Shown here piece after piece: positions 1 to 64,000 of a DNA stretch of 64,000 bases (positions are counted from its first letter, which is position 1; every line of letters starts with the position of its first letter). Source of the DNA: Acrocarpospora macrocephala (GTDB lineage: Bacteria; Actinomycetota; Actinomycetes; Streptosporangiales; Streptosporangiaceae); NCBI RefSeq assembly GCF_009687865.1, contig NZ_BLAE01000068.1:1-64000 (forward strand). The letters run 5' to 3'. Under the pieces are notes generated by a model, which was not told the DNA's origin, did no database searches, and worked only from the letters and a program-made list of their open reading frames with translations. Position numbers and translations under genes: made by a program.

Positions 1-3000
1 CGTACCTCTACCTGGATGGTTTCGGTGTAGTGGAGCCAGCCGGCGCAGGCCACTTTGACCAGGGCCCACCAGCGGCCGGGGTGGCGGGCGATGACGGGGA
101 AGCGGACTTCGGTGTCGTCTTCGGCGGGGACGACGGCGCCGGTGTTCCAGGTGGGGAACATGTCGTAGGTCGGCCATGGGCTGATCAGCTGGGTTCGTAC
201 CGAGACGGGGGTGAGGGCCCCGGACCTCAGGCGGACGATGATTTCGGATTCTTCGCCGGATTTCAGGGAGAGGGAGCCGGTTGTGGTGACGTCGAGGCCG
301 ATGGGGTGGCGGCCGCCGATGTGGACGCGGGTGACGTCCTCGTATTCCTGGTCGCCGAAGGATGTGCGGGCGCGGAGCCAGTAGAGGCCGTCGCGGACGC
401 TCGGGGGCAGGGCGAAGCGGATGGGGACGGTGGCGTGGCCGCCGGGTGGGAGCACGTACGGGCGGATCGCGGGTTCGACCAGCCAGCCGCTGGGGGCGTG
501 CAGGGTCACGAGGCCTTCGGCGGTGTCCTCGGTGAGGGAGGAGGCGATGGAGAGGGTGAGCTCGCCGGGTCCGTCGAGGTCGGCGGCGGACAGGTGGACG
601 GCGATCGGCAGGTTTCCGGTGGGGGCGGGGCCGGTGTTGTCGAGCCAGTAGCGCGTGAAGACCGGCTGGTGGGGTTCGGCCGCGGGCAGCGGTGGCGCGG
701 TGGGGTTCACGCCGGCGACGAGGGTCACGATCTCCATGCCGGTCAGGACCTCGGGGGCGGGGCCGGTGACGTTCTCCAGCAGGTCGGCGCGCTGCCAGCC
801 GCCGAGCACGGAGGTGACCCTCGCGGACGCGTCGCGCCCGTGGGCTTCGTAGAGCCGCAGGGTGATGCCCGCGACCCGGTCCGGCGTACGCCCGGAGGCG
901 ATGGGGTTGCCGGTCGCCTTCATCGCGGCGAGCACGACCCCGGGTTCGGTGGCCAGGAACGACCGCGACCGGGTGGGTCCCGCCGGACCGGCGACGAGCG
1001 GGAGCAGCGGGTGGTTGACGTCGTGTCCGTGCCGGACCAGGCCGGCCTCCCGCCAGTCGCCGGGCGCGGCGACGAGCGCGCATTCGAAGGTGTGGGTCCA
1101 GTGCTGCAACTGGAAGTTCGCCCCGTCGGGAGTGGTACGGCGCGGCGGGTCGATCCACACCCCCGATGGCCAGCCGGTGCACGACCGCATCAGCGACACA
1201 TGCATCGTCCCTTCCGAATCCACCGCGAACCCGGGGATACCCCGATTTATCAGGCCAACGGTGTAATCGTCGAAGGGTTCTTCTGACGGCACCTCGACGA
1301 CCGCGTCCGCCAGGTCCTCGATGAGGGCGTCGACCTCCTCGGGCCCGGACACGACCAGGACCGGGAGAGCGCGCGGATCCGACAGGTCGGCGCTGGGAAC
1401 CCAGACCTTGTCGAGAGGCTCATGGGCGGGAATCCATTGGCGCGTAACCCCGCCAGGGAGAAGGGCCGCCGTGAGGAGGGCATCTTCGGCGGCATGGATC
1501 GACTGCCCTTCGGCCGACGGCGTCTGTTCTTCGCGTGACGGATAGAGGGTGGCGATGAAGGGATTGGTCTCGGGGGTGCCGATCGCGATGCGTACGTCGG
1601 GGAGGTTGGAGTCGACGGCGAGGTTGCCGTAGCGGGGGCCCGCACCGGTTGAGCAGGTGGAGGTGACACCTTGGCGGGCCAGGGCGGTGGAGAGGGCGCG
1701 GAGCTGGCCGGCGGGGGTGTCGGCGGCGGCGATGATCTCGGCGACGCCGATGGCGTGGAAGCCGATCCGGCAGGTGGTGGAGAGGGCGAACCAGTGGTTG
1801 GCGGGGTTGTCGAGGGTCCACGGGTGGTCGGCGGAGTCGGTGTCGATGAGGGCGAAGCCCCGGCCGACGACGGCGTCGGCGACCTCGCTGACGGGGAGCG
1901 CGCCGGGGATGTGGATCGGCCAGCGGAGCCGTACCAGCTGGTCGGAGCCCTCGAAGTCGGCGTGGGTGACCAGGTCGACGCGGGGCAGGCCGTCCCAGAG
2001 GGTGATCTCCTGCCGGTAGGTCAGCGGGCCGACGCGGCCGCGTACGAGAAGGCGGCGGCCGATCGCGCATTCGGCCACGGTGACCTCGGCGGTGGTGTCG
2101 GCGGAGCCGGTCGCGGTGCCCTTGGGGACCAGGTGCCAGGGGCCTTCGTGGAACGTGGGGTGGGCCGGGTACTCGTCGTACACGACGAGCTCGTTGCCGA
2201 CGCGGCCGGGGCGCAGGAGTTCGCGCCCGGCGACGCGCAGGCTGGAGACGCAGCCGCCGCGCCGGGGGTCGGCCACGATGGTGTGGGTGGCGTTGGCGAT
2301 CCGGTCGCCGTCGCGTTCGGTCCAGCCGGTGAAGGAGCCTGGAGCGAAGGAGAACGTGCGGTAGCCGAGGCTGGGCACGTCCTCGGCGAGGAAGACGACG
2401 TCCACGGCGCGCAGGCTGCCGTCGTCGTGGTAGTCGGGGTTCTCCAGCAGGACGTCTCCGGCGATGCCGTACCAGCCGGGTGGGAGGGTGAGGCGGGCGC
2501 GGACCACGTCGGTGCGCGGCCAGGAGGACGGGTTCCAGACGACGACGCCGTCCAGGTCGGCGCTGAGCGCGGTCAGGGAGCGGGCGAGGATGTCGCGGCC
2601 GAGGTCGTGGGCTTCGCGCCAGCCGGTGAGCAGGTCCAGGTAGACCTGGTCGGACTCGGATCCGGTGATCGCGTCGTGGTGCGCGCCGTAGACCAGCTGG
2701 CGCCAGGCTTTGTCGAGTTCCGCGTACGGGTAGGGGGCGCCCTCGCTCACGGCGGCGAGGGTGGCGAACTTCTCGGCGTCCACGAGCTGGGCCTCGGCGT
2801 GCCGCTGCGCCTGTTTGGTGTCGATGAACGACACGTCCTTGCCGGTGTAGATGGGGTTCATGTCGCGGGTCTGCGGGGTGAAATGGTCGAGCTCGCTCCG
2901 TACGGCCGTGAAGAACTCTTTGGGGAGGCCGCAGACGACGCGTGGGGAGACGTAGCGGGCGTTCCAGTCCCGCTGGATGTCCATGATCCAGCGGTTGGGC

Positions 3001-4016
3001 GGGGTGTAGTCGGTGCCGACGGGCAGCAGCACGTTCCGGGTGGCGGCGACCGTTTTGAGCTTCAGGAACAGCCGGTAGACCTCGGCCTCGGCCAGCTCCA
3101 GGGAGGCGGCCGAGTCCATCCACCAGCCCGCGCTGTAGTGGCCGGGCATGTAGTGCGTCAGCACGCCCCGGCCGGACGGCGACAGCCACTCGAACTCGGC
3201 GGGGAACTGCATCCTGGCCGGATCGCCGCCGCCGAGCATCGGCCCCCACTGGTGGAACGGCCCGCGCGCCCACGAGCTCGACGTCAGCCCGGCGTCCGCG
3301 GCGAGCCCGGGAAACTGCGGATCATGCCCGAACGCGTCCAGCTGCCAGGCCGTCCTGGGATCCCCGCCGAGCACGTCCCGCTGGAACCCGGCCCCGTGCA
3401 CGAGGTTGCGGATCGTCGACTCGGCGCTGGTCAGGTTGGTGTTGGGCTCGTTGTACGTGCCCCCCATGATCTCGACGCGGCCGTCCTGGATGAGCTGCCG
3501 CAGGTAGGCCCGATGTTCAGGATGCGCGTCCCAGAACGGCTTGAGATAGTCCACCTCGGCCAGCACGAACTTGTAGTCAGGCTCGCGCCTCGCGGTCGCC
3601 AGATGCAGCTTCACCAGCTCGAACCCCGCGTGCTGGAACCCCGACCGGTGAGCCTGCGCGGCCTCCCCCGCGTGATCCCAGGTCGCCGTGTACGCCGCCT
3701 GGGTGTTCCACCAAACCGGGTCATAGTGGAAATGCGACACCATCCACACCGTCCACCCCGGCTCCGCGACCACCAGCTCCCCGGCCGCCTCCGCGTCCCC
3801 GGCGGTGACCACGATCGGCACCCGCGCCCCCACTGGATGCTCGGCACCGACCGCCACCTCGACGGTCTCCCCCTGGTCGGTACGGCTTTCGCCCGCCACC
3901 CCCACTCCCGCCACCCGCACGGGCACCCCGGGCACGGCGTCCGCCAGCGTGATCCGCACGATCTGCCGCGGGCCCTCGGTGAACAGCTCGGTGGACTCCA
4001 CCTCGACGATGCGCAT
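1..4016 (-). CDS. Alpha-mannosidase, GH38 family (3' end beyond the window)
   Basis: Retaining exo-mannosidase that removes alpha-linked mannose. The frame is open from the ATG at 4016 to base 1 without a stop, about 1,338 codons, so the C-terminus is missing. An N-terminal extension of about 90 residues precedes the catalytic domain, which opens with HFHYDPVWW (about residues 95-103, zinc-site His and Asp). The signature WQLDAFGHDP, whose first Asp is the expected nucleophile, follows near residue 229. A long beta-rich C-terminal half follows. No signal peptide is visible, so a cytoplasmic enzyme is likely. It is divergent from the secreted GH3 gene across 119 bp. The family call is firm; the exact linkage specificity is not. 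Confidence 0.9.
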   Translation of the reverse strand, partial: MRIVEVESTELFTEGPRQIVRITLADAVPGVPVRVAGVGVAGESRTDQGETVEVAVGAEHPVGARVPIVVTAGDAEAAGELVVAEPGWTVWMVSHFHYDPVWWNTQAAYTATWDHAGEAAQAHRSGFQHAGFELVKLHLATARREPDYKFVLAEVDYLKPFWDAHPEHRAYLRQLIQDGRVEIMGGTYNEPNTNLTSAESTIRNLVHGAGFQRDVLGGDPRTAWQLDAFGHDPQFPGLAADAGLTSSSWARGPFHQWGPMLGGGDPARMQFPAEFEWLSPSGRGVLTHYMPGHYSAGWWMDSAASLELAEAEVYRLFLKLKTVAATRNVLLPVGTDYTPPNRWIMDIQRDWNARYVSPRVVCGLPKEFFTAVRSELDHFTPQTRDMNPIYTGKDVSFIDTKQAQRHAEAQLVDAEKFATLAAVSEGAPYPYAELDKAWRQLVYGAHHDAITGSESDQVYLDLLTGWREAHDLGRDILARSLTALSADLDGVVVWNPSSWPRTDVVRARLTLPPGWYGIAGDVLLENPDYHDDGSLRAVDVVFLAEDVPSLGYRTFSFAPGSFTGWTERDGDRIANATHTIVADPRRGGCVSSLRVAGRELLRPGRVGNELVVYDEYPAHPTFHEGPWHLVPKGTATGSADTTAEVTVAECAIGRRLLVRGRVGPLTYRQEITLWDGLPRVDLVTHADFEGSDQLVRLRWPIHIPGALPVSEVADAVVGRGFALIDTDSADHPWTLDNPANHWFALSTTCRIGFHAIGVAEIIAAADTPAGQLRALSTALARQGVTSTCSTGAGPRYGNLAVDSNLPDVRIAIGTPETNPFIATLYPSREEQTPSAEGQSIHAAEDALLTAALLPGGVTRQWIPAHEPLDKVWVPSADLSDPRALPVLVVSGPEEVDALIEDLADAVVEVPSEEPFDDYTVGLINRGIPGFAVDSEGTMHVSLMRSCTGWPSGVWIDPPRRTTPDGANFQLQHWTHTFECALVAAPGDWREAGLVRHGHDVNHPLLPLVAGPAGPTRSRSFLATEPGVVLAAMKATGNPIASGRTPDRVAGITLRLYEAHGRDASARVTSVLGGWQRADLLENVTGPAPEVLTGMEIVTLVAGVNPTAPPLPAAEPHQPVFTRYWLDNTGPAPTGNLPIAVHLSAADLDGPGELTLSIASSLTEDTAEGLVTLHAPSGWLVEPAIRPYVLPPGGHATVPIRFALPPSVRDGLYWLRARTSFGDQEYEDVTRVHIGGRHPIGLDVTTTGSLSLKSGEESEIIVRLRSGALTPVSVRTQLISPWPTYDMFPTWNTGAVVPAEDDTEVRFPVIARHPGRWWALVKVACAGWLHYTETIQVEV

Positions 4017-4036
4017 TCCCCGATCATGCCGTGAAA

Positions 4037-4049
4037 CTTTCCGGGAAAG
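4037..4049. promoter_or_regulatory. Candidate operator between the GH38 and GH3 genes
   Basis: CTTTCC-G-GGAAAG is a perfect 6-bp inverted repeat with a single central base. It sits in the 119-bp divergent promoter region, 21 bp upstream of the mannosidase start. A sugar-responsive repressor site is inferred from position only. Confidence 0.4.
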
Positions 4050-4135
4050 GAGCAGGTCACCGCGAGTGCAACGCGCCCTTCATTGACCCTTAACTACCGC
4101 GTTCGTACGGTCCTCGGGATATCTAGGGAGGATCC

Positions 4136-6400
4136 ATGACATTCCGCCTCGCACGGCTGACTTTGGTCAGCGTGCTCCTGGGTTCGGCGTTGACCGTCGT
4201 GCCCAGCCGGGTGGCGACGGCGGCGGCGCTGCCGTACCAGGACCCGAGCCTGCCCGTCGCGACCCGGGTGAACGACCTGCTGTCCCGGATGACGCTGGAC
4301 GACAAGGCCGGGCAGATGACCCAGGCCGACCGCGCCGCGATCAACCCGGTGTCGGACGTGCTGACCTACCGGCTGGGATCGATCCTCTCGGGCGGCGGCT
4401 CCGCCCCGACGCCGAACAACGCCACGTCCTGGGCGGACATGTACGACAACTTCCAGCGGCAGGCCCTGGGCACGCCGCTGGCCATTCCGATGATCTACGG
4501 GATCGACGCGGTGCACGGCCACAACAACGTGGTCGGCGCGACGATCTTCCCGCACAACATCGGCCTGGGCGCGACCCGGGACGCCGACCTGGTCCAGCGG
4601 ATCGGCCAGGCGACCGCCGAGGAGGTGGCGGGAACCGGCATCGACTGGACGTTCGCGCCCTGCCTGTGCGTGGCGCGCGACGATCGCTGGGGGCGGACGT
4701 ACGAGTCCTACGGTGAGGAACCCGCGCTCGTCAGCCCGATGACCTCGATCATCACCGGCCTGCAGGGCAACGGGATCCTGGCCACCGCCAAGCACTACGT
4801 CGGCGACGGCGGCACCACCGGCGGCGACGACCAGGGCAACACCCAGATCAGCGAGGCCGAGCTCCGCGCGATCCACCTGCCTCCGTTCCAGGCCGCCGTG
4901 CAGCGCGGGGTCGGCTCGGTGATGGTGTCCTACAGCAGCTGGAACGGCTCCAAGCTGCACGGGCACCGTTACCTGCTCACCGACGTGCTCAAGGGCGAGC
5001 TGGGCTTCACCGGGTTCATCGTCTCGGACTGGGCGGGCATCGACCAGATCGAGGGCGGCGTCGGGTTCACGGCCTCCGAGGTCACCACGGCGATCAACGC
5101 GGGCATCGACATGGTGATGGTCCCGACCGATTACCGCCGTTTCATCACGCTGCTCAAGCAGGAGGTCACGGCGGGACGGATCCCCATGTCCCGGATCGAC
5201 GACGCCAACCGCCGCATCCTCACCAAGAAGTTCGAGTACGGCCTGTTCGACCGTCCCCTGACCGACCGCAGCCTCACGGGCACCGTGGGCAACGCGGCGC
5301 ATCGGACCCTGGGGCGGGAAGCGGTGCGCAAGTCCCAGGTTCTGCTGAAAAATCAGGGCAATGTCCTGCCGCTGGCCAAGACCGGCGGGAAGATCTTCGT
5401 CGCTGGGAAGAGCGCTGACAACATCGGCAACCAGAGCGGCGGCTGGACGATCTCCTGGCAGGGCTCGTCCGGGAACACGACGCCGGGGACCACGATCTTG
5501 CAGGGCATTCGTGACGCGGTCGGATCCGGGACCCAGGTGACGTACAACCAGACCGGGACGGGTATCGACTCGACCTTCCGGGCGGCCATCGCCGTCGTCG
5601 GCGAGACTCCGTACGCGGAGGGCAACGGTGACAGGACCGGCGCGATGGGCTTGGACAGCACCGATCTGACGACGTTGCAACGCCTCCAGGCCTCCGGCGT
5701 CCCGGTGATCGTGGTGCTGGTCTCGGGACGGCCGATGGACATCGCCGCGCAGATCGCGAACTGGCGGGCGCTGGTCGCGGCCTGGCTTCCCGGCACCGAA
5801 GGCCGCGGGGTGGCCGACGTCCTGTTCGGCGACTACGCCCCTACCGGCAAACTCCCCATGACGTGGATGAACTCTGCCAGCCAGCAACCAATCAACGCGG
5901 GCGACGGCAAGACCCCACTCTTCCCCCAGGGCTACGGCCTGACCTACGGCGGCCCCTCCCCTTCGCCTTCCCCGTCCCCCTCACCATCTCCCTCCCCGTC
6001 GCCCTCACCCTCACCTTCGCCCTCGCCCTCGCCCTCGCCGTCACCTTCGCCCAGCCCGTCGCCTTCTCCTTCGCCGACCACCGGGTGCACGGTCGCATAC
6101 CGCCCCAACTCCTGGAATACCGGCTTCACCGCAGAAGTGACCATCACCAACAGATCCACCACCACCATCACCGGCTGGACCCTGGGCTGGACCTTCTCCG
6201 GCAACCAGCAGATCTCCAACGCCTGGAACGCCACCGTCACCCAGTCCGGCCAGCAGGTCACCGCCCGCAACGTCGACCACAACCGCACCCTCAACGCCAA
6301 CGGCGGCACCGCCGCCTTCGGCTTCCAGGCAAGCTACTCCGGCACCAACGCCAACCCAGCCACCTTCACCCTCAACGGCACCACCTGCACGACCGCCTGA
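4136..6400 (+). CDS. Secreted GH3 beta-glucosidase-type glycosidase with C-terminal CBM2
   Basis: Extracellular exo-acting enzyme on beta-glucans. A signal peptide covers residues 1-30 (basic start, hydrophobic core, ATAA cleavage region). The GH3 N-domain includes KHYVGDGG around K219/H220 and the nucleophile motif SDW with Asp298. The GH3 C-domain follows to about 600. Next come a long Pro-Ser linker (about 606-646) and a CBM2 of about 100 residues with paired cysteines and conserved tryptophans, which should bind cellulose or chitin. AGGGAGG at 4125-4131 sits four bases before the ATG. A strong hairpin follows the stop. Resembles plant and actinomycete glucan glucohydrolases; the precise substrate is inferred. 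Confidence 0.93.
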   Translation: MTFRLARLTLVSVLLGSALTVVPSRVATAAALPYQDPSLPVATRVNDLLSRMTLDDKAGQMTQADRAAINPVSDVLTYRLGSILSGGGSAPTPNNATSWADMYDNFQRQALGTPLAIPMIYGIDAVHGHNNVVGATIFPHNIGLGATRDADLVQRIGQATAEEVAGTGIDWTFAPCLCVARDDRWGRTYESYGEEPALVSPMTSIITGLQGNGILATAKHYVGDGGTTGGDDQGNTQISEAELRAIHLPPFQAAVQRGVGSVMVSYSSWNGSKLHGHRYLLTDVLKGELGFTGFIVSDWAGIDQIEGGVGFTASEVTTAINAGIDMVMVPTDYRRFITLLKQEVTAGRIPMSRIDDANRRILTKKFEYGLFDRPLTDRSLTGTVGNAAHRTLGREAVRKSQVLLKNQGNVLPLAKTGGKIFVAGKSADNIGNQSGGWTISWQGSSGNTTPGTTILQGIRDAVGSGTQVTYNQTGTGIDSTFRAAIAVVGETPYAEGNGDRTGAMGLDSTDLTTLQRLQASGVPVIVVLVSGRPMDIAAQIANWRALVAAWLPGTEGRGVADVLFGDYAPTGKLPMTWMNSASQQPINAGDGKTPLFPQGYGLTYGGPSPSPSPSPSPSPSPSPSPSPSPSPSPSPSPSPSPSPSPSPTTGCTVAYRPNSWNTGFTAEVTITNRSTTTITGWTLGWTFSGNQQISNAWNATVTQSGQQVTARNVDHNRTLNANGGTAAFGFQASYSGTNANPATFTLNGTTCTTA

Positions 6401-6407
6401 CCGGATC

Positions 6408-6438
6408 GGGCCCTCGGCGCGAATCCCGCCGAGGGCCC
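6408..6438 (+). terminator. Terminator hairpin after the GH3 gene
   Basis: A perfect 12-bp stem, GGGCCCTCGGCG paired with its complement, encloses a 7-nt loop and starts 8 bases after the GH3 stop. There is no T-run, as is common in high-GC genomes. It could act on both strands because the relic on the other strand ends here too. Confidence 0.75.
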
Positions 6439-6439
6439 C

Positions 6440-6665
6440 TTAACGTGATCGCTCGACACGAGCTTCATCCCACACCGGCTCGTCGCTCTCGTAGACGGTC
6501 CCATCAGCGCCGAAGACGAGAAACCGATCGAAGTCCGCGGCGAACCAGCGATCGTGAGCTGTCGGCTAGGACGGTGCCGCGAAGGACGCCAAGCCCTCTC
6601 GGCGCTGGCCAGATCGAGGTTGTCGGTCGGCTCGGCGAGCAGCAAAGGGTCGCACGGGAGTGAGC
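6440..6665 (-). pseudogene. C-terminal relic of an ABC-F type ATPase
   Basis: Read on the minus strand, one frame gives LLLAEPTDNLDLAS, a decayed form of the ABC Walker B/D-loop (usual LLLLDEPTNNLDLAS). After frame changes another frame gives HDRWFAADFDRFLVFGADG and a tail ending at TAA 6440-6442. Both pieces are in the order expected for ABC-F proteins (translation factors and antibiotic-resistance ATPases). At least two small indels separate them, and everything upstream of Walker B is absent. It is not functional as read. Nothing else is recognisable in the next 150 bases up to the oxygenase gene. Confidence 0.75.
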
Positions 6666-6812
6666 CATTCCGCGTAACCGGCTGATTACTTGAGGTGTGG
6701 GTGTCCCGAGGGCCGGTGACGGGCTGGAGGTGGGTTCCCCCGAACGATCCCGGGGATCACTGTATGAAGTCGCGCAGTTCGCCTTGAGCATTCGGCGGGA
6801 GTGCGAATGGTT

Positions 6813-8311
6813 TTACAGGGAGCGGAGGTAGTCGGCGACCGCTGATGCGTCGTCCGCGTCGGCGATCAGGCCGATGTAGCCGTCCGGGCGGATGATGATC
6901 TGGGCGTCCTGGCCGTATGCGTGTGCCACGTGCCCGGCGTAGTCGATGAGGCCGCCTGGTCCGATCAGGTAGGGCTTGACGATGTCGGTCTTGAGGTCGT
7001 TGAGTGCTGCGGCGCAGCGTTCGCCGAGGCCGAGCAGGGTGAAATGGGGTCCGCGGAAGAGGTCGAACAGGCGTTTCGGTGTTCCGGTGAACGGGTCGCG
7101 GCAGGGGGCGTCTGGTGCCCGGTCGCCTGGTTGCGGTCCGCTGGATCGGCTCGCGGCGTTGCGGGACAGCCGGCTCCATGGGTATCCGAGCTGAAGTTGG
7201 GTGAGTTCGCGCGAGGCCGCGGCGTCCACGCCGCCGCCGGACTCCTTGATCGCGGCGAGGACGGCGTCGAGCACTTCCGAGGTGATGTCGAGCGTCCAGC
7301 TCGCGATCGGCAGCCGTTCCTCGTCGTAGGTGTCGAGCAGCCCCGGCGTGGCTTTGCCGCCCAGCACGAGGCCGAGTTTCCAGCCGAGGTTGTAGGCGTC
7401 CTGGATGCCGCTGTTCATGCCGAGGCCGCCGGCGATGGGATGCACGTGCGCGGCGTCTCCGGCGAGGAAAACCCGGTCCACGCGGAGCCGGTCGACCATC
7501 CGGACGTTGACGCGGTAGGTCGAGCTCCAGGTCAGATTGCGTAGTCGCACACCGGGGATTCCGGCGAGGTGGTCGAAGGTCCGCTGGAAGGTTTCCAGCG
7601 TCGGCTCCAGCGGGTTCCGTCCGGGCCGAGCTCGTGCGATGCCTGGACCTGGAAGGCGTCGGTGCCCGGCAGCGGGCAGAGCATGATCGCGCCGCCGCCG
7701 GCGAACCACTGGTGCCAGGCGTCGCGGCCGAGTCCCTCGACCTCGACGTCGCCGACCGCCATGAGCTGGATGTCCGGCGTCTGGCCGTGCAAACGCAGAC
7801 CGAGTGCCTTGCGTACGGTGCTGCGGCCACCGTCGCAGCCGACCAGGTACCGCGCCCGGATCCGCGTTTCTCCCACAGTCGCGGTCACACCGTCGGCGTC
7901 CTGGCTGATCACCCGCAGCTCGGCGCCGAGTTCGACGGCGACGCCGAAATCGGCGAGCCGCTCGCGCAGCGTTCGCTCCACCCGCCACTGCGGGATCATC
8001 AGACCGGTTGGGTAGGGCATGTCCGGCGTCGCCACCCGGTCGGCCTCCGGGTCGATCTCGGCGACGACTTCCGCGCCTCGATATTTGCGATGCGGCAGGT
8101 GCGTGATCCCGAACGTCAGCAGCCGGTCGACCACGCCGAGGTCGTCGAGCACCTCCAGGCTGCGCTGGCTCAGCCCCTTACCGCGCGAACCGTGGGGGAA
8201 CTCGGGCGCTCGATCGACGATGCGTACCGCGACGCCACGGCGGGCCAGGTCGCACGCGAGCGTGAGGCCGGTCGGGCCGGCGCCCACCACAAGAACATCG
8301 GTCTGCGTCAT
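6813..8311 (-). pseudogene. FAD-dependent aromatic monooxygenase, disrupted by a frameshift
   Basis: Homologue of the PheA/TfdB-like FAD hydroxylases that act on phenols and polyketides. The N-terminal half starts at 8311 with VLVVGAGPTGLTLACDLARR (Rossmann FAD site) and includes the DG motif GCDGGRS. Near 7612-7614 the frame changes. The downstream frame then continues the same protein with the FAD motif GDAAHVHPIAGGLGMNSGIQ and a complete thioredoxin-like tail ending at 6813. One C missing from a short C-run explains the shift, so this is either a recent pseudogene or a sequencing error. If repaired it would encode about 500 residues, normal for the family. It is divergent from the TetR gene. 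An alternative ATG lies at 8320. Confidence 0.85.
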
Positions 8312-8345
8312 AGCGAGCATCAAATCGTTACTCGGTTAAAAACGC

Positions 8346-8371
8346 AACCTGGTAATAGATGTTACCCTGTT
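8346..8371. promoter_or_regulatory. Palindromic operator between the monooxygenase and tetR genes
   Basis: AAC-N2-GGTAA-N6-TTACC-N2-GTT is a 26-bp palindrome whose named arms match perfectly. It fills most of the 63-bp space between the two divergent starts. Its size and symmetry suit a TetR dimer pair, so autoregulation and repression of the oxygenase are inferred. Confidence 0.7.
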
Positions 8372-8374
8372 CAT

Positions 8375-9034
8375 GTGGTTGAACCGACTGGACTGCGGGC
8401 CCGCAAGAAGGCGCGGACCCGCGACGCCATCGCCGACGCGGCGATCTCGCTGTTTCTCGCCCACGGCTTCGACCGAGTCTCGGTCGCCGACATCGCCGCG
8501 GCCGCCGAGGTTTCCAAGCCGACCCTCTTCCGGTACTTCACCGCGAAAGAGGATCTGCTCTTGCACCGGTTCGCCGATCACCAGGGTGAGGCCGCACGGG
8601 TGGTGCGCGACCGCCAGCCCGGAATCTCGTCGCTGACCGCACTGCACCGGCACTTCCGGTCCGGCCTCGACCGCCGCGACCCCGTCACGGGACTCAACGA
8701 CCATCCCGTGGTTCTGACTTTCCACCGCATGGTGTTCACCACGCCAAGCCTGGCCGCACGGGTCAGCCAGTACATGCTCGACGACGAGGAGGCCCTGGCC
8801 GCCGCCCTCGGCGGTGACATCACGGCACGACTCCAGGCGGCACAAGTGATCGCCGTCCAACGGGTGCTCGCCCGGACCAACTGGCAAAGACTCGTGGCAG
8901 GGCAAACCGCCGACGAGGTGTATCCCGAGGCCGTCGCGGACGCCGACCGGGCATTCGCGCTACTCCAGACCGGAACCCGCGACGCCACCGACGCCGGTTC
9001 GCGGGAAATCCCCCCACGAGCCAGCACACGCTGA
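8375..9034 (+). CDS. TetR-family transcriptional regulator
   Basis: A 219-residue one-component repressor. The N-terminal helix-turn-helix runs from ARKKARTRDAIADAAISLF to VSKPTLFRYFTAKEDLL (about residues 8-55), the classic TetR_N pattern. The remainder is a helical ligand-binding domain. The GTG at 8375 is chosen because it gives the usual short N-terminus and begins right after the palindrome; there is no clear ribosome site, so the message may be leaderless. Its likely target is the divergent FAD monooxygenase, and its ligand would be that enzyme's aromatic substrate (inference). Confidence 0.9.
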   Translation: MVEPTGLRARKKARTRDAIADAAISLFLAHGFDRVSVADIAAAAEVSKPTLFRYFTAKEDLLLHRFADHQGEAARVVRDRQPGISSLTALHRHFRSGLDRRDPVTGLNDHPVVLTFHRMVFTTPSLAARVSQYMLDDEEALAAALGGDITARLQAAQVIAVQRVLARTNWQRLVAGQTADEVYPEAVADADRAFALLQTGTRDATDAGSREIPPRASTR

Positions 9035-9217
9035 GCTTCCGCACGACCAGGCGGACGGGCCTGGCTGTCGGTTGATGGCCAAGACCTGGGAACAGGTGTT
9101 TGAGGCGGTGAGTCAACGCTGGTGAACTACGGCGGCGTGAACGGCAGGCGCACGCGGGCCTCGCGACGTCGCCCTGAGGCCGAGTCCGGCCAGCTGGAGT
9201 CCCTTAGCTGAGCTGGG

Positions 9218-9628
9218 TCATGGGCGCATGCGCATCAGGACCTCGGCGACCGGGACGACCGGTTCGCCCAGGTCGAACTTGCTGAACAGGTGGATGTTGT
9301 CGCCGGTGTCGAGTTCGAGGAGTTGCATGCGGGTGCCGTACCGGGCGCGGGAGTCGACGCGGATGCGTTCGATCTGGGGCCAGGGAATGTGGTGGCGGCC
9401 GGAGAAGCCGGTGATGACGGTGACGCCGTGGTGGTCGGCGGCCAGGCGCACCCGGGCCAGGAGATCGCGGACGGCGAGACCGGCGAGACCGAGGGCGGCG
9501 ATCCCGGCCAGGAAGAGGCCGCGCCCGTCGGCGGTGAGGGCCAGGACGGCGAGCAGGACGGCGCCGATGACCTTGAGCACGATGATCGACGGTGCGACGC
9601 GCCATTCGCGCGACGGGAGATCAACCAT
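9218..9628 (-). CDS. Small PH-domain membrane protein
   Basis: 136 residues from the ATG at 9628, preceded by AAGGTGG. Two hydrophobic segments (about residues 12-30 and 36-50) form a hairpin in the membrane. They are followed by a bacterial PH-like beta-rich domain with GVTVITGFSGRHHIPWPQIE, the pattern of the actinobacterial low-molecular-weight PH family. A downstream block of valine and leucine strands ends in VAEVLMRMRP. Function is unknown. It converges on the tetR gene across 183 bp that contain only a weak GGCCTC/GAGGCC inverted repeat. Confidence 0.75.
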   Translation of the reverse strand: MVDLPSREWRVAPSIIVLKVIGAVLLAVLALTADGRGLFLAGIAALGLAGLAVRDLLARVRLAADHHGVTVITGFSGRHHIPWPQIERIRVDSRARYGTRMQLLELDTGDNIHLFSKFDLGEPVVPVAEVLMRMRP

Positions 9629-9752
9629 GGAAGCCACCTTAACCCGCAACCGCCTGACCTTTCGCTTTGAGGTGCGAAGGCGGATATTTGGGGTATAGGG
9701 AATCCCGCGCACGCTGCCCCGCGTGCTTACGATATGCACCGCCGGAGGGTCG

Positions 9753-9893
9753 ATGAGCAGGCAGATCGGCAACGCGTTTCAGACCCCCACGCTCGTCGAG
9801 CTGGAGGCGCGCGTCCGCGGCCTCGAAACCCAGGTCGCCCACCTCACCGAGATGCTGGAGGCGCTCACCGAGGAGGGTCCCATACCCAACTGA
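9753..9893 (+). CDS. 46-residue hypothetical protein with a short coiled coil
   Basis: A complete small gene with a good ribosome site (GGAGGG at 9744-9749) and an ATG three bases later. After a polar N-terminus, residues 14-40 form an amphipathic run of leucines and acidic residues (LVELEARVRGLETQVAHL), which predicts a dimeric coiled coil. It is divergent from the PH-domain gene. No function can be assigned; similar-sized coiled-coil orphans are common in actinomycetes. Confidence 0.6.
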   Translation: MSRQIGNAFQTPTLVELEARVRGLETQVAHLTEMLEALTEEGPIPN

Positions 9894-9962
9894 CCCCGAT
9901 TTGATTGAAATTTCTACCGGTTGCGTCTCCCCAGATCCGGTGTGGCGGCGTAGCGTCGAAGC

Positions 9963-10553
9963 ATGGCTGCGACACCCGACACCATGCATTGGCGTGGCGT
10001 GCACCACCTCGCCCTGGTCACTCCGGACATGGACGCCACCGTGCGGTTCTGGCACGGAGTTCTGGACGCGCGACTGGTGACCACGCTGGCCACCCCCGAC
10101 TTCCGGCACTACTTCTTCGAGGTGGCGCCGGGCAACACGATCGCCTTCTTCGAGTTCACCGGGAAAGATCTCGACACCTACGCGAAACCGGCCGGCGTGC
10201 CGTACGAGAAGGCCTCGCAGTTCGATCACCTGTCGCTTTACCTGCCGGACGAGGCGGCGCTGGAGCGCATGCGCGATCGGCTGAAGGCGCACGACTGCGA
10301 GGTCACCGACGTGATCGACCATGGTTTCCTGCGGTCGATCTACTTCAGCGACCCGAACGGGATCGCGCTGGAGGCGTCGTGGTGGACGATCGACCCGACC
10401 GGGCGGCCGGTCGACTACAGCGATCCGCAGCTGTTCGCCGATCCTGACCCGGTTCCGGCCGTGGTGGAGCTGCGGGAGAACGGCGTGCTGGATCACACCG
10501 TGCCGACGGTGCTGGTCGATGCGATCATCGAGGACATCCGGCGGTCGGCGTAG
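9963..10553 (+). CDS. VOC-superfamily protein (glyoxalase/extradiol dioxygenase fold)
   Basis: 196 residues with two beta-alpha-beta-beta-beta modules. Candidate metal ligands are in the expected places: HH of RGVHHLALVTPDM near residue 15, the acid in HYFFEVAPG, the His of FDHLSLYLP near 80, and the Glu of NGIALEASWW near 130. It could be a metal-dependent lyase, isomerase or ring-cleaving enzyme; the substrate is unknown. The acyl-CoA ligase gene begins 14 bp downstream, so the two are probably co-transcribed and may act on one carboxylic-acid substrate. Confidence 0.85.
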   Translation: MAATPDTMHWRGVHHLALVTPDMDATVRFWHGVLDARLVTTLATPDFRHYFFEVAPGNTIAFFEFTGKDLDTYAKPAGVPYEKASQFDHLSLYLPDEAALERMRDRLKAHDCEVTDVIDHGFLRSIYFSDPNGIALEASWWTIDPTGRPVDYSDPQLFADPDPVPAVVELRENGVLDHTVPTVLVDAIIEDIRRSA

Positions 10554-10567
10554 GCACCATCCCCGGG

Positions 10568-11998
10568 TTGCTGTGGGCCGCCGCGGACCGCGACCCGGGC
10601 CGCGTCTGGCTGCGCACCGACGCCGGAACCCTCACGTTCGAGGCGGCGGCGGGCCAGGTGGCCGGCGCCGCCGCCGCGCTGCGCGCCGCCGGGATCAGGC
10701 GCGGCGATCTCGTCCTGGTCACCGCGCGCAATACCCCGCCGTACCTGCTGTGCTGGCTGGCGCTGACGTCGATGGGCGCGGTCGCGGTGTATGTCAACCC
10801 GGCGAGCAGTACGGCGGAGCTGGCGGGCATCGCCGCGCAGACCCGCCCCCGGTTTTTTATTACGGACGGATCCTGGGATCCGGGCGTGCCCCGGCTGGAC
10901 ATCGGCGACCTGACCGGCACCAGCGCGGAGCTCAGAGTCGAGGTCCAGCCGGACGATCTGGCCACGCTGATCCCGACCTCCGGGACGACCGGGCGTTCCA
11001 AGCTGGTGATGCAGACCCATCGGGCGTACGCGCTGGCGGGTGAGGGTTTCCCGTTCTGGATGGGCCTGACCCGCGAGGACCGCCTGATGACCTCGCTGCC
11101 GCTGTTCCACATCAACGCCCCCGCCTACTCGGTGCTCGGCTCCCTGGCCTGCGGAGCGGGCCTGATCCTCCTGGAACGCTTCTCGGCCGGCGGCTTCCTG
11201 GACGCGGCCCGCCGCCACGGCGCCACCGAGTTCAACGCGATCGGCGCCATGCTGGAGATCCTCATGCGCCGCCCCGAACTCCCCGGCGACGCCGACACCC
11301 CGCTCCGGCTCTGCTACACCGGCCCGGCCCCCGCCAAGGACCGGCAACTGGAGATCGAAACCCGCTTCGGCCTGCGCATCATCGTCGGGTACGCCCTGTC
11401 CGAGTCCCCCTACGGCCTCATCTGGCCACGCGGGTCCCGCCCGTACGGCACGCTCGGCACGGTCCGCCAGCACCCGACGCTCGGCACGATCAACCACGCC
11501 CGCCTGGACGACGGCGAACTGCTGCTGCGCAATCCCGCGGTGACACCGGGTTACTGGGAGATGCCCGAAGAAACCGCCAAGGTCATCACCGAAGACGGCT
11601 GGCTCCGCACCGGCGACCTGGTGACCGTAGACGACGACGGCGTGTACACGTTCGTGTCCCGGCGCAAAGAGGTCCTACGCCGCCGCGGCGAGAACCTGTC
11701 CCCGCTGGAGGTCGAGGAGGTCCTGACGGCCCACCCGGACGTACTCGAATGCGCGGTCATCGGCGTCCCGTCAGAACTGTCCGAAGAAGAGGTGAAAGCG
11801 TTCATCGTCCCCGCGAACGGAGAACTCGACTTCGCCGAACTCCACGCGTGGGCGCGCGAACGACTGGCCGCGTTCAAGGTCCCACGCTTCTGGCAGACCG
11901 TGGACGCCCTCCCCCGCACACCGACCGCCCGAGTCGCCAAACACCTGCTCCCCCGCGACAATCCCCCCGGCGAGTACGACACCGAGAACCCGCCCTGA
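10568..11998 (+). CDS. AMP-forming acyl-CoA synthetase (ANL superfamily)
   Basis: Activates a carboxylic acid to its adenylate and then the CoA thioester. The P-loop TSGTTGRSK lies at about residues 138-146, YALSES is the A5 region, GWLRTGD is A7, and the hinge sequence SRRKEVLRRRGENLSP is followed by the catalytic-lysine region PRTPTARVAK near the end. At 476 residues it is slightly short, like crotonobetaine/carnitine-CoA ligases. The only plausible start in this frame after the VOC stop is TTG at 10568. Pairing with the VOC gene suggests catabolism of a small acid. Its stop codon abuts the left inverted repeat of the following cassette. Confidence 0.87.
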   Translation: MLWAAADRDPGRVWLRTDAGTLTFEAAAGQVAGAAAALRAAGIRRGDLVLVTARNTPPYLLCWLALTSMGAVAVYVNPASSTAELAGIAAQTRPRFFITDGSWDPGVPRLDIGDLTGTSAELRVEVQPDDLATLIPTSGTTGRSKLVMQTHRAYALAGEGFPFWMGLTREDRLMTSLPLFHINAPAYSVLGSLACGAGLILLERFSAGGFLDAARRHGATEFNAIGAMLEILMRRPELPGDADTPLRLCYTGPAPAKDRQLEIETRFGLRIIVGYALSESPYGLIWPRGSRPYGTLGTVRQHPTLGTINHARLDDGELLLRNPAVTPGYWEMPEETAKVITEDGWLRTGDLVTVDDDGVYTFVSRRKEVLRRRGENLSPLEVEEVLTAHPDVLECAVIGVPSELSEEEVKAFIVPANGELDFAELHAWARERLAAFKVPRFWQTVDALPRTPTARVAKHLLPRDNPPGEYDTENPP

Positions 11999-12722
11999 GA
12001 GCGTGTTCGCGAGGGGTGACATCGATGACTGGCGCGGGTAGAGGGGATAGATGTCGTCTGCTCGCCGTGGTTACCCGTCGGACCTGATCACGTTCGTCAA
12101 GCAGACTGTGAGTCCCACCAGCGTGGCAATCCGTCATCGGGTGTGTCCGGGCTGGCGAAGTGGAACGGCACGCCGAGGCTGCGGGCTACCGCCTGGCCTT
12201 TCTCGGCGGCTTCGACGGCTTCCGGCCAAGGCGGAACTTCGCCGTTGAACAAGCGCAGGTCGCTCCCGCGACGAAACAGCGCCAGTGGCCGCTCGTCCAA
12301 GCGGTGATGGTGCCGACCCGGCCGTTGCACGATCGCGACCAGCTTTACGAACCAGCCCTGGGTATCTCCGTCCCACAGCGCCTCGACCGCGACCACCGGC
12401 TCGCTGATCGCATTGACCATCTCGATCAGCTGTGGAACCCCCACCGGCGGTTCTTCAAGGTCAACCAAGCCCTGCTCGGCGAGCCAGACGGATCGCTCCC
12501 GCAACATGTTCTGCGCCTCATACAGGCCAGGCGAAGGATCAAGCCCGCCTTCGGACCGCAACAGCACGATGGCTTGAATCATCCGCCGACGACGAAGTTG
12601 TTCGTCGATCCGATCACGAACCTGCGGAGACAACGCCGCCCACCACTCGCCCTGCTCCTGCACACCAATCAGTCTCACCAACCAAGATCACGGTGTTGCA
12701 AAGACCCCTCTCAAACACGCTC
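11999..12722. mobile_element. IS-end-bounded cassette without a transposase
   Basis: The left end (11999-12017, GAGCGTGTTCGCGAGGGGT) and right end (12704-12722) are terminal inverted repeats matching at 17 of 19 positions. Just inside the left end, an ATG at 12051 opens a frame reading SSARRGYPSDL. That resembles the N-terminus of IS5-type transposases, but it breaks off within 15 codons. The rest of the element is occupied by one unrelated gene on the opposite strand. This is the layout of a mobile insertion cassette moved in trans. I could not identify a target-site duplication. Confidence 0.6.
12097..12681 (-). CDS. Hypothetical protein carried by the IS-bounded cassette
   Basis: 194 residues; start at the ATG 12681. 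An N-terminal helical part (EQGEWWAALSPQVRDRIDEQLRR would be its first helix region) is followed by a mixed domain with WDGDTQGWFVKLVAIV and a histidine-rich turn. No catalytic motif, signal peptide or membrane segment is evident. It fills nearly the whole IS-bounded element and faces inward from the right end, so it is the element's passenger rather than a transposase. I do not recognise the family. Confidence 0.6.
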   Translation of the reverse strand: MVRLIGVQEQGEWWAALSPQVRDRIDEQLRRRRMIQAIVLLRSEGGLDPSPGLYEAQNMLRERSVWLAEQGLVDLEEPPVGVPQLIEMVNAISEPVVAVEALWDGDTQGWFVKLVAIVQRPGRHHHRLDERPLALFRRGSDLRLFNGEVPPWPEAVEAAEKGQAVARSLGVPFHFASPDTPDDGLPRWWDSQSA

Positions 12723-13019
12723 AAAGCATTCCATTCGAGAATGCCGCTTTACCCCGCCGCGGGCTCCGTCGGTGTCGCCGGGATGGGGCAGGGTGAACCA
12801 CACCACCTGGCAGGTGTCGTGGAGGTCCTGCAGGGTGTAGGAGCCCCAGTCCGAGGCGAGCTCCTCGACCAGAACCAGGCCGAACCCGCCCGGCCTCTCA
12901 CCGTCGAGCGGCGTCCGGATCGCGGGCGTGCTGGCGGGCGAGCCTCGATCGGTCACCTCGATCAGGATGTCGCCGAGGCTACGGGTGACCGCCACCAACA
13001 GCGCCCCACCGACGATCAT
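12711..13019 (-). pseudogene. C-terminal half of an HATPase-type anti-sigma regulator
   Basis: About 102 residues that match only the second half of the actinobacterial HATPase_c_2 (RsbW/SpoIIAB-like) fold. DILIEVTDRGSP is the G1 region and GGFGLVLVEELASDWG the G2 region. The N-box half that should bind ATP-Mg is absent, so ATP binding is doubtful. The ATG at 13019 overlaps the stop of the upstream reductase gene (ATGA). The last codons and the TGA lie inside the right end of the IS-bounded cassette, so the natural C-terminus has also been altered. It is most likely a remnant, though it may still be translated by coupling. Confidence 0.6.
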
Positions 13020-13675
13020 GACGCCGCACCCGGCAAGATCCGGTACTTGAGGTGGGTGACGCCGGGTGCCTCGACGGCCCGGACCTGCTCGAGCCGCACA
13101 TCCGCGTCCCCGAGGTTGTCGAGGAGGCGAGAATCGCCACCGAGCAACACCGGAACGACGTGCAGCTCGAGCTCGTCCAGCAGTCCCGCTGCCAGGTACT
13201 GCTGAGCGACGTGGCCACCGCCCCACAGCATGACGTCCTTGCCGCCGGCGGCCTTCTTCGCCTGCTCGAGCGCGGACTCGATTCCGTCGGTGACAAAGTG
13301 ATACGTGGTCCCTCCCTCCATCTCCACCGGATCACGCGAGTGATGGGTGAGGACGAACACGTGGTAGTGGTAGGGCGGGTTGTCACCCCACCAGCCCGTC
13401 CACTGCTCGTCGCCCCAGGCACCACCGCCGATGGGGCCGAACATGTTCCTGCCCATCACCGCAGCGCCGATGTTCTCGATCGACTCCTCGAATACCGGTG
13501 TGCTCGCGTTCACCTCGCCCCCCTGCTCGCCGTGGGCTCGGCGAAAGGCGGCCAGCGCAGCCACCCAGTCGTGAAGCCGCTCGCCACCCTCGCCGAGCGG
13601 GTTCTCCTCGCTCTGGTTCGGACCGGCGACGAAACCGTCCAGCGAGATCGAGATGTGACACCTGAGCTTGCTCAT
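13016..13675 (-). CDS. Dihydrofolate reductase-like (RibD C-terminal domain) protein
   Basis: A 219-residue NAD(P)H-binding reductase-fold protein. The N-terminus KLRCHISISLDGFVAGPNQS is diagnostic. Later motifs are AVMGRNMFGPIGG, the central strand VFVLTHHSRDPV, and MLWGGGHVAQQYLAAGLLDEL, the NADPH-binding Gly-rich loop. The GAGGAG ribosome site is one base from the ATG at 13678 and four from the ATG at 13675, so the second is preferred. It is divergent from the LysR gene, which probably controls it. The substrate is unknown; true folate reduction is unlikely for this subfamily. Confidence 0.87.
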   Translation of the reverse strand: MSKLRCHISISLDGFVAGPNQSEENPLGEGGERLHDWVAALAAFRRAHGEQGGEVNASTPVFEESIENIGAAVMGRNMFGPIGGGAWGDEQWTGWWGDNPPYHYHVFVLTHHSRDPVEMEGGTTYHFVTDGIESALEQAKKAAGGKDVMLWGGGHVAQQYLAAGLLDELELHVVPVLLGGDSRLLDNLGDADVRLEQVRAVEAPGVTHLKYRILPGAAS

Positions 13676-13736
13676 CATGCTCCTCAGTTGGCTCGGCGCC
13701 GCCGTCCGGCGCCCTCACGAGAGAGCATGGCCGTAT

Positions 13737-13795
13737 GCATAGATGACGTCTAATGCCAATCATTCGAAGTTCACATCGATATCTTCTATCTATGC
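13737..13795. promoter_or_regulatory. LysR-type operator region
   Basis: TAGATGACGTCTA (13739-13751) fits the T-N11-A rule of LysR regulators. An 8-bp inverted repeat, GCATAGAT at 13737-13744 and ATCTATGC at 13788-13795, brackets the promoter. It lies between the reductase and lysR starts, the normal place for activation plus autoregulation. Confidence 0.6.
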
Positions 13796-14655
13796 TGAAC
13801 CTGGTCCATCTCAAGGTCCTGGCCGCAGTGGCGCGACATGGGTCCGTGACCGAAGCAGCGAGGGAACTGCACTACACGCAGCCGTCGGTGAGTCATCACC
13901 TGTCTCGCTTGGAAGCGGCCACCGGTGTCAAGCTCGTCCAGCGGGTGGGTCGCGGGATCCGGCTGACCCCGGAAGGACAACTGCTGGCCAACCGGGCCAC
14001 CGAGATCGTGGGACGGGTCGACGCGGCAACCAACGAGCTAGCCGCGCAGGTCGGTTTGCGGACGGGGCGGGTTCGCCTGGCCGCCAACGCGTCGACGCTG
14101 AGCACGATCGTGCCGAAGGCGGCCGCCGCCTTGGACCAGGCGCACCCGGGACTCGAGCTGATCCTGATCGAGCGTCACCCGGTCGAAGCGCTACAGATGC
14201 TGCGACAGGGCGAGATCGACGTCGCACTCATCTTCCGGTACGCCGACGCCCCGGTCGAGGAAGAGGGATTTCGCCTCATCCACATCGGCGACGACCCGAT
14301 CTACCTCGTAAGCCAGCGACCCGACGACAGCATCGCGAACCATCGCCACTCCGCATGGATCGGCGGCTGCGAACGGTGCCAGAACGAGCTGATCACGCTG
14401 TGCCGACAAGAAGGCTTCACTCCACGCATCGCATCACTCAGCGACGACATGGTCGTCGTGCAAGCCCTCGTCGCCGCCGGCAAAGGCGTCACCACCCTGC
14501 CCGGACTCGCGCTACAAGCCCACCGCCGACCCGACATCCACACCACCGAACTCACCAGCTTCACCCGCCGGCTCTACACCGCCACCTACGGCGATCCACC
14601 CGACCCGCCCGCCACCATCGCACTGATCCAAGCCATCCAAGACTCCGCCCGGTAG
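13792..14655 (+). CDS. LysR-family transcriptional regulator
   Basis: 287 residues from the ATG at 13792. The N-terminal winged helix reads LVHLKVLAAVARHGSVTEAA then YTQPSVSHHLSRLE, the canonical LysR HTH. A periplasmic-binding-like effector domain follows, with VRLAANASTLSTIVPKAAAA, the hinge strand VALIFRY near residue 145 and a C-terminal VVVQALVAAGKGVTTLPGLA. It is divergent from the reductase gene. An in-frame ATG 39 bases upstream would add 13 residues unlike other LysR proteins. The ATG overlaps the right half of the inverted repeat, so translation may be nearly leaderless. Confidence 0.9.
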   Translation: MLNLVHLKVLAAVARHGSVTEAARELHYTQPSVSHHLSRLEAATGVKLVQRVGRGIRLTPEGQLLANRATEIVGRVDAATNELAAQVGLRTGRVRLAANASTLSTIVPKAAAALDQAHPGLELILIERHPVEALQMLRQGEIDVALIFRYADAPVEEEGFRLIHIGDDPIYLVSQRPDDSIANHRHSAWIGGCERCQNELITLCRQEGFTPRIASLSDDMVVVQALVAAGKGVTTLPGLALQAHRRPDIHTTELTSFTRRLYTATYGDPPDPPATIALIQAIQDSAR

Positions 14656-15793
14656 GAAGTCAGTCCGGCGCCTCCTAGACCACAACCCCAAAAATCACTA
14701 ACTGAACGACCTTGCCCCCAGAGGAACCCTTCGAGGCGTTCCAGAGCAAGAGCGACCGCCTGGCCGAGTTCATCGGTTCCCGCTGGCAAGACACGACCGT
14801 CTCCACGCACGTCTTCTTCGTCCACATTGATCCAGGCAAAGACATCTCGACGGGTGGCGGCCAAACTGCCCTCCCGAGGGAACAAGTGACCTCTTCCCCT
14901 TTGTACGCGCAGGCGAAGTCCATGAAGTGTGCGAGACAATCAGACTTCGCAGTCGGCCGCTAGGGCTTGATTACTTAGTTATTAAGACTGAAGCCATACG
15001 CCAATTTGCCCCGGTAGTCGCTGAGCTGATCAACTGAAACGACGCATAAATAGGGGGTCGCTGAGGATGGTGCAGAAGCTACTGAGCCCGCAGTCGGCCG
15101 AGACGAAACTCGGTATGTGCGGAAATTTTCTGGTCTATCCGTCCTTGTAGCGGGTAGCGAAGCGTACATGACCAGGACAGTGACCAAAGCGGCGACCACT
15201 CTGTGGGCGATCACCGCACTGGCCGCCCTCGCGGCGGTCGGCTGCGACGACACTTCCCATTCCCGGCAACAGGCGGCAACTCAGGCTGTCCAGATCACCC
15301 ACAGACCCCTCTGGTAGATCGACGTGAGGTAACCCGAGATCCACATTCGTGTCCCGGCGTAAAGAGGTCCCCGCGCCGCGCAGTTTCTGGACGCTGGCCA
15401 TCGGGGCACCCTCGGCCAGCTCACCGTCGGCTATCCGCCCGGCCAGCCCCGGAGCGCTGAATCCTCCGGGACTCTTCCGCGTCCCGAACACCCATGATCA
15501 TGGAGACGGGCAGCGCCTGGTCGTACGCAGTCGTGGCGCGTCATCCTCACCGGACTTCTGCTGCTCACCCAAACCGCCCGTACGGCGCTGCGGCCACTAC
15601 GCCGCCGGTTCACCCGATAACGCTCCGCAGAGCTCGATGGGCGTCCAACGTGCCGTGTCCTTAGCAGACTCGCCTGAAGCGTCGTCGCCGCGCGGCGGGC
15701 ACCGGCTACCGGCATGCTGACGCCGATCACCTCGGTTGTCTCCAAGCTGGTGATGCAGACGGCTCGATCTGCGATGTGGTCCAGGGCTGATGC
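14656..15793. other. 1.1-kb region of gene debris without a credible intact gene
   Basis: A plus-strand frame at 14712-14963 (83 codons, TTG start, no good ribosome site) is the best open frame but matches nothing I recognise. Two fragments resemble acyl-CoA ligase coding DNA: 15346-15370 matches 11651-11675 at 24 of 25 positions (VSRRKE motif), and 15741-15760 is identical to the 20 bases encoding SKLVMQT in that gene. They are in reversed order and have no open frame between them. Repeat copy A (15262-15327) lies here too. The region looks like a rearranged junction beside the peptide cluster. Confidence 0.55.
15262..15327 (+). repeat. 66-bp direct repeat, copy A (left of the peptide cluster)
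   Basis: It aligns without gaps to 21103-21168 at 59 of 66 positions, in the same orientation. The equivalent of a GAG codon in copy B is a TAG here, so copy A is not coding. Further similarity (GAGATCCACATT) follows both copies after a short gap. Confidence 0.8.
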
Positions 15794-16927
15794 TCACCAA
15801 CACACTGGAATGTAGTCGGCACTGTGATAGTTGCTGTCCTGAGAAAGATAATGCGGAGACGCCTTAGGCTGGTGCAGGGCTATCGTCGGGAACCTGCGCG
15901 ACATTTGGGTCAGGATGATCTCGAACAGCGTCTCGGTCAGGGCCTTACCGAGGCAGTGGTGGATTCCATGGCCAAACTGCAGATGGCGCAGATCAGACCG
16001 ATGGATGTCGAAGTTCTCCATGTCATGGAACTCGCGGGAATCTCGACCCGCAGCCGCAAGACTAACGTAGACGAAATCTCCCTTCTGAACATCATGGCTC
16101 GCGAGTTGGATGTCGGTTGTGGCCAGGCGACATATCGCGGGCACAGTCGCGAGATATCGAATCAGTTCTTGAACCACTGCCGGGATCGCCTGCTCGGTCA
16201 AGCATTCACCGAGTCGCTCTGGACGCTGCAGGAGGGCCAGAAGGCCGACACCGATCAAACCCTTGGGCGGATTGAAGCCGGCAACGGCGAGGCTTGTGAC
16301 GATGGATGCCGTCTCCTCGTCGGTAAAATCGGGATTCCTCGCCATCAAGCGCGTCGGCAGGTTGTCGCCAGGGTGTTCTTTCGCGTGAGCCACCAGTGCG
16401 GATATGTACTCGAAGAGTTCAAGACCGGCCTCGTGCTTGGCGTCCGCCGACGCGGATTTGCTCTCAAACAGATGCGCCCACCGGTTGAACCGGGCATAGT
16501 CGGAGGCTGGCAGGCCCAGCAGGCGAGCAGACATCCCGTACACAGCGGGGCGGACCAGATGCTCGATCAGATCGACCGGCGGGCTCTTCCGGGAAATCTC
16601 GCCGAACAGCGCCTCGACCCTCGCCTCCAGCGAAGGGCGCAGCTGCGCCACCCTGGACGTGGTGAACTCCGGCATCAGCGCCTTCCGCACCCGGGTGTGC
16701 CCAGGAGGGTCGGAAAGAATGAAGTCATATCGCTGCGGCGCGTACGGATTTGTGATGCTGGAACTAAAGCGAACCGGATCGCTCAGCACCGCTCGCGCCT
16801 CTTTGTAACCGCTGACAATCCAGACATTCTTTGCATACCTCGTTATAGGGCCGCCACCCCACTTCCGAATCTCCGGAGAAGGAAGGAACGAGAGATCCTG
16901 CGGCCCTCCCACAGCGGACGCATCCAT
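15794..16927 (-). CDS. Cytochrome P450, last gene of the peptide operon
   Basis: A 377-residue soluble bacterial P450. The haem loop FGHGIHHCLGKAL places the thiolate Cys at about residue 325, and ELIR is the ExxR motif. The I-helix is unusual: where most P450s have AG(D/E)TT, this reads AGFNPPKG, with no acid-alcohol pair for oxygen protonation. The ATG at 16927 has AAGGTGA seven bases upstream. It follows the TPR gene by 118 bp on the same strand. In this operon a P450 would most simply install an oxidation or side-chain crosslink in the precursor peptide (inference). Its redox partner is not encoded nearby. Confidence 0.93.
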   Translation of the reverse strand: MDASAVGGPQDLSFLPSPEIRKWGGGPITRYAKNVWIVSGYKEARAVLSDPVRFSSSITNPYAPQRYDFILSDPPGHTRVRKALMPEFTTSRVAQLRPSLEARVEALFGEISRKSPPVDLIEHLVRPAVYGMSARLLGLPASDYARFNRWAHLFESKSASADAKHEAGLELFEYISALVAHAKEHPGDNLPTRLMARNPDFTDEETASIVTSLAVAGFNPPKGLIGVGLLALLQRPERLGECLTEQAIPAVVQELIRYLATVPAICRLATTDIQLASHDVQKGDFVYVSLAAAGRDSREFHDMENFDIHRSDLRHLQFGHGIHHCLGKALTETLFEIILTQMSRRFPTIALHQPKASPHYLSQDSNYHSADYIPVCW

Positions 16928-17045
16928 TCTCAATTCACCTTTCGGTCATCTCACCATCAATAATGGCGAAGCTATTGATTCGGCTATCCCGACGCCTATT
17001 GCCCAGATACCCTATATTTTCGCAATTCGAATGGCCCCCGAGCTT

Positions 17046-17975
17046 CTAGGACTCATTCTCCAACCCGGCAATACCGTTCTTTGCGGCTAGGAGAGTCGGG
17101 TGGCCTTCTTCCACCTGAGGTCCGAGGATGTCGATGGCACGTCGGTAATATTCGAGCGCTTCATCCGCCCGGTTCAACCGAATGCAGGAGGAGGCGAGAT
17201 TGACCAGTGTCGTGGCCAGATCGGGATGGTCAGGGCCGCGCAGATCCTCCATAAGAGTCAACGCATGCCGATATCCGTCGATTGCGGCCACAAGGTCACC
17301 TCGGCACTGCCGGACGGCGGCGAGGTTGTGGAGATGTGTCGCGAGGTCGGCGGCGTCGCGCCCATGACAATTTCGGCGCTGGACCATTTTGACCGCATAA
17401 CGTAGTTCAGCTTCCGCATCATCCAGGCGGCCACAACCGTAGAGCAGGGCCGCCCAGGCTCCGATATCAGCCACTACCGACGGGTGGCCGGGTCCGAGTA
17501 GCCGCGTTCGAATGTCGATTCCTTTGCGAGCCCAAGAATCGCCGATTTCGTAATCGCCCTTGGCGTGAGCGAGGCCGGCGAGATTATGATAGATACCCGC
17601 AACCGAGTCGTGCTCCCCGCCGTAAACACTTTGGCATATCTCCAGGGCGCGCAGGTAGTACGCTTCCGACAGTTGGAACTGCCCGGTGTACTTTCCCAGC
17701 ACACCGAGCCTGTTGCATATCCGTGCGACAATGAGCGGGTTTTGCTTCTCCTGGCTCTCGGCCGAGTCGAGGGCGGCGCTGAGTATCAGGCCCGCGCGGC
17801 GATAATCACCCAGGCGTTCCCAGTGCGCGGCTTGATTGACTTGGCCGCACAGACTCGCGTGTGTTCCCACTGCCTCTTCAGGGCTTCGACCGATCTCGTC
17901 GCATACGCAGATAAATGAGAGTTCCTGCACGAGTTCGGATTCCTGGTTCATCTGGTTGCCCACCGCCATCGTCAT
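17046..17975 (-). CDS. Tetratricopeptide-repeat protein of the peptide operon
   Basis: About 309 residues from the ATG at 17975, five bases after the preceding stop. At least five TPR units of about 42 residues are visible, with the kinesin-light-chain-type spacing. Examples are YTGQFQLSEAYYLRALEICQ, KGDYEIGDSWARKGIDIRTR and LNRADEALEYYRRAIDILG. TPRs build protein-binding superhelices, so it could scaffold the maturase, P450 and precursor; no catalytic domain is present. An alternative upstream start at 18071 would overlap the previous gene by 92 bases and is less likely. Confidence 0.85.
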   Translation of the reverse strand: MTMAVGNQMNQESELVQELSFICVCDEIGRSPEEAVGTHASLCGQVNQAAHWERLGDYRRAGLILSAALDSAESQEKQNPLIVARICNRLGVLGKYTGQFQLSEAYYLRALEICQSVYGGEHDSVAGIYHNLAGLAHAKGDYEIGDSWARKGIDIRTRLLGPGHPSVVADIGAWAALLYGCGRLDDAEAELRYAVKMVQRRNCHGRDAADLATHLHNLAAVRQCRGDLVAAIDGYRHALTLMEDLRGPDHPDLATTLVNLASSCIRLNRADEALEYYRRAIDILGPQVEEGHPTLLAAKNGIAGLENES

Positions 17976-17979
17976 CCCG

Positions 17980-18591
17980 CTAACGATGCAGGCCGGTTGG
18001 CCATCGCCGCATTCGGCAGGGCAGGGAAGTGACAAACGATCCGATTCGCCCGACGATTCGTGCGGCCTCAAGTGATTGTATTACCCTCAAGGAGTAGCCA
18101 TCTATTTCGCGGACACTGCTATAGGTTTGGAGCCTGTCGAAGAGCTCCAGGGCATCTCCCGTGAGCCGGTGGCGCAGCACACGACTTGGCCTGCGCGCGT
18201 CTCGGACCAGGGCAAAGTGCGGACCTTTCCGATAATAGCATGAACCATTTACGAAAGAGTCCTGCCATGCTTCCAGGACCGCAGCGTGAGAGCCTAGGTC
18301 ACTTGGTGGCCCGAGGTGATGCAGGAGAGTGGGATCACAATTCGGTGAGCCGTCGGCGGACCAGCTCACCGCTATTCCAAATGATGTCGCTTCCCGAAGT
18401 TGGCAGATGAACGCTATGTCATCTTCGTCTGTCCTGCCGAACTCGAACGGGAGGCCCACGAAAATCTTTCGGTAGCTGGCACGCGCAGCGCTCGGCATGT
18501 CCGTCCGCAAGAACGCCGCCTGATCTTCGATCAGGAGTGTTCTGGGTCCTGGCCCAAGGGCGGGCGGAAAGCTACTGAGGGTTTCCATCAT
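17980..18591 (-). CDS. 203-residue partner protein of the radical SAM maturase
   Basis: The ATG at 18591 overlaps the maturase stop (ATGA), implying translational coupling. The first part holds FVGLPFEFGRTDEDDIAFIC and an SWSADG segment. The second part reads YYRKGPHFALVRDARRPSR and then a helix-rich stretch, LTGDALELFDRLQTYSSVRE to ARIVGRIGS. That stretch has the hydrophobic spacing of a PqqD-like or winged-helix peptide-recognition module. Proteins of this type (DUF5825-like, assigned from memory with low confidence) often accompany this maturase family. A precursor-binding role is an inference. Confidence 0.7.
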   Translation of the reverse strand: MMETLSSFPPALGPGPRTLLIEDQAAFLRTDMPSAARASYRKIFVGLPFEFGRTDEDDIAFICQLREATSFGIAVSWSADGSPNCDPTLLHHLGPPSDLGSHAAVLEAWQDSFVNGSCYYRKGPHFALVRDARRPSRVLRHRLTGDALELFDRLQTYSSVREIDGYSLRVIQSLEAARIVGRIGSFVTSLPCRMRRWPTGLHR

Positions 18592-20465
18592 CGCACCTTC
18601 GTCGGGATGCTCGTTGTGGGCAACGTGATATACGTGTCGTTTTCGACGAAGACAAGCCCTAGGTCCGTCAACTCCTGAAGCCAGGCGTCGAGCTGTCCGA
18701 AGGAAATATTTGTCCCGGCCTCTTGGAGGTGTCGGCGAAGACCCTGCAGAGATCGGCCGCGTTCGAGTTCTCGATAAGCAGTGATCAAGTTTGGATCTGT
18801 GATGTGATGATCCTTTGACGGCCAGCCCGCACGTCTATCCTCAATGTGCAGGCCGGCCGCGTCTATGAGGCGTGTGAGTGAACTTTCAGGATAGTGCGTG
18901 ATCCAGGCTTCCAGAGCCTCACGGAGCATGCTGCTGACGCCTTCATCAATTCCTGCGGGCTCGGTGTCGAAAGCGTATGCGATATCGTCGAGTTCCTCCT
19001 CCGGCAGGTTGTAGATGTGTTTGTAGTACCCTCTCGCACGGCGTTGCTCGAACCCTAGGGAAGGCCGATCGAAATAAGGGCTGAAACGCTCCAGGAATAT
19101 ACGCGTCGATCCCCCTGGCGGCTGCAGGTGAACTAGTGCCGGGATTTGGCGGATAATGGGCAGATAATGATCGTCCTGCTCTCCGGGGAAACCCACAAGC
19201 CAGTGCCAGGTGACGCTGATGTCAGCCGATTCTGAGTCCCTTAGCGTGCGAAGGTTGTGGATTGCCAGAACTCCCTTGTCCATAAGCTTGAGCACAGGGG
19301 TGGAGAGCGATTCGATTCCAGGTTGGATTTGGATAACTTTGGCATCGCGGAGAATGCTGATCTGCTCCGGCCTGAGGTTGGCTTTCACCTCATAATGAAT
19401 TCGCATGTCCCAGTCGAGCTCAGCCAGCCTTGGGAGAACCGTGGTGAAGTAGCCATGATCTATGATGTTGTCCACCATCAATATATCGAGCACGCCGTGC
19501 CGCTCGACCAGGCCGGTGATCTCCTCAAAAGCCCGGTCGGGATGCTTTCCACGGAATTCCATCAGGGAGCCGTTCAGTCCGCAGAACGTGCAGTGGTGAA
19601 CCTGCCCCCACCAGCAGCCACGTGAGGTTTCCAGCAGGAGCTTTGGCGTCAGATGCGCGCGAAGGGGGGAGTGCTCAACCCGCTGGAACCAGTCGTCATA
19701 GTCGGGAGTGGGAATGCCGTTCGCTGGCAATGGCCGGCGGCTCTGTTCGTTGACCATGAGGTCACTGCCCTTGGCCCAGCACAGGCCTGGGATGGTGTCG
19801 AACTCACGATGGCCTTCGATCGCGTCGAGCAGTTGCGGAAAGACTTGCTCGCCTTCACCCCGGACAATGTAGTCAATCACATTGAAGTAGTTCCGGTGCA
19901 TTGCCTGGCCCATGACGCCGTCGCAGTTTCCGCCACCCAGAAGAGTGATCACATCCGGCCGATAATGCTTGATGCGTGCTGCCAGGGCGAGACTCGGCAC
20001 GTTCTGCGAGAATGTCGACGTGAACCCTACGATCTGTGGATCGGTCGCGAGGATCTCGATCGCCGCCAGATCAATGAAACGCGCGGCGTATTCCCGCATC
20101 GCATGCGCCTTGCCGGGGTCACCCTTTATACTCCGCAGATAATCATCGAAACCCTCGCGCCCGAAGTCGTCATCACCGTGGAGCGCGCCTGCGAACACCC
20201 AGTCGCCGATTCCCTCGAATGCCCATTGATCACTGATGTGGCTGTAGTCTTCCAGGCTGAACGACTCGGTGGCGTGAACGGCCAGGAATTCGGCCCAGCG
20301 CAGGTTTCCGTAATATGTGTCCGGGTAGTCCCGCCCCGACTTCTTGCACACTGCCCGAAGCAGCCCCAGCGGCAGCGACGGATAATCCAGAGCTTGCCAT
20401 GGCATGGTAACCAGGCAGACTCTTGATTGAGCGCCTCGTTGAGCGGTCTCGCCAATAGTCTTCAT
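18588..20465 (-). CDS. RiPP-maturation B12-binding radical SAM protein (putative C-methyltransferase)
   Basis: 625 residues from the ATG at 20465 (AGGA six bases upstream). The N-terminal part (to about 225) is a cobalamin-binding-like Rossmann domain with LLGGGNCDG and YIVRGEGEQVFPQLLDAIEG. The radical SAM core carries SRGCWWGQVHHCTFCGLNG, a CX7CX2C cluster motif typical of the 'RiPP maturation radical SAM protein 1' family (TIGR03975). It does not have the usual CX3CX2C. The C-terminal 110 residues look winged-helix-like (SLQGLRRHLQEA to LVFVENDTYITLP) and may bind the leader peptide. It lies between the precursor and the 203-residue partner gene. Methylation or another radical modification of the precursor is predicted. 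Confidence 0.9.
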   Translation of the reverse strand: MKTIGETAQRGAQSRVCLVTMPWQALDYPSLPLGLLRAVCKKSGRDYPDTYYGNLRWAEFLAVHATESFSLEDYSHISDQWAFEGIGDWVFAGALHGDDDFGREGFDDYLRSIKGDPGKAHAMREYAARFIDLAAIEILATDPQIVGFTSTFSQNVPSLALAARIKHYRPDVITLLGGGNCDGVMGQAMHRNYFNVIDYIVRGEGEQVFPQLLDAIEGHREFDTIPGLCWAKGSDLMVNEQSRRPLPANGIPTPDYDDWFQRVEHSPLRAHLTPKLLLETSRGCWWGQVHHCTFCGLNGSLMEFRGKHPDRAFEEITGLVERHGVLDILMVDNIIDHGYFTTVLPRLAELDWDMRIHYEVKANLRPEQISILRDAKVIQIQPGIESLSTPVLKLMDKGVLAIHNLRTLRDSESADISVTWHWLVGFPGEQDDHYLPIIRQIPALVHLQPPGGSTRIFLERFSPYFDRPSLGFEQRRARGYYKHIYNLPEEELDDIAYAFDTEPAGIDEGVSSMLREALEAWITHYPESSLTRLIDAAGLHIEDRRAGWPSKDHHITDPNLITAYRELERGRSLQGLRRHLQEAGTNISFGQLDAWLQELTDLGLVFVENDTYITLPTTSIPTKVR

Positions 20466-20559
20466 TTCGGGTCCTGCCGTTGGGGGCACTTAGAGCTTTA
20501 ACTGCCGGCGCAGGGCACGGCACCAAGGCCGTACCCTGCGGGCAGCGACCTAGATCTGA

Positions 20560-20706
20560 CTAGATCTGGTCGCCTTCCACCAGGATTCGGTTGTGGTTGA
20601 AGTTGATGCCCCTGAGGAGCTGGTGCTCGGCGAGATCTTCGATCGTGAGGATGCCCATTGCTTCGGACTCTTGATCCCCTGGTACGACGTGTGGCTCCTG
20701 CGACAT
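20560..20706 (-). CDS. Candidate RiPP precursor peptide, 48 residues
   Basis: A short gene directly upstream of the maturase on the same strand, with purine-rich AGGAAAGGAAAAGGA just before its ATG. The acidic N-terminal half (MSQEPHVVPG, then ESEAMGILTIEDLAEH) has the amphipathic, Leu/Glu-rich look of a leader. The C-terminal tail after LLRG, INFNHNRILVEGDQI, is a candidate core with three Asn, one Phe and one His as possible targets. It has no Cys, Trp or Tyr. The 94-bp gap to the maturase lets the peptide be made in excess. Leader and core boundaries are inferred; no protease or exporter gene is adjacent. Confidence 0.75.
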   Translation of the reverse strand: MSQEPHVVPGDQESEAMGILTIEDLAEHQLLRGINFNHNRILVEGDQI

Positions 20707-21279
20707 TCCTTTTCCTTTCCTGAGGAGTTGCCGACTCTGATCGAGTCATACGCGTCGGACGATGACTGAATATCGGATCCGACCGCGAATCTGATTTATC
20801 GGCCCTTGCCCAAACTTGGCGACCAGCCGTTATACAATGCGGGCCTTCAGATTCGCGGTGTTTCCCTGATCCAGTCCATCCGGAATGTCACAGTCATAAT
20901 GACGGGGGTGGCTGAAGCGGCGCTGATGCGGTGCTGGAATCTGGTTGTCGTCCGCCGGCTCAAGGAGGAACTGGACCGCACCGGGCCGGCGGCCGGCCCG
21001 GGTGCTCGCTGGCGGCGCTTCCTTTCCCGGCGCCTGCCCGTGCCCTTCCCTTCCTGGATCTGGACGGCGAGCAAGCGCTGGGCGGATGGAACGCCATCCC
21101 CGCCCGGCAGCAGGCGGCCACTCAGGCTGTCCAGGTCATCCACAGAGCCTTCTGGGAGATCGACGTGACGTCACCGGATCGGAGCCGAGATCCACATTGC
21201 CGGCGCGCCAAAATTCCGCAGGAAAGTTCGGGCCCGTGTCTTGTTGTAGCTTGGCGGGGTGAACCATGAAAGGCCGCCA
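20707..21279. other. Non-coding interval upstream of the peptide operon, holding repeat copy B
   Basis: The part next to 20707 must contain the promoter of the minus-strand peptide operon and is locally AT-rich around 20770-20800. From about 20930 to 21250 a high-GC stretch has open frames but no convincing ribosome site. In one plus frame around copy B it reads WNAIPARQQAATQAVQVIHR, which looks like decayed coding sequence of a family I cannot name. Confidence 0.5.
21103..21168 (+). repeat. 66-bp direct repeat, copy B (right of the peptide cluster)
   Basis: Same orientation as copy A, 89% identical over 66 ungapped bases, about 5.8 kb away. Together the copies bracket the whole peptide operon. 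Confidence 0.8.
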
Positions 21280-21543
21280 ATGGATGAAAAGCGGGAATCC
21301 CAAGACAAGGAAGCATCTTATCTTCGGATCGCATTCTGGCTGCTGTTCCCGCTGGTGATTCTCTACTACGGCTCGCTCTTCCTCTCCGGGTTCGTCAACG
21401 ACGTCCTCACCAGCGCCCGCCGCCGACTGGGCCTCAAACCCACCGAGAAATACGTCGGAGTCATCTTCGTCTGCGTGCTCATCGCCTTGGTCGTCGCCGA
21501 GGTCGCATTGTTCAAGGCCTTCTTCGGGCTGCTGTTCGATTGA
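21280..21543 (+). CDS. Small two-helix membrane protein
   Basis: 87 residues from the ATG at 21280, with GAAAGG six bases upstream; a GTG at 21259 is an alternative. A charged N-terminus (MDEKRESQDKEAS) is followed by a hydrophobic helix (IAFWLLFPLVILYYGSLFL), a basic loop with ARRRLGLKP and a second helix (VGVIFVCVLIALVVAEVALF). No family or function is recognised. It starts just right of repeat copy B. Confidence 0.6.
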   Translation: MDEKRESQDKEASYLRIAFWLLFPLVILYYGSLFLSGFVNDVLTSARRRLGLKPTEKYVGVIFVCVLIALVVAEVALFKAFFGLLFD

Positions 21544-21629
21544 CCGGGTTTGGCTGTAGATCGCCCCCGGCCGGGGTAGGAACAGCGGACCGGCGAGAGC
21601 CGGGGCACGTTCTGGAGGGGGAATACCAG

Positions 21630-22274
21630 ATGAACCGTCAAGAAGCCGACAAGGTCATGGGCCCGATCAGTAATCACGGCCTTTTCTTCTGCGGCTTCCA
21701 CGTTGCCAAGAACAACCCCGAGGTCCAGGTGACCACCATGCACTACTGCGGGATGCGGGGCGAAGGCGACCACGGAATGCACCAGTGTCTCCTGTACGAC
21801 TCGGTCGGCCCGGGAGCGAAGTTGCTCGGCGTCGAGTACATCGTGTCCGACAAGCTTTTCCGCTCCCTCCCGGACGAGGAGAAGAAGTACTGGCACCCAC
21901 ACACCTACGAGGTGCTCGGCGGCGGACTGGTCGCCCCGGTCATGAACCACCAGGAAGAGCTGGACTTCATGACAAACCTGCTCACCACCTGGGGCAAGAC
22001 GTGGCACACCTGGCCCGACCCGACGACCCCACTGCCGCTGGGCGAGCCGCTGCTGATGTGGTCCCTGACCGGCGACGGCCAGTCGAACCTGGAGCTGGTC
22101 GCCGAGCGGGACAAGCAGTTCGGGGTGTCCACAGCGAAGATCCAGGCGGAGCGGGTCGAGGCCATCGGGTACGAGGTGCCGCAGGTGCCACCGCCGAAGT
22201 CCGTCGCAACCATCGGCCGGCAATGGACGGCCACGGGCGAGGACAGCCCGACACCCCGGAAGAAATCCTCTTAG
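21630..22274 (+). CDS. DUF1264 (oil-body-associated-protein-like) protein
   Basis: 214 residues; GGAGGGGG lies nine bases before the ATG at 21630. The motifs FFCGFHVAKNNPEVQVTTMH and MHQCLLYDS, then LLGVEYIVSDKLFRSLPDEE and YWHPHTYEVLGG, define the DUF1264 family shared by bacteria, fungi and plant oil-body-associated proteins. There is no signal peptide or membrane helix. The biochemical role is unknown. The conserved His/Cys residues suggest a metal or ligand site. It stands alone, its 3' end adjoining an EVE-domain relic on the other strand. Confidence 0.85.
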   Translation: MNRQEADKVMGPISNHGLFFCGFHVAKNNPEVQVTTMHYCGMRGEGDHGMHQCLLYDSVGPGAKLLGVEYIVSDKLFRSLPDEEKKYWHPHTYEVLGGGLVAPVMNHQEELDFMTNLLTTWGKTWHTWPDPTTPLPLGEPLLMWSLTGDGQSNLELVAERDKQFGVSTAKIQAERVEAIGYEVPQVPPPKSVATIGRQWTATGEDSPTPRKKSS

Positions 22275-22287
22275 CGCTCGCGCGAAC

Positions 22288-22515
22288 CTGGTAAAGCTTG
22301 TCGCCGGTGATTGTGGCCCACGCAGTGAACTGCCTGACGGGTTTACCTTCCCCATAAGTTTCGTGCGCGGCGAGTAAAAAACCATCTCATCGCCAGGACC
22401 TGGCTGGCGAAGATGCGTGCCAGCACCGTGGTCCGCTTGCGTGAAGCCTCCCTGGATGGCCGCTTCAACGTGATCCAGACTGACGGTGTTGATCCAGAAT
22501 CGCCGATCGGGAGAA
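22288..22515 (-). pseudogene. EVE-domain protein relic, frameshifted and truncated
   Basis: The minus strand reads RRFWINTVSLDHVEAAIQGG and then DEMVFYSPRTKLMG, the N-terminal half of an EVE (PUA-like, modified-base or nucleotide-binding) domain. The next frame continues it with KPVRQFTAWATITGDKLYQV. One G missing from the G-run complementary to 22350-22353 accounts for the shift. The C-terminal half is absent because the DUF1264 gene begins there. EVE proteins are single-domain readers found near restriction systems; none is nearby. Confidence 0.75.
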
Positions 22516-22564
22516 GGGACAGCGCGAGCCGAGGTTGCCGACTCGCCCGCGCCGGCCCCACTGT

Positions 22565-23428
22565 TCACTCTGCCGTCAGTCCCTCAACAAGGCCGGTCGT
22601 TGGCCTGCCGAGGAGTCGAGAAAGATCGTCACCGACCCGAGCAAAAACCCCGGCAGCGATGGTTTCATCGAGGCTTACCAAGAAGCTGGCCAGCTCGCCG
22701 TCCATCCCCGAATTGATGAGCGCTACCTGCAACTCTTCGGGAGTGACAGGCTGGTAAGTGACCTCTCGCTCCAGCACGACCGACATCGCTTCGGCAATGT
22801 CGGCGTAGGTGAAGTTTGTGTCGCCTGAGAGGCTGTAAGTGACATTGCCGTGCCCATCTGTGGTGACGACGATGGCCAATGCCTCGGCCAGGTCCTTCCG
22901 GCTGGCTGCTGCAACGACGGCGTCACCGGTCGCCGCGGCGAGAACGCCGGTGAAGCGGGGGCCTGCCAGCGCCTGAATGTAGTTCTCGATGTACCAGGTG
23001 TTCCGCAGGATCGTGTACGTCACACCGGAAGCGGTAAGAGCTTCCTCTGTCGCCCTGTGGTCCGCATTGATCTCGAACCGGTCATCGTCGGCTCGAACTC
23101 CGCTGGTGTAGTAGACGTGTCGGACATTCGCGTTCTTCGCAGCCTCGATCACCGACTCGTGCTGAGCAAGGCGATTCGAGTCGCTACCCGAGATCAACAC
23201 AATGTCAGAGTGCCTGGCAACCAGTTCTGCGACGCCGACTGAATCCGACAGATCGACGGCAGCAGTGCTGAACCCGGCGGAAGCAAGTTCCCCGAGGCGC
23301 AATTGATTCCGACCGACCGCGGTGATCGTTTCGGGACTGATTCCCCGAGCGACTAGCGCGTCCAGGACGTGGCGACCGAGTGCCCCCGTAGCCCCAAAAA
23401 CCAGGGTGCTCGCCTCAGGCACGGTCAT
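22565..23428 (-). CDS. NmrA-like NAD(P)H-binding SDR protein
   Basis: 287 residues. The N-terminal TLVFGATGALGRHVLDALVA is a GxxGxxG nucleotide-binding loop. SRKDLAEALAIVVTTDGHGN and YSLSGDTNFTYADIAEAMSV are hallmarks of the NmrA/azoreductase-like atypical SDRs (quinone oxidoreductase 2 type). The ATG at 23428 lies inside the upstream VOC gene, which it overlaps by 14 bases, so the two are coupled. Both lie downstream of the MarR operators. The pair could reduce or remove a reactive quinone or electrophile that MarR senses (inference). Confidence 0.87.
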   Translation of the reverse strand: MTVPEASTLVFGATGALGRHVLDALVARGISPETITAVGRNQLRLGELASAGFSTAAVDLSDSVGVAELVARHSDIVLISGSDSNRLAQHESVIEAAKNANVRHVYYTSGVRADDDRFEINADHRATEEALTASGVTYTILRNTWYIENYIQALAGPRFTGVLAAATGDAVVAAASRKDLAEALAIVVTTDGHGNVTYSLSGDTNFTYADIAEAMSVVLEREVTYQPVTPEELQVALINSGMDGELASFLVSLDETIAAGVFARVGDDLSRLLGRPTTGLVEGLTAE

Positions 23429-23783
23429 GGAGAGTGATCTGGTAGCCGTCGGGGTCGGCGAAGGTGAATGTCCGACCGAAGGGGCCGTCGATCGGTGCGG
23501 AGACGATGGTGTGACCGTCGGCGACGAGAGCATCGTGAATGGCCTGGACGTCTGTGGCGTGGAGCCAGATCGCGGCACCGATGCCGGGCTGAGCAACGGA
23601 TGCGAGGTCGGTGCCGGGAACGACGTCGCGGAGCGCGAACGCGATCGGCTTCGTCTCGAAGACGACGGCGTGCGGAGGCCCGGCCTGCGAGCGAACGAGG
23701 CCGAGGTACTGCTCGTAGAACGCCTGCGAAGCGTCGAGGTCACGCGCTTGCAGCGAGATGAAGTCGGGGCCAATGGCGGGCAA
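23415..23783 (-). CDS. VOC-family protein (glyoxalase/bleomycin-resistance type)
   Basis: 122 residues with a single-chain double module: FISLQARDLDASQAFYEQYL at the start and FTFADPDGYQITLHDRA at the end. AAGGAG precedes a TTG at 23783 by seven bases, which gives the standard VOC N-terminus. Longer upstream frames would cross the MarR operators. The expected N-terminal metal ligand His is replaced (SLQ), so it may be a binding protein rather than an enzyme. It forms a two-gene operon with the NmrA-like gene, divergent from marR. Confidence 0.85.
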   Translation of the reverse strand: MPAIGPDFISLQARDLDASQAFYEQYLGLVRSQAGPPHAVVFETKPIAFALRDVVPGTDLASVAQPGIGAAIWLHATDVQAIHDALVADGHTIVSAPIDGPFGRTFTFADPDGYQITLHDRA

Positions 23784-23802
23784 GATGATGCTCCTTCTCT
23801 TC

Positions 23803-23848
23803 GTGTCAGATTCCTGACACAGACCAATGTATGTCAGAATACTGACAT
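23803..23848. promoter_or_regulatory. Twin perfect MarR operators
   Basis: GTGTCAG-N4-CTGACAC (23803-23820) and ATGTCAG-N4-CTGACAT (23831-23848) are two perfect 7-bp-arm palindromes, 28 bp apart centre to centre. The second overlaps the marR start codon. The shared core TGTCAG-N4-CTGACA makes MarR the clear candidate. Confidence 0.85.
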
Positions 23849-24305
23849 GAGTCAAAACGGTGTCGGCGTCGACCTGGACAAATCACTGGGCTACCTGCTG
23901 AAAGAGGCTTCGAGCGCCCTCCGCGCAGCCATGGAAGAGGTGCTGCGGCCACTCGAGATGAGCGTGACGCACTACTCCTGCCTCGAACTGCTGGCTCAAC
24001 GGCCGGGCTTGTCGAACTCCGAGCTCGCGCGGCGCGCGTTCGTGACACGGCAGTCGATGAACGTGCTGCTCCAGACCCTGGAACGAGAGGGCTACGTGAC
24101 CAGGCCTGCGGAGGCGCCCGTCGGGAAGGTTCTTCCCACGCGGCTCACGCCTCGCGGCCGACGGAGGCTCGAGAAGGCGACCGTAGCGGTCCGGTCCGTC
24201 GAGGTCAGAATGCTGGCCGGCATGACCGAGACCGAGCAGTCAGGCGCGTTCCGGATCCTGCAAAGCATGATTCATTCCCTGCGCGATGGCAACGACGGTG
24301 CATAG
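23847..24305 (+). CDS. MarR-family transcriptional regulator
   Basis: 152 residues. The winged helix is LEMSVTHYSCLELLAQRPGL, then SNSELARRAFVTRQSMNVLLQTLEREGYV, with the wing RPAEAPVGKVLPTRLTPRGRR. The N- and C-terminal helices would form the dimer interface. The ATG lies in the right arm of the second palindrome with no room for a ribosome site, so the message is probably leaderless and repressor binding would block it directly. It likely controls itself and the divergent VOC/NmrA pair. Confidence 0.9.
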   Translation: MSQNGVGVDLDKSLGYLLKEASSALRAAMEEVLRPLEMSVTHYSCLELLAQRPGLSNSELARRAFVTRQSMNVLLQTLEREGYVTRPAEAPVGKVLPTRLTPRGRRRLEKATVAVRSVEVRMLAGMTETEQSGAFRILQSMIHSLRDGNDGA

Positions 24306-24424
24306 CTCGTTCCCCGGCGCACGTCTCGTCGCGCCCGGATAGGAGTGCAGCCGAGCATGAAAACCGTGCGGACGGACCTCGGAAACCGACAGACCTCGAC
24401 TACACCCTCTTCTGCGAAGAGCCC

Positions 24425-25432
24425 TCAATCGGTCGCCATCTGGGCTTGGTGACTTGGCGGTTCGAGGCTTCTCGTGCTAATTTCTGGGGCTTTCTCCAGG
24501 GCAGCCAGGATTTGCGATGGTTCCGCCAGCAAGGTCGGGTGATGCTCGATATAAACAAGCTCCCGCTGGGTTAGGTTGCGCACGTAGATCGTCCCAGAAA
24601 TCTTCGCCAGAAGGATCGAGCCGACTTGGATTGACGCGTCGGAGGTCCCTTCAAGCGATGAGATCAGGGCGGCTACGGTCGAGCCCTGCGCTGAATCAAC
24701 CTCAGCCTGCTTTGAGTGAATCAGCCGAAGTTCGGCGGCCCGCTGGAGCTTGTCGACTAATTCATCCATTTGTTCCTGCGCTTCACGCCTGGTCAAACTT
24801 CTCTTCGTTCGGGCAATCAGGGTTCTGAACCATGATCCATGTAGTGTGTCTAAATCTTGACTGATGGTAAATTCGTGTTCTGCGAGTACCTCTTCGAGCG
24901 CGGATGCGACTCCCTCGGGCGAGGTCTCATCATTCTCAATGTATATCCGCACCGAAATTTCACGTATCCGAGCCTTGTCAGGCTCGCGGTCAAAATGCCC
25001 CTCAGACTCCTCTAATTGAATTGCTTGGCGCTCCAGCGCATGCGGAATTTCATCAATTAGAGATTGATGAGCGTCGCGTTGGCCGTCCTGTAACTCTTGG
25101 GCGGCCTTCTTGCTAAACGAGGGTGGCGCGTCCCCGCCAGCTGATAGGCGTGCTTGAGCCTGCTGGGCCTTGTCGTATTCGTCAGCTCGGCCACGAACCA
25201 TGATCTGACGGAATGCATAATCGGAGTCGATGATGGCTGGATCATCGACTGAGCTCGACTGAGCTTCAGTCGGCGTCTCATCTAGGCCTTCGGGTGCCTC
25301 GCCGGGCCTATCTTCCGAGTTCCGATTTCGCTCGTGCGCGTCTTCGGGACCTGGCAGTCGACGCCCGAGTTCACCCCGATGGTCTGGCGGCTGACCAGGA
25401 TCCTTGGGTGTTCGAGGCTTGTCATTGCTCAC
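24425..25432 (-). CDS. Hypothetical protein, unrecognised family, low GC
   Basis: 335 residues. The first 65 are Pro-, Glu- and Asp-rich and look disordered. A middle helical part contains KAAQELQDGQRDAHQSL. The conserved-looking core follows: IREISVRIYIENDETSPEGV, ALEEVLAEHEFTISQDLDTL, a basic helix with RTKRSLTRREAQEQMDELVD, then GSILLAKISGTIYVRNLTQR. There is no signal peptide or membrane helix. Codon use is visibly more AT-rich than in its neighbours, which suggests recent acquisition. I cannot name the family or function. The 286 bp upstream hold no gene I can support. Confidence 0.65.
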   Translation of the reverse strand: MSNDKPRTPKDPGQPPDHRGELGRRLPGPEDAHERNRNSEDRPGEAPEGLDETPTEAQSSSVDDPAIIDSDYAFRQIMVRGRADEYDKAQQAQARLSAGGDAPPSFSKKAAQELQDGQRDAHQSLIDEIPHALERQAIQLEESEGHFDREPDKARIREISVRIYIENDETSPEGVASALEEVLAEHEFTISQDLDTLHGSWFRTLIARTKRSLTRREAQEQMDELVDKLQRAAELRLIHSKQAEVDSAQGSTVAALISSLEGTSDASIQVGSILLAKISGTIYVRNLTQRELVYIEHHPTLLAEPSQILAALEKAPEISTRSLEPPSHQAQMATD

Positions 25433-25718
25433 AATGTTTGGCCCTACTTGTATGAGACCCGGGGCCCTTCATACCTTTGGGTCGTCTCTCGCTAGGAACC
25501 ATAATTGAGAAAGTAGCCACGCCAACAGGCCTTTCGTGCTCCGGCATCAGCCGAGCAGGCCAGGGCCAGCGAAAGATGCCCAAGAAGCGAACGCCAGAGC
25601 GCCGAAAGGCGACAGAAAGCCCCAGGCCGTTGCGATCGGCTCCCATACGAACGACGTTTCCGCGGCTCAGTGAACTGCCGGGCGCCACACCGGCAGGTCA
25701 CGAAGCCGCAGGTCGGCG

Positions 25719-26534
25719 CTAGATGCGGAAGAACAGGTTCAGGAAGCGATTTGCCAGGTTCAGGTCGCCGCGCACCGTGCCGAAGTTTCCCCGGCCGAAT
25801 GTGGTGAGGACCATGCTGGCCGCGTCGAACTCGATCACCGCGGGGAGATCGCTGACGTCGCCAGGGGCGTACGCCATGCCCTCAGGGCCGATGTCCACGC
25901 GGAAGTCGCCGCCGTTGCGGCCGCCGATGCGCAGGCCCACCGAGAACGGTGTCAGGTCGGCGTCGGCCTTGATCGTGTACTGCCAGAGGACCAGCATGAA
26001 CGGCACCAGCAGGTCGGCGGCGTCGCCGGACATGGCGTGGTTGCGGCCGGTGCCCTCGCGGATGTCCCAGGAGTGGACGCCGAAGTCCATCAGCTGCCCG
26101 GCGGCGTAGAAGTAGGCGGGCACGGGGCCCATGTATGGATGAACTACGAGGAATCCGGTCCAGTCCTCGGGGCTGAGGTCGGTCAGGATGCGCTGCATCT
26201 TCTCGAAGTCGGTGCGGGCCCGGTCGAGCAGTTCCTTCTGGGTGGTGTTGCGGAACGAGATCGCCTGCTCGTTGACGCGGGCGCCCATCGCGGGCAGCCC
26301 GTACGGGTCGTCGGCCTGGGCCCCGGCGCGGGCCACGTCGAAGGCGGCGAAGTAGCCCTCGGTGGTGTCGACGAGGTGGGCGACGACGTCCCTGACGTGC
26401 CAGCCCGCGCAGGCGGTGGGGGCTTCCCAGGCCTCCTCGGGTTCCGCGAGAGCGAAGAATCGCTCGGCCTCCTCGCGTACCACCCGCAGGATGGTGTTCT
26501 TACCTTCGACGCTGGTGGCGTCCCATTCGCTCAT
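25719..26534 (-). CDS. Maleylpyruvate-isomerase-family (DinB-like, mycothiol-dependent) protein
   Basis: 271 residues. The N-terminal four-helix domain contains ACAGWHVRDVVAHLVDTTEG (first metal-binding His) and later FGVHSWDIREG (second and third ligands), the DinB/MDMPI arrangement that places a divalent metal for thiol chemistry with mycothiol. A C-terminal sterol-carrier-like part (FRVDIGPEGMAYAPGD to FGRGNFGTVRGDLNLANRFL) completes the usual two-domain form. The substrate is unknown. A 14-bp palindrome lies in its promoter region, and it follows the MFS pump gene on the same strand. Confidence 0.85.
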   Translation of the reverse strand: MSEWDATSVEGKNTILRVVREEAERFFALAEPEEAWEAPTACAGWHVRDVVAHLVDTTEGYFAAFDVARAGAQADDPYGLPAMGARVNEQAISFRNTTQKELLDRARTDFEKMQRILTDLSPEDWTGFLVVHPYMGPVPAYFYAAGQLMDFGVHSWDIREGTGRNHAMSGDAADLLVPFMLVLWQYTIKADADLTPFSVGLRIGGRNGGDFRVDIGPEGMAYAPGDVSDLPAVIEFDAASMVLTTFGRGNFGTVRGDLNLANRFLNLFFRI

Positions 26535-26606
26535 GTCAGGTCTCTTTCGCCTGGGGGGCTGGCGGTGGGCCTCCCGGCAGGCGGAAACGCCTCCCCGTCG
26601 AGGCCA

Positions 26607-26620
26607 ATTGAAGATTCAAT
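26607..26620. promoter_or_regulatory. Palindrome upstream of the maleylpyruvate-isomerase-like gene
   Basis: ATTGAA-N2-TTCAAT is perfect, AT-rich in a GC-rich setting, and 73 bp upstream of the 26534 start. It is the size of a MarR-type site. The pump upstream carries a winged-helix-like tail, but a link is speculative. Confidence 0.5.
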
Positions 26621-26643
26621 CAAATCGGCGGAGATGTCAAGAG

Positions 26644-28623
26644 TTAGCCGGGGGCCTCGGAGTCGCAGCCGACGGTCTCGGTGGCGAGGCGGGTGAGCAG
26701 GTCGGTGAGCTGGGGGTTGGCGTCGGGGTCCCAGCCGTCCAGGTGGCGGGCCAGCGCGGCCCGCCGTACGCCGATGATGCGCTGGGCCGCCTTCAGGCCG
26801 GGGCCGGTGATCACCAGCTGCGGCTCGGCGCGCTCGATCAGGCCGCGGTCGACCAGCGGCTGGAGGTACGGGATGCCCTGCTCGGGGGTGTACCCGGCGC
26901 GTTCGGCCAGGACCGCGCGGTTGATCCTGCCCTCGCGGGCGACCCGGCAGAGCGCCCAGGTGGTCCCGGCGGAGAAGCTGTATCCGGCCCGGCGGGCCAG
27001 GTCGGTGTAGAGGGAGACCGCGGCGGGGTCGTGGCGCATCAGGCGGCTGAGGGCGCGCTCGATCTCGGCCTGGGAGGAGTCGGCGCGGGGGCGGCCGTAC
27101 CCGTCGCCCAGGTCGGAGCACGCCGTGCTGATGCTGGTACGGAGGGGGACCTGGCGCAGGAACCAGGCGAGGGCGAAGCCGAGGAGGGCGATGGGGGCGG
27201 CGTACAGGAAGATCGCGGTGATCGACTCGGAGAAGGCGTGCAGGATCCGGGCGGCGGCCTCCGGCGGCAGCCGGGCCAGGACCTGGGGGTCGCCCTGGAT
27301 GAGCGTGGGGTCGAAGTCGAGCGGCAGGCGCTGGCCGCGCAGCGCGGTGGTGAGGTGGCCGGCCAGCTGGCTGGCGAAGATGGAGCCGAAGACGGAGACG
27401 CCGAAGGAGCCGCCGATGGAGCGGAAGAAGATGACCGAGGAGGTCGCGACGCCGAGGTTGCGGTAGTCGATGATGTTCTGGACGGCGATCACCAGCACCT
27501 GCATGACCAGGCCCAGGCCCGCGCCGAGCACGAAGAAGTAGAGGCCGCAGAGCGCCAGCGAGGTGTGCTCGTCCACCGTGTGCAGCAGCAGCATGCCGGC
27601 GGTGGCGACGGCCATGCCGAGGATGGGGAAGCTCCGGTAGTGGCCGGTCCTGCTGATCAGCTGGCCGGTGGTGATGGACATGCCGAGCATGCCGACCATC
27701 AGGGGCAGCAGGTAGAGGCCGGAGGTGGTGGCCGAGACGCCGTGCACGACCTGGAGGAAGAGCGGCAGGTAGGCCAGCGATCCCATCATGGCGAAGCCGG
27801 CGATGAAGCCGAGCGCGGAGCAGACGGTGAAGACGCCGATCCGGAACAGGTGCGGCGGCAGCACCGGTTCGGCGGCCTGGCGCTCGACGCGCAGGAACAG
27901 CGCCAGCAGCGCGACCGCGGCGGCGGCCAGGACGAGGATCACCGGGGAGTCCCAGCTCTGCTCGGTGCCGCCCCAGGTGGTGATCATCACGATGCAGGTG
28001 ACGGCGGCGGTGAGCACGGCGGCGCCGCGGAAGTCGATGCGGTGCGCGGTGCGGTCGGGCCGCCCGGGCAGGGTGGCGGTGATCGCCGCCAGCGCGACCA
28101 GGCCGATGGGCAGGTTGACGTAGAAGACCCAGCGCCAGGAGAGGTGGTCCACGAACAGGCCGCCGATGAGCGGGCCGACCACGCTGGCGAAGGCGAAGAC
28201 CCCGCCGAACAGTCCCTGGTAGCGGCCTCGGTCGCGGGGGGCGACCACGTCGCCGATGATGGCCATGGCCAGCGCCATCAGGCCGCCGCCGCCCAGGCCC
28301 TGGAGCGCCCTGAAGAAGATCAGCTGGGCCAGGTCCTGGGCCAGACCGCAGAGCGCGGAGGCGCCCAGGAAGATCACGATCGCGAGCTGGAAGAGCCGTT
28401 TGCGGCCGTACTGGTCGCCGAGTTTGCCCCAGAGCGGGGCGGAGACGGTCGCGGCCAGCAGGTAGGCGGTGACCACCCAGGACAGGTGGTTGAGGCCGCC
28501 GAACTCGCTGACGATGGTGGGCAGCGCGGTGGAGACGATGGTCTGGTCGAGGGCGGCCAGGAGGAGGGTGAGCATGAGCGCCCCGATGATCACCCAGATG
28601 CCGCGATCAACCTTTCCCTCCAT
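26644..28623 (-). CDS. DHA2-type MFS drug transporter with C-terminal winged-helix-like domain
   Basis: 659 residues. Fourteen hydrophobic helices span about residues 8-500, with the DHA2 signatures LDQTIVSTALPTI (motif D1), GKLGDQYGRKRLF (motif A) and GPLIGGLFVDHLSWRW (motif C), so it is a proton-coupled drug or metabolite exporter. After the last helix, about 150 cytoplasmic residues (SQAEIERALSRLMRHDPAAV to LVITGPGLKAAQRII) read like a MarR-type DNA-binding module, an uncommon fusion. Its ATG is three bases after the stop of a 56-residue membrane peptide. Export with built-in sensing is an inference. Confidence 0.9.
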   Translation of the reverse strand: MEGKVDRGIWVIIGALMLTLLLAALDQTIVSTALPTIVSEFGGLNHLSWVVTAYLLAATVSAPLWGKLGDQYGRKRLFQLAIVIFLGASALCGLAQDLAQLIFFRALQGLGGGGLMALAMAIIGDVVAPRDRGRYQGLFGGVFAFASVVGPLIGGLFVDHLSWRWVFYVNLPIGLVALAAITATLPGRPDRTAHRIDFRGAAVLTAAVTCIVMITTWGGTEQSWDSPVILVLAAAAVALLALFLRVERQAAEPVLPPHLFRIGVFTVCSALGFIAGFAMMGSLAYLPLFLQVVHGVSATTSGLYLLPLMVGMLGMSITTGQLISRTGHYRSFPILGMAVATAGMLLLHTVDEHTSLALCGLYFFVLGAGLGLVMQVLVIAVQNIIDYRNLGVATSSVIFFRSIGGSFGVSVFGSIFASQLAGHLTTALRGQRLPLDFDPTLIQGDPQVLARLPPEAAARILHAFSESITAIFLYAAPIALLGFALAWFLRQVPLRTSISTACSDLGDGYGRPRADSSQAEIERALSRLMRHDPAAVSLYTDLARRAGYSFSAGTTWALCRVAREGRINRAVLAERAGYTPEQGIPYLQPLVDRGLIERAEPQLVITGPGLKAAQRIIGVRRAALARHLDGWDPDANPQLTDLLTRLATETVGCDSEAPG

Positions 28624-28626
28624 GGA

Positions 28627-28797
28627 TCACAATGTCCCCACCCGGCCTTGTTTCATGCTTGATGTCCTCTTTAGGGTGATACTGGCCGCGAAGATCGCCA
28701 GGCCCGTCAGGAACAGGATCGAGATCAGCAGTAACGCGATTGCCACCAGCGCGAAGACGACCGCCAGTGACAACAGCGCGCCTGCGAACTCGGCCAT
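28627..28797 (-). CDS. 56-residue single-pass membrane peptide preceding the MFS pump
   Basis: A small gene with a strong site (GGAGGG three bases before the ATG at 28797). It encodes MAEFAGALL, a long hydrophobic helix (VVFALVAIALLLISILFLTG) and a basic tail with LKRTSS. The stop is three bases from the pump's ATG, so the two are coupled. It may be an accessory subunit or simply ensure translation of the pump; both are inferences. Confidence 0.65.
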   Translation of the reverse strand: MAEFAGALLSLAVVFALVAIALLLISILFLTGLAIFAASITLKRTSSMKQGRVGTL

Positions 28798-28870
28798 TCG
28801 CCCTCCATGATCTAGGTCACAGGAGCGCTTGCCCGCTATGAATGGATAAATGCCTTACCTAGTGGCCAGG

Positions 28871-29815
28871 TCACAGCCTTACGCCCGATCCGGACGGCAG
28901 CACGTCCAGGCGGCGCAGGATCACGCCCTCGCGCAGGGCCCACGGGCAGAGCTCTAAGGCGGGCAGGTCGAACAGGTCCATGGTGGCGTCGGCGACCAGC
29001 GCGCCCGCCAGCAGCTGGGGGGCGCGGCCGACGGAGACGCCGGGGAGGGAGTTGCGCTTGGCCGAGCTCATCTCGGCCAGGCGGCCGGTCCAGCTGGTGA
29101 CGGCCTCGTGGGTGAGCGACCGTTTGGTGTAGGGGCCCTCGCTGGAGGGGGCGGCGCCGGCGATCCTGGCCAGCTGGCGGAAGGTCTTGGAGGTGGCGAC
29201 GGTGTGGTCGGGCCTGCCGTACCGGATGACGCCGCCGACGGTGCGGCCGATCTCGGTGCGGATGTGGCGGCGCAGCGCGCGTACCTCGTCGGCGGGGGGC
29301 GGGTCGGCGGTGAACCAGTCGCGGGTCAGGCGGCCCGCGCCGAGCGGCAGCGAGACGGCGGTGTCGGGCTGCTCGTCGATGCCGGAGGCGATCTCGAGCG
29401 AGCCGCCGCCGATGTCGATGACCAGCAGCCGCCCCGAGGACCAGCCGAACCAGCGGCGCACGGCCAGGAACGTGAGCCGGGCCTCGTCGGCGCCGGACAG
29501 GACCTGGATGTCGACCCGGGTCTCATCCTTGATCTGGTTGAGCACCTCCTCGCCGTTCACCGCGTCCCGGACGGCGGAGGTGGCGAAGGCGACGAGATCC
29601 TCCACGCCCTTGTCCTCGGCGATGCGCATCGCCTCCCGGACGAAGCCGTGCAGCTGCTCGGCGCCCTGCGCCGACAGCCGATCACCGTCGAGATGCTCGG
29701 CGAGCCGCAGCTCGACTTTGTGGGAGTACGCGGGCAGCGGCCGGGCCCCCTGGTGCGCGTCCATCACCAGCAGGTGCACCGTGTTGGATCCGACGTCGAG
29801 GACACCTAGTCGCAT
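28871..29815 (-). CDS. Ppx/GppA-family phosphatase
   Basis: 314 residues of the ASKHA fold. [18 protein letters not shown] is the phosphate-1 loop, [16 protein letters not shown] the catalytic-Glu region, [16 protein letters not shown] the second phosphate loop and [11 protein letters not shown] the family hinge. Such enzymes hydrolyse polyphosphate or pppGpp; the short 310-residue form matches the actinobacterial Ppx1 type, which lacks the C-terminal HD domain. Polyphosphate versus pppGpp cannot be decided from the sequence. Confidence 0.93.
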
Positions 29816-29884
29816 GAAGGCGACGTTACCGCCTGCATATAACCGTTCATCCCGCCGTTATCTCTCCTTGATACGGGCGCGATC

Positions 29885-30439
29885 TCACGTTCGAGCCCGG
29901 AAAGCGGCGGTTTTCACGCGGTTCTGGCACGCGGTGGAGCAGAACCGGCGGGTGCCGTTGCGGGACACGTCCACGTAGACGCGGTCGCATCGGTTCGCCG
30001 TGCAGACGCCGAGGCGGTCGTGCAGCTCGCTGCCCAGCACGATGGCCAGGCCGGTCGCGCAGGACGCGGCGTAGTCGCCGCCGAACATTCCATCGGTGCC
30101 GTGGAAGTGCACGTGCCAGGGTTCGCCGTCGTGGCGGGACAGGTGCGGCCTGGCCCGGGTGTCGACGAGCAGCCGGTTGAGCGTCCCCGCGGCGTGATCC
30201 AGATCACCCGCGGCCACGGCCTCGAAGACCACACGCAGATCCGGCGCGTAGCCCGCGAGCTCGGCCGCCTCCTCGTCGGTGACCTCCCGTCGCGCCCGCA
30301 CCGCCTCGGCCACGGCCTCGCGCCGCTGCTCCCCCTCCGGAACCTGGTACGGCCTGCCGCGCCGCTCCCCGGGGGTGAGCACGTTCACCAAGGCCACCGC
30401 GATGGCCACGACCATGTCCGAGTGACTGTTGAAATTCAC
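29885..30439 (-). CDS. CGNR zinc-finger (ABATE domain) regulator
   Basis: 184 residues. The N-terminal ABATE-type ligand domain contains FNSHSDMVVAIAVALVNVLT and the LNRLLVDTRARPHLS motif. The C-terminal treble-clef zinc finger has CTANRC, then RRFCSTACQNRV. The family's defining CGNR is CQNR here, a Gly-to-Gln change, while all four candidate cysteines are present. It is probably a stress-responsive DNA-binding regulator. It is divergent from the methyltransferase gene at 30513. Confidence 0.88.
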   Translation of the reverse strand: MNFNSHSDMVVAIAVALVNVLTPGERRGRPYQVPEGEQRREAVAEAVRARREVTDEEAAELAGYAPDLRVVFEAVAAGDLDHAAGTLNRLLVDTRARPHLSRHDGEPWHVHFHGTDGMFGGDYAASCATGLAIVLGSELHDRLGVCTANRCDRVYVDVSRNGTRRFCSTACQNRVKTAAFRART

Positions 30440-30512
30440 TTGACCAGTTACATCCTCTTTGCCTAGCGTGTGACTGTCGAAATGATAGACGACAGTGACA
30501 AGGGGAGTCGCG

Positions 30513-31274
30513 ATGCTGAGCCACGAGCATGCCCACGCCTGGATCGAACGCTGGGACCGCCAGCAGGAGGGCTACCTCCCCGACCGCGAGGAGCGCTTCA
30601 CCGCGCTCATCGACGCCGTCGAAACCGGACGTCCCGACCCCGTCGTGATCGACCTCGGCTGCGGCCCCGGTTCCCTGAGCGCCCGCCTCCTGAACCGCCT
30701 CCCGGACGCGACCGTGATCGCCGTCGACACCGACCCGCTCCTGCTGGCTCTGGGCCGAGCCGAATACGACGGCCTCCCCGGCCTGCGCTTCGTGGATCGG
30801 GACCTGCGCGTCCCCGGCTGGACCGAGGCGCTCGGCCTCCCCCGCCCCGCCGATGTGGCCGTCAGCACCACCGCCCTGCACTGGATCCCGGGAGACCAGC
30901 TGAAGAACGTCTACGCGGAGCTGGCCGGGGCGCTCCGCCCGGGTGGCATGTTCCTCAACGGCGACCACCTCGCGGTGGCCGACGCCCGGCTGGACGCTCT
31001 CGAAGTGGCCCTCGGAACCCGCGCCGCCGAACGCCTGTTCGCCGCGGATCCCCCGGAGGACTGGGCGTCCTGGTGGGCCGCCGTGGCCGCCGACCCCGAG
31101 CTCGAAGCCCTCAACCTCGACCGCGACCGCCGCAAGGCCTCCGCCGGGCACCACGGCTCGGAATCCGGCCTGCTCTCCACCCACGTGAACGCCCTGCGAG
31201 CCGCCGGCTTCACCGAGATCGGCACCCTGTGGCAACGCGGCAACGACCGCCTGCTCTGCGCGCTGCTGCCGTAG
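30513..31274 (+). CDS. Class I SAM-dependent methyltransferase
   Basis: 253 residues; AGGGGAG precedes the ATG at 30513. The SAM-binding motif I is VVIDLGCGPGSLSARLL (about residues 45-60), motif II the acidic VIAVDTDPLLLALGR, and ALHWIPGDQLKNVYAELAGA with LRPGGMF is the motif III region of small-molecule methyltransferases (trans-aconitate-methyltransferase-like). The substrate is unknown. It is convergent with the sensor kinase gene, with only 3 bp between stops. Confidence 0.88.
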   Translation: MLSHEHAHAWIERWDRQQEGYLPDREERFTALIDAVETGRPDPVVIDLGCGPGSLSARLLNRLPDATVIAVDTDPLLLALGRAEYDGLPGLRFVDRDLRVPGWTEALGLPRPADVAVSTTALHWIPGDQLKNVYAELAGALRPGGMFLNGDHLAVADARLDALEVALGTRAAERLFAADPPEDWASWWAAVAADPELEALNLDRDRRKASAGHHGSESGLLSTHVNALRAAGFTEIGTLWQRGNDRLLCALLP

Positions 31275-31277
31275 AGA

Positions 31278-32789
31278 CTACGTCGCGGGCCCGTCGGCCG
31301 CGTCCATCAGCGGCAGCCGGAGCACGAATCGCGCACCCCGCGGCGCGTCCTCGATCAGCAGGGTTCCGTGGTGCGCCTGCGCGATGTCCCGGGAGATGGC
31401 CAGGCCGAGTCCGCTGCCTCCGGGTTCGCGGCGCCGGGCGGCGTCGAGCCTGACGAAGCGTTCGAAGACGCGTTCGCGGTCCTGGGGCGCGATGCCGTCG
31501 CCGTCATCGGTCACCGTCACCACCGCCTGACCGTCCGTACGCCCGGCGGTGACCTCGACTTCGGTGTCGGCGTGCCGCCGGGCGTTGGCCAGGAGGTTGC
31601 TCAGGACCCGGATCAGCTGGATGCGGCTGCCCGAGACCTTCACCTCACGGTCGATGTGGACGTGCACCGGCACGCCGTCCGTCAACGTCGCCGTCTCCTG
31701 CGTGATCAGGGCGCTGAGGTCGATCGGCTCGTGCGCGGCGGGGTCGCCGGTGCGGAGACGGGACAACACCAGCAGGTCGTCGACGATCGCCACCAGCCGG
31801 TCGGTGACCGACAACGCCTTGTGCACGGTTTCGCGGGGGTCGACGTCGCCGGGATAGAGGACTGCCTCTTCCAGCTGGGCATGCAGGCCGGCAAGCGGGT
31901 TCCTGAGCTCGTGGGAGGTGGTGGAGGCGAATCGGCGTTGCAGTTCCACCGACTCCTCCAGGCGGGCCAGCGTCTGGTTGACGGTGAAAGCGAGGCGCGC
32001 GAACTCGTCGCACCCCGGCGGCTGCGGCACCCGCAGGCTCAGGTCACTCACCGTGATCTCCGACATTCGCTCCCGGATCGCCTCCACGCGGCTCATCATC
32101 CGGGTCGAGAACTGCCAGTTTCCCCACGTGACGAGGGATGCGACCAGGAGAACTCCGGCGGCGGTGCCGACCTCCAGGCCATGGGAGGACAGGATGGCCG
32201 GTTCGCGCATGCCAGCGTACACGAACGAAGGCTCACCCTGCCCGAGCAGGCGGTTGGTCTGCGGGAGGAGCCGGCTGGCGGTGAACAGGATGCACCCGCC
32301 TTGCGGGGAGCACGCCGTACCGCCCTGGATCCGGTCGTCGGCCGGGGGCCGCAGCGTGCTCAGGGGCGGCAGGCCCGCCGCCGCCTCGCTGGCGGCGACC
32401 ACCTGGCCACGGGAGTCGACGAGCTGAAGCAGGTCGACGCTGGCCGGCGTCGTCGACAACGGTATCCTGCCCGGCTCGAAGGACCCGATCCACTCGGTGG
32501 AGGCTCGCTGGGTCTCATGGAAAGCGCGATCCCGAACCCTGTCCAGGACCAGGAAGTCGAGGCTGACACCGATCACGGTGAGGAAGACCAACGCCAGCAC
32601 CCCGACGCCAAGCGTGGTACGCGCGCGAACCGAATGCGGCAAAAATGAGGCCCAGCCTCTTCCCAACACAACCCTTCTCCTTGCCAAAGCCCAGGTCAGG
32701 ACGTTGTCAAGGATAGTCATGGGGAGAGTAACCACACGCAAAGCCGCCCAGATCAGACCAAATACAGGCCAACGTTTTACCGAGTTCAT
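31278..32789 (-). CDS. Membrane sensor histidine kinase
   Basis: 503 residues from the ATG at 32789. A transmembrane helix (TTLGVGVLALVFLTVIGVSL), an extracytoplasmic domain of about 130 residues with a CSPQGGC disulphide candidate, and a second helix (AGVLLVASLVTW) lead into a HAMP. HisKA follows with FASTTSHELRNPLAGLHAQL (phospho-acceptor His), then an HATPase domain with NLLANARRH (N box), DDGDGI (G1) and GSGLGLAI (G2). All kinase boxes are intact. No response-regulator gene lies next to it, which is unusual for this class; the upstream neighbour is a methyltransferase. Confidence 0.92.
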   Translation of the reverse strand: MNSVKRWPVFGLIWAALRVVTLPMTILDNVLTWALARRRVVLGRGWASFLPHSVRARTTLGVGVLALVFLTVIGVSLDFLVLDRVRDRAFHETQRASTEWIGSFEPGRIPLSTTPASVDLLQLVDSRGQVVAASEAAAGLPPLSTLRPPADDRIQGGTACSPQGGCILFTASRLLPQTNRLLGQGEPSFVYAGMREPAILSSHGLEVGTAAGVLLVASLVTWGNWQFSTRMMSRVEAIRERMSEITVSDLSLRVPQPPGCDEFARLAFTVNQTLARLEESVELQRRFASTTSHELRNPLAGLHAQLEEAVLYPGDVDPRETVHKALSVTDRLVAIVDDLLVLSRLRTGDPAAHEPIDLSALITQETATLTDGVPVHVHIDREVKVSGSRIQLIRVLSNLLANARRHADTEVEVTAGRTDGQAVVTVTDDGDGIAPQDRERVFERFVRLDAARRREPGGSGLGLAISRDIAQAHHGTLLIEDAPRGARFVLRLPLMDAADGPAT

Positions 32790-32817
32790 GGCCGCGCCTT
32801 GGTCGATGGGCGCCGGC

Positions 32818-33420
32818 TCACGGCAGGCGTAGTGCTCGCAGGACGGTGTCGTGGGTGTGGTGTGTGCCGGCGGGGGCCGGGGCGGTGCGGGGGCGGGTCT
32901 CATTGATCAGGACGTTCCAGGTGGGGTCGAGGAGTTGAGCGATGTCGTCGGGCTGGTAGTAGCCGGCGGGGTCGAAGTCCTCCTCATGACGCGGGGCCAG
33001 ATCCGCGAGGGCGTGGGTGGCGAAGAGCAGCGTGCCGCCGGGGGCGACAGCATCCAGCAGGCCGCGCAACGCCGTGTGGCCTGGCTGGCGCAGGAGCGGG
33101 AAGTACTGGATGGACACCAGGTCGAAGGCGCCCGCTGGGGGCGGCGTGGTGGTGAGGTCGGCCCGTGCCCACGCCACGCGGCCGGTGCTGTCCGTGGCTG
33201 CCGCGGCGGCGCGTTCCAGCGCGGCTTGCGAGATGTCGACCGCGGTGACGTGCCAGCCGTGTCGGGCCAGCCAGAGTGCGTCAGCTCCTTCACCGCATCC
33301 GACGTCGAGCGCTTGGCCCGGTGGCAGGCCGGTGGCCTCAGTGACGAGCACGCCGTTGGGGTTGCCGCTGAACACCTGGTCGCGGCTGCGATACATCTTG
33401 TCCCAGAACTGGGCGTTCAT
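32818..33420 (-). CDS. Class I SAM methyltransferase, TehB/thiopurine-methyltransferase-like
   Basis: 200 residues from the ATG at 33420 (GAGAGGA upstream). FWDKMYRSRDQVFSGNPNGV is the typical opening of this group. ALDVGCGEGADALWLARHGW is SAM motif I, VTAVDISQAALERAA motif II, FDLVSIQYFPLL the post-II strand and LLFATHALADL a later strand. Members detoxify thiols, tellurite or halides. Its divergent partner is an XRE-cupin regulator, which probably controls it through the repeats in the 146-bp gap. Confidence 0.88.
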   Translation of the reverse strand: MNAQFWDKMYRSRDQVFSGNPNGVLVTEATGLPPGQALDVGCGEGADALWLARHGWHVTAVDISQAALERAAAAATDSTGRVAWARADLTTTPPPAGAFDLVSIQYFPLLRQPGHTALRGLLDAVAPGGTLLFATHALADLAPRHEEDFDPAGYYQPDDIAQLLDPTWNVLINETRPRTAPAPAGTHHTHDTVLRALRLP

Positions 33421-33521
33421 GGCGCTCAGTCCTCTCGTTGGTTCCTTGGTGGCGATCGGCGTGAGGTGCGGGTCATCGTGGCCACCTCCGACGCCAAGAG
33501 TGCGCCCGCATTGGCATTCGG

Positions 33522-33548
33522 GCAAAGTTCTTTGCAGAAAATGCAAAG
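33522..33548. promoter_or_regulatory. GCAAAG inverted-repeat cluster between methyltransferase and XRE-cupin genes
   Basis: GCAAAG at 33522, CTTTGC at 33530 and GCAAAG at 33543 form two overlapping palindromes (N2 and N7 spacers). The cluster ends 18 bp before the regulator's ATG, so it is a likely operator for that protein. Confidence 0.65.
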
Positions 33549-33566
33549 CGCAGGCACAGTGAACGT

Positions 33567-34157
33567 ATGAGCGATGACTTCGACGCCGTGCTGGCCGCGG
33601 TCGGTCCCCGGCTGCGCGAGTTGCGCCGTCGACGCGGCGCCACCCTGACCGCCCTGTCGGAGACCACCGGCATTCCGATCAGCACCCTGTCCCGGCTGGA
33701 GTCCGGGCACCGCAAACCGGGCCTGGAACTCCTGCTGCCCCTGGCCAGGGCCTACCAGGTGCCGATCGACGAACTTGTCGGCGCCCCGGCCGATCTCGAC
33801 CCCCGGGTGTATCCGCAGCCGTTCACCCGCAACGGCATGACCGTCGTCCCGCTGACGCGCAAACCCGGCGGACTGCAGGCGTTCAAGCACATCCTCCCCG
33901 CCGGCCTGACCGACGGTCGCGAACCCGATCCCCGATCGCACGAGGGCTACCACTGGCTGTACGTCCTCAACGGCGGCCTACGCGTCGTACTCGGCGACAA
34001 AGACTTCATCCTCACGGACGGCGAAGTCGCCGAATTCGACACTCACCTCCCGCACTGGTTCGGCAACGCCGACGAGCGCCCAGTGGAATTCCTCAGCATC
34101 CTCGGCCCCCAGGGCGAACGCGTCCACATCAAAGCCCGATATCGCCCAGATATCTGA
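33567..34157 (+). CDS. XRE-family regulator with C-terminal cupin domain
   Basis: 196 residues. The helix-turn-helix spans about 15-70: LRELRRRRGATLTALSETTG, IPISTLSRLESGHRKPGLEL. A cupin beta-barrel follows with RSHEGYHWLYVLNGGLRVVL and LTDGEVAEFDTHLPHWFGNA, giving His/Glu candidate metal or ligand positions. Such HTH-cupin proteins sense small molecules and repress neighbouring genes. The 194 bp after it hold nothing recognisable. Confidence 0.92.
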   Translation: MSDDFDAVLAAVGPRLRELRRRRGATLTALSETTGIPISTLSRLESGHRKPGLELLLPLARAYQVPIDELVGAPADLDPRVYPQPFTRNGMTVVPLTRKPGGLQAFKHILPAGLTDGREPDPRSHEGYHWLYVLNGGLRVVLGDKDFILTDGEVAEFDTHLPHWFGNADERPVEFLSILGPQGERVHIKARYRPDI

Positions 34158-34351
34158 GCAACCCCCGCAGGCACGTAACCGGCGTCCGGTGGCCGCGCCT
34201 CCCACCTGCTGGCCGGTGTCCCTGGACGGATCGGCCGTGCCGTGACTGGGTACGACGCGCACGTCGGTGTTCGGCCCGCTCGAAGCCTCGACGCAGGGTC
34301 CATCCGCATGGCGGCCGCCAGCGCGACCGGTTCAGCCGAGTACGCCCGCTG

Positions 34352-35500
34352 TTAGGGCAGGCCCGCGTAGTTCTCCGCCAGTTCGGCGGCGGCGTGGCGG
34401 GAGTCGGCGATGCGGTGCAGCTGGGAGAGCTGGAGGCGGGTGTCGAAGGGGGTCTGGTCGGGGGCGCGGTGAAGGAGGGTTGTCATGAAATAGGAGAAGT
34501 GTTCGGCGCGCCAGACGCGGCGGAGGCAGGTGTCGGAGTAGGTGTTGAGGAGGTCTGGGGAGCCGGTGGTGAACCAGTGCTGGAGGGCTTTGGCGAGGGT
34601 GACGACGTCGGCGATCGCCAGGTTGAGGCCTTTGGCGCCGGTGGGGGGCACGATGTGGGCGGCGTCTCCGGCGAGGAAGAGGCGGCCGTGGCGCATGGGT
34701 TCGGTGACGAAGCTGCGCATGGGGGTGACGGCCTTCTGGGTGATCGGGCCGCGCATCAGCTTCCAGTCGGCGTCGACGGCGAAGCGGGCGTCGAGCTCGT
34801 CCCAGATGCGATCGTCGGGCCAGTCGTCGGGGTCGGTGTCGTTGGGGACCTGGAGGTAGAGGCGGCTGACCGTGGGGGAACGCATGCTGTGCAGGGCGAA
34901 GCCGCGGTCGGAGTGGGCGTAGATGAGTTCCTCGCAGGACGGGGGGACGTCGGCGAGGATGCCCAGCCAGGAGTAGGGGTAGTCGCGTTCGTACACGCGG
35001 GCGTCGGGGATCGCGGCGCGGGAGATGCCGTGGAAGCCGTCGCAGCCGACGACGAAGTCGAAGCCCAGTTTCTCCTCGACGCCGTCGCGGACGAAGGTGA
35101 GCATGTCGTCCTCGATGGCGATCGCTTCGGCTTCGAAGAGCAGCGGGCCGCCCTCGGCGAGCTGGAGCGCGACCAGGTCCTTCACGATCTCGGTCTGGGC
35201 GTAGATCATCACGCTGCGGCCGCCGGTCAGGGCCGGGAAGTCGAGGTGGTGGCTCTGGTGGTCGAAGCGCAGCTCGATGCCGTGGTGGACCAGGCCCTCG
35301 CGGTCCAGGCGCTCGGCGGCCCCGCAGGCGCGGAGTGCGTCGACCGTGCCCTGTTCCAGCATGCCGGCGCGCTGGCGATGTTCCACGTACGCGCGATCCC
35401 GGTGTTCCAGGACGATCGAGTCGATTCCGGCGTTGTGCAGCATCCTGGCCAGCAGCAGCCCGGCCGGACCGGCTCCGACGATGGCGACGGTGGCGAACAT
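34352..35500 (-). CDS. pobA: 4-hydroxybenzoate 3-monooxygenase
   Basis: 382-residue flavoprotein hydroxylase that converts 4-hydroxybenzoate to protocatechuate with NAD(P)H and O2. The FAD loop is VAIVGAGPAGLLLARMLHNA, the DG motif is VVGCDGFHGISR and the second FAD motif is GDAAHIVPPTGAKGLNLAIA. The C-terminal LRRVWRAEHFSYFMTTLLHR is typical of PobA. Its ATG overlaps the pcaL stop by one base (TGATG), so it is the last gene of the coupled pca operon. It supplies substrate to the dioxygenase encoded upstream. Confidence 0.95.
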   Translation of the reverse strand: MFATVAIVGAGPAGLLLARMLHNAGIDSIVLEHRDRAYVEHRQRAGMLEQGTVDALRACGAAERLDREGLVHHGIELRFDHQSHHLDFPALTGGRSVMIYAQTEIVKDLVALQLAEGGPLLFEAEAIAIEDDMLTFVRDGVEEKLGFDFVVGCDGFHGISRAAIPDARVYERDYPYSWLGILADVPPSCEELIYAHSDRGFALHSMRSPTVSRLYLQVPNDTDPDDWPDDRIWDELDARFAVDADWKLMRGPITQKAVTPMRSFVTEPMRHGRLFLAGDAAHIVPPTGAKGLNLAIADVVTLAKALQHWFTTGSPDLLNTYSDTCLRRVWRAEHFSYFMTTLLHRAPDQTPFDTRLQLSQLHRIADSRHAAAELAENYAGLP

Positions 35501-36858
35501 CAGGTCCTCCCAAGGGTGCGCTGCGCGACGGCGAAGGCGGCGTTGGCCGCAGGCACGCCGCAGTAGACGGCGGTCTGCAGCAGGACTTCCTTGATCTCGT
35601 CCGGGGTGAGGCCGTTGCGGAGCGCGGCGCGCACGTGCATGGCCAGCTCGTCCAGGTGGCCGCCCGCGACCAGCGCGGTGAGCGTGACGCAGCTGCGGGT
35701 GCGCCGGTCCAGGCCCGGGCGGGTCCAGATCTCGCCCCAGGCGTAGCGGGTGATGAAGTCCTGGAAGTCGGCGGTGAAATCGGTGGTGTTGGCGATGGCC
35801 CGATCCACATGCTCATCGCCGAGTACGGCCCGCCGCACGCTCATCCCATCCGGCGCGGGCAGGTGGCTTCGCAGGGCGGCCAGCACGGATTCCGGCCGTT
35901 CGACGCCGGCCAAGTGGGCGGCGTGGGCGATCTCCACCAGGGTGGCGCCGGGGATGCCGTCGGCGAGTTCACGGGCGACGGCGGGCGGGGCGGCGGGGTC
36001 CTCCCGCCCGGCGACGATCAGCGTGGGCGCGGTGATCCTGGTCAGCTCCGCGCGCAGGTCGTAACCGGAGAGTGCGTCACAGCAGGCCGCGTAGCCCTCG
36101 GGGTCGGCGGCGGCCAGATCGGCGGCCATCCGCTCAGCCGCGGGCGTCCGCGCTCCCGCTGCCGTGAACCACCGGCCGAGCGCTATCTCGGCGAGCGGCG
36201 CCGTTCCTTGGGCGCGGACCAGGGCGGCCCGCTCCCGCCAGGCTTCCGGCTCGCCGAACCGGGCGGCCGAACACACCATGGCCAGCGATTCGACCCGCTC
36301 GGGATGGTGTACGGCCAGCCAGGCCCCGATCGCGCCGCCCAGCGAGATCCCCGCGTAGTGGAAACGCCCTACACCCAGCGAGTCCGCCAGATCGAGCACA
36401 CGCCCGGCGAGTTCGTCCATCGACGAAAGCTCTTCGACGGAGGACGCCCCATGCCCGGGAAGGTCGAAGCGGACGACCTTGAACTGGCGTGCCAGCGCGG
36501 CCGCCTGCGGTTCCCACACGGCCAGCGAGGTCCCGAGTGAAGGACCGAGCATCAGGACCGGAGCGTCGGCGGAGCCGTCGATCCGATGATTGAGCACGGC
36601 CCGGGGACGAGGGGCCGGAGGTTGACCCGCAATGCGGGGGTTCGATGTGCTCGGCCGCTCAGGCACTGCCGCCCCTGGAAGGTCGTTCCCGTCCGCCGCC
36701 TGGTCAGGCGTGGCCATTCCCAGAAAGCCGGGTCCGTTCCAGCCCGCCGCCTGGTCAGGCATGCCCATTCCCGGAAAGCCGGATCTGTTACCGCCCGGCT
36801 GGTCAGGCATGCCCATTCCCGGAAAGCCGGATCCGTTTCCGCCCGGCTGGTCAGGCAT
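35500..36858 (-). CDS. pcaL: Fused 3-oxoadipate enol-lactonase / 4-carboxymuconolactone decarboxylase
   Basis: 452 residues, two enzymes in one chain. The PcaD-like alpha/beta hydrolase (about 85-340) has the nucleophile GISLGG (Ser172) and a C-terminal HAAHLAGVE His. The PcaC-like decarboxylase (about 345-452) has TRYAWGEIWTRPGLDRRTRS and HVRAALRNGLTPDEIKEVLL. It decarboxylates 4-carboxymuconolactone and hydrolyses the enol-lactone to 3-oxoadipate. The first 70 residues are odd: three tandem copies of an MPDQ..G.NG.GFPGMG unit and a decayed fourth. The ATG overlaps the pcaB stop by 8 bases, so the repeats are probably translated, although internal ATGs begin units two and three. Confidence 0.94.
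   Translation of the reverse strand: MPDQPGGNGSGFPGMGMPDQPGGNRSGFPGMGMPDQAAGWNGPGFLGMATPDQAADGNDLPGAAVPERPSTSNPRIAGQPPAPRPRAVLNHRIDGSADAPVLMLGPSLGTSLAVWEPQAAALARQFKVVRFDLPGHGASSVEELSSMDELAGRVLDLADSLGVGRFHYAGISLGGAIGAWLAVHHPERVESLAMVCSAARFGEPEAWRERAALVRAQGTAPLAEIALGRWFTAAGARTPAAERMAADLAAADPEGYAACCDALSGYDLRAELTRITAPTLIVAGREDPAAPPAVARELADGIPGATLVEIAHAAHLAGVERPESVLAALRSHLPAPDGMSVRRAVLGDEHVDRAIANTTDFTADFQDFITRYAWGEIWTRPGLDRRTRSCVTLTALVAGGHLDELAMHVRAALRNGLTPDEIKEVLLQTAVYCGVPAANAAFAVAQRTLGRT
36712..36858 (-). repeat. In-frame 48-bp minisatellite at the pcaL start
   Basis: Units 36811-36858 and 36763-36810 are nearly identical 48-mers (16 codons each). The third, 36712-36762, is 51 bases and more diverged, and a decayed fourth follows. 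Each of the first three units begins with ATGCCTGACCAG or a close variant, giving alternative in-frame starts. Confidence 0.9.
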
Positions 36859-38194
36859 CGTGATCGCCTGCGGGTCGTCGGGTGAGCGCCCGGTCCGTCA
36901 AGGCCGGGGCCGAACCGAGATAAGTGGCCGGGTCGAAGAGTTCGTCCAGGTCGGTGATGTTCAGGTCGCCCGGGGCGAGCTCCCTGAGGATCGCCTGCCG
37001 GAGGGTGATGCCCTCGGCGATGACCCGGTGGGAGGCGCGTTCCATGAGGGCGCGGGCCTCGCGGCGGCCCAGTGTGGGGGTCAGGGCAACGCTGAGGCGT
37101 TCGGCGACGAGCATGCCGCGGGTCAGGTCGAGGTTGACGCGCATGCGGCCGGGGTCCACCCGGAGGCCTTCCGCGAGGGTGGCGGCGTGGGCGGCTGAGC
37201 CTCCGGCGTGGCGGAGCAGGTCGCGCAGGGGGGACCATTCGGCGTGCCAGGCCCCGGAGGGGCGTTCGTCCTCGGCGGCGAGCGAGCCGTACAGGATGGC
37301 GAGGAGGGACGGTGTGGTGCGGGCGGCGGCGGCGATCAGGGTCGCGCCGACGGGGTTGCTCTTGTGCGGCAGCGCCGAGGAGCCGCCGCCGGTGCCTTCG
37401 GCCACTTCGGCGATCTCGGTTCGGGACAGGACCAGGACGTCCGCGGCCATCTTGCCGAGCGCCCCGGCGGTGAACGCGAGCGCGGAGCCGAGATCCACGA
37501 CGGGGGTGCGCAGCGTGTGCCAGGGCAGCCGCGGCTCGGCCAGGCCGAGTTCCCTGGCGAATCCGGCGAGCAGCCGCCGCCCGACCACGCGGGGGATGAA
37601 CGCCGCCATCGTCCCGGCGGCCCCGCCCAGCTGGGCGGGGAGGACCACGGCGGTCAGGCGGTCGCGGGCGTCCAGCACCAGATCCCGCCAGCCCGCCGCC
37701 TTCAGCCCGAAGGTGGTCGGCACCGCGTGCTGGGTCAGGGTACGGCCCGCCATCGGCGTGTCCCGATGCGCGGCCGCGAGGCGGGCCAGCGCGACGGCCA
37801 CCCGATCGAGGTCGGCGATGATCGTGTCCCGCACGCGCCCGGCCACCAGCATGAACGCGGTGTCCATGATGTCCTGGCTTGTCGCCCCCAGGTGGGCGTC
37901 GGGCGCGCGCTGGGTGAGGGATTTGACCAGGGGAATCACTGGATTTCCGCCGGATCTCGCGAGCAGCGCGAGGGTCCGCGTGCCCTCCCGGGCCAGCGCG
38001 TCGGCGGCCCCCATGACGTCCTTGACCGCGCCCTCCGGGATCAGCCCCTCCGCCGCCTGAGCCCGGGCCAGGGCGACCTCCGCGTCCAGCAGGGCGCGCA
38101 GGAAGGCGAGGTCGCCGGTGGCGGCCTCCGCCGGGGAGCCCGCCCAGATCGGAGCGATAAGTCCGGCGTCAGGCGAAAAATCATCGGAATTCAA
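36851..38194 (-). CDS. pcaB: 3-carboxy-cis,cis-muconate cycloisomerase
   Basis: 447-residue member of the fumarase/aspartase superfamily that lactonises 3-carboxymuconate to 4-carboxymuconolactone. The signature GGSSALPHKSNPVGATLIAA carries the catalytic-loop serines. HLGATSQDIMDTAFMLVAGR and GRTLTQHAVPTTFGLKAAGW are the other conserved regions. The TTG at 38194, 14 bases inside pcaG, gives the expected N-terminus NSDDFSPDAGLIAPIWAGS with GGGAG upstream; longer starts add sequence that only shadows pcaG. Confidence 0.93.
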   Translation of the reverse strand: MNSDDFSPDAGLIAPIWAGSPAEAATGDLAFLRALLDAEVALARAQAAEGLIPEGAVKDVMGAADALAREGTRTLALLARSGGNPVIPLVKSLTQRAPDAHLGATSQDIMDTAFMLVAGRVRDTIIADLDRVAVALARLAAAHRDTPMAGRTLTQHAVPTTFGLKAAGWRDLVLDARDRLTAVVLPAQLGGAAGTMAAFIPRVVGRRLLAGFARELGLAEPRLPWHTLRTPVVDLGSALAFTAGALGKMAADVLVLSRTEIAEVAEGTGGGSSALPHKSNPVGATLIAAAARTTPSLLAILYGSLAAEDERPSGAWHAEWSPLRDLLRHAGGSAAHAATLAEGLRVDPGRMRVNLDLTRGMLVAERLSVALTPTLGRREARALMERASHRVIAEGITLRQAILRELAPGDLNITDLDELFDPATYLGSAPALTDRALTRRPAGDHDA

Positions 38195-38744
38195 GAAAGA
38201 CCGTCTCCCGATCACCTTGGAGGTGAATGTCGATACGGTGTGCGCCGCCGGGTTCCGCCACGGCCACCAGGGTGGCGCGGCGGCCGGGTTCGAGCGAGGC
38301 CAGCAGCGGGTCGGCCGCGCTGTCTTCAAAATAGATCCGCGTGTACAGATGCCGCAGCAACCCGCGCGCGAACACGCACACCGAAATATACGGAACCCGC
38401 CCGGGCCCGGTGGCTCCCGGCGGCAACGTCCGTATCGCCCAGTGCCCGTCGGCGTCGGTCGCCACCCGGGCAAAGCCGGTGAACCGCACGCCGTCCCGCC
38501 CGGGAAACGACCCGTTCACGTGATCGCGCCGCATCGAGCCGGGCTGGCCGTCCAGCCCGCCGGAGGGATCGGCCTGCCAGAACTCCAGGAGCGCGTCGGG
38601 CACGGGATCCCCCGCGCCGTCGTACACGAAACCGCGTATCACCACGGCGTCCGGGTGCCCGGCCGGGGCCAGGTCTCCCCCGCCCGCCTGCGGCAACGCG
38701 TACCCGAAGAAGGGACCCACCGTCTGCGAGGGTGTCGGCTTCAT
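38181..38744 (-). CDS. pcaG: Protocatechuate 3,4-dioxygenase alpha subunit
   Basis: 187 residues. TPSQTVGPFFGYALPQ is the typical opening, and VPDALLEFWQADPSG and FTGFARVATDADGHWAIRTL show the intradiol-dioxygenase beta-sandwich. The iron ligands are on the partner subunit, so this chain is structural and shapes the active site. The ATG at 38744 overlaps the pcaH stop (ATGA). Confidence 0.95.
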   Translation of the reverse strand: MKPTPSQTVGPFFGYALPQAGGGDLAPAGHPDAVVIRGFVYDGAGDPVPDALLEFWQADPSGGLDGQPGSMRRDHVNGSFPGRDGVRFTGFARVATDADGHWAIRTLPPGATGPGRVPYISVCVFARGLLRHLYTRIYFEDSAADPLLASLEPGRRATLVAVAEPGGAHRIDIHLQGDRETVFLEFR

Positions 38745-39502
38745 CGGCCTTCCTCCATCCACGTCGCCGAAGGGCCGTCGAGCACGATGTCCCACCGGTA
38801 TCCGAGGGACAGTTCCGGGCTGGACAGATCATGATCGTACGTGGCGATCATGCGCTGCCGGGCGGCCTCGCTGGGCACCGAGTTGAAAATCGGGTCGTGG
38901 CGGAAGAGCGGGTCGTTGGGGAAGTACATCTGGGTGACCAGCCGCTGGGCGAAAGCCGTACCGAATATGGAGAAGTGGATGTGGGCGGGCCGCCACGCGT
39001 TGAGGTGGTTGCGCCAGGGGTAGGCGCCGGGCTTGATGGTGGTGAAGGAGTAGCGGCCCTCGTCGTCGGTGAGGCAGCGGCCGGTGCCGGTGAAGTTGGG
39101 GTCCAGGGGGGCGGGGTGCTGGTCGCGGTGGTGGGCGTAGCGGCCGGCGGCGTTGGCCTGCCAGACCTCCACCAGCTGGCGGCGCACCGGCCTGCCGTCC
39201 CGGTCGAGGACCCGGCCGGTGAGGGTGATGCGCTCGCCGAGCGGCTCGCCCAGGCCGTGGCGGGTGAGGTCGCGGTCGAGTTCGGTGACGTCGGTGACGC
39301 CGAAGACCGGGCCGCGGAGTTCGGTGTCGGCCTGCTCGGTGAGGATCAGCGGCTGGTGCGGGTGGCGGAGCACGGTGCTGCGGTAGGGCTTGTAGTCGCG
39401 CAAGGGCTGCTCGGGCTCCGGCTCACCCCCGGCGACCGCCTTCGCCACGGCGGTGCTGATATCGGCGATCTCGCGGTCGATATCGGCCTGGGTGTCAGGC
39501 AT
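38741..39502 (-). CDS. pcaH: Protocatechuate 3,4-dioxygenase beta subunit
   Basis: 253 residues; the catalytic Fe(III) subunit that cleaves protocatechuate between its hydroxyls to 3-carboxy-cis,cis-muconate. The family motif LTGRVLDRDGRPVRRQLVEV is followed by NAAGRYAHHRDQ (first Tyr ligand), KPGAYPWRNHLNAWRPAHIH (second Tyr and the His-x-His pair). GAGGAG is six bases before the ATG at 39502, which lies inside the last codons of pcaJ (8-base overlap). Confidence 0.95.
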   Translation of the reverse strand: MPDTQADIDREIADISTAVAKAVAGGEPEPEQPLRDYKPYRSTVLRHPHQPLILTEQADTELRGPVFGVTDVTELDRDLTRHGLGEPLGERITLTGRVLDRDGRPVRRQLVEVWQANAAGRYAHHRDQHPAPLDPNFTGTGRCLTDDEGRYSFTTIKPGAYPWRNHLNAWRPAHIHFSIFGTAFAQRLVTQMYFPNDPLFRHDPIFNSVPSEAARQRMIATYDHDLSSPELSLGYRWDIVLDGPSATWMEEGR

Positions 39503-40256
39503 CTGAGGCTCCTCGATCGGATAGTTCACGGAGTGCGGCGAGTTCCATGGAGGTCGGCGGCCCGGTCACGCCGACGTCGGGCGCGACGCGGAGTTTCCAG
39601 CCGGTGGCCTCGCACACCTGCTCCACCGACACGCCCGGATGCAGTTCGGTCAGGACGAGCTCGGCCGTGTCCGGGTCGGGCCGCAGCACGCCGAGGTCGG
39701 TGATGACCGCGACGGGGCCCGCGCCGGGCAGGCCGAGCCTGGCGCGATCCCCCGGCCCTGAGCCGTGGCCCACCGTGGTGACGAAGTCCAGCCGCTCGAC
39801 CATGTTGCGGCGTGAGTGGCGCAGCACCATCAGGACCTTCCCGCAGCTGGCCGCGATCTCCGGGGCTCCCCCGGCGCCGGGCAGGCGGCCCTCGGGGCGG
39901 CCGGGGCCGCGGTCGATCACCGTGGTGTTGATGTTGGCGTAACGGTCGACCTGGGCGGCGCCGAGGAACCCGACGTCGATGCGCCCGGCCTGGAGCCAGT
40001 AGTTGAAGATCTCCGGCACCGAGACGACCGCGTCGGCGGTGTCGGCCAGCTCGCCGTCGCCGATGGACAGCGGCAGCCGGGACGGCTTGGAGCCGAGCGT
40101 GCCGGACTCGTAGATCAGTACGAGGCCGGGCTCGATGGTCCGGCGGGCCAGGTTGGCGGCGGCGCTGGGCAGGCCGATGCCGACGAAGCAGGTGCGCGCC
40201 CCGGCCAGCGCGCGGGCCGCGTTGACCGTCATCAGCTCATCGGAGGTCCAGCTCAC
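39495..40256 (-). CDS. pcaJ: 3-oxoadipate CoA-transferase, beta subunit
   Basis: 253 residues, GTG start at 40256 overlapping the pcaI stop (GTGA). GLVLIYESGTLGSKPS contains the candidate catalytic Glu of family I CoA-transferases, and VDVGFLGAAQ-like and VTTVGHGSGPGDR segments follow. With PcaI it moves CoA from succinyl-CoA to 3-oxoadipate. VITDLGVLRPDPDTAELVLT and a C-terminal LHPGVSVEQVCEATGW are standard for the subunit. Confidence 0.93.
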   Translation of the reverse strand: MSWTSDELMTVNAARALAGARTCFVGIGLPSAAANLARRTIEPGLVLIYESGTLGSKPSRLPLSIGDGELADTADAVVSVPEIFNYWLQAGRIDVGFLGAAQVDRYANINTTVIDRGPGRPEGRLPGAGGAPEIAASCGKVLMVLRHSRRNMVERLDFVTTVGHGSGPGDRARLGLPGAGPVAVITDLGVLRPDPDTAELVLTELHPGVSVEQVCEATGWKLRVAPDVGVTGPPTSMELAALRELSDRGASDA

Positions 40257-41062
40257 GCCGCCTCCAGGACGTGCGCGCGCATCCAGGCCAGGAAGGTGTC
40301 CCGATCCCTGGAGATGGGATCCCAGGCTTGGTAGAAGTCGTTGTCGCGGACGGTGTATCCCGCCGTGTACGACGGGTGCGCGCCGTTCGGGGCGACCGCG
40401 ATCGCGTGCACCGACCAGGACGGCAGCACGACCGCGCCGGGCCGGGGATCGAGCGCGTCCACGATCTCCTCGACCGTCACCAACACCCGCTCGGCGGCCA
40501 GCGCGGCCTCCTTCTGCACCCCGACCAGGCCCCACAGCTGCACGTTCCCGGCCCGGTCGGCCCGCTGCGCGTGGATCACGGTGACGTTGGGGTTGACGGC
40601 GGCCACGGCCGCCAGCTCCTCGCCGGTGAACGGGCAGCGCACGGTGGAGATGGTGGGCGAACGGCCCGGCAGGTCGCTGCCGCGATAGCCGCGCAGCACC
40701 GCGAACGGCAGCCTCGACGCCCCGGCGACGTAGCGGTTGGCCATCCCGGCGTGGCTGTGCTCGTCGAGTTCGAGCGGCCGCGGCCAGCCGTTCTCGACCG
40801 CGTCGCGGAAGCGGTGCAGCGAGCCGACGCCCGGGTTGCCGCCCCAGGAGAAGACCAGCTTGCGGGCCGCGCCCATGCCGATCAGCTGGTCGTAGATCAC
40901 GTCGGGGGTCATCCGGACCAGGGTCAGGTCGGTGATGCCCTGCCGGATCACCTCGTGCGCGGCGGCGAACGGGATCAGATGCGTGAACCCCTCCATCGCC
41001 ACCGTGTCCCCGGGGCGGACGAGGGCGGCGACCGCCTCCCGCAAGCTCAGGATTTCCGCCAT
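40253..41062 (-). CDS. pcaI: 3-oxoadipate CoA-transferase, alpha subunit
   Basis: 269 residues, first gene of the pca operon. LVRPGDTVAMEGFTHLIPFA and LVFSWGGNPGVGSLHRFRDA are family I CoA-transferase alpha motifs; NPNVTVIHAQRADRAGNVQL carries the GNV signature. The ATG at 41062 is 75 bp from the regulator's start. The thiolase that completes the pathway (pcaF) is not in this window. Confidence 0.93.
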   Translation of the reverse strand: MAEILSLREAVAALVRPGDTVAMEGFTHLIPFAAAHEVIRQGITDLTLVRMTPDVIYDQLIGMGAARKLVFSWGGNPGVGSLHRFRDAVENGWPRPLELDEHSHAGMANRYVAGASRLPFAVLRGYRGSDLPGRSPTISTVRCPFTGEELAAVAAVNPNVTVIHAQRADRAGNVQLWGLVGVQKEAALAAERVLVTVEEIVDALDPRPGAVVLPSWSVHAIAVAPNGAHPSYTAGYTVRDNDFYQAWDPISRDRDTFLAWMRAHVLEAA

Positions 41063-41072
41063 GTCCCCTTCT

Positions 41073-41097
41073 GTTCGCCTGATGAACTAATGTTCAT
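41073..41097. promoter_or_regulatory. Pca operator between pcaI and the IclR regulator
   Basis: ATGAAC-N4-GTTCAT (41082-41097) is a perfect palindrome, and a further GTTC half-site at 41073 makes GTTC-N7-GAAC with its left arm. Three half-sites in this arrangement resemble known IclR-type PcaU/PcaR sites. It probably covers both divergent promoters. Confidence 0.75.
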
Positions 41098-41137
41098 AAT
41101 TGATGACCGACAGGAGTCTCCCCCTGGGACAGGACAC

Positions 41138-42733
41138 ATGTCAATGACGCACGAGGGCCGGGTCGGCCCGCTGGAGCGCGGGCTGGCGGTCCTGCGGGCC
41201 ATGTCCGAGATGGCCGACATGGCGGATGTGGACGCCATCCGGCCCAGTGATCTGACCCGGCGTACCGGCCTGGCCCGCTCGACGGTGGACCGGGTGCTGG
41301 CGACCCTGGTCCGGCTCGGGTATGTCCGGGAATCCGATCGGGCGGTACGGCTCGCGCCGCGCCTGATGGAGCTGGGCAACGCGTACCTGGCCGGAAGCGG
41401 CATCCCGGAGGCGCTGGGGCCGCTGGCCGAACGTCTGGCGGACGAGTTCGACGAGTCGGTCTCGGTGGCCGTGCCGGACGGGGCCGGGGTGCGCTTCGTC
41501 ACGCAGATCACCCGGCGGCGGACCATGTCGCTGGCGTTCCGGATCGGCGACCTGCTTCCGGCGGAACGCTGCGCTCCCGGAGCCCTGTTCGCGGCGGGCT
41601 GGACGGCCGGGGACTGGGCGCGCTGGCGGTGTGCGGGCGGTCTGGCCACGGCCGTGCCGCGCGATCCGGGCGCCGAGGACGATTTCCGTCGCCGGGCGCG
41701 GGCGGCGGGTGGCGGCTGGGCGGAGGACGATCAGCTCATCGAGCCGGGCCTGATCGCGGTCGCGGTTCCGGTGCGGGACGGGCGCGGGCGGCCGGTGTGC
41801 GCGATCAGCGTGGTGAGTCACACCAGCAGGCACTCGATCGGCTCGCTGGCCGGGCACGTGCTGCCGCGGTTGCGGGCGGAGACGCCGATCCTCGATCACC
41901 GCCCGGCCGAGGCGCGGCCGCACGCCGGGGCGGCCGACTCGTCCAGGCGGGTGAAGGAGGAGGTGGGGGCGGAGTTCCTGCAGTCGCTGGCGCGCGGGCT
42001 CGGGGTGCTGGCGAGCCTGGGGCGGGCGCGCGGCGGCCTGACCCTGTCGGAGGCGGCCGAGGCCACCGGGCTGCCCCGGGCCACCGCGCGGCGGGCGCTG
42101 CTCACGCTCGCCGATCTGGGGTACGCCGGGCAGGAGGGGAGGCGGTTCGCGGCGCGGCCCCGGGTGCTGGAGCTGGGGTACGCGCGGCTGTCGTCGATGG
42201 GGTTCGGCGAGGTGGTCCTGCCCCATCTGGCGGGGTTGATGGAGGAGGTACGCGAATCGGTGTCGATGGCCGTCCTGGACGGCACCGATATCCGATATAT
42301 CGCCCGAGTTCCGGCTTATCGGATTATGAGTGTGGATATCACGGTTGGGAGTCGTCTTCCGGCGTATGCGACGTCCATGGGGCGGGTTTTGCTCGCCGAT
42401 CTCAGTTCTGGCGAGCAGGCCGGTTTGCTCGCGCGTACGCCGCCGCGGCCGCTTACCCGGCGGAGCCGTACCGACCTGGACGCGGTGCTGGCCGAGGTGG
42501 CCGCCAAGGGGTACGCGCTGGTGGATGAGGAGTTGGAGGAAGGGCTGCGTTCGCTCGCCGTACCCGTGCGTGATGCCGGTGGCCGGGTGATCGCGGCGAT
42601 CAATGTGGCCACGCACGTCGCCCGCGGAACCCCGGAGAGCACCCGCGCGGCTCTGCTCCCCGCTCTTAGCGCGACCGCCGCCCGGATCGAGGCCGACCTG
42701 GCGGTCATGCGTTCAGCTTTCCGCCTGCCGTGA
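41138..42733 (+). CDS. pcaR: Tandem (double-module) IclR-family regulator of the pca operon
   Basis: 531 residues made of two complete IclR proteins fused. Module 1 (about 1-255) has the winged helix VGPLERGLAVLRAMSEMADM to LVRLGYV and the effector domain ending at VLPRLRAE. Module 2 (about 285-531) has EFLQSLARGLGVLASLGRAR to TLADLGYA and a full effector domain with SVSMAVLDGTDIRYIARVP and SMGRVLLADLSSGEQAGLLA. IclR proteins are normally about 260 residues and dimerise, so this is a covalent pseudo-dimer. It is divergent from pcaI and likely activates the operon in response to protocatechuate or 3-oxoadipate. Confidence 0.93.
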   Translation: MSMTHEGRVGPLERGLAVLRAMSEMADMADVDAIRPSDLTRRTGLARSTVDRVLATLVRLGYVRESDRAVRLAPRLMELGNAYLAGSGIPEALGPLAERLADEFDESVSVAVPDGAGVRFVTQITRRRTMSLAFRIGDLLPAERCAPGALFAAGWTAGDWARWRCAGGLATAVPRDPGAEDDFRRRARAAGGGWAEDDQLIEPGLIAVAVPVRDGRGRPVCAISVVSHTSRHSIGSLAGHVLPRLRAETPILDHRPAEARPHAGAADSSRRVKEEVGAEFLQSLARGLGVLASLGRARGGLTLSEAAEATGLPRATARRALLTLADLGYAGQEGRRFAARPRVLELGYARLSSMGFGEVVLPHLAGLMEEVRESVSMAVLDGTDIRYIARVPAYRIMSVDITVGSRLPAYATSMGRVLLADLSSGEQAGLLARTPPRPLTRRSRTDLDAVLAEVAAKGYALVDEELEEGLRSLAVPVRDAGGRVIAAINVATHVARGTPESTRAALLPALSATAARIEADLAVMRSAFRLP

Positions 42734-42790
42734 TATTTCGCGTTTTAAGGTCACGTCGCGGGTAATGTCCGGCCACCAGATGGAGGTCGT

Positions 42791-44425
42791 ATGGGCGTGT
42801 GGGCGAGGCTGGCCGGGCGGTTCGGGTCACGAGGGCGGCGGTTACGGAAGGTGGCGAGGGAGCGGTTCGGGTGGCGGGAACTGCGGCCCGGGCAGCTGGA
42901 GGCCATGGAGCAGGTGCTGGGCGGGCGGGATGTGCTGCTGGTGATGCCCACCGGAGGTGGGAAGTCGGCGGTTTACCAGGTGCCTGCCCTACTGCTGGAC
43001 GGGCCTACCGTGGTGGTCTCGCCGCTCATCGCGCTCCAGCGGGATCAGGTGGCGAGCCTGCTGAAGGCGGACGCGGGCGGGGCGGTGGCGGTCAATTCGA
43101 CCTCGCCGGTGGCGGCGGGTCTTGATCTGGTCACGGCCGGGCGGGCCGAGTTCGTGTTCCTCTCCCCCGAGCAACTGGCCAAGCCCGAGGTGGTGGCCCG
43201 GCTCGCCAAGGTGAAACCATCCCTGATCGCCGTGGACGAGGCGCACTGCGTCTCCTCCTGGGGGCACGACTTCCGCCCCGACTATCTCCGCCTGGGGAAG
43301 GCGATCGAACTGCTCGGTCACCCTCCCGTGGTGGCGCTCACGGCCACGGCGGCGCCGAACGTGCGCGAGGAGATCATCCGATCGTTAGGCCTGAAACGAC
43401 CTAAGGAGATCGTCCGGGGGTTCGACCGGCCCAACATCCACCTGGCCGTCCGGCGCTTCGCGAAGGACGGCGACAAACGCCGGGCGCTGATCGAGCATGC
43501 CGCGACGCGGGAGGGCCTGGGGCTGGTGTACGTGGCCAGCCGCCGTGAGGCCGAGGAATACGCCGGGGCGATCGCCGCGCTCGGGCGGCGGGCGGAGCCG
43601 TACCACGCGGGGATGCGGTCGGCCGAGCGGACGCGCGTGCACGAGCTGTTCTCGGCGGGTGCGGTCGACACCGTGGTGGCCACCTCGGCGTTCGGCATGG
43701 GAATCGATCGCCACGATGTGCGGTATGTGCTGCACGCCAGTCCGCCCGAGTCGCCCGACGCGTACTACCAGGAGATCGGCCGGGCGGGGCGGGACGGCGC
43801 CGCCGCGTCGGCCGTGCTGTTCTACCGCCCGGAGGATCTCGGGCTGCGCCGGTTCCTGACCGGGGGCCGCGTCGACGCCGACCTGCTGCTCCGGGTGGCC
43901 ACCCTGGTACGGGAACACGGCGGCACCGTCCCCGCCGGCGAACTGCGCGCCCTGCTCGACATCGGCGCCTCCCGGCTGACGGCCCTGGTCAACCTGCTCG
44001 AACGCGTGAATGCCCTCACGGTCACCGCTTCCGGCGATCTCTGCAACGTGCCCGGCGGGCCGCCGCCCGAGCGGGCCGCCGCCAAAGCGGTCCAGCTGGA
44101 CGAGACGCGGCATCGCGTGGACGAATCCAGGATCGACATGATGCGCGGTTACGCGGAGACGACCGGCTGCCGGCGCCGGTTCCTGCTGGGCTACTTCGGC
44201 GAGCCGTACCAGGGGGGCTGCGGTCACTGCGACACCTGCCGGGACGATCTGCGGCCCGAACCCGGCGCGGGCCCTTTTCCGGTGCACGCCAAGGTCCAGC
44301 ACGTGCGCTGGGGCCGTGGCGTGGTGCTGAGCCGCGAGCACGACCGGATCGTCGTGCTGTTCGACTCGGTCGGGTACAAGACCCTCGCACTGGCCGCGGT
44401 CGACGGGGTACTGACCTTGATTTAG
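42791..44425 (+). CDS. recQ: RecQ-family ATP-dependent DNA helicase
   Basis: 544 residues. Motif I is LLVMPTGGGKSAVYQVPALL, motif II DEAHCVSSWGHDFRPDYLRL with the RecQ aromatic loop, motif III ALTATAAPNVREEI, and motifs V-VI VVATSAFGMGIDRHDVRYVL and YYQEIGRAGRDG. The zinc-binding domain is CRRRFLLGYFGE to CGHCDTC. It ends with a short beta domain (VQHVRWGRGVVLSREHDRIV) in place of the HRDC domain, a form common in actinomycetes. The ATG at 42791 is 57 bp after pcaR, but a shared function is unlikely. Confidence 0.94.
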   Translation: MGVWARLAGRFGSRGRRLRKVARERFGWRELRPGQLEAMEQVLGGRDVLLVMPTGGGKSAVYQVPALLLDGPTVVVSPLIALQRDQVASLLKADAGGAVAVNSTSPVAAGLDLVTAGRAEFVFLSPEQLAKPEVVARLAKVKPSLIAVDEAHCVSSWGHDFRPDYLRLGKAIELLGHPPVVALTATAAPNVREEIIRSLGLKRPKEIVRGFDRPNIHLAVRRFAKDGDKRRALIEHAATREGLGLVYVASRREAEEYAGAIAALGRRAEPYHAGMRSAERTRVHELFSAGAVDTVVATSAFGMGIDRHDVRYVLHASPPESPDAYYQEIGRAGRDGAAASAVLFYRPEDLGLRRFLTGGRVDADLLLRVATLVREHGGTVPAGELRALLDIGASRLTALVNLLERVNALTVTASGDLCNVPGGPPPERAAAKAVQLDETRHRVDESRIDMMRGYAETTGCRRRFLLGYFGEPYQGGCGHCDTCRDDLRPEPGAGPFPVHAKVQHVRWGRGVVLSREHDRIVVLFDSVGYKTLALAAVDGVLTLI

Positions 44426-44450
44426 AGACTTGCTCTAGAGATTTGCTCTA
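44423..44450. promoter_or_regulatory. Two overlapping palindromes upstream of the SDR-tetR operon
   Basis: TAGAG-N5-CTCTA occurs twice, at 44423-44437 and 44436-44450, sharing two bases, with a 13-bp period. The array ends 14 bp before the SDR start, so binding would cover the promoter or ribosome site. It is the probable operator of the TetR encoded in the same operon. Confidence 0.75.
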
Positions 44451-44464
44451 AATATGCTGCCCGC

Positions 44465-45244
44465 ATGACCGTGGTGGTAACCGGGGGCAACCGGGGGATC
44501 GGATACGCGGTGTGCGAGCGGCTGGCGCGCGCCGGGGAACGCGTGGTGCTGGTCTCCCGGGACCGGGAACGCGGCGCGGCGGCGATCCGGGTGCTGCCCG
44601 GGGAGGTGGATCTGGTCGTCGGCGATCTCACCACGTTCGCCGGGGTCCGGATCGTGGCCGAGGAGCTGCGCCGGATCTGTCCCAGGATCGAGGTGCTGGT
44701 GCACAACGCGGGCCTGTGGCCGAGCCGCCGGGTGCTCACCGCCGACGGCGTGGAGGAGTCGTTCGCGGTCAACCACCTCGCGCCGTTCCTGCTCAACCAC
44801 CTGCTGGAGGACCTCCTCGGCCGGGTGGTGCAGGTCAGCGCGGGCCTGTACGCCAAAGGCAAGGCAGACCCCGCCCGCACCCCGCAAGGCCTGGACTTCC
44901 ACCCGATCCGCACCTACGCGGACACCAAGCTCTGCAACGTGCTCATGCTCCCGCTGTTCGCCAGGCGATGGGAGGATGCCGGGGTGACGATCGACGCCGT
45001 GCACCCGGGGGTGATCCGTACCGGTCTGGGCGACCGGGGCGGCCCGGTCGGTCTGCTGCTCAAGGTGGCCAAACGGTTCTGGCTGACTCCTGAGCAGGGC
45101 GCGGAGCCGGTCGTACGGCTCGCGCTCGAGGACAAGGGCACCGGCCGGTTCTTCAACGTGAACCAGGAGATCCCGATCGAACTGGACGAGGAGCTCGCCA
45201 GGCGGGTCTGGGCGCAGGCCGCCGCGCTCACCGGGGCCGGATGA
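44465..45244 (+). CDS. Short-chain dehydrogenase/reductase (retinol-dehydrogenase-like)
   Basis: 259 residues. VVVTGGNRGIGYAVCERLAR is the TGxxxGIG dinucleotide loop, LVHNAG the NAG motif, VVQVSAGLYAKGKAD the catalytic-Ser strand and YADTKLCNVLML the YxxxK pair. Similar to actinomycete oxidoreductases of the WWOX/RDH group. The substrate is unknown. Its stop overlaps the tetR start (ATGA), so both are made from one message. Confidence 0.9.
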   Translation: MTVVVTGGNRGIGYAVCERLARAGERVVLVSRDRERGAAAIRVLPGEVDLVVGDLTTFAGVRIVAEELRRICPRIEVLVHNAGLWPSRRVLTADGVEESFAVNHLAPFLLNHLLEDLLGRVVQVSAGLYAKGKADPARTPQGLDFHPIRTYADTKLCNVLMLPLFARRWEDAGVTIDAVHPGVIRTGLGDRGGPVGLLLKVAKRFWLTPEQGAEPVVRLALEDKGTGRFFNVNQEIPIELDEELARRVWAQAAALTGAG

Positions 45245-45816
45245 GGCAGCGCAGGAGCGAGGAGACCGTCCGGCGACTGCTGGACACGGCCCTGACCGCG
45301 TTCACGGAAGGTGATTTCACCCTGCGCGGGGTGACCACCCGCAGCGGCGTCAGCGTGGGCAGCCTATATCACCATTTCGGCAGCTTCGACGGGCTGGCGG
45401 CGGCACTGTACACCGAATGCATGGCCCTGCTGCTGGACGCGCTGATCGACGCCCTGGAGCGCACCCGCACGCCGCGGACGGGGGTGCGCGCGATCGTCCG
45501 CGCGTACCTGGCCTTCGCCGGGACCAATCCGGCGCGCGCCCGCTTCATCCACGCCGCCCCCAACACGGCCGGGCACGCCGCCGCGATCGCCGAGCGCAAA
45601 GCGCCGCAGATCGACCGCCTGGTGGCCTGGCTGCGCCCGCACATCGCCGCCGGAACCGTGGCCGACCTGCCGATTCCGCTGATCGAGATGCTGCTGATCG
45701 GGCCGCTCGCCGAGGTGACCCGGCGCTGGCTGGCGGGGGTGCCGGGCATCGATCTGGCCGAGGCCGCCCGGGTGCTGCCCGAGCCCATCTGGCGCTCGCT
45801 CCAGGCTGGTTATTGA
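45241..45816 (+). CDS. TetR-family transcriptional regulator
   Basis: 191 residues. The HTH runs RRLLDTALTAFTEGDFTLRG, VTTRSGVSVGSLYHHFGSFD; the rest is a helical C-terminal domain with ARARFIHAAPNTAGHAAAIA. Coupled to the SDR gene, it probably represses the pair through the overlapping palindromes at 44423-44450 and is induced by the SDR substrate (inference). Confidence 0.9.
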   Translation: MRQRRSEETVRRLLDTALTAFTEGDFTLRGVTTRSGVSVGSLYHHFGSFDGLAAALYTECMALLLDALIDALERTRTPRTGVRAIVRAYLAFAGTNPARARFIHAAPNTAGHAAAIAERKAPQIDRLVAWLRPHIAAGTVADLPIPLIEMLLIGPLAEVTRRWLAGVPGIDLAEAARVLPEPIWRSLQAGY

Positions 45817-45855
45817 CGACGAAACGGCAGGCGGGTTACGTTCGCTCCAATTAAA

Positions 45856-45884
45856 AGGAAAGCTTCCTAATAGTTTCCTTGGAA
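45856..45884. promoter_or_regulatory. Symmetric elements upstream of the chitinase gene
   Basis: AGGAA-N3-TTCCT (45856-45868) is followed by TTCC-N2-GGAA (45875-45884). Both are made of the same TTCC/GGAA half-sites seen in the GH38/GH3 promoter, about 155 bp upstream of the chitinase ATG. They are candidate sites for a carbohydrate-responsive repressor. Confidence 0.45.
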
Positions 45885-46040
45885 CCCGCAGCTAGGAACC
45901 GTGCGTCATGCAGCGATCGCCGCCCGCCCAGGAACATGCCCGCTGAGCGTTTCCCCCGAGTGCCCGTCCGAGCCCGGTCGGCCGCGCACACGCGTCCCGT
46001 CGACATCCCGATCCCCCCATGGACGTGGAGCAGCACAGAT

Positions 46041-48299
<2,259 letters not shown>

Positions 48300-48336
48300 C
48301 AGTGACCCGGGCGAGCCTCTGATCTCGCCCATACCT

Positions 48337-48369
48337 GGCCCGCCGGAGAACCCCCCTCTCCGGCGGGCC
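48337..48369 (+). terminator. Terminator hairpin after the chitinase gene
   Basis: A perfect 13-bp stem (GGCCCGCCGGAGA with its complement) encloses a 7-nt loop, 37 bases after the stop, and is followed by TT. It separates the chitinase from tex. Confidence 0.88.
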
Positions 48370-48428
48370 TTCCGCTCGTTGTCCACAGGGAGGCGGCGAG
48401 GGCGTGCGGGGTCGGGCAGAATAGCCGG

Positions 48429-50765
48429 GTGACGACTTCGATCAACCAGCGGATCGCCGAGGAGCTCGGTGTGCGGGAGCGGCAGGTGGCCGCGGCCGTG
48501 GAGCTGCTCGATGGCGGGGCGACCGTGCCGTTCATCGCGCGGTATCGCAAGGAAGCGACCGAGATGCTCGACGACGCGCAGTTGCGGTCGCTGGAGGAGC
48601 GGCTGCGCTATCTGCGGGAGCTGGAGGAGCGCCGGAGCGCGATCCTGGAGTCGATCCGGTCGCAGGGCAAGCTGGACGACGCGCTGGAAGCGCAGATCAT
48701 GGCGGCCGACTCCAAGGCGCGGCTGGAGGACATCTACCTGCCCTACAAGCCGAAGCGGCGGACCAAGGCGCAGATCGCGCGGGAGGCCGGGCTTGAGCCG
48801 CTGGCCGACCAGCTGCTCGGGGATCCGACCCTGGATCCGGCGGCCACCGCCGCCGCCTATGTCGGGGAGGCCGTGGCCGACGCGGCGGCCGCCCTCGAAG
48901 GGGCGCGGGCCATTCTCATCGAGCGGTTCGGCGAGGACGCGGACCTGATCGGCGAGCTGCGCGAGAGCATGTGGTCGCGCGGGCGGCTGCTGGCGCAGGT
49001 CAAGGAGGGCAAGGAGGAGGCCGGGGCCAAGTTCTCCGACTACTTCGCGTTCGGTGAGCCGTTCACCAAGCTGCCCTCGCATCGCATCCTGGCCATGTTC
49101 CGGGGCGAGAAGGAGGAGATCCTCTCGCTGACCCTGGAGCCGGAGGAGCCGCAGGAGGGGCCGAGCACGTTCGAGCGGCGGATCGCGCGGCGGTTCGGGA
49201 TCGCGGACCAGGGCCGGGCGGGGGATCGCTGGCTGGTGGAGACGGTGCGGTGGGCCTGGCGGACGCGGGTGCTCGTGCATCTGGGCATCGACCTGCGGAC
49301 GCGGCTGTGGCAGGCGGCCGAGGAGGAGGCCGTGCGGGTGTTCGCGGCCAACCTGCGCGACCTGCTGCTGGCCGCTCCGGCGGGGACCCGGCCGACGATG
49401 GGGCTCGACCCCGGGTTGCGTACGGGGGTGAAGGTGGCCGTGGTCGACGCGACCGGCAAGGTGGTCGAGACCGCGACGATCTACCCGCATGAGCCCCGGC
49501 GGCAGTGGGATCAGTCGATCGCGGTGCTCGGGGCGCTCGCGCGCAAGCACTCGGTCGAGCTGATCGCGATCGGCAACGGGACCGCGTCGCGGGAGACCGA
49601 CAAGCTCGCGGGCGACCTGCTGAAGCTGATGCCGGGCCTGACGAAGATCGTGGTGTCGGAGGCGGGGGCTTCGGTTTACTCGGCTTCCTCGTACGCTTCG
49701 CAGGAGCTGCCCGAGCTGGACGTGTCGCTGCGGGGCGCGGTGTCGATCGCGCGGCGGCTGCAGGATCCGCTGGCCGAGCTGGTGAAGATCGATCCCAAGT
49801 CGATCGGCGTGGGGCAGTATCAGCACGACCTGTCGGAGCTGAAGTTGTCACGGTCGCTGGACGCGGTGGTGGAGGACTGCGTGAACGCGGTCGGCGTGGA
49901 CGTGAACACGGCCTCCGCTCCCCTGCTGACGCGGGTGTCCGGGATCGGGTCCGGGCTGGCCGAGAACATCGTGCTGCATCGCGACGCCAACGGCCCGTTC
50001 CGGTCGCGGCGGGCGTTGAAGGACGTGGCCCGGCTGGGACCCAAGGCCTTCGAGCAGTGCGCGGGCTTCCTGCGCATCCCCGGCGGAGACGATCCGCTCG
50101 ACGCCTCCAGCGTGCACCCGGAGGCGTATCCGGTGGTGCGCCGGATCCTGGCGGGCGGCGACCTCAAATCCCTGATCGGCGACAGCGCCAAACTCAGGAA
50201 ACTCAACCCCGCCGACTTCGTCGACGACACCTTCGGCCTCCCGACGGTGACCGACATCCTCAAGGAACTCGAAAAGCCCGGCCGCGACCCTCGCCCCGCC
50301 TTCAAGACGGCCACCTTCAAGGACGGCATCGACAAGATCAGCGACCTCAAGCCCGGCCTGATCCTGGAAGGCGTCGTCACCAACGTCGCCGCCTTCGGCG
50401 CGTTCGTGGACGTCGGCGTCCACCAGGACGGCTTGGTCCACGTCTCGGCCATGTCATCAAATTTCGTGAAGGATCCGCGCGATGTGGTGAAGCCGGGCGA
50501 CATCGTCCGGGTCAAGGTGCTCGACGTGGACATCCCCCGCAAACGCATCTCCCTGACATTGCGCCTGGAAGACGACGCGACGAAATCCGTACCCTCCCCG
50601 CGCGGCGACTCTCGCCAGGGCAAACCGGGCGGCAAACAACAGGGCGGCGGTCAATCCCGCCAGAACCGCGGCGGCTCCGCCCGCGACTCCGGCTCCGGCG
50701 GCGGCTCCATGGCCGAAGCCCTCCGCCGCGCGGGCCTCAACGACCCGGGCCGACGAAACCGCTGA
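48429..50765 (+). CDS. tex: Tex-family RNA-binding transcription accessory protein
   Basis: 778 residues, GTG start. The N-terminal helical Tex domain contains [21 protein letters not shown] YqgF/RNase H-like domain follows with [20 protein letters not shown], then HhH motifs ([20 protein letters not shown]) and a C-terminal S1 domain ([34 protein letters not shown]). The tail is disordered and rich in Gly, Gln and Ser. Tex binds nucleic acid near RNA polymerase and the ribosome; its exact role is unclear. It appears monocistronic. Confidence 0.95.
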
Positions 50766-51154
50766 AATCCAGGACCTGCGTGCTGTCCGCGATGCCGTCA
50801 CCCGCGGTCGTGGGCCACACGTGAGACAGCCCCGGCGGGCGGCAGAGGTGCCCACCCGCCGGGACGCCGATATCAGTGCGCCGCGAATCCGAATCGTCGC
50901 TGGTTCGCGTTCTTGCCAGAGGCCTCCACGGTGATCCTCGCCCGGCGCGATAGGGCGTGATGACTTGCCCGAGGTGCACGGCTGGGTCAAGCGCGCGTGC
51001 GTGACCATCGTTGAGGTTTATTCTCTGAGCGGCGGAAGTGAGTTCCGGCCCGGGGGGATCGATGTCGCGGCCGGATGCCCCACGCTTTCGATTTCATGCG
51101 CGATTCGGTTTGGAGCCGGGTCCTGGCTCCCTGTGCTGATTGGACTTCATCCCA
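50766..51154. other. 389-bp interval after tex: one terminator hairpin, no gene
   Basis: The first third holds the tex terminator at 50831-50863. A minus-strand frame near 50884-50960 reads like a protein end (RITVEASGKNANQRRFGF, stop) but has no start and is cut by an upstream stop, so it is at most a relic. The last 100 bases must hold the promoter of the DUF2278 gene. Confidence 0.5.
50831..50863 (+). terminator. Candidate terminator after tex
   Basis: CCCGGCGGG pairs with CCCGCCGGG over 9 bp with a 15-nt loop that can form a further short GGGC/GCCC stem. It starts 66 bases after the tex stop. Confidence 0.65.
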
Positions 51155-52159
51155 ATGCCGTTGCGCTCCTATGGTGTACTCGCCGGTCGTCCGGTGGATC
51201 GGCGTCGTGAAGGAACCACCGACACTCCGCACTACCAGATCCATCTGCGGGACACCGCGGGCACCAACTATCGGGCCGCGGTCAACGTGCAGTCGCAGCA
51301 GGCGCCCTCCGAGCTGCTGTATCTCGCTGACGAGAACTTCACCCATCCCCTGACCGGGCTGCTGCCCGCCGCCGGGAGCGGATGGACGGCGCTGGCGTCC
51401 AGTCCGGGGCAGGGAGCGCTGGACTATATCCGGGGTAACCTGTTCGATCCCGCGCTCATGCGTGCCCTGCCGCCTGAGCTGCCCGGCGACGACAACGACC
51501 TCGCCGACAAGCTCGACCACTACGTCCAGCGCGCCATCAATGACGGCGAGTCCGGGGTGTACGTCTTCGGCGAACGGTGGGGTCCGGAAGCGTCCACCCG
51601 GGACAAGGTCTTCGGCTTCCTGCCCGGCAACGGGGTGCACGACGTGCACATGAACCAGGGCAACAGCGAGCGTTTCCGACGGGACGACGGCGTCTGGCAG
51701 GACGGTGGAATCCTTATCCATCTCCCCGGCGAGGACCGGTGGATCGCGATCTTCCTGGCCTTCCAGTCCCAGGCCTGGCACACCGACAACACCACCGGGC
51801 ACACCATCGGCGCCGCCCCGGCCCGGCCTGCCCCGGGAGACCTGCCGTTGCGGATCGTCGCCGCCCTGGTCAACCCCGTCGGCCCCGCCCCGGAAGCGGA
51901 GACCGTCACCCTCCTCAACGCCTCACCCGGACCGATCAGCCTCGTCGGCTGGCACCTCGCCGACCAGGCCAAACGCACCCTTCCCCTGACAGGCTCCCTC
52001 GCGCCCGGCGAAGCCCTCCGCCTGCCGGTGACGGCCGGTCTGCAACTGGGCAACAACGGCGGAGCCATCACCTTGCTCGACCCCGCCGGTCTCAAGGTTC
52101 ACGGCGTCTCGTACACCAAGGAACAAGCCGGACGCGAAGGTTGGACGCTCACCTTCTAA
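51155..52159 (+). CDS. DUF2278 protein with C-terminal lamin-tail-like domain
   Basis: 334 residues from the ATG at 51155 (MPLRSYGVLAGRPVDRRREG). DUF2278 signatures: PHYQIHLRDTAGTNYRAAVN, LDYIRGNLFDP, VYVFGERWGPE, FGFLPGNGVHDVHMNQGN, FLAFQSQAWHTD. From about residue 235, a beta-rich domain (VTLLNASPGPISLVGWHLAD, then GAITLLDPAGLKVHGVSYT) looks like a lamin-tail domain. The conserved His/Asp/Asn residues suggest a hydrolase, but no activity is established. No signal peptide is seen. Confidence 0.85.
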   Translation: MPLRSYGVLAGRPVDRRREGTTDTPHYQIHLRDTAGTNYRAAVNVQSQQAPSELLYLADENFTHPLTGLLPAAGSGWTALASSPGQGALDYIRGNLFDPALMRALPPELPGDDNDLADKLDHYVQRAINDGESGVYVFGERWGPEASTRDKVFGFLPGNGVHDVHMNQGNSERFRRDDGVWQDGGILIHLPGEDRWIAIFLAFQSQAWHTDNTTGHTIGAAPARPAPGDLPLRIVAALVNPVGPAPEAETVTLLNASPGPISLVGWHLADQAKRTLPLTGSLAPGEALRLPVTAGLQLGNNGGAITLLDPAGLKVHGVSYTKEQAGREGWTLTF

Positions 52160-52167
52160 AGCGCGGT

Positions 52168-52422
52168 TCAGGCGGCGTGTTGTTCCGCGCATGCCTGGGC
52201 GAGGACGTCCAGGGAGATGCCCAGGGCCTGGCCTAGGGCGGCGATGGTGAAGAAGGCCGGGGTGGGGACGCGGCCTGTCTCGATCTTGCGGAGGGTTTCC
52301 GGGGAGAGTCCCGCAGCGGCTGCGACCTCCGGCATGCTGCGCTCTCCCCTGGCTTCGCGCAGGAGGCGGCCCAGGCGGTGGCCGCGTTCGTGGTCCAGTT
52401 CGGAGAGTGAAGGTCGCACCAT
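52168..52422 (-). CDS. Small XRE-family helix-turn-helix regulator
   Basis: 84 residues, almost entirely one HTH_XRE domain: HRLGRLLREARGERSMPEVA, AAAGLSPETLRKIETGRVPT, FFTIAALGQALGISLDVLAQ. It is divergent from map across 66 bp that contain a perfect ATACCGGTAT palindrome, and convergent with the DUF2278 gene. Local repression of itself and perhaps map is likely; it has no toxin partner beside it. Confidence 0.9.
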   Translation of the reverse strand: MVRPSLSELDHERGHRLGRLLREARGERSMPEVAAAAGLSPETLRKIETGRVPTPAFFTIAALGQALGISLDVLAQACAEQHAA

Positions 52423-52449
52423 GCACGCATCGTAGCAACCGTGATAACA

Positions 52450-52459
52450 ATACCGGTAT
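52450..52459. promoter_or_regulatory. Palindrome between the XRE gene and map
   Basis: ATACCGGTAT is a perfect 10-bp palindrome midway between the two starts, with a second CCGGT at about 52475. It is the likely XRE operator. GGAGGAA just after it is the map ribosome site. Confidence 0.5.
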
Positions 52460-52488
52460 AACTATTGGAGGAACCGGTAGGAGGAATC

Positions 52489-53259
52489 ATGGTCGAGATC
52501 AAGACGAGTGGCGAGCTGGACGCCATGCGGGAGGCGGGGCGGGTCGTCGGGCGTGCGCTGGACGCCATGAAGGCCGCGGTCGCCCCGGGCGTACGGCTGA
52601 CGGAACTGAACGAGATCGCCGTCACGATCCTGGCGGAGAGCAAGGCCACATCGGCGTTCCTGCGCTACAAGCCGGACTTCGCGCCGACCCCTTTCCCGGC
52701 CGTGATCTGCGCGTCGGTGAACGACGTGATCGTGCACGGCATCCCGGACCGCTACCGGGTCCGCGAGGGCGATCTGCTGACCATCGACTTCGGGGCGTAC
52801 CTGGACGGCTGGGCGGGCGACGCCGCGTTCAGCACCCTGGTCGGCGAGGCGGCCTCCGGCCGGGACCAGCGTCTGATCGAGGTGGCCTGGGAGGCGATGG
52901 AGGCGGCGCTGAAGATGGCCGTCCCCGGCAACCGGCTGGGCGACATCGAACACGCCATCGGGCAGGTGGGCCGCGCCGCCGGATACGGCATCCCCGACGG
53001 CTTCGGCGGCCACGGCATCGGCCGCCACATGCACGAGCCCCCGTTCGTCCACAACGAGGGCCGCCCGCGCCGGGGCATGGTCCTGCGCCCGGGCCTCACC
53101 CTGGCCCTCGAGCCGATGTTCCTGTCCGGCGGCTCCGACCACTACTACACCGACGGCGACGGCTGGGCCCTGCGCAGCTCCGACGGCACCCGCGCCGTCC
53201 ACATCGAGCACACGATCGCCATCACCGACGACGGCCCCCGGATCCTCACCCTTCCGTGA
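52489..53259 (+). CDS. map: Methionine aminopeptidase type I
   Basis: 256 residues. The five metal ligands are in order: Asp of LLTIDFGAYLDGW and the next Asp in GDAAF, His of FGGHGIGRHMHEPP, Glu of LALEPMF and Glu of VHIEHTIAIT. It removes N-terminal Met from nascent proteins. AGGAGGAA lies three bases before the ATG at 52489. It stands apart from ribosomal genes and is controlled from a promoter shared with an XRE regulator, so it is probably a second, conditional MAP (inference). Confidence 0.95.
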   Translation: MVEIKTSGELDAMREAGRVVGRALDAMKAAVAPGVRLTELNEIAVTILAESKATSAFLRYKPDFAPTPFPAVICASVNDVIVHGIPDRYRVREGDLLTIDFGAYLDGWAGDAAFSTLVGEAASGRDQRLIEVAWEAMEAALKMAVPGNRLGDIEHAIGQVGRAAGYGIPDGFGGHGIGRHMHEPPFVHNEGRPRRGMVLRPGLTLALEPMFLSGGSDHYYTDGDGWALRSSDGTRAVHIEHTIAITDDGPRILTLP

Positions 53260-53469
53260 CGGGAGGCGCTCCCCCGAACGCGTCTACCGTCATCTGCGCG
53301 AACGACTCCGGGCAGCAGCAGGAACCAGGCGGATAATGGACGGATCACCGAAAACAACGAAATTCGGTGAACGGTTACGCGGGCACCAGCACCCGCCCGC
53401 TTGGCAGGTGTGAACTCCGCACCATTTCGGCGGAGTGGGCCCGCCGCTGCCGGCCGCTCTGGATCGCGC

Positions 53470-53742
53470 ATGACCACCTATCGGGACGCGGTAGCGTCGG
53501 TGCGGAACCTGGAGGAGCTGGTGGAGGTCGAGGAGACCCTCGGCCGGGTGATCGGGGGTTCCGCGCTCGCGAAACTGCGGCCGCCGCGCGACCTGGCGTA
53601 TGCGGCGATCACTTTCTACCTGGGAGTCGACCTGTTGACCCACTTGGACGCCGACCGGTCCCGGACCGAGGCGCTGTTCAGCCTGGCCGCCCAGGTGGCG
53701 CCGCGAGCCCGGCCGCTGGCCCTGCGGGGCCGCGATGCGTGA
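53470..53742 (+). CDS. 90-residue hypothetical protein
   Basis: Start at the ATG 53470. A helical small protein with SVRNLEELVEVEETLGRVIG and a central AYAAITFYLGVDLLTHLDAD, then a charged C-terminus. There is no signal, membrane segment or motif. Its end overlaps the following hydrolase gene by 8 bases, so the two are coupled. The 210 bp upstream of it hold no recognisable gene. Confidence 0.6.
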   Translation: MTTYRDAVASVRNLEELVEVEETLGRVIGGSALAKLRPPRDLAYAAITFYLGVDLLTHLDADRSRTEALFSLAAQVAPRARPLALRGRDA

Positions 53743-54346
53743 GCCCGTCGTCCACGTCATTCCCGCCCATGGCGCGGTCAAGGCGGTGGCCCTGGTGTTG
53801 CACGGCGGGCAGGAGGTCGGGCGCATGGCGACCAGCGCGCGGCAGCTCGCGGTGCTCCGGATGGTCCCGTTCGCCTGGGCGCTGACCCGGGCGGGCGCCG
53901 ACCGGGGCCTGGCCGTCTGGCGGGCGCGCTACCGGGTGCGCGGCTGGAACGGCCCCGACGCCTCGCCGGTGACCGACATCACCGAGGTGCTGGCCAAGCT
54001 GCGGCGGGCGCACGACGTGCCCGTCATCCTGGTCGGCCACTCCATGGGCGGCCGTACGGCCCTGCGCGTGGCCGGCGACCCGAACGTGGTCGGCGTGGCC
54101 GCTCTGGCTCCCTGGGTGCCGGAGGGGGAACCCGTCGCCCAGCTGGCCGGACGCCACGTGCTCCTCGTGCACGGATCGGCCGACCGGACCACGAAGCCCG
54201 GCGAGACGCACGCCTACGCCCGGCGCGCCCGCGAGGTCGCCACCGAGGTTCGCATGGTCGACATTCCTGGCGAGGGCCACGGAATGCTCCGCCAGCCTAG
54301 GCTCTGGCATCGCCTGACCAACGAATTCGCCCTGTCTCAGCTCTGA
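53735..54346 (+). CDS. Alpha/beta-hydrolase (dienelactone-hydrolase-like)
   Basis: 203 residues. VALVLHGGQEVGRM is the oxyanion-hole strand, VGHSMGGRTALRVAG holds the nucleophile Ser, LLVHGSADRTTKPGETHAYA the Asp, and DIPGEGHGML the His. It is small and without a lid, typical of cytoplasmic serine hydrolases of unknown substrate. Coupled to the 90-residue gene upstream. Confidence 0.87.
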   Translation: MREPVVHVIPAHGAVKAVALVLHGGQEVGRMATSARQLAVLRMVPFAWALTRAGADRGLAVWRARYRVRGWNGPDASPVTDITEVLAKLRRAHDVPVILVGHSMGGRTALRVAGDPNVVGVAALAPWVPEGEPVAQLAGRHVLLVHGSADRTTKPGETHAYARRAREVATEVRMVDIPGEGHGMLRQPRLWHRLTNEFALSQL

Positions 54347-54404
54347 GAGGCGGGCTCGGCGAGAGTAGGTGTGCCGACGCGCTCACCAGGCGCCGAACGG
54401 GCGC

Positions 54405-55268
54405 TCAGGCGGGTTCGCTGAGGGAGCCGGTGATCGGGGTGCGGGCCGCGGCGCTCGCGAGAAGTCGCTCGTACTGGTCCGGGCTGGTCGTCTCGCAGCC
54501 GAGGCGGTGGCCGGTCAGGTCGCCGTGGTCGTCGCTGGCGCCGGTGACGATCAGGTCCAGGTCGGCGGCGAGGGCGCGGAGTTCGGCGCGGGCCTCGGGG
54601 GTGTGGTCGCGATGGTCGATCTCGATTCCGGCCAGACCGGCGGCGGCCAGCTCGGCGATCCAGTCGGCGGGCACGGTGCGGCCGCGCTTGGCGGAGCGGG
54701 GGTGCGCGAGGACCGCCGCTCCCCCGGCGGCGAGCGTGAGCCGTACGGCCCGGACGGGGTCGAGGGCGTAGCGGGAGACGTGGGCGCGCCCGCCCGAGCC
54801 GATCCAGGCGGGGGTGAACGCCTCCGCGACGGTCGCGACGGCGCCGACCGCCAGCATGGCGCGGGCGATGTGCGGGCGGCCGATCACGCCGCCGGCGGCG
54901 ATGGCCGCGACCATGTCGAGCGTGATCGGCACGCCGAGCTCGGCGATTCTGGCCACCATGGCGGCGGCCCGGTCGTCGCGGGCGGCCCGGATCAGCTCCA
55001 GTTCGGCCGCCAGCTCGGGATGCCCGGGATCGAACAGGTAGGCCAGCATGTGGATGCTCATCCCGTCCCGGCGGCACGACAACTCCATGCCGGGAACCAG
55101 AGTCAGGCCGTCGGGAAGGGCCTCGATCGCCTCCGGGTGACCGGCGACGCCGTCGTGGTCGGTGAGGGCCAAAACGTCCAGCCCAGCGGCGCGAGCACGG
55201 CGGACCACCTCGGCGGGACTCTCCGTCCCGTCCGAGGCGGTGCTGTGGGCGTGCAGATCGATCCGCAC
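54405..55268 (-). CDS. PHP-domain phosphoesterase (TrpH/YciV-like)
   Basis: 287 residues. The metal-binding motifs are DLHAHSTASDG, ALTDHDGVAG, GMELSCRR, AVLAHPRSAKR and ASDDHGDLTGHRLG, which cover the PHP ligands. Relatives hydrolyse 3',5'-bisphosphorylated nucleotides or short RNA 5' ends. It starts two bases after the Lsr2-family stop, so the two are probably co-transcribed. Confidence 0.92.
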   Translation of the reverse strand: MRIDLHAHSTASDGTESPAEVVRRARAAGLDVLALTDHDGVAGHPEAIEALPDGLTLVPGMELSCRRDGMSIHMLAYLFDPGHPELAAELELIRAARDDRAAAMVARIAELGVPITLDMVAAIAAGGVIGRPHIARAMLAVGAVATVAEAFTPAWIGSGGRAHVSRYALDPVRAVRLTLAAGGAAVLAHPRSAKRGRTVPADWIAELAAAGLAGIEIDHRDHTPEARAELRALAADLDLIVTGASDDHGDLTGHRLGCETTSPDQYERLLASAAARTPITGSLSEPA

Positions 55269-55270
55269 GG

Positions 55271-55627
55271 TCAGTCGTCCCCGGGCTCCGGGTGAGCCGC
55301 GAGGAACTTGTCGATCACCTCATCCGGCGGCGTGCCCCGGGCGGGCACGTCGATGCCCTGCTCCCGGGCCCACGCCCGGACATCGCTGTTGGTGTGCCCG
55401 CGCAGCCGCTGCGGCTCGGCCGCCTTCCGCGCCCTGGTCGCCTGCTTGACCTCGCGGCCCCGCTCCAGCGCCAGTTCGATCAAGCTGACCGCCTCGGCCA
55501 GCCGCGCGCTGTTCGCCTCCGACAGATCGATCGCGAACGTGCGCTGCAGGAGCTGGAACTCCCGCCGGACCACATCCTCGCCTTCGGACTGATCGAGATC
55601 ATCAATCAGGATGACCTTCTCCGCCAC
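55271..55627 (-). CDS. Lsr2-family DNA-bridging protein, variant
   Basis: 118 residues, GTG start with GGGGGAGA upstream. The N-terminal oligomerisation part is VILIDDLDQSEGEDVVRREF, with FAIDLSEANSARLAEAV; the C-terminal DNA-binding helices are GHTNSDVRAWAREQGIDVPA and DEVIDKFLAAHP. The AT-hook-like RGR that inserts in the minor groove is RGT here, so DNA affinity may differ. Lsr2 proteins silence AT-rich foreign DNA in actinomycetes; this looks like an additional paralogue. Confidence 0.87.
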   Translation of the reverse strand: MAEKVILIDDLDQSEGEDVVRREFQLLQRTFAIDLSEANSARLAEAVSLIELALERGREVKQATRARKAAEPQRLRGHTNSDVRAWAREQGIDVPARGTPPDEVIDKFLAAHPEPGDD

Positions 55628-55676
55628 GCGCTCTCCCCCTACCAGACGTCATGTGCCCGGCAATCGTACTGGGGTT

Positions 55677-56768
55677 CTACGAGATCGATTGCCACCAGCC
55701 GTCCACCAGCGGCGGCTGATCCACCGCGACGCGCTCTCCGGGTTTGGGTACGGCCAGCCGTACCCCCCTGGCCTTGGCCTCGCGCCAGAGCCGGTCGACC
55801 GGCTCGCCCCAGGGGTGAAAGGCCAGGACGAACGTGCACCAGTGCACCGGGATCAGCAGTTTCGCCCGCAGGTCGAGATGGGCGGCGATGGCCTCTTCCG
55901 GAGTCATGTGAATGTCGGGCCAGCTCGGGCTGTACGCGCCGATCTGGATGAGCGCGAGATCGAACGGGCCGTGCTTCTCGCCGAGGTCGGCGTAGCCGGG
56001 GAAATAGCCGGAGTCACCGGTGTAGAAGACGCGGCGGGTCGCGCCGGAGATCACCCAGGAGCCCCAGAGGGTGCCGTTGCGGCGGAGCCCGCGGCCGGAG
56101 AAGTGCCGGGCCTCGGTGACGGTGAGGTGCAGGCCCGCGATGGTGACCGACTCGTTCCAGTCGAGTTCGACGATCCGGAACGACGGCACGCCCCAGCGCT
56201 CCAGGTGGGCGCCGACGCCGAGCGGGACCAGAAAGGGGGCGGACTGCAGGCCGACCAGGGCGCGGATCGTCTGCATGTCGAGGTGGTCGTAGTGGTCGTG
56301 GGAGATCACGATCGCGTCGACCTGGGGCAGGGTGTCGAGGCGGGCCGGGGGCTCGTGCAGGCGGCGGGGCCCGAGATGCGCGGCCGGGGAGCAGCGATCG
56401 CTCCACATCGGGTCGAACAGGACCCGGCGGCCCTCGATTTCGATCAGGGTGGACGCGTGGCCGTACCAGATGACGTCAAGGCTGCTCAGGGGCTTGACGG
56501 AGGGGGTCACCAGCGGGATGGGGCCGTGCGGTTTGCGTTGTTCGCGGCCTTCCATGAGGTCGCGCATGATCGGTTTGGTCTCGCCCGCGGGCGGCACCGT
56601 CGTCGGGTCCGAGTTCCGGAACGCCGTACCGTCGAACTGGGGTGAACGACGCACCCGTTCGGCCCGTTCCCCGGCGGGTTTCGCGCCCAGCGCGGCGGGA
56701 ATGTCCCGCATCGCCCAGGCGGCCCCCGCCGCCACCAATCCCGCTGCCAACCACCCCGATTTGCGCAT
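55677..56768 (-). CDS. Metallo-beta-lactamase-fold hydrolase (NAPE-PLD/UlaG-like)
   Basis: 363 residues. An N-terminal hydrophobic helix (WLAAGLVAAGAAWAM) is a membrane anchor or signal. The MBL motifs are SHDHYDHLD (HxHxDH), the strand GRRVLFDPMWSDRC, VFYTGDSGYFPGY and IPVHWCTFVLAFHPWGEP. The fold resembles N-acyl-phosphatidylethanolamine phospholipase D and other L-ascorbate-lactonase-like enzymes, so a membrane-lipid or lactone substrate is possible. Confidence 0.88.
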   Translation of the reverse strand: MRKSGWLAAGLVAAGAAWAMRDIPAALGAKPAGERAERVRRSPQFDGTAFRNSDPTTVPPAGETKPIMRDLMEGREQRKPHGPIPLVTPSVKPLSSLDVIWYGHASTLIEIEGRRVLFDPMWSDRCSPAAHLGPRRLHEPPARLDTLPQVDAIVISHDHYDHLDMQTIRALVGLQSAPFLVPLGVGAHLERWGVPSFRIVELDWNESVTIAGLHLTVTEARHFSGRGLRRNGTLWGSWVISGATRRVFYTGDSGYFPGYADLGEKHGPFDLALIQIGAYSPSWPDIHMTPEEAIAAHLDLRAKLLIPVHWCTFVLAFHPWGEPVDRLWREAKARGVRLAVPKPGERVAVDQPPLVDGWWQSIS

Positions 56769-56781
56769 ACCAAAGATGGTG

Positions 56782-57717
56782 TCACAAGGAGAGCGTCACG
56801 GTGATGGGGGCATGGTCGGAATCCGGCGTGTCGCGGCGCGCCGACGGCAGGTCGCCGACAGAGGGCAGGCCGTGGTCGATGATCGAGCGCACCGCCTGGA
56901 CCTTGCCGAGCAGGGCGCGGCTGATCAGGATGTGGTCGATCAGTTCGCGGCGGCCGTGGTAGACCCGGGAGAAGCGTTCCGCCTCGGGGATGCGCGGCGC
57001 GAGATTCCACAGCCGCCAGGCGTCGCCCCGATCCGGCACCCGCTCGCCCGGCGTGCCGATCTCCGAACCCGGCGGGCCCAGCAGGATCTGCGTGGTGGCG
57101 GCCTCGGGCTCGTCGTTCAGGTCGCCCAGAACGACCAGTGAGCGGCTCGTGCCCTGGCCGTCCAGGATCTGGTCGGCCAGGCCGCGTAACGTGACGGCTT
57201 CCGCGGTGCGGCGCATCAGGGCGTACGCGCCGACGCGGGCGCGTTCGCCCTCGTCCCGGGGGCTGAACCGGCCGCCGGGGAAGGAGAGCAGCTTGGACTT
57301 GAGGTGGGCGGCGACCACGACCAGGTCGGCGCCCGCCTGGACGGCGAGGACGCCGCGGCTGGTGTTGTTCACGGTGCCGCCGCCGTCGGTGCTCTGCACG
57401 GCTTGGAGCGGGCGCGGGAAGGTGGTGACGTCGTGCAGGACGGTCAGCGGGAGCCTGCTGATGAAGCCGACCCGGATGCCGCGGGCGTCGGGGTGCTGGG
57501 AGAGCTCGACGTGCCACTCCCCTTCGAGCAGCCCGACCAGGTCCAGCAGCGCCTCCGGCTCGCCGACCTCCTGCACGCCCAGCACGTCCGGCCCGATCTG
57601 CGTGATCGTCCCGGCGAGCGCTTTGAGTTTCGCCTCGTACGCGGCCTCGTCCCGGGGCCCGAACTCCCCGCCCGCCCGGTAGAGGTTCTCCAGATTCCAC
57701 GTGCCGACCACGACCAT
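56782..57717 (-). CDS. Endonuclease/exonuclease/phosphatase-family protein
   Basis: 311 residues from the ATG at 57717. VVVGTWNLENLYRAGGEFGP has the catalytic Asn, GPDVLGVQEVGEPEALLDLV the metal-binding Glu, VVVAAHLKSKL the His, LVVLGDLNDEP the DxN pair and SDHAPITVTLSL the final catalytic Asp-His. No signal peptide. It could be a nuclease or phosphodiesterase. It is 13 bp upstream of nothing on its own strand except the MBL hydrolase gene, with which it may be co-transcribed. Confidence 0.9.
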   Translation of the reverse strand: MVVVGTWNLENLYRAGGEFGPRDEAAYEAKLKALAGTITQIGPDVLGVQEVGEPEALLDLVGLLEGEWHVELSQHPDARGIRVGFISRLPLTVLHDVTTFPRPLQAVQSTDGGGTVNNTSRGVLAVQAGADLVVVAAHLKSKLLSFPGGRFSPRDEGERARVGAYALMRRTAEAVTLRGLADQILDGQGTSRSLVVLGDLNDEPEAATTQILLGPPGSEIGTPGERVPDRGDAWRLWNLAPRIPEAERFSRVYHGRRELIDHILISRALLGKVQAVRSIIDHGLPSVGDLPSARRDTPDSDHAPITVTLSL

Positions 57718-57815
57718 GACCGCTCCCGCCCCAGAGCAAATCCGGAAATTTCCAGCTTTCGTGGTCCCACTATGACGGCCTTCGCGCGGCCTGGCGACAG
57801 CTAAAGTGCGATGCG

Positions 57816-58451
57816 ATGACGAATCACCAAATATCAGCCCAGTGGCTCCCTCATCCAGCCGCCCCCAACCCCACCAGCGCCCCCAGCATCCCGGACACAC
57901 CCGACATCCCGGACACCCCCAACGCCGCGGACCTTCCCTACGCGCCCGTGGCGGACGCCTCTGATGCCCCTGGCTCCTCCGGCTTTCCCGCCCGCGCATT
58001 CACCTGCGCCTGCGGCCTCTCGCTCCCCGACGAGACCTCCGCCGAACTCCACGCCATGGAGCTCAACCTCTGCACCACCTGCTTCGGCACCACCCGCCAG
58101 GAACCCGTCCCCGGCTACACCCGCCCCTGCCCGGCCTGCGCCGCCACCGGCCGCCGTGGCCCCCAGCTCGTCTGGGAACTCGCCCACGCCGAAGCGGAAC
58201 GCGTCATCACCCTCCCCCTGATCCGCACCCTCCTCCCCTACCACCCCTTCCGCCTGTCCGAACTATCCGACAAGGTCCGCGCCCACCTGGGCCTCCCCCC
58301 AGGCCGCCTCCCCGTCGGCCCTCGAGTCCGCGACCTCCTCCTCCACCTCCAGTCCCAAGGCGAACTGGCCCTCCTCTCCGCCCCCGCCCGCCTCCTCCAA
58401 GGCACCGACGTAGTCCTCTACGACGACCCGCACTGGGTACGAACCACCTGA
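57816..58451 (+). CDS. Hypothetical protein with zinc-ribbon-like cysteines
   Basis: 211 residues. A disordered Pro/Asp/Ala-rich start (to about 60) precedes a cysteine cluster: ACGLSLP, then CTTCFGTT and CPACAATG, resembling a J-protein-type or rubredoxin-like zinc site. A helical C-terminal part (LSELSDKVRAHLGLPPGRLP, then VRDLLLHLQSQGELALLSAP) could bind protein or DNA. The family is not recognised. It is convergent with the Uma2 gene, 19 bp between stops. Confidence 0.6.
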   Translation: MTNHQISAQWLPHPAAPNPTSAPSIPDTPDIPDTPNAADLPYAPVADASDAPGSSGFPARAFTCACGLSLPDETSAELHAMELNLCTTCFGTTRQEPVPGYTRPCPACAATGRRGPQLVWELAHAEAERVITLPLIRTLLPYHPFRLSELSDKVRAHLGLPPGRLPVGPRVRDLLLHLQSQGELALLSAPARLLQGTDVVLYDDPHWVRTT

Positions 58452-58470
58452 TCCCGCATCCCGCTTTCGC

Positions 58471-59085
58471 TCAGAGCTGCGGCGCGACTTCCAGATCCGC
58501 CCAGAGCACCTCAATGGGGAAGGGAGCGGTGATGTTCACGGCGATTGGACCCATGTCGCGGTGGGTCGTGCCGATATGTATGTACGGACTATTGCGGCCC
58601 GCCAGCACATACCTATCGATCGAGACGGCCCCGATCTTGTTGAAGTCCACAATCCAGTAGTGCGGAATGCCAGCATCGGCGTAGTCGCCCATCTTGTGCA
58701 CACGATCACGGCGTGCTGACCAAGTTGAAAGCACCTCGACCACAATGACCACGTGTGCGGCTGCGAGCTGCTCGAACTCGGGCAGGCAGCGATGAAGGAC
58801 CGCATCAGGCTTGCGTGCGGTGGGGGGCACATCCCAGAGCAGAACATCTACTTCGGTGTTGGTCTCGTAGCTTTCGTCCCGGCCTGAACGCCGCACCTCG
58901 GCAATCGTTGCCTTCTCCAAGGCCGAAGACAGCCGCGTTGCCACCTTCTGGTGCTCTCGACTCCGTTGCTCACGCGGAACGACGAAGCCGTCCACGATCT
59001 CAAGATCACGCTGAATGTCCGGATCGATATCAAGGAACATGTCCCATGTGATCGGCTCGTGCTGTGGTTCGTGCCACACCGTCAC
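58471..59085 (-). CDS. Uma2-family (DUF820) restriction-endonuclease-fold protein
   Basis: 204 residues, GTG start. ITWDMFLDIDPDIQRDLEIV is the typical opening, REHQKVATRLSSALEK follows, and the PD-(D/E)xK core is KPDAVLH with VVIVVEVLSTWS and then RDRVHKMGDYADAGIPHYWI. Uma2 proteins are abundant, often multi-copy in actinomycetes and cyanobacteria, with unclear biological roles. No methyltransferase or toxin partner is adjacent. Confidence 0.88.
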   Translation of the reverse strand: MTVWHEPQHEPITWDMFLDIDPDIQRDLEIVDGFVVPREQRSREHQKVATRLSSALEKATIAEVRRSGRDESYETNTEVDVLLWDVPPTARKPDAVLHRCLPEFEQLAAAHVVIVVEVLSTWSARRDRVHKMGDYADAGIPHYWIVDFNKIGAVSIDRYVLAGRNSPYIHIGTTHRDMGPIAVNITAPFPIEVLWADLEVAPQL

Positions 59086-59204
59086 GCCGTCCTACCTCCG
59101 TGGTCGACGTCCACCGCCGCGCGCGATCCTACGGCTACCGCGACGAGACCAAGCGAGGTGAGCTGGGCGCGGAATTGTCGGTGGTGGTGGTTACGATCCC
59201 GGGC

Positions 59205-59540
59205 ATGGTGACTGTTGAGCTGATCAGGGCGGTTGCGTTGGGGCTGCCTCGGACTACGGAGCATCTGATCCGGGATCGGGTGAAGTTCCGGGTGGGGTCG
59301 ATCGTTTATGTGGCGGTTTCGCCGGATGAGACGTCGATGGGGTTTGGGTTTCCCAAGGAGGAGCGGGCGGCGCTGATCAAGGCTGAGCCGGAGAAGTTCT
59401 TCATGCCTCGGCCGTCTGATGAGCGTTATCGGTGGGTTCAGGCCTGGTTGGGGGCGTTGGACGAGGAGGAGGCTCGCGAGCTGGTGATCGAGGCATGGCG
59501 GATGTGTGTGCCCAAGAAGATCTCGGCGTTGGTGCCGTGA
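59205..59540 (+). CDS. MmcQ/YjbR-family protein
   Basis: 111 residues from the ATG at 59205. VELIRAVALGLPRTTEHLIR and FRVGSIVYVAVSPDETSMGF show the double-wing YjbR fold, and EARELVIEAWRMCVPKKISA ends it as usual. It is a CyaY-like small domain that probably binds DNA or protein; function unknown. The following 261 bp show no gene. Confidence 0.83.
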   Translation: MVTVELIRAVALGLPRTTEHLIRDRVKFRVGSIVYVAVSPDETSMGFGFPKEERAALIKAEPEKFFMPRPSDERYRWVQAWLGALDEEEARELVIEAWRMCVPKKISALVP

Positions 59541-59801
59541 CCGGCGGCTTGACCGGATGATCGTTGGCACCATGCGTCGTTTCTCCTGGACGTGGGAGCG
59601 GACTCGCCCACGATGCCGACACCAAAGAACGGGCGCCGTCGGTTCTGCCGGACGCGGAGCCGAGGGTGGCGGGCCGAGTTGTTCGCGAGTGACCTAGCAC
59701 ACGGCCTGGGGTGGGGCGCAGTCCGCGGGGGGCGGGTGGGCCGATGTGAGTTCTGGGTTTGTTGTGGTGGTTGGTGGGATTCGGATGGGTAAGGTTTGGT
59801 T

Positions 59802-60239
59802 GTGCGTGATCTAGGTGAGGATCCCCGGCCGGCTCGGGGGGCGGTTCGTGAGGTTCATCGGGTGGATCGGATGGCCTCGTTGGAGTATTCGCCGGATTTG
59901 GATGGGATGGCGGATCCGGGGGAGATCGTTTGGGCGTGGGTGCCCTACGAGGAGGATCCGGGGCGGGGGAAGGATCGGCCGCTGCTGGTCGTAGGGCGGC
60001 ATGGGCGGCGGTTGCTGGGGATGATGTTGTCCAGCAAGGGCGGCGGCGGGGACGAGTGGCTGGCGCTGGGGGCGGGGACGTGGGATCGCGAAGTGCGGCC
60101 GTCGTTCTTGCGGCTGGATCGGATATTCGAGCTGGATGAGTCCGACATCCGGCGTGAGGGCGCGATTCTCGATCGGGAGCGGTTCGTGAGGGTGGCCGCT
60201 GTTCTCATGCGTACACATGGGTGGGCGGCGGACGGATAG
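59802..60239 (+). CDS. PemK/MazF-family toxin-like protein
   Basis: 145 residues, GTG start at 59802. DPGEIVWAWVPYEEDPGRGK followed by DRPLLVVGRHGRRLLGMMLS is the N-terminal beta-barrel signature of MazF/PemK endoribonucleases. FVRVAAVLMRTHGWA is the final helix. No antitoxin gene lies upstream; the preceding 261 bp are empty, so it may be an orphan or a chromosomal MazF relative without toxicity. The N-terminal 40 residues are charged and variable. Confidence 0.75.
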   Translation: MRDLGEDPRPARGAVREVHRVDRMASLEYSPDLDGMADPGEIVWAWVPYEEDPGRGKDRPLLVVGRHGRRLLGMMLSSKGGGGDEWLALGAGTWDREVRPSFLRLDRIFELDESDIRREGAILDRERFVRVAAVLMRTHGWAADG

Positions 60240-60633
60240 AGCGTTCAGCACGTATCCGCATGTCGGCAGCCTTCCCGGTCGAAGGCACGGTCCGGCGCGC
60301 GGCGCTATCACCCGTGCGAAGTGCGGATCGGCGCCTTCAACGAAGGGTCGGCAGGGGTGAGTTGGCCGGTCAAAGTGACTGGCAGATGGCGAGCCAGTCC
60401 TCAAGTGACGCGCAGAAGGTGCGCCGCTCGGTCAAACAAGCGCAGAAGGTGAACCGGTCGTCAGGTGAGCTTGCTCCGCTTTGACGGACACTGGTCCTGC
60501 CCCGGTTTTACGGAATCAGCCCACAGGTGCCGCGCAGAAGGTAAGCCGTCCGTCGAGGGACACGTGCTGGCCGTCAAGTGACGCGCAGAAGGTGCGCCGG
60601 CGGCCAAGTGACGGGCAGAGGGTGAGTCGCCGG
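60240..60633. repeat. Degenerate tandem array of ~29-bp hairpin-forming repeats
   Basis: From about 60360, units resembling TCAAGTGACGCGCAGAAGG followed by TGCGCCG recur at roughly 29-bp steps. The best copies, near 60401 and 60575, each form GCGCA-N5-TGCGC (60410-60424 and 60583-60597). At least four more decayed copies occur (near 60371, 60430, 60525 and 60604). The array fills the space between two convergent genes and has no spacers like CRISPR and no continuous frame. The first 120 bp (60240-60359) are plain. Confidence 0.75.
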
Positions 60634-61341
60634 TCAGCTGTCGGTGGGGGTGGGGCGTTTGCGGCGGTGGCGGCCGGTTGAGGTGGCGAAGCGGCGGACG
60701 TGGAAGCCGGTGGCTATGACGGAGGCGGCGAGGGCCAGGGCTAGGACGGCGGTGGCGATCGTGGCGGTGGGGTCGAGGCCGCGGGTGGGGTTGGCGACGG
60801 CGGTGACCGCTTCGGGGCGGAGGTCGACGGTGGTGGGGGATGTGGTGAGGGTTTCGCGGACTTTGCGGGGGAGGCCGTAGCCGACGACCTTGGATTCGTC
60901 GCGGACCTTGCGCTTCAGCCAGACACGGTCAACATTTGCCTCGATTGTGTGGATTTTTCCGTTTTCGACCTTTTCGACTATTCCGACGTGGTCTATGCCT
61001 TTGATGTTGTCGCCGCCTGACCAGTCGAAGAAGACCAGGGCGCCGGGTTCTGGCTGGTCGGTCCAGGCCTGGTGCTGTTCGAACCAGCGGGCGTGGGAGG
61101 GGGTCCACGCGAACTCGCCGACGTAGTCGCTGACACCGGCCTGGTCGGCCGCCCAGGCGATGAACATGTCGCACCAGGGAGCGTTCCGGTATTGCGGGTC
61201 TTTGGTGAGGTCCGCGTACCAGGCACCGAACTTGGTGTGCTGGCCGGGCTTCTCCCGGTAACCGAGTTCCCTGGTGACGACGGTTAACAAGTCCTGCGTG
61301 ATGGTGTCGTCGTGGGAACGTTCCAGCAACACTGCCTCCAT
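60634..61341 (-). CDS. CHAP-domain protein with C-terminal membrane anchor
   Basis: 235 residues. The CHAP/NlpC fold contains APWCDMFIAWAADQAGVSDY (catalytic Cys), GALVFFDWSGGDNIKGIDHV (His of IDHVGIVE) and IHTIEANVDRVWLKRK. No N-terminal signal is present, but residues about 190-212 (ATIATAVLALALAASVIATG) form a helix followed by a basic tail. That is the pattern of a C-tail-anchored protein with the CHAP domain inside, or of non-classical export. CHAP enzymes cleave peptidoglycan peptides. It is divergent from the DUF3152 gene. Confidence 0.85.
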   Translation of the reverse strand: MEAVLLERSHDDTITQDLLTVVTRELGYREKPGQHTKFGAWYADLTKDPQYRNAPWCDMFIAWAADQAGVSDYVGEFAWTPSHARWFEQHQAWTDQPEPGALVFFDWSGGDNIKGIDHVGIVEKVENGKIHTIEANVDRVWLKRKVRDESKVVGYGLPRKVRETLTTSPTTVDLRPEAVTAVANPTRGLDPTATIATAVLALALAASVIATGFHVRRFATSTGRHRRKRPTPTDS

Positions 61342-61521
61342 AACCGCCCGATAACAATGGACTGTAGTTCGGAAATGTCGGACTCGCGGTGGTTTTTCGA
61401 GAAAGGTAGGTAGTCAGACTGGTGAGAAAGTACGAAACGCCAGCGTGATGGCCTAATCGTGTGATCGTTTTCCCGTATGATCAGGGTCCCCGGTGTCGGT
61501 TCGTGTGGTGGGAGAGAGCTC

Positions 61522-62307
61522 GTGGATCATCGTTTCCTGCTGGCGGCGGCGGGGATCGTTGTCATCGGGGTGGTCGGCGGCGCCGTACTGGCCCAAGTGG
61601 GGCCGCCGACGAAGCCGGCGGTGCTGGCGAAGGCCTCCGTCCCTACCATGCTCGCCCCGGCGATCACACCAACGACGAAGCCGACGGCGAAACCGGCACC
61701 GAAACCGACGGCGAAAGCGGCGAAGCCCGAGAGGCTGGTCGTGAACGGGCGGGTGCAGCCGGCACGGGTGAAGGTGCCGCAACGGGGCAAAGGCCACTAC
61801 TCGGTCGCGGCAGGGAGCGGGAAGGCGCGCGAGGGGCGCGGGAAAGAGATCCGCTACCTGGTCGAAGTGGAGAAGGGCCTGCCGTTCGAGGCCGGGGAGT
61901 TCGCCGACGAGGTGCATCGCATCCTGAACGACCATCGCGGGTGGGGGCGGTTCAAGCGGGTGGCGTCGGGTCCCGTCCAGGTCAGGGTGGCGCTGTCCAG
62001 CCCGCGTACCACCGACGCGCTGTGCCGGCCGTTGCGCACCTTCGGCGAGCTGTCCTGCTGGAACGGCAGCCGCGCGGTGATCAACGCGAGTCGCTGGGCG
62101 GAGGGGACGCCGAACTACGGGCGCGATCTCGCCTCCTACCGGGAATACCTGATCAGCCACGAGGTCGGCCATGGCCTCGGACACGGGCACGTCGGCTGTC
62201 CCGGGCCGGGAAAGCCCGCGCCCGTCATGATGCAGCAGACGAAGTCACTCGCCTCATGCAAGCCCAACCCCTGGCCCTACCCCGGACGGCTAAGGTCTGA
62301 GATATGA
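61522..62307 (+). CDS. DUF3152-family secreted or anchored metalloprotease-like protein
   Basis: 261 residues from the GTG at 61522 (GGGAGAG upstream). A single N-terminal helix (FLLAAAGIVVIGVVGGAVLA) is followed by a Pro/Lys/Ala-rich linker. The domain contains IRYLVEVEKGLPFEAGEFAD, then the zinc-binding EYLISHEVGHGLGHGHVGCP (HExGHxLGHxH, matrixin-like) and a terminal GPGKPAPVMMQQ with the Met-turn position. This is a cell-surface protein likely processing wall or extracellular substrates (inference). Its stop overlaps the next ATG (ATGA). Confidence 0.88.
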   Translation: MDHRFLLAAAGIVVIGVVGGAVLAQVGPPTKPAVLAKASVPTMLAPAITPTTKPTAKPAPKPTAKAAKPERLVVNGRVQPARVKVPQRGKGHYSVAAGSGKAREGRGKEIRYLVEVEKGLPFEAGEFADEVHRILNDHRGWGRFKRVASGPVQVRVALSSPRTTDALCRPLRTFGELSCWNGSRAVINASRWAEGTPNYGRDLASYREYLISHEVGHGLGHGHVGCPGPGKPAPVMMQQTKSLASCKPNPWPYPGRLRSEI

Positions 62308-63392
62308 ACGTGGATCGACTACAGGTCCTCGCCTACCGCGTCGCGGCCCAGCAGCTCGACCGCCCTGATCTTCCGCCCGCCCGCCTGGCCGTACTCGACC
62401 TGGGGGTGCAGGACACGCCGTATGGTTCGGCGCGCCTGGCCGTGTCGGCGCGGACCACGGCGGATCCGGATGACGACGCGCTCACCCTGGTCTGGTCGAC
62501 CCGCGGCGCGCCGCACCTGCACCGGACGGCCGACCTGCCCGCGCTGGCGGCCGCGCTCTGGCCGGTCAGCGACGCCGACGCGACGGCGCGGATCGCCACC
62601 ACGCAGATCCGCGAGGGGGCGAAGCTGGGGCTGACCGCGTTCCGCGCGGCGGCCAAGGCGATGCACGAGGTGGTCACCCGGCCGATGACGAAGGGCGAGG
62701 TCAGCACGGCGGTGAGCGCCCTGGTCCCGGAGGGCGTGACCTACTGGTGCCGCGGCTGCAACGCCCAGCACATCTCGGGCGCCCTGTTCCAGCAAGTGGG
62801 CCTGGCCGGTGGCGTACGGCTCGCGCCCAAAGGTTCGGCCACCACGCTGGCCCCGATTCCCGGGCGGCGTGACGTGCCCGCGCACTCGGTGGCGGCCGAT
62901 TCGGTCATCACGGCCTATCTGAAGCTCCTCGGCCCGGCCACCCCCGCCGAGGCCGCCAAGTTCATGGGCACCACGCCGACCGAGGTCAAACGGATGTGGC
63001 CGAAGGACTTAGCGGAGATCCGGGTGGACGGCCGCCGCGCGTGGCTTCCCGCCGACCAGGTCGACCTGCTGCTGGACGCGACCCGCCGGCCCCCGCTCCT
63101 ACGCCTCCTGCCCCCGTCCGACCCTTACCTCCAGGCCCGGGACCGCACCCTCCTCGTACCGGATAAGTCCCGTCACGCGGAGATCTGGCGCATGCTCGGC
63201 AATCCCGGCGCCGTCCTGCTGGACGGCGAGATCGCCGGGGTCTGGCGGGCCAAGACGGCCGGCAAGAACACCCTCGACGTGACCGTCACCGCGTTCGAAC
63301 CCCTCCCCCAGGAACCTCTCGAAGCCGAAGCGTCGAGAATCGCCACCCTCCGCGGCGCGCACAACGTCCGCATCCTGGACGCCAAAACCTAA
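62304..63392 (+). CDS. Winged-helix (HTH_42) AlkZ-related protein
   Basis: 362 residues. VLAYRVAAQQLDRP opens the family, with three tandem winged-helix modules. Conserved parts are DTPYGSARLAVSARTT, LVWSTRGAPHLHRTADLPAL, VTYWCRGCNAQHISGALFQQ and the C-terminal PDPYLQARDR-like SDPYLQARDRTLLVPDKSRH. AlkZ members are DNA glycosylases that open antibiotic-induced crosslinks or remove bulky alkyl adducts; whether this one is active is unknown. Coupled to the DUF3152 gene. Confidence 0.83.
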   Translation: MNVDRLQVLAYRVAAQQLDRPDLPPARLAVLDLGVQDTPYGSARLAVSARTTADPDDDALTLVWSTRGAPHLHRTADLPALAAALWPVSDADATARIATTQIREGAKLGLTAFRAAAKAMHEVVTRPMTKGEVSTAVSALVPEGVTYWCRGCNAQHISGALFQQVGLAGGVRLAPKGSATTLAPIPGRRDVPAHSVAADSVITAYLKLLGPATPAEAAKFMGTTPTEVKRMWPKDLAEIRVDGRRAWLPADQVDLLLDATRRPPLLRLLPPSDPYLQARDRTLLVPDKSRHAEIWRMLGNPGAVLLDGEIAGVWRAKTAGKNTLDVTVTAFEPLPQEPLEAEASRIATLRGAHNVRILDAKT

Positions 63393-63744
63393 CGAAGCGT
63401 CCCCAGGTTTCTCGCCGTTATCCGGCGCCGATCACGCCCGCTTCACTCCTCACCGTCCCGGCGCCAAGAAGGGCCAGCCGAGTGGGACGACGGCAAGTTA
63501 GGCATGTGGTCCAGCCTGCCCAGAATGAGCCAGGCGACGTGGAAGCAGACGCGATAGGCGCATGGTCCATCGCCGCTCGGAATGAGTCGGGCGATTGCGG
63601 CGTGGGCGTCGGAAGGAGTGCAAGCGACGGCACGGTAAACGCGGGGAGGGCCGCGCTCGGAAAGAGCCAGCCGACATGGGTGCAAGCGACGGCGCGGTAG
63701 GCGCGGGGAGGGTCGTGAGTTGGTCGAATTGAGGGGTGGGGTGG
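63393..63744. repeat. Intergenic degenerate repeats after the AlkZ-related gene
   Basis: About four decayed direct repeats of 55-80 bp fill 63470-63715. Each contains GAATGAGCC/GAGTCGG-like and GCAAGCGACGGC blocks followed by GGTARRCGCGGGGAGGG. The last two copies are the most alike. No gene is supported here, and the period and composition differ from the 60.4-kb array. Confidence 0.6.
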
Positions 63745-64000
63745 TTAGGCGGATTGGCGGATGACCAGGTCGGGTTCGAAGATCACTGAGGTTACGCGGC
63801 GGTCGGGGTCTTCGATGTGGGCGAGGAGGAGGCGGGACATTTCTGCGGACATGTCTTCGACGGGGTGGCGGACCGTGGTGAGGGGTGGGCGGCAGGCGAG
63901 GGCGGCGCTGCTGTCGTCGAAGCCGACGACGGCGAGGTCATGGGGGACGCGGAGGCCGTGGGACTGGGCGACGAGGAGGGCGCCCTGGGCCATCAGGTCG
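63745..64000 (-). CDS. LacI-family regulator, C-terminal part (5' end beyond the window)
   Basis: 85 residues of the sugar-binding domain, open through the right edge. DLMAQGALLVAQSHGLRVPH, VVGFDDSSAALACRPPLTTV, RHPVEDMSAEMSRLLL and VIFEPDLVIRQSA are the standard C-terminal LacI/GalR blocks. The DNA-binding half lies outside. It points away from the window, so its target is not seen. Confidence 0.92.
   Translation of the reverse strand, partial: DLMAQGALLVAQSHGLRVPHDLAVVGFDDSSAALACRPPLTTVRHPVEDMSAEMSRLLLAHIEDPDRRVTSVIFEPDLVIRQSA

Follow-up and report, generated by a model that had tools for sequence, protein, structure and literature searches.

What does a cell make from an operon in which a 48-codon reading frame stands beside genes for a B12-dependent radical SAM enzyme (B12-rSAM), a DUF5825 protein, a TPR protein and a cytochrome P450? 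This question is raised by a locus of Acrocarpospora macrocephala (Streptosporangiaceae), located in a 64,000-nucleotide stretch of contig NZ_BLAE01000068.1, the whole of which is here called the window. A preliminary description had read the locus as a RiPP operon, and this reading is supported, on NHN/TPR evidence that was absent from it. We favour, with a probability of roughly 0.6, a hybrid RiPP operon. In it, the TPR protein would hold an NHN core, which the B12-rSAM and its DUF5825 partner would C-methylate and the P450 would oxidise or cross-link. The operon appears to combine two peptide systems that are otherwise found apart.

An ORF and translation check showed that all five frames exist on the minus strand and are uninterrupted, as first described. 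The rSAM and DUF5825 genes share the ATGA overlap noted earlier; the gap between the DUF5825 and TPR genes, previously given as 5 bp, comprises 4 bases, and 118 bases separate the TPR gene from the P450 gene.

Table 1. Features of the operon and its flanks in the window
Feature	Position	Strand	Evidence
Cytochrome P450	15794..16927 (from ATG)	-	PF00067 5.5e-18
Standalone TPR_12 protein, proposed NHN-peptide-binding scaffold	17046..17975 (from ATG)	-	PF13424 1.5e-31
DUF5825 partner protein, 203 aa	17980..18591	-	PF19142 9.2e-23
B12-dependent radical SAM C-methyltransferase (predicted), TIGR03975	18588..20489; possible ATG start 20465	-	HMM match
48-aa precursor peptide gene	20560..20706	-	ORF, AAAGGA site, codon score, NHN core match
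Core region RGINFNHNRILVEGDQI, residues 32-48; NHN at 20590-20598	20563..20613	-	13-column motif score
76-bp direct repeat, left copy	15262..15337	+	Genome match search: only two places
76-bp direct repeat, right copy	21103..21178	+	87% identical; genome match search: only two places

The 48-mer contains one NHN unit, RGINFNHNRILVE, which scores 32.7 bits on the 13-column motif, a value that none of 100,000 shuffles reached (best shuffle 30.2) and that the next best ORF of the window (4.9) does not approach. The unit reads NHNR in the window, while its relatives carry NHNE, with a few NHNQ and NHSE and one NHND. This motif places the 48-mer in the NHN peptide family. The pattern TIEDLAEH...LLRG, which had been expected to be conserved, was wrong; conservation lies instead in the C-terminal half of the peptide, in its NHN unit. 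The statement that the core contains no Cys, Trp or Tyr is correct.

The family was recognised through the TPR protein. Homologues of this protein (E<=1e-30) occur at 17 places, spread over 16 further genomes of the host's family, and align almost end to end with 36-51% identity; one record (L153) has TPR matches at two places, the second of which lies outside the stretch analysed. The NHN/TPR survey covered 19 loci, for which the TPR protein of the window served as the sole query. At 16 of them, a short ORF near the TPR gene carries one xNHNE core or several; no NHN peptide was seen at three of the 17 TPR loci (L150-L152). The partner enzymes vary: YcaO with TfuA, a SagB-like dehydrogenase or only an MFS transporter, and in the window B12-rSAM, DUF5825 and P450. 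One locus (L136) has the gene order NHN peptide, YcaO, TfuA, TPR, which is the layout of the window with another maturase pair. An MFS gene adjoins the TPR gene in seven of the 17 loci (L142-L148, each confirmed); a supposed eighth case (L152) proved to be an ORF antisense to the TPR gene and was left out of the count. The preliminary description had named homologous loci without a conserved small ORF as the observation that would speak against the peptide. Such loci were partly found among maturase homologues, several of which have short upstream peptides, none like the 48-mer; among the TPR homologues the claim came through, with the 16 loci just given. Thus, the precursor, at first orphan-looking, is supported independently by the TPR-linked NHN peptides.

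The same loci bear on another role for the TPR protein, which might be a receptor or self-protection factor for the finished NHN peptide, so that the cluster would make a modified signal- or toxin-like peptide together with its own sensor or immunity factor. TPR proteins of the RRNPP type are peptide-pheromone receptors, and multi-copy pheromone precursors resemble the repeated NHN cores. At L147, an MFS transporter gene is the only companion of the NHN peptide and TPR genes among those called in the same-strand series, L143 and L145 add one same-strand gene each (133 amino acids without a Pfam hit, and 216 amino acids with DUF433, respectively), and in L146 a C39 peptidase-ABC transporter follows. 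However, the window's TPR protein has no DNA-binding domain at the Pfam cut-off, the TPR gene stands in a same-strand series with maturases both at L136 and in the window, and the scans of L143, L145 and L147 covered mostly nearby genes, which leaves room for a distant maturase. We consider a receptor or immunity role unlikely, although it deserves to be taken seriously.

A further question is whether these genes belong together at all. The GC content is 57-60% across 16-21 kb and mostly 66-75% outside the 12-26 kb stretch, as the lower GC of the preliminary description implied. The flanking 76-bp repeats are unique to this site in the genome, and a congener carries different DNA at the corresponding place. 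No rSAM or DUF5825 match was found in the 17 TPR loci of the host's family, and no TPR match in 45 maturase loci (tblastn, 1e-4 in both cases), so the joint operon has been seen once. Together with the replacement of NHNE by NHNR, these features would fit a decayed or chance recombinant, an insertion-hotspot island that joins unrelated genes and makes nothing. Against this stand five open frames with start sites, the tight spacing of the rSAM, DUF5825 and TPR genes, and the intact haem-Cys loop and Cx7Cx2C motif, which make such a recombinant rather improbable. As for the repeats as possible integration sites, no integrase lies between the two copies, and the left copy lies inside an ORF with a lipoprotein-like start.

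A Pfam scan of ten neighbouring proteins, two of which matched no family, found no exporter or protease beside the operon, in agreement with the earlier claim. The MFS gene that adjoins the TPR gene in seven relatives is likewise missing from these neighbours; it is not universal in NHN/TPR loci. The points counted against the hybrid operon include the gap ahead of the P450 gene, the low identity of that gene's relatives, a mismatch of the leader, and the lack of a nearby exporter though seven relatives have an MFS gene, besides the single sighting of the joint operon, the NHNR variant and the three TPR loci without an NHN peptide.

The maturase matches TIGR03975 far above the cut-off (571 versus 282 bits, 2.5e-171), which bears out the proposed family. 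In Pfam, it hits Radical_SAM (6.6e-11) and, just below the cut-off of 32.1 bits, the B12-binding domain PF02310 (30.7 bits, 3e-07). A Cx7Cx2C motif at residues 292-303 is shared by 41 of 42 aligned maturases, the window's included. Its C-terminus aligns with the PqqD/RRE profile, PqqD being the only winged-helix family compared (hhalign probability 96.2, reversed control 0.1); in an AlphaFold model of pLDDT 53.8, only the C-terminal strand-helix order was inspected. DUF5825 is found in 38 of 45 maturase loci (tblastn, 1e-4), in 37 of them adjacent to the maturase on the same strand. The C-terminal domain of DUF5825 matches that of the maturase with a probability of about 97.3-97.7 (reversed controls 0.2 and 1.2), and directly compared with PqqD it reaches only 1.9, so that the relation runs only through the maturase C-terminus. 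An AlphaFold model of DUF5825 from a three-row alignment (pLDDT 48.5) gave no fold match at E<=0.001. Because the maturase C-terminus matches PqqD/RRE and that of DUF5825 matches the maturase's, both proteins look built for peptide binding, and the likeness of their C-termini suggests a way in which the B12-rSAM/DUF5825 pair could hold its substrate.

Such pairs are common in the host's family, several with short upstream peptides, and a homologous pair carries out C-methylation in clavusporin biosynthesis, according to PMC12257519. The window shares with this type the TIGR03975 maturase, the adjacent DUF5825 gene and a short upstream precursor. One alternative is thus a plain C-methylation operon of the clavusporin kind, with the TPR and P450 genes as mere passengers; the Streptomyces clavuligerus locus, only presumed to be that of clavusporin, carries MFS, hydrolase, rSAM and DUF5825 genes. 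In contrast, the window has neither MFS nor hydrolase nearby, adds TPR, P450 and the NHN core, and its leader is not significantly alike: against maturase-linked leaders of the KxVIx type, shuffled versions do as well in 15.6% of cases for residues 1-20 and in 41% for the full peptide, in a weak test that some true-looking relatives also fail when held out. A leader motif suggested by eye (HVVPGDQ versus TVVENDP) was rejected, since shuffles do as well. A ribosome-site filter, run without a control, passed 28 of 46 sequences, and many of the ORFs that passed look spurious; no NHN was found in small ORFs of 40 maturase loci. Since the core of the 48-mer is TPR-linked and its leader not maturase-linked, the TPR gene belongs to the operon, and the passenger explanation is very improbable. 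Regulators near the maturases of L042 (BTAD/NB-ARC, no TPR hit) and L079 (BTAD/NB-ARC/TPR) and a TPR_12 protein in L040 had seemed to be parallel cases, but none is related to the window's TPR protein (tblastn, 1e-4), and they were left out of the counts.

In the P450, the haem-Cys loop FGHGIHHCLG is intact, and the I-helix AGFNPPKG lacks the usual acid/Thr pair. The nearest solved structures are 4mm0 and OxyB (4tx3), whose I-helices are as atypical, a likeness to biarylitides and other P450-cross-linked RiPPs. Biarylitides have a Y-x-H core, which the F-x-H of the window recalls; the window differs by its 48-amino-acid precursor, the missing Tyr and the additional rSAM pair. The P450 relatives listed for the host's family at E<=1e-50 all share 39% identity or less. 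Six of 45 loci have a P450 gene no more than 7 kb from the maturase (L041, L042, L045, L057, L072 and, by Pfam, L036); the L072 piece, at the locus end, has no Pfam hit at 1e-5 and rests on tblastn.

Other known systems resemble the operon in part. The FxSxx-COOH RiPP system likewise pairs an rSAM with a TPR protein, whereas the window's TPR protein scores 81.9 bits against an NF040586 cut-off of 300 and the precursor ends in GDQI, not FxSxx. In aminopyruvatides, one RiPP is modified both by a B12-rSAM, which gives beta-methyl-Tyr, and by a P450, which gives a Tyr-Tyr biaryl (PMC11117315). The window has the same enzyme pairing, without an MNIO in the operon and without Tyr in the core, and its enzymes fail the corresponding models (86.2 bits for ApyD, cut-off 750; 36.3 for ApyO, cut-off 525). 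The Cx7Cx2C motif has been reported for the C-beta methylase PoyC of polytheonamide biosynthesis (PMC11285071); a nitrile-hydratase-like leader, as in proteusins, or any other family match was not found in the 48-mer (NCBIfam and Pfam, E<=1). Biphenomycin clusters hold a TPR protein, described as a putative arginase (PMC12257519), and a B12-rSAM within one RiPP operon (PMC12707348, PMC12257519), and differ by an MNIO partner and FHAFRF-like or FRFRS cores. The earlier view that no characterised class matches holds for the TPR/NHN part, for which no described counterpart was found, and does not for B12-rSAM with DUF5825 (PMC12257519) or with P450 (PMC11117315), both of which are known.

The 48-amino-acid ORF follows an AAAGGA element 6 bases ahead of its ATG, and its codon score (0.239) is higher than that of 98.5% of the 135 in-frame stretches drawn from the four operon genes (leave-one-gene-out); none of 675 off-frame stretches or 2000 shuffles was as good. 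On the plus strand, the mirrored frame does just as well (0.263). The strand is therefore left unsettled by codon statistics, and it is settled by the ribosome site, the operon position and the NHN homology. In view of its NHN motif, its ribosome site, its codon score and its place in the operon, it is hardly credible that the ORF is no gene, although plain tblastn gave no convincing homologue among the 42 maturase loci searched (best E 0.04) or in plasmids (best E 2) and an antisense ORF (20593-20769) that overlaps it has similar codon statistics.

In the hybrid operon, the precursor would consist of a leader (residues 1-31) and one NHN core within residues 32-48. The TPR protein would bind the NHN region and present it to the enzymes, a role proposed because the TPR/NHN pairing stays constant across loci with different enzymes. 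The B12-rSAM, which has a PqqD-like domain itself, and DUF5825 may grip the precursor, and the B12-rSAM, judged by its family, would methylate unactivated side-chain carbons of the core, for example the beta-carbons of Ile, Leu and Val. More speculatively, the P450 could then oxidise the methylated core or link two side chains such as Phe36 and His38. As no protease or exporter was found nearby, leader removal and export would probably depend on host enzymes or distant genes.

More tentatively, at somewhat less than even odds, NHN peptides and TPR proteins may form an undescribed class of ribosomal peptide systems. Here the TPR protein would stay constant as the recogniser of the core, and unrelated maturase sets would be exchanged around it: YcaO/TfuA, SagB-like dehydrogenase, B12-rSAM/DUF5825/P450, or no set at all. 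The B12-radical/P450 branch of this class would be represented by the window, with a C-methylated core and an oxidative cross-link at aromatic-x-His. No published description of an NHNE/TPR peptide family was found in the literature searched, mostly that outside subscription journals; the one annotated record that was inspected labels the NHNE peptide simply as 'hypothetical protein'. TPR proteins together with NHNE repeats provide a search key for such easily missed peptide genes. If the proposal is true, core recognition by a TPR protein with changing enzymes would be a logic unlike that of the usual leader-reading RiPP systems, and the TPR route would give a handle to bring YcaO, radical-B12 and P450 chemistry together on a single peptide.

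Five minus-strand genes between the two copies of a direct repeat encode a 48-residue peptide (48-mer), a B12-dependent radical SAM maturase, a DUF5825 protein, a TPR protein and a cytochrome P450, as the preliminary description had listed them. The maturase matches TIGR03975 with 571 bits, the cut-off being 282, and its 203-residue partner is the DUF5825 protein (PF19142, 9.2e-23). The haem-cysteine loop of the P450 is intact, and its I-helix reads AGFNPPKG at positions where most P450s carry an acid and a threonine. The closest solved relatives, 4mm0, a thioether-forming P450, and OxyB, which cross-links aromatic side chains, have likewise atypical I-helices (AGYEPASN and AGDDNVSG, respectively).

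Coordinates of the operon and associated features (window positions unless a locus is named)
Feature	Position	Strand	Remark
Direct repeat, 76 bp, copy 1	15262-15337		brackets operon; copies 87% identical
Cytochrome P450	15794-16927	-	
TPR protein	17046-17975	-	
DUF5825 protein	17980-18591	-	
B12-dependent radical SAM maturase	18588-20489	-	
48-mer	20560-20706	-	
Antisense ORF, 58 aa	20593-20769	+	over the precursor
Direct repeat, 76 bp, copy 2	21103-21178		brackets operon
ThiS-P450 ORF	L045:3403-4914		ThiS domain, residues 4-90

Relatives of the maturase were sampled at 45 loci, comprising 40 from Streptosporangiaceae, two from Alicyclobacillus and three on Streptomyces plasmids; the family search had listed 79 other places, from which these 40, for the most part the best-matching, were taken, and 37 of the 40 are 42-50% identical. 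DUF5825 was detected in 38 of the 45 (tblastn, 1e-4) and adjoins the maturase on the same strand in 37, while L047 and L055 gave weaker matches without composition correction. In several loci a filter run without a control picked out a short ORF, preceded by a ribosome site, immediately upstream of the maturase, including MQKDVIHNDPLAGDEENRKPSVGITITVPFRNAEDADED in S. clavuligerus and the nearly invariant MKRKVIRKQQTASQRHEF in six loci. The latter, an 18-residue peptide that has a ribosome site and lies some 70-145 bases before the maturase anchor (L056, L059, L061, L066, L069, L070), is a plausible, very short candidate precursor. Judging from the organism's name and a hydrolase gene, the S. 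clavuligerus locus may be that of the clavusporins, which an excerpt of PMC12951456 describes as served by a prolyl oligopeptidase. In L036, a 65-residue ORF directly upstream of a TIGR03975-type maturase (266 to 68 bases before the anchor) has a strong ribosome site, contains six tandem PMIRSAAT-like units and is likely a multi-core precursor. L079 carries two short precursors, related to each other and placed in tandem (MEKTVVENDPQ... and MEKTVVHNNPQ..., 55-420 bases upstream). In L052, L057, L063, L064 and L065 the radical SAM/DUF5825 pair is preceded by an MNIO gene and another copy of the maturase family, with a Stf0 sulphotransferase nearby in this group (MNIO Pfam-checked in L052, L057 and L063, Stf0 in L052); the arrangement resembles the YHxYxY clusters mentioned in an excerpt of PMC12257519. 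On this maturase-side evidence alone the 48-mer is an orphan, because it resembles none of the short upstream peptides in the 45 loci and the leader motif common to maturase-linked peptides has no significant fit to it.

The TPR protein leads to a different set of relatives. Searching 341 family genomes yielded 17 further places in 16 genomes (E<=1e-30, 36-51% identical), and 14 of them (L136-L149) carry short ORFs with one to five RGLSLNHNEVVLE-type units (NHN units) near the TPR gene; no such ORF was seen there in L150-L152. Scanning ORFs of 25-180 residues counts 13 loci instead, because the ORF in L143 is shorter. Outside the family, an NHN peptide annotated as 'hypothetical protein' lies near the TPR gene on a Streptomyces plasmid, and another accompanies the only other TPR match in 396 genomes drawn from the phylum (G522), so that 16 of the 19 loci examined hold both, whereas NHN occurred in no ORF of 25-180 residues in 40 control maturase loci. 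The 48-mer ends in LLRGINFNHNRILVEGDQI. Against a 13-column matrix built from 33 units of relatives, with the window left out, its unit scores 32.7 bits, a value reached by none of 100,000 shuffles, the best of which gave 30.2; among the 486 small ORFs of the window the runner-up has 4.9, and the 4,071 small ORFs of the control loci reach 11.3 at most. The 48-mer had been proposed as precursor before the NHN family was seen, and this unit bears the proposal out; we consider it the true precursor with a probability of about 95%. Codon statistics also speak for the 48-mer; those of the antisense ORF, in the mirrored frame, are equally good, probably a mirror effect. Neither the 48-mer nor six relatives' NHN peptides (four searched against NCBIfam, four against Pfam, two against both) matched a family above curated cut-offs in these databases, with only a few chance matches below, and literature searches found no description of the NHN/TPR peptides.

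While the NHN/TPR pair is constant, the other genes vary among loci. L136 has the order NHN peptide, YcaO, TfuA and TPR, which makes its product a candidate thioamide or azoline peptide; here a single peptide with four NHN units lies 3424-2992 bases ahead of the TPR match. Elsewhere we found a SagB-like dehydrogenase (L137, L141), an MFS transporter (L142-L148 and the Streptomyces plasmid), a C39 peptidase-ABC transporter (L146), an FAD-binding protein (L148) and a P450 on the opposite strand (L149). The part of the peptide that the TPR protein recognizes is most likely the NHN region, and the scaffold and receptor readings of its role are inseparable by sequence. A receptor is favoured by L147, which looks like a minimal cassette made up of the peptide, MFS and TPR genes, as nearly do L143 and L145, but a scaffold is favoured by L136 and the window, where the TPR gene lies together with maturases.

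The maturase and DUF5825 both look built to hold a peptide, because a PqqD profile built from 16 sequences aligns with the last 100 residues of the maturase (hhalign probability 96.2, against 0.1 for the reversed control) and the C-terminal domains of DUF5825 and the maturase match each other (97.7, against 0.2 and 1.2 for the reversed controls); compared with PqqD directly, the DUF5825 domain shows no match (1.9). The maturase shares the Cx7Cx2C motif that an excerpt of PMC11285071 reports for PoyC, a methylase of Ile and Val beta-carbons, and a homologous pair C-methylates clavusporins according to the excerpt of PMC12257519. The pair would thus C-methylate aliphatic core residues, after which the P450 would oxidize the core, in the boldest form by cross-linking Phe36 and His38. 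Phe precedes NHN in the window, and in L149, the TPR locus in which a P450 occurs, Tyr takes this place. Any tight link to the P450 is argued against by units of L137, L139, L140, L145, L148, L153 and L155, in which an aromatic residue likewise precedes NHN and which have no P450 match. P450 genes beside TIGR03975/DUF5825 are not rare, lying within 7 kb in six of the 45 loci (L041, L042, L045, L057 and L072 by tblastn at 1e-4; L036 by Pfam, as also L045); the piece at the end of L072 had no Pfam match. In L045, a single ORF fuses ThiS and P450 domains about 2 kb upstream of the maturase/DUF5825 pair.

The operon region is low in GC, and a search of the genome matched the repeat at these two places only. 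In a congener (G004), syntenic flanks align over long stretches at 91-95% identity, and 14.8 kb of different DNA occupies the corresponding position. The operon lies in an island at a variable site; such a setting agrees with the genes having been acquired together, and a chance assembly is conceivable too.

Parts of the window's gene set are known: aminopyruvatides likewise combine a B12-dependent radical SAM enzyme with a P450 on one RiPP (PMC11117315), biphenomycins a TPR protein with such an enzyme (PMC12707348) and clavusporins such an enzyme with DUF5825 (PMC12257519). The window joins two modules otherwise seen apart, because none of the 17 family TPR loci has a radical SAM or DUF5825 match at 1e-4. 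The NHN/TPR peptides are a candidate for a class of their own.
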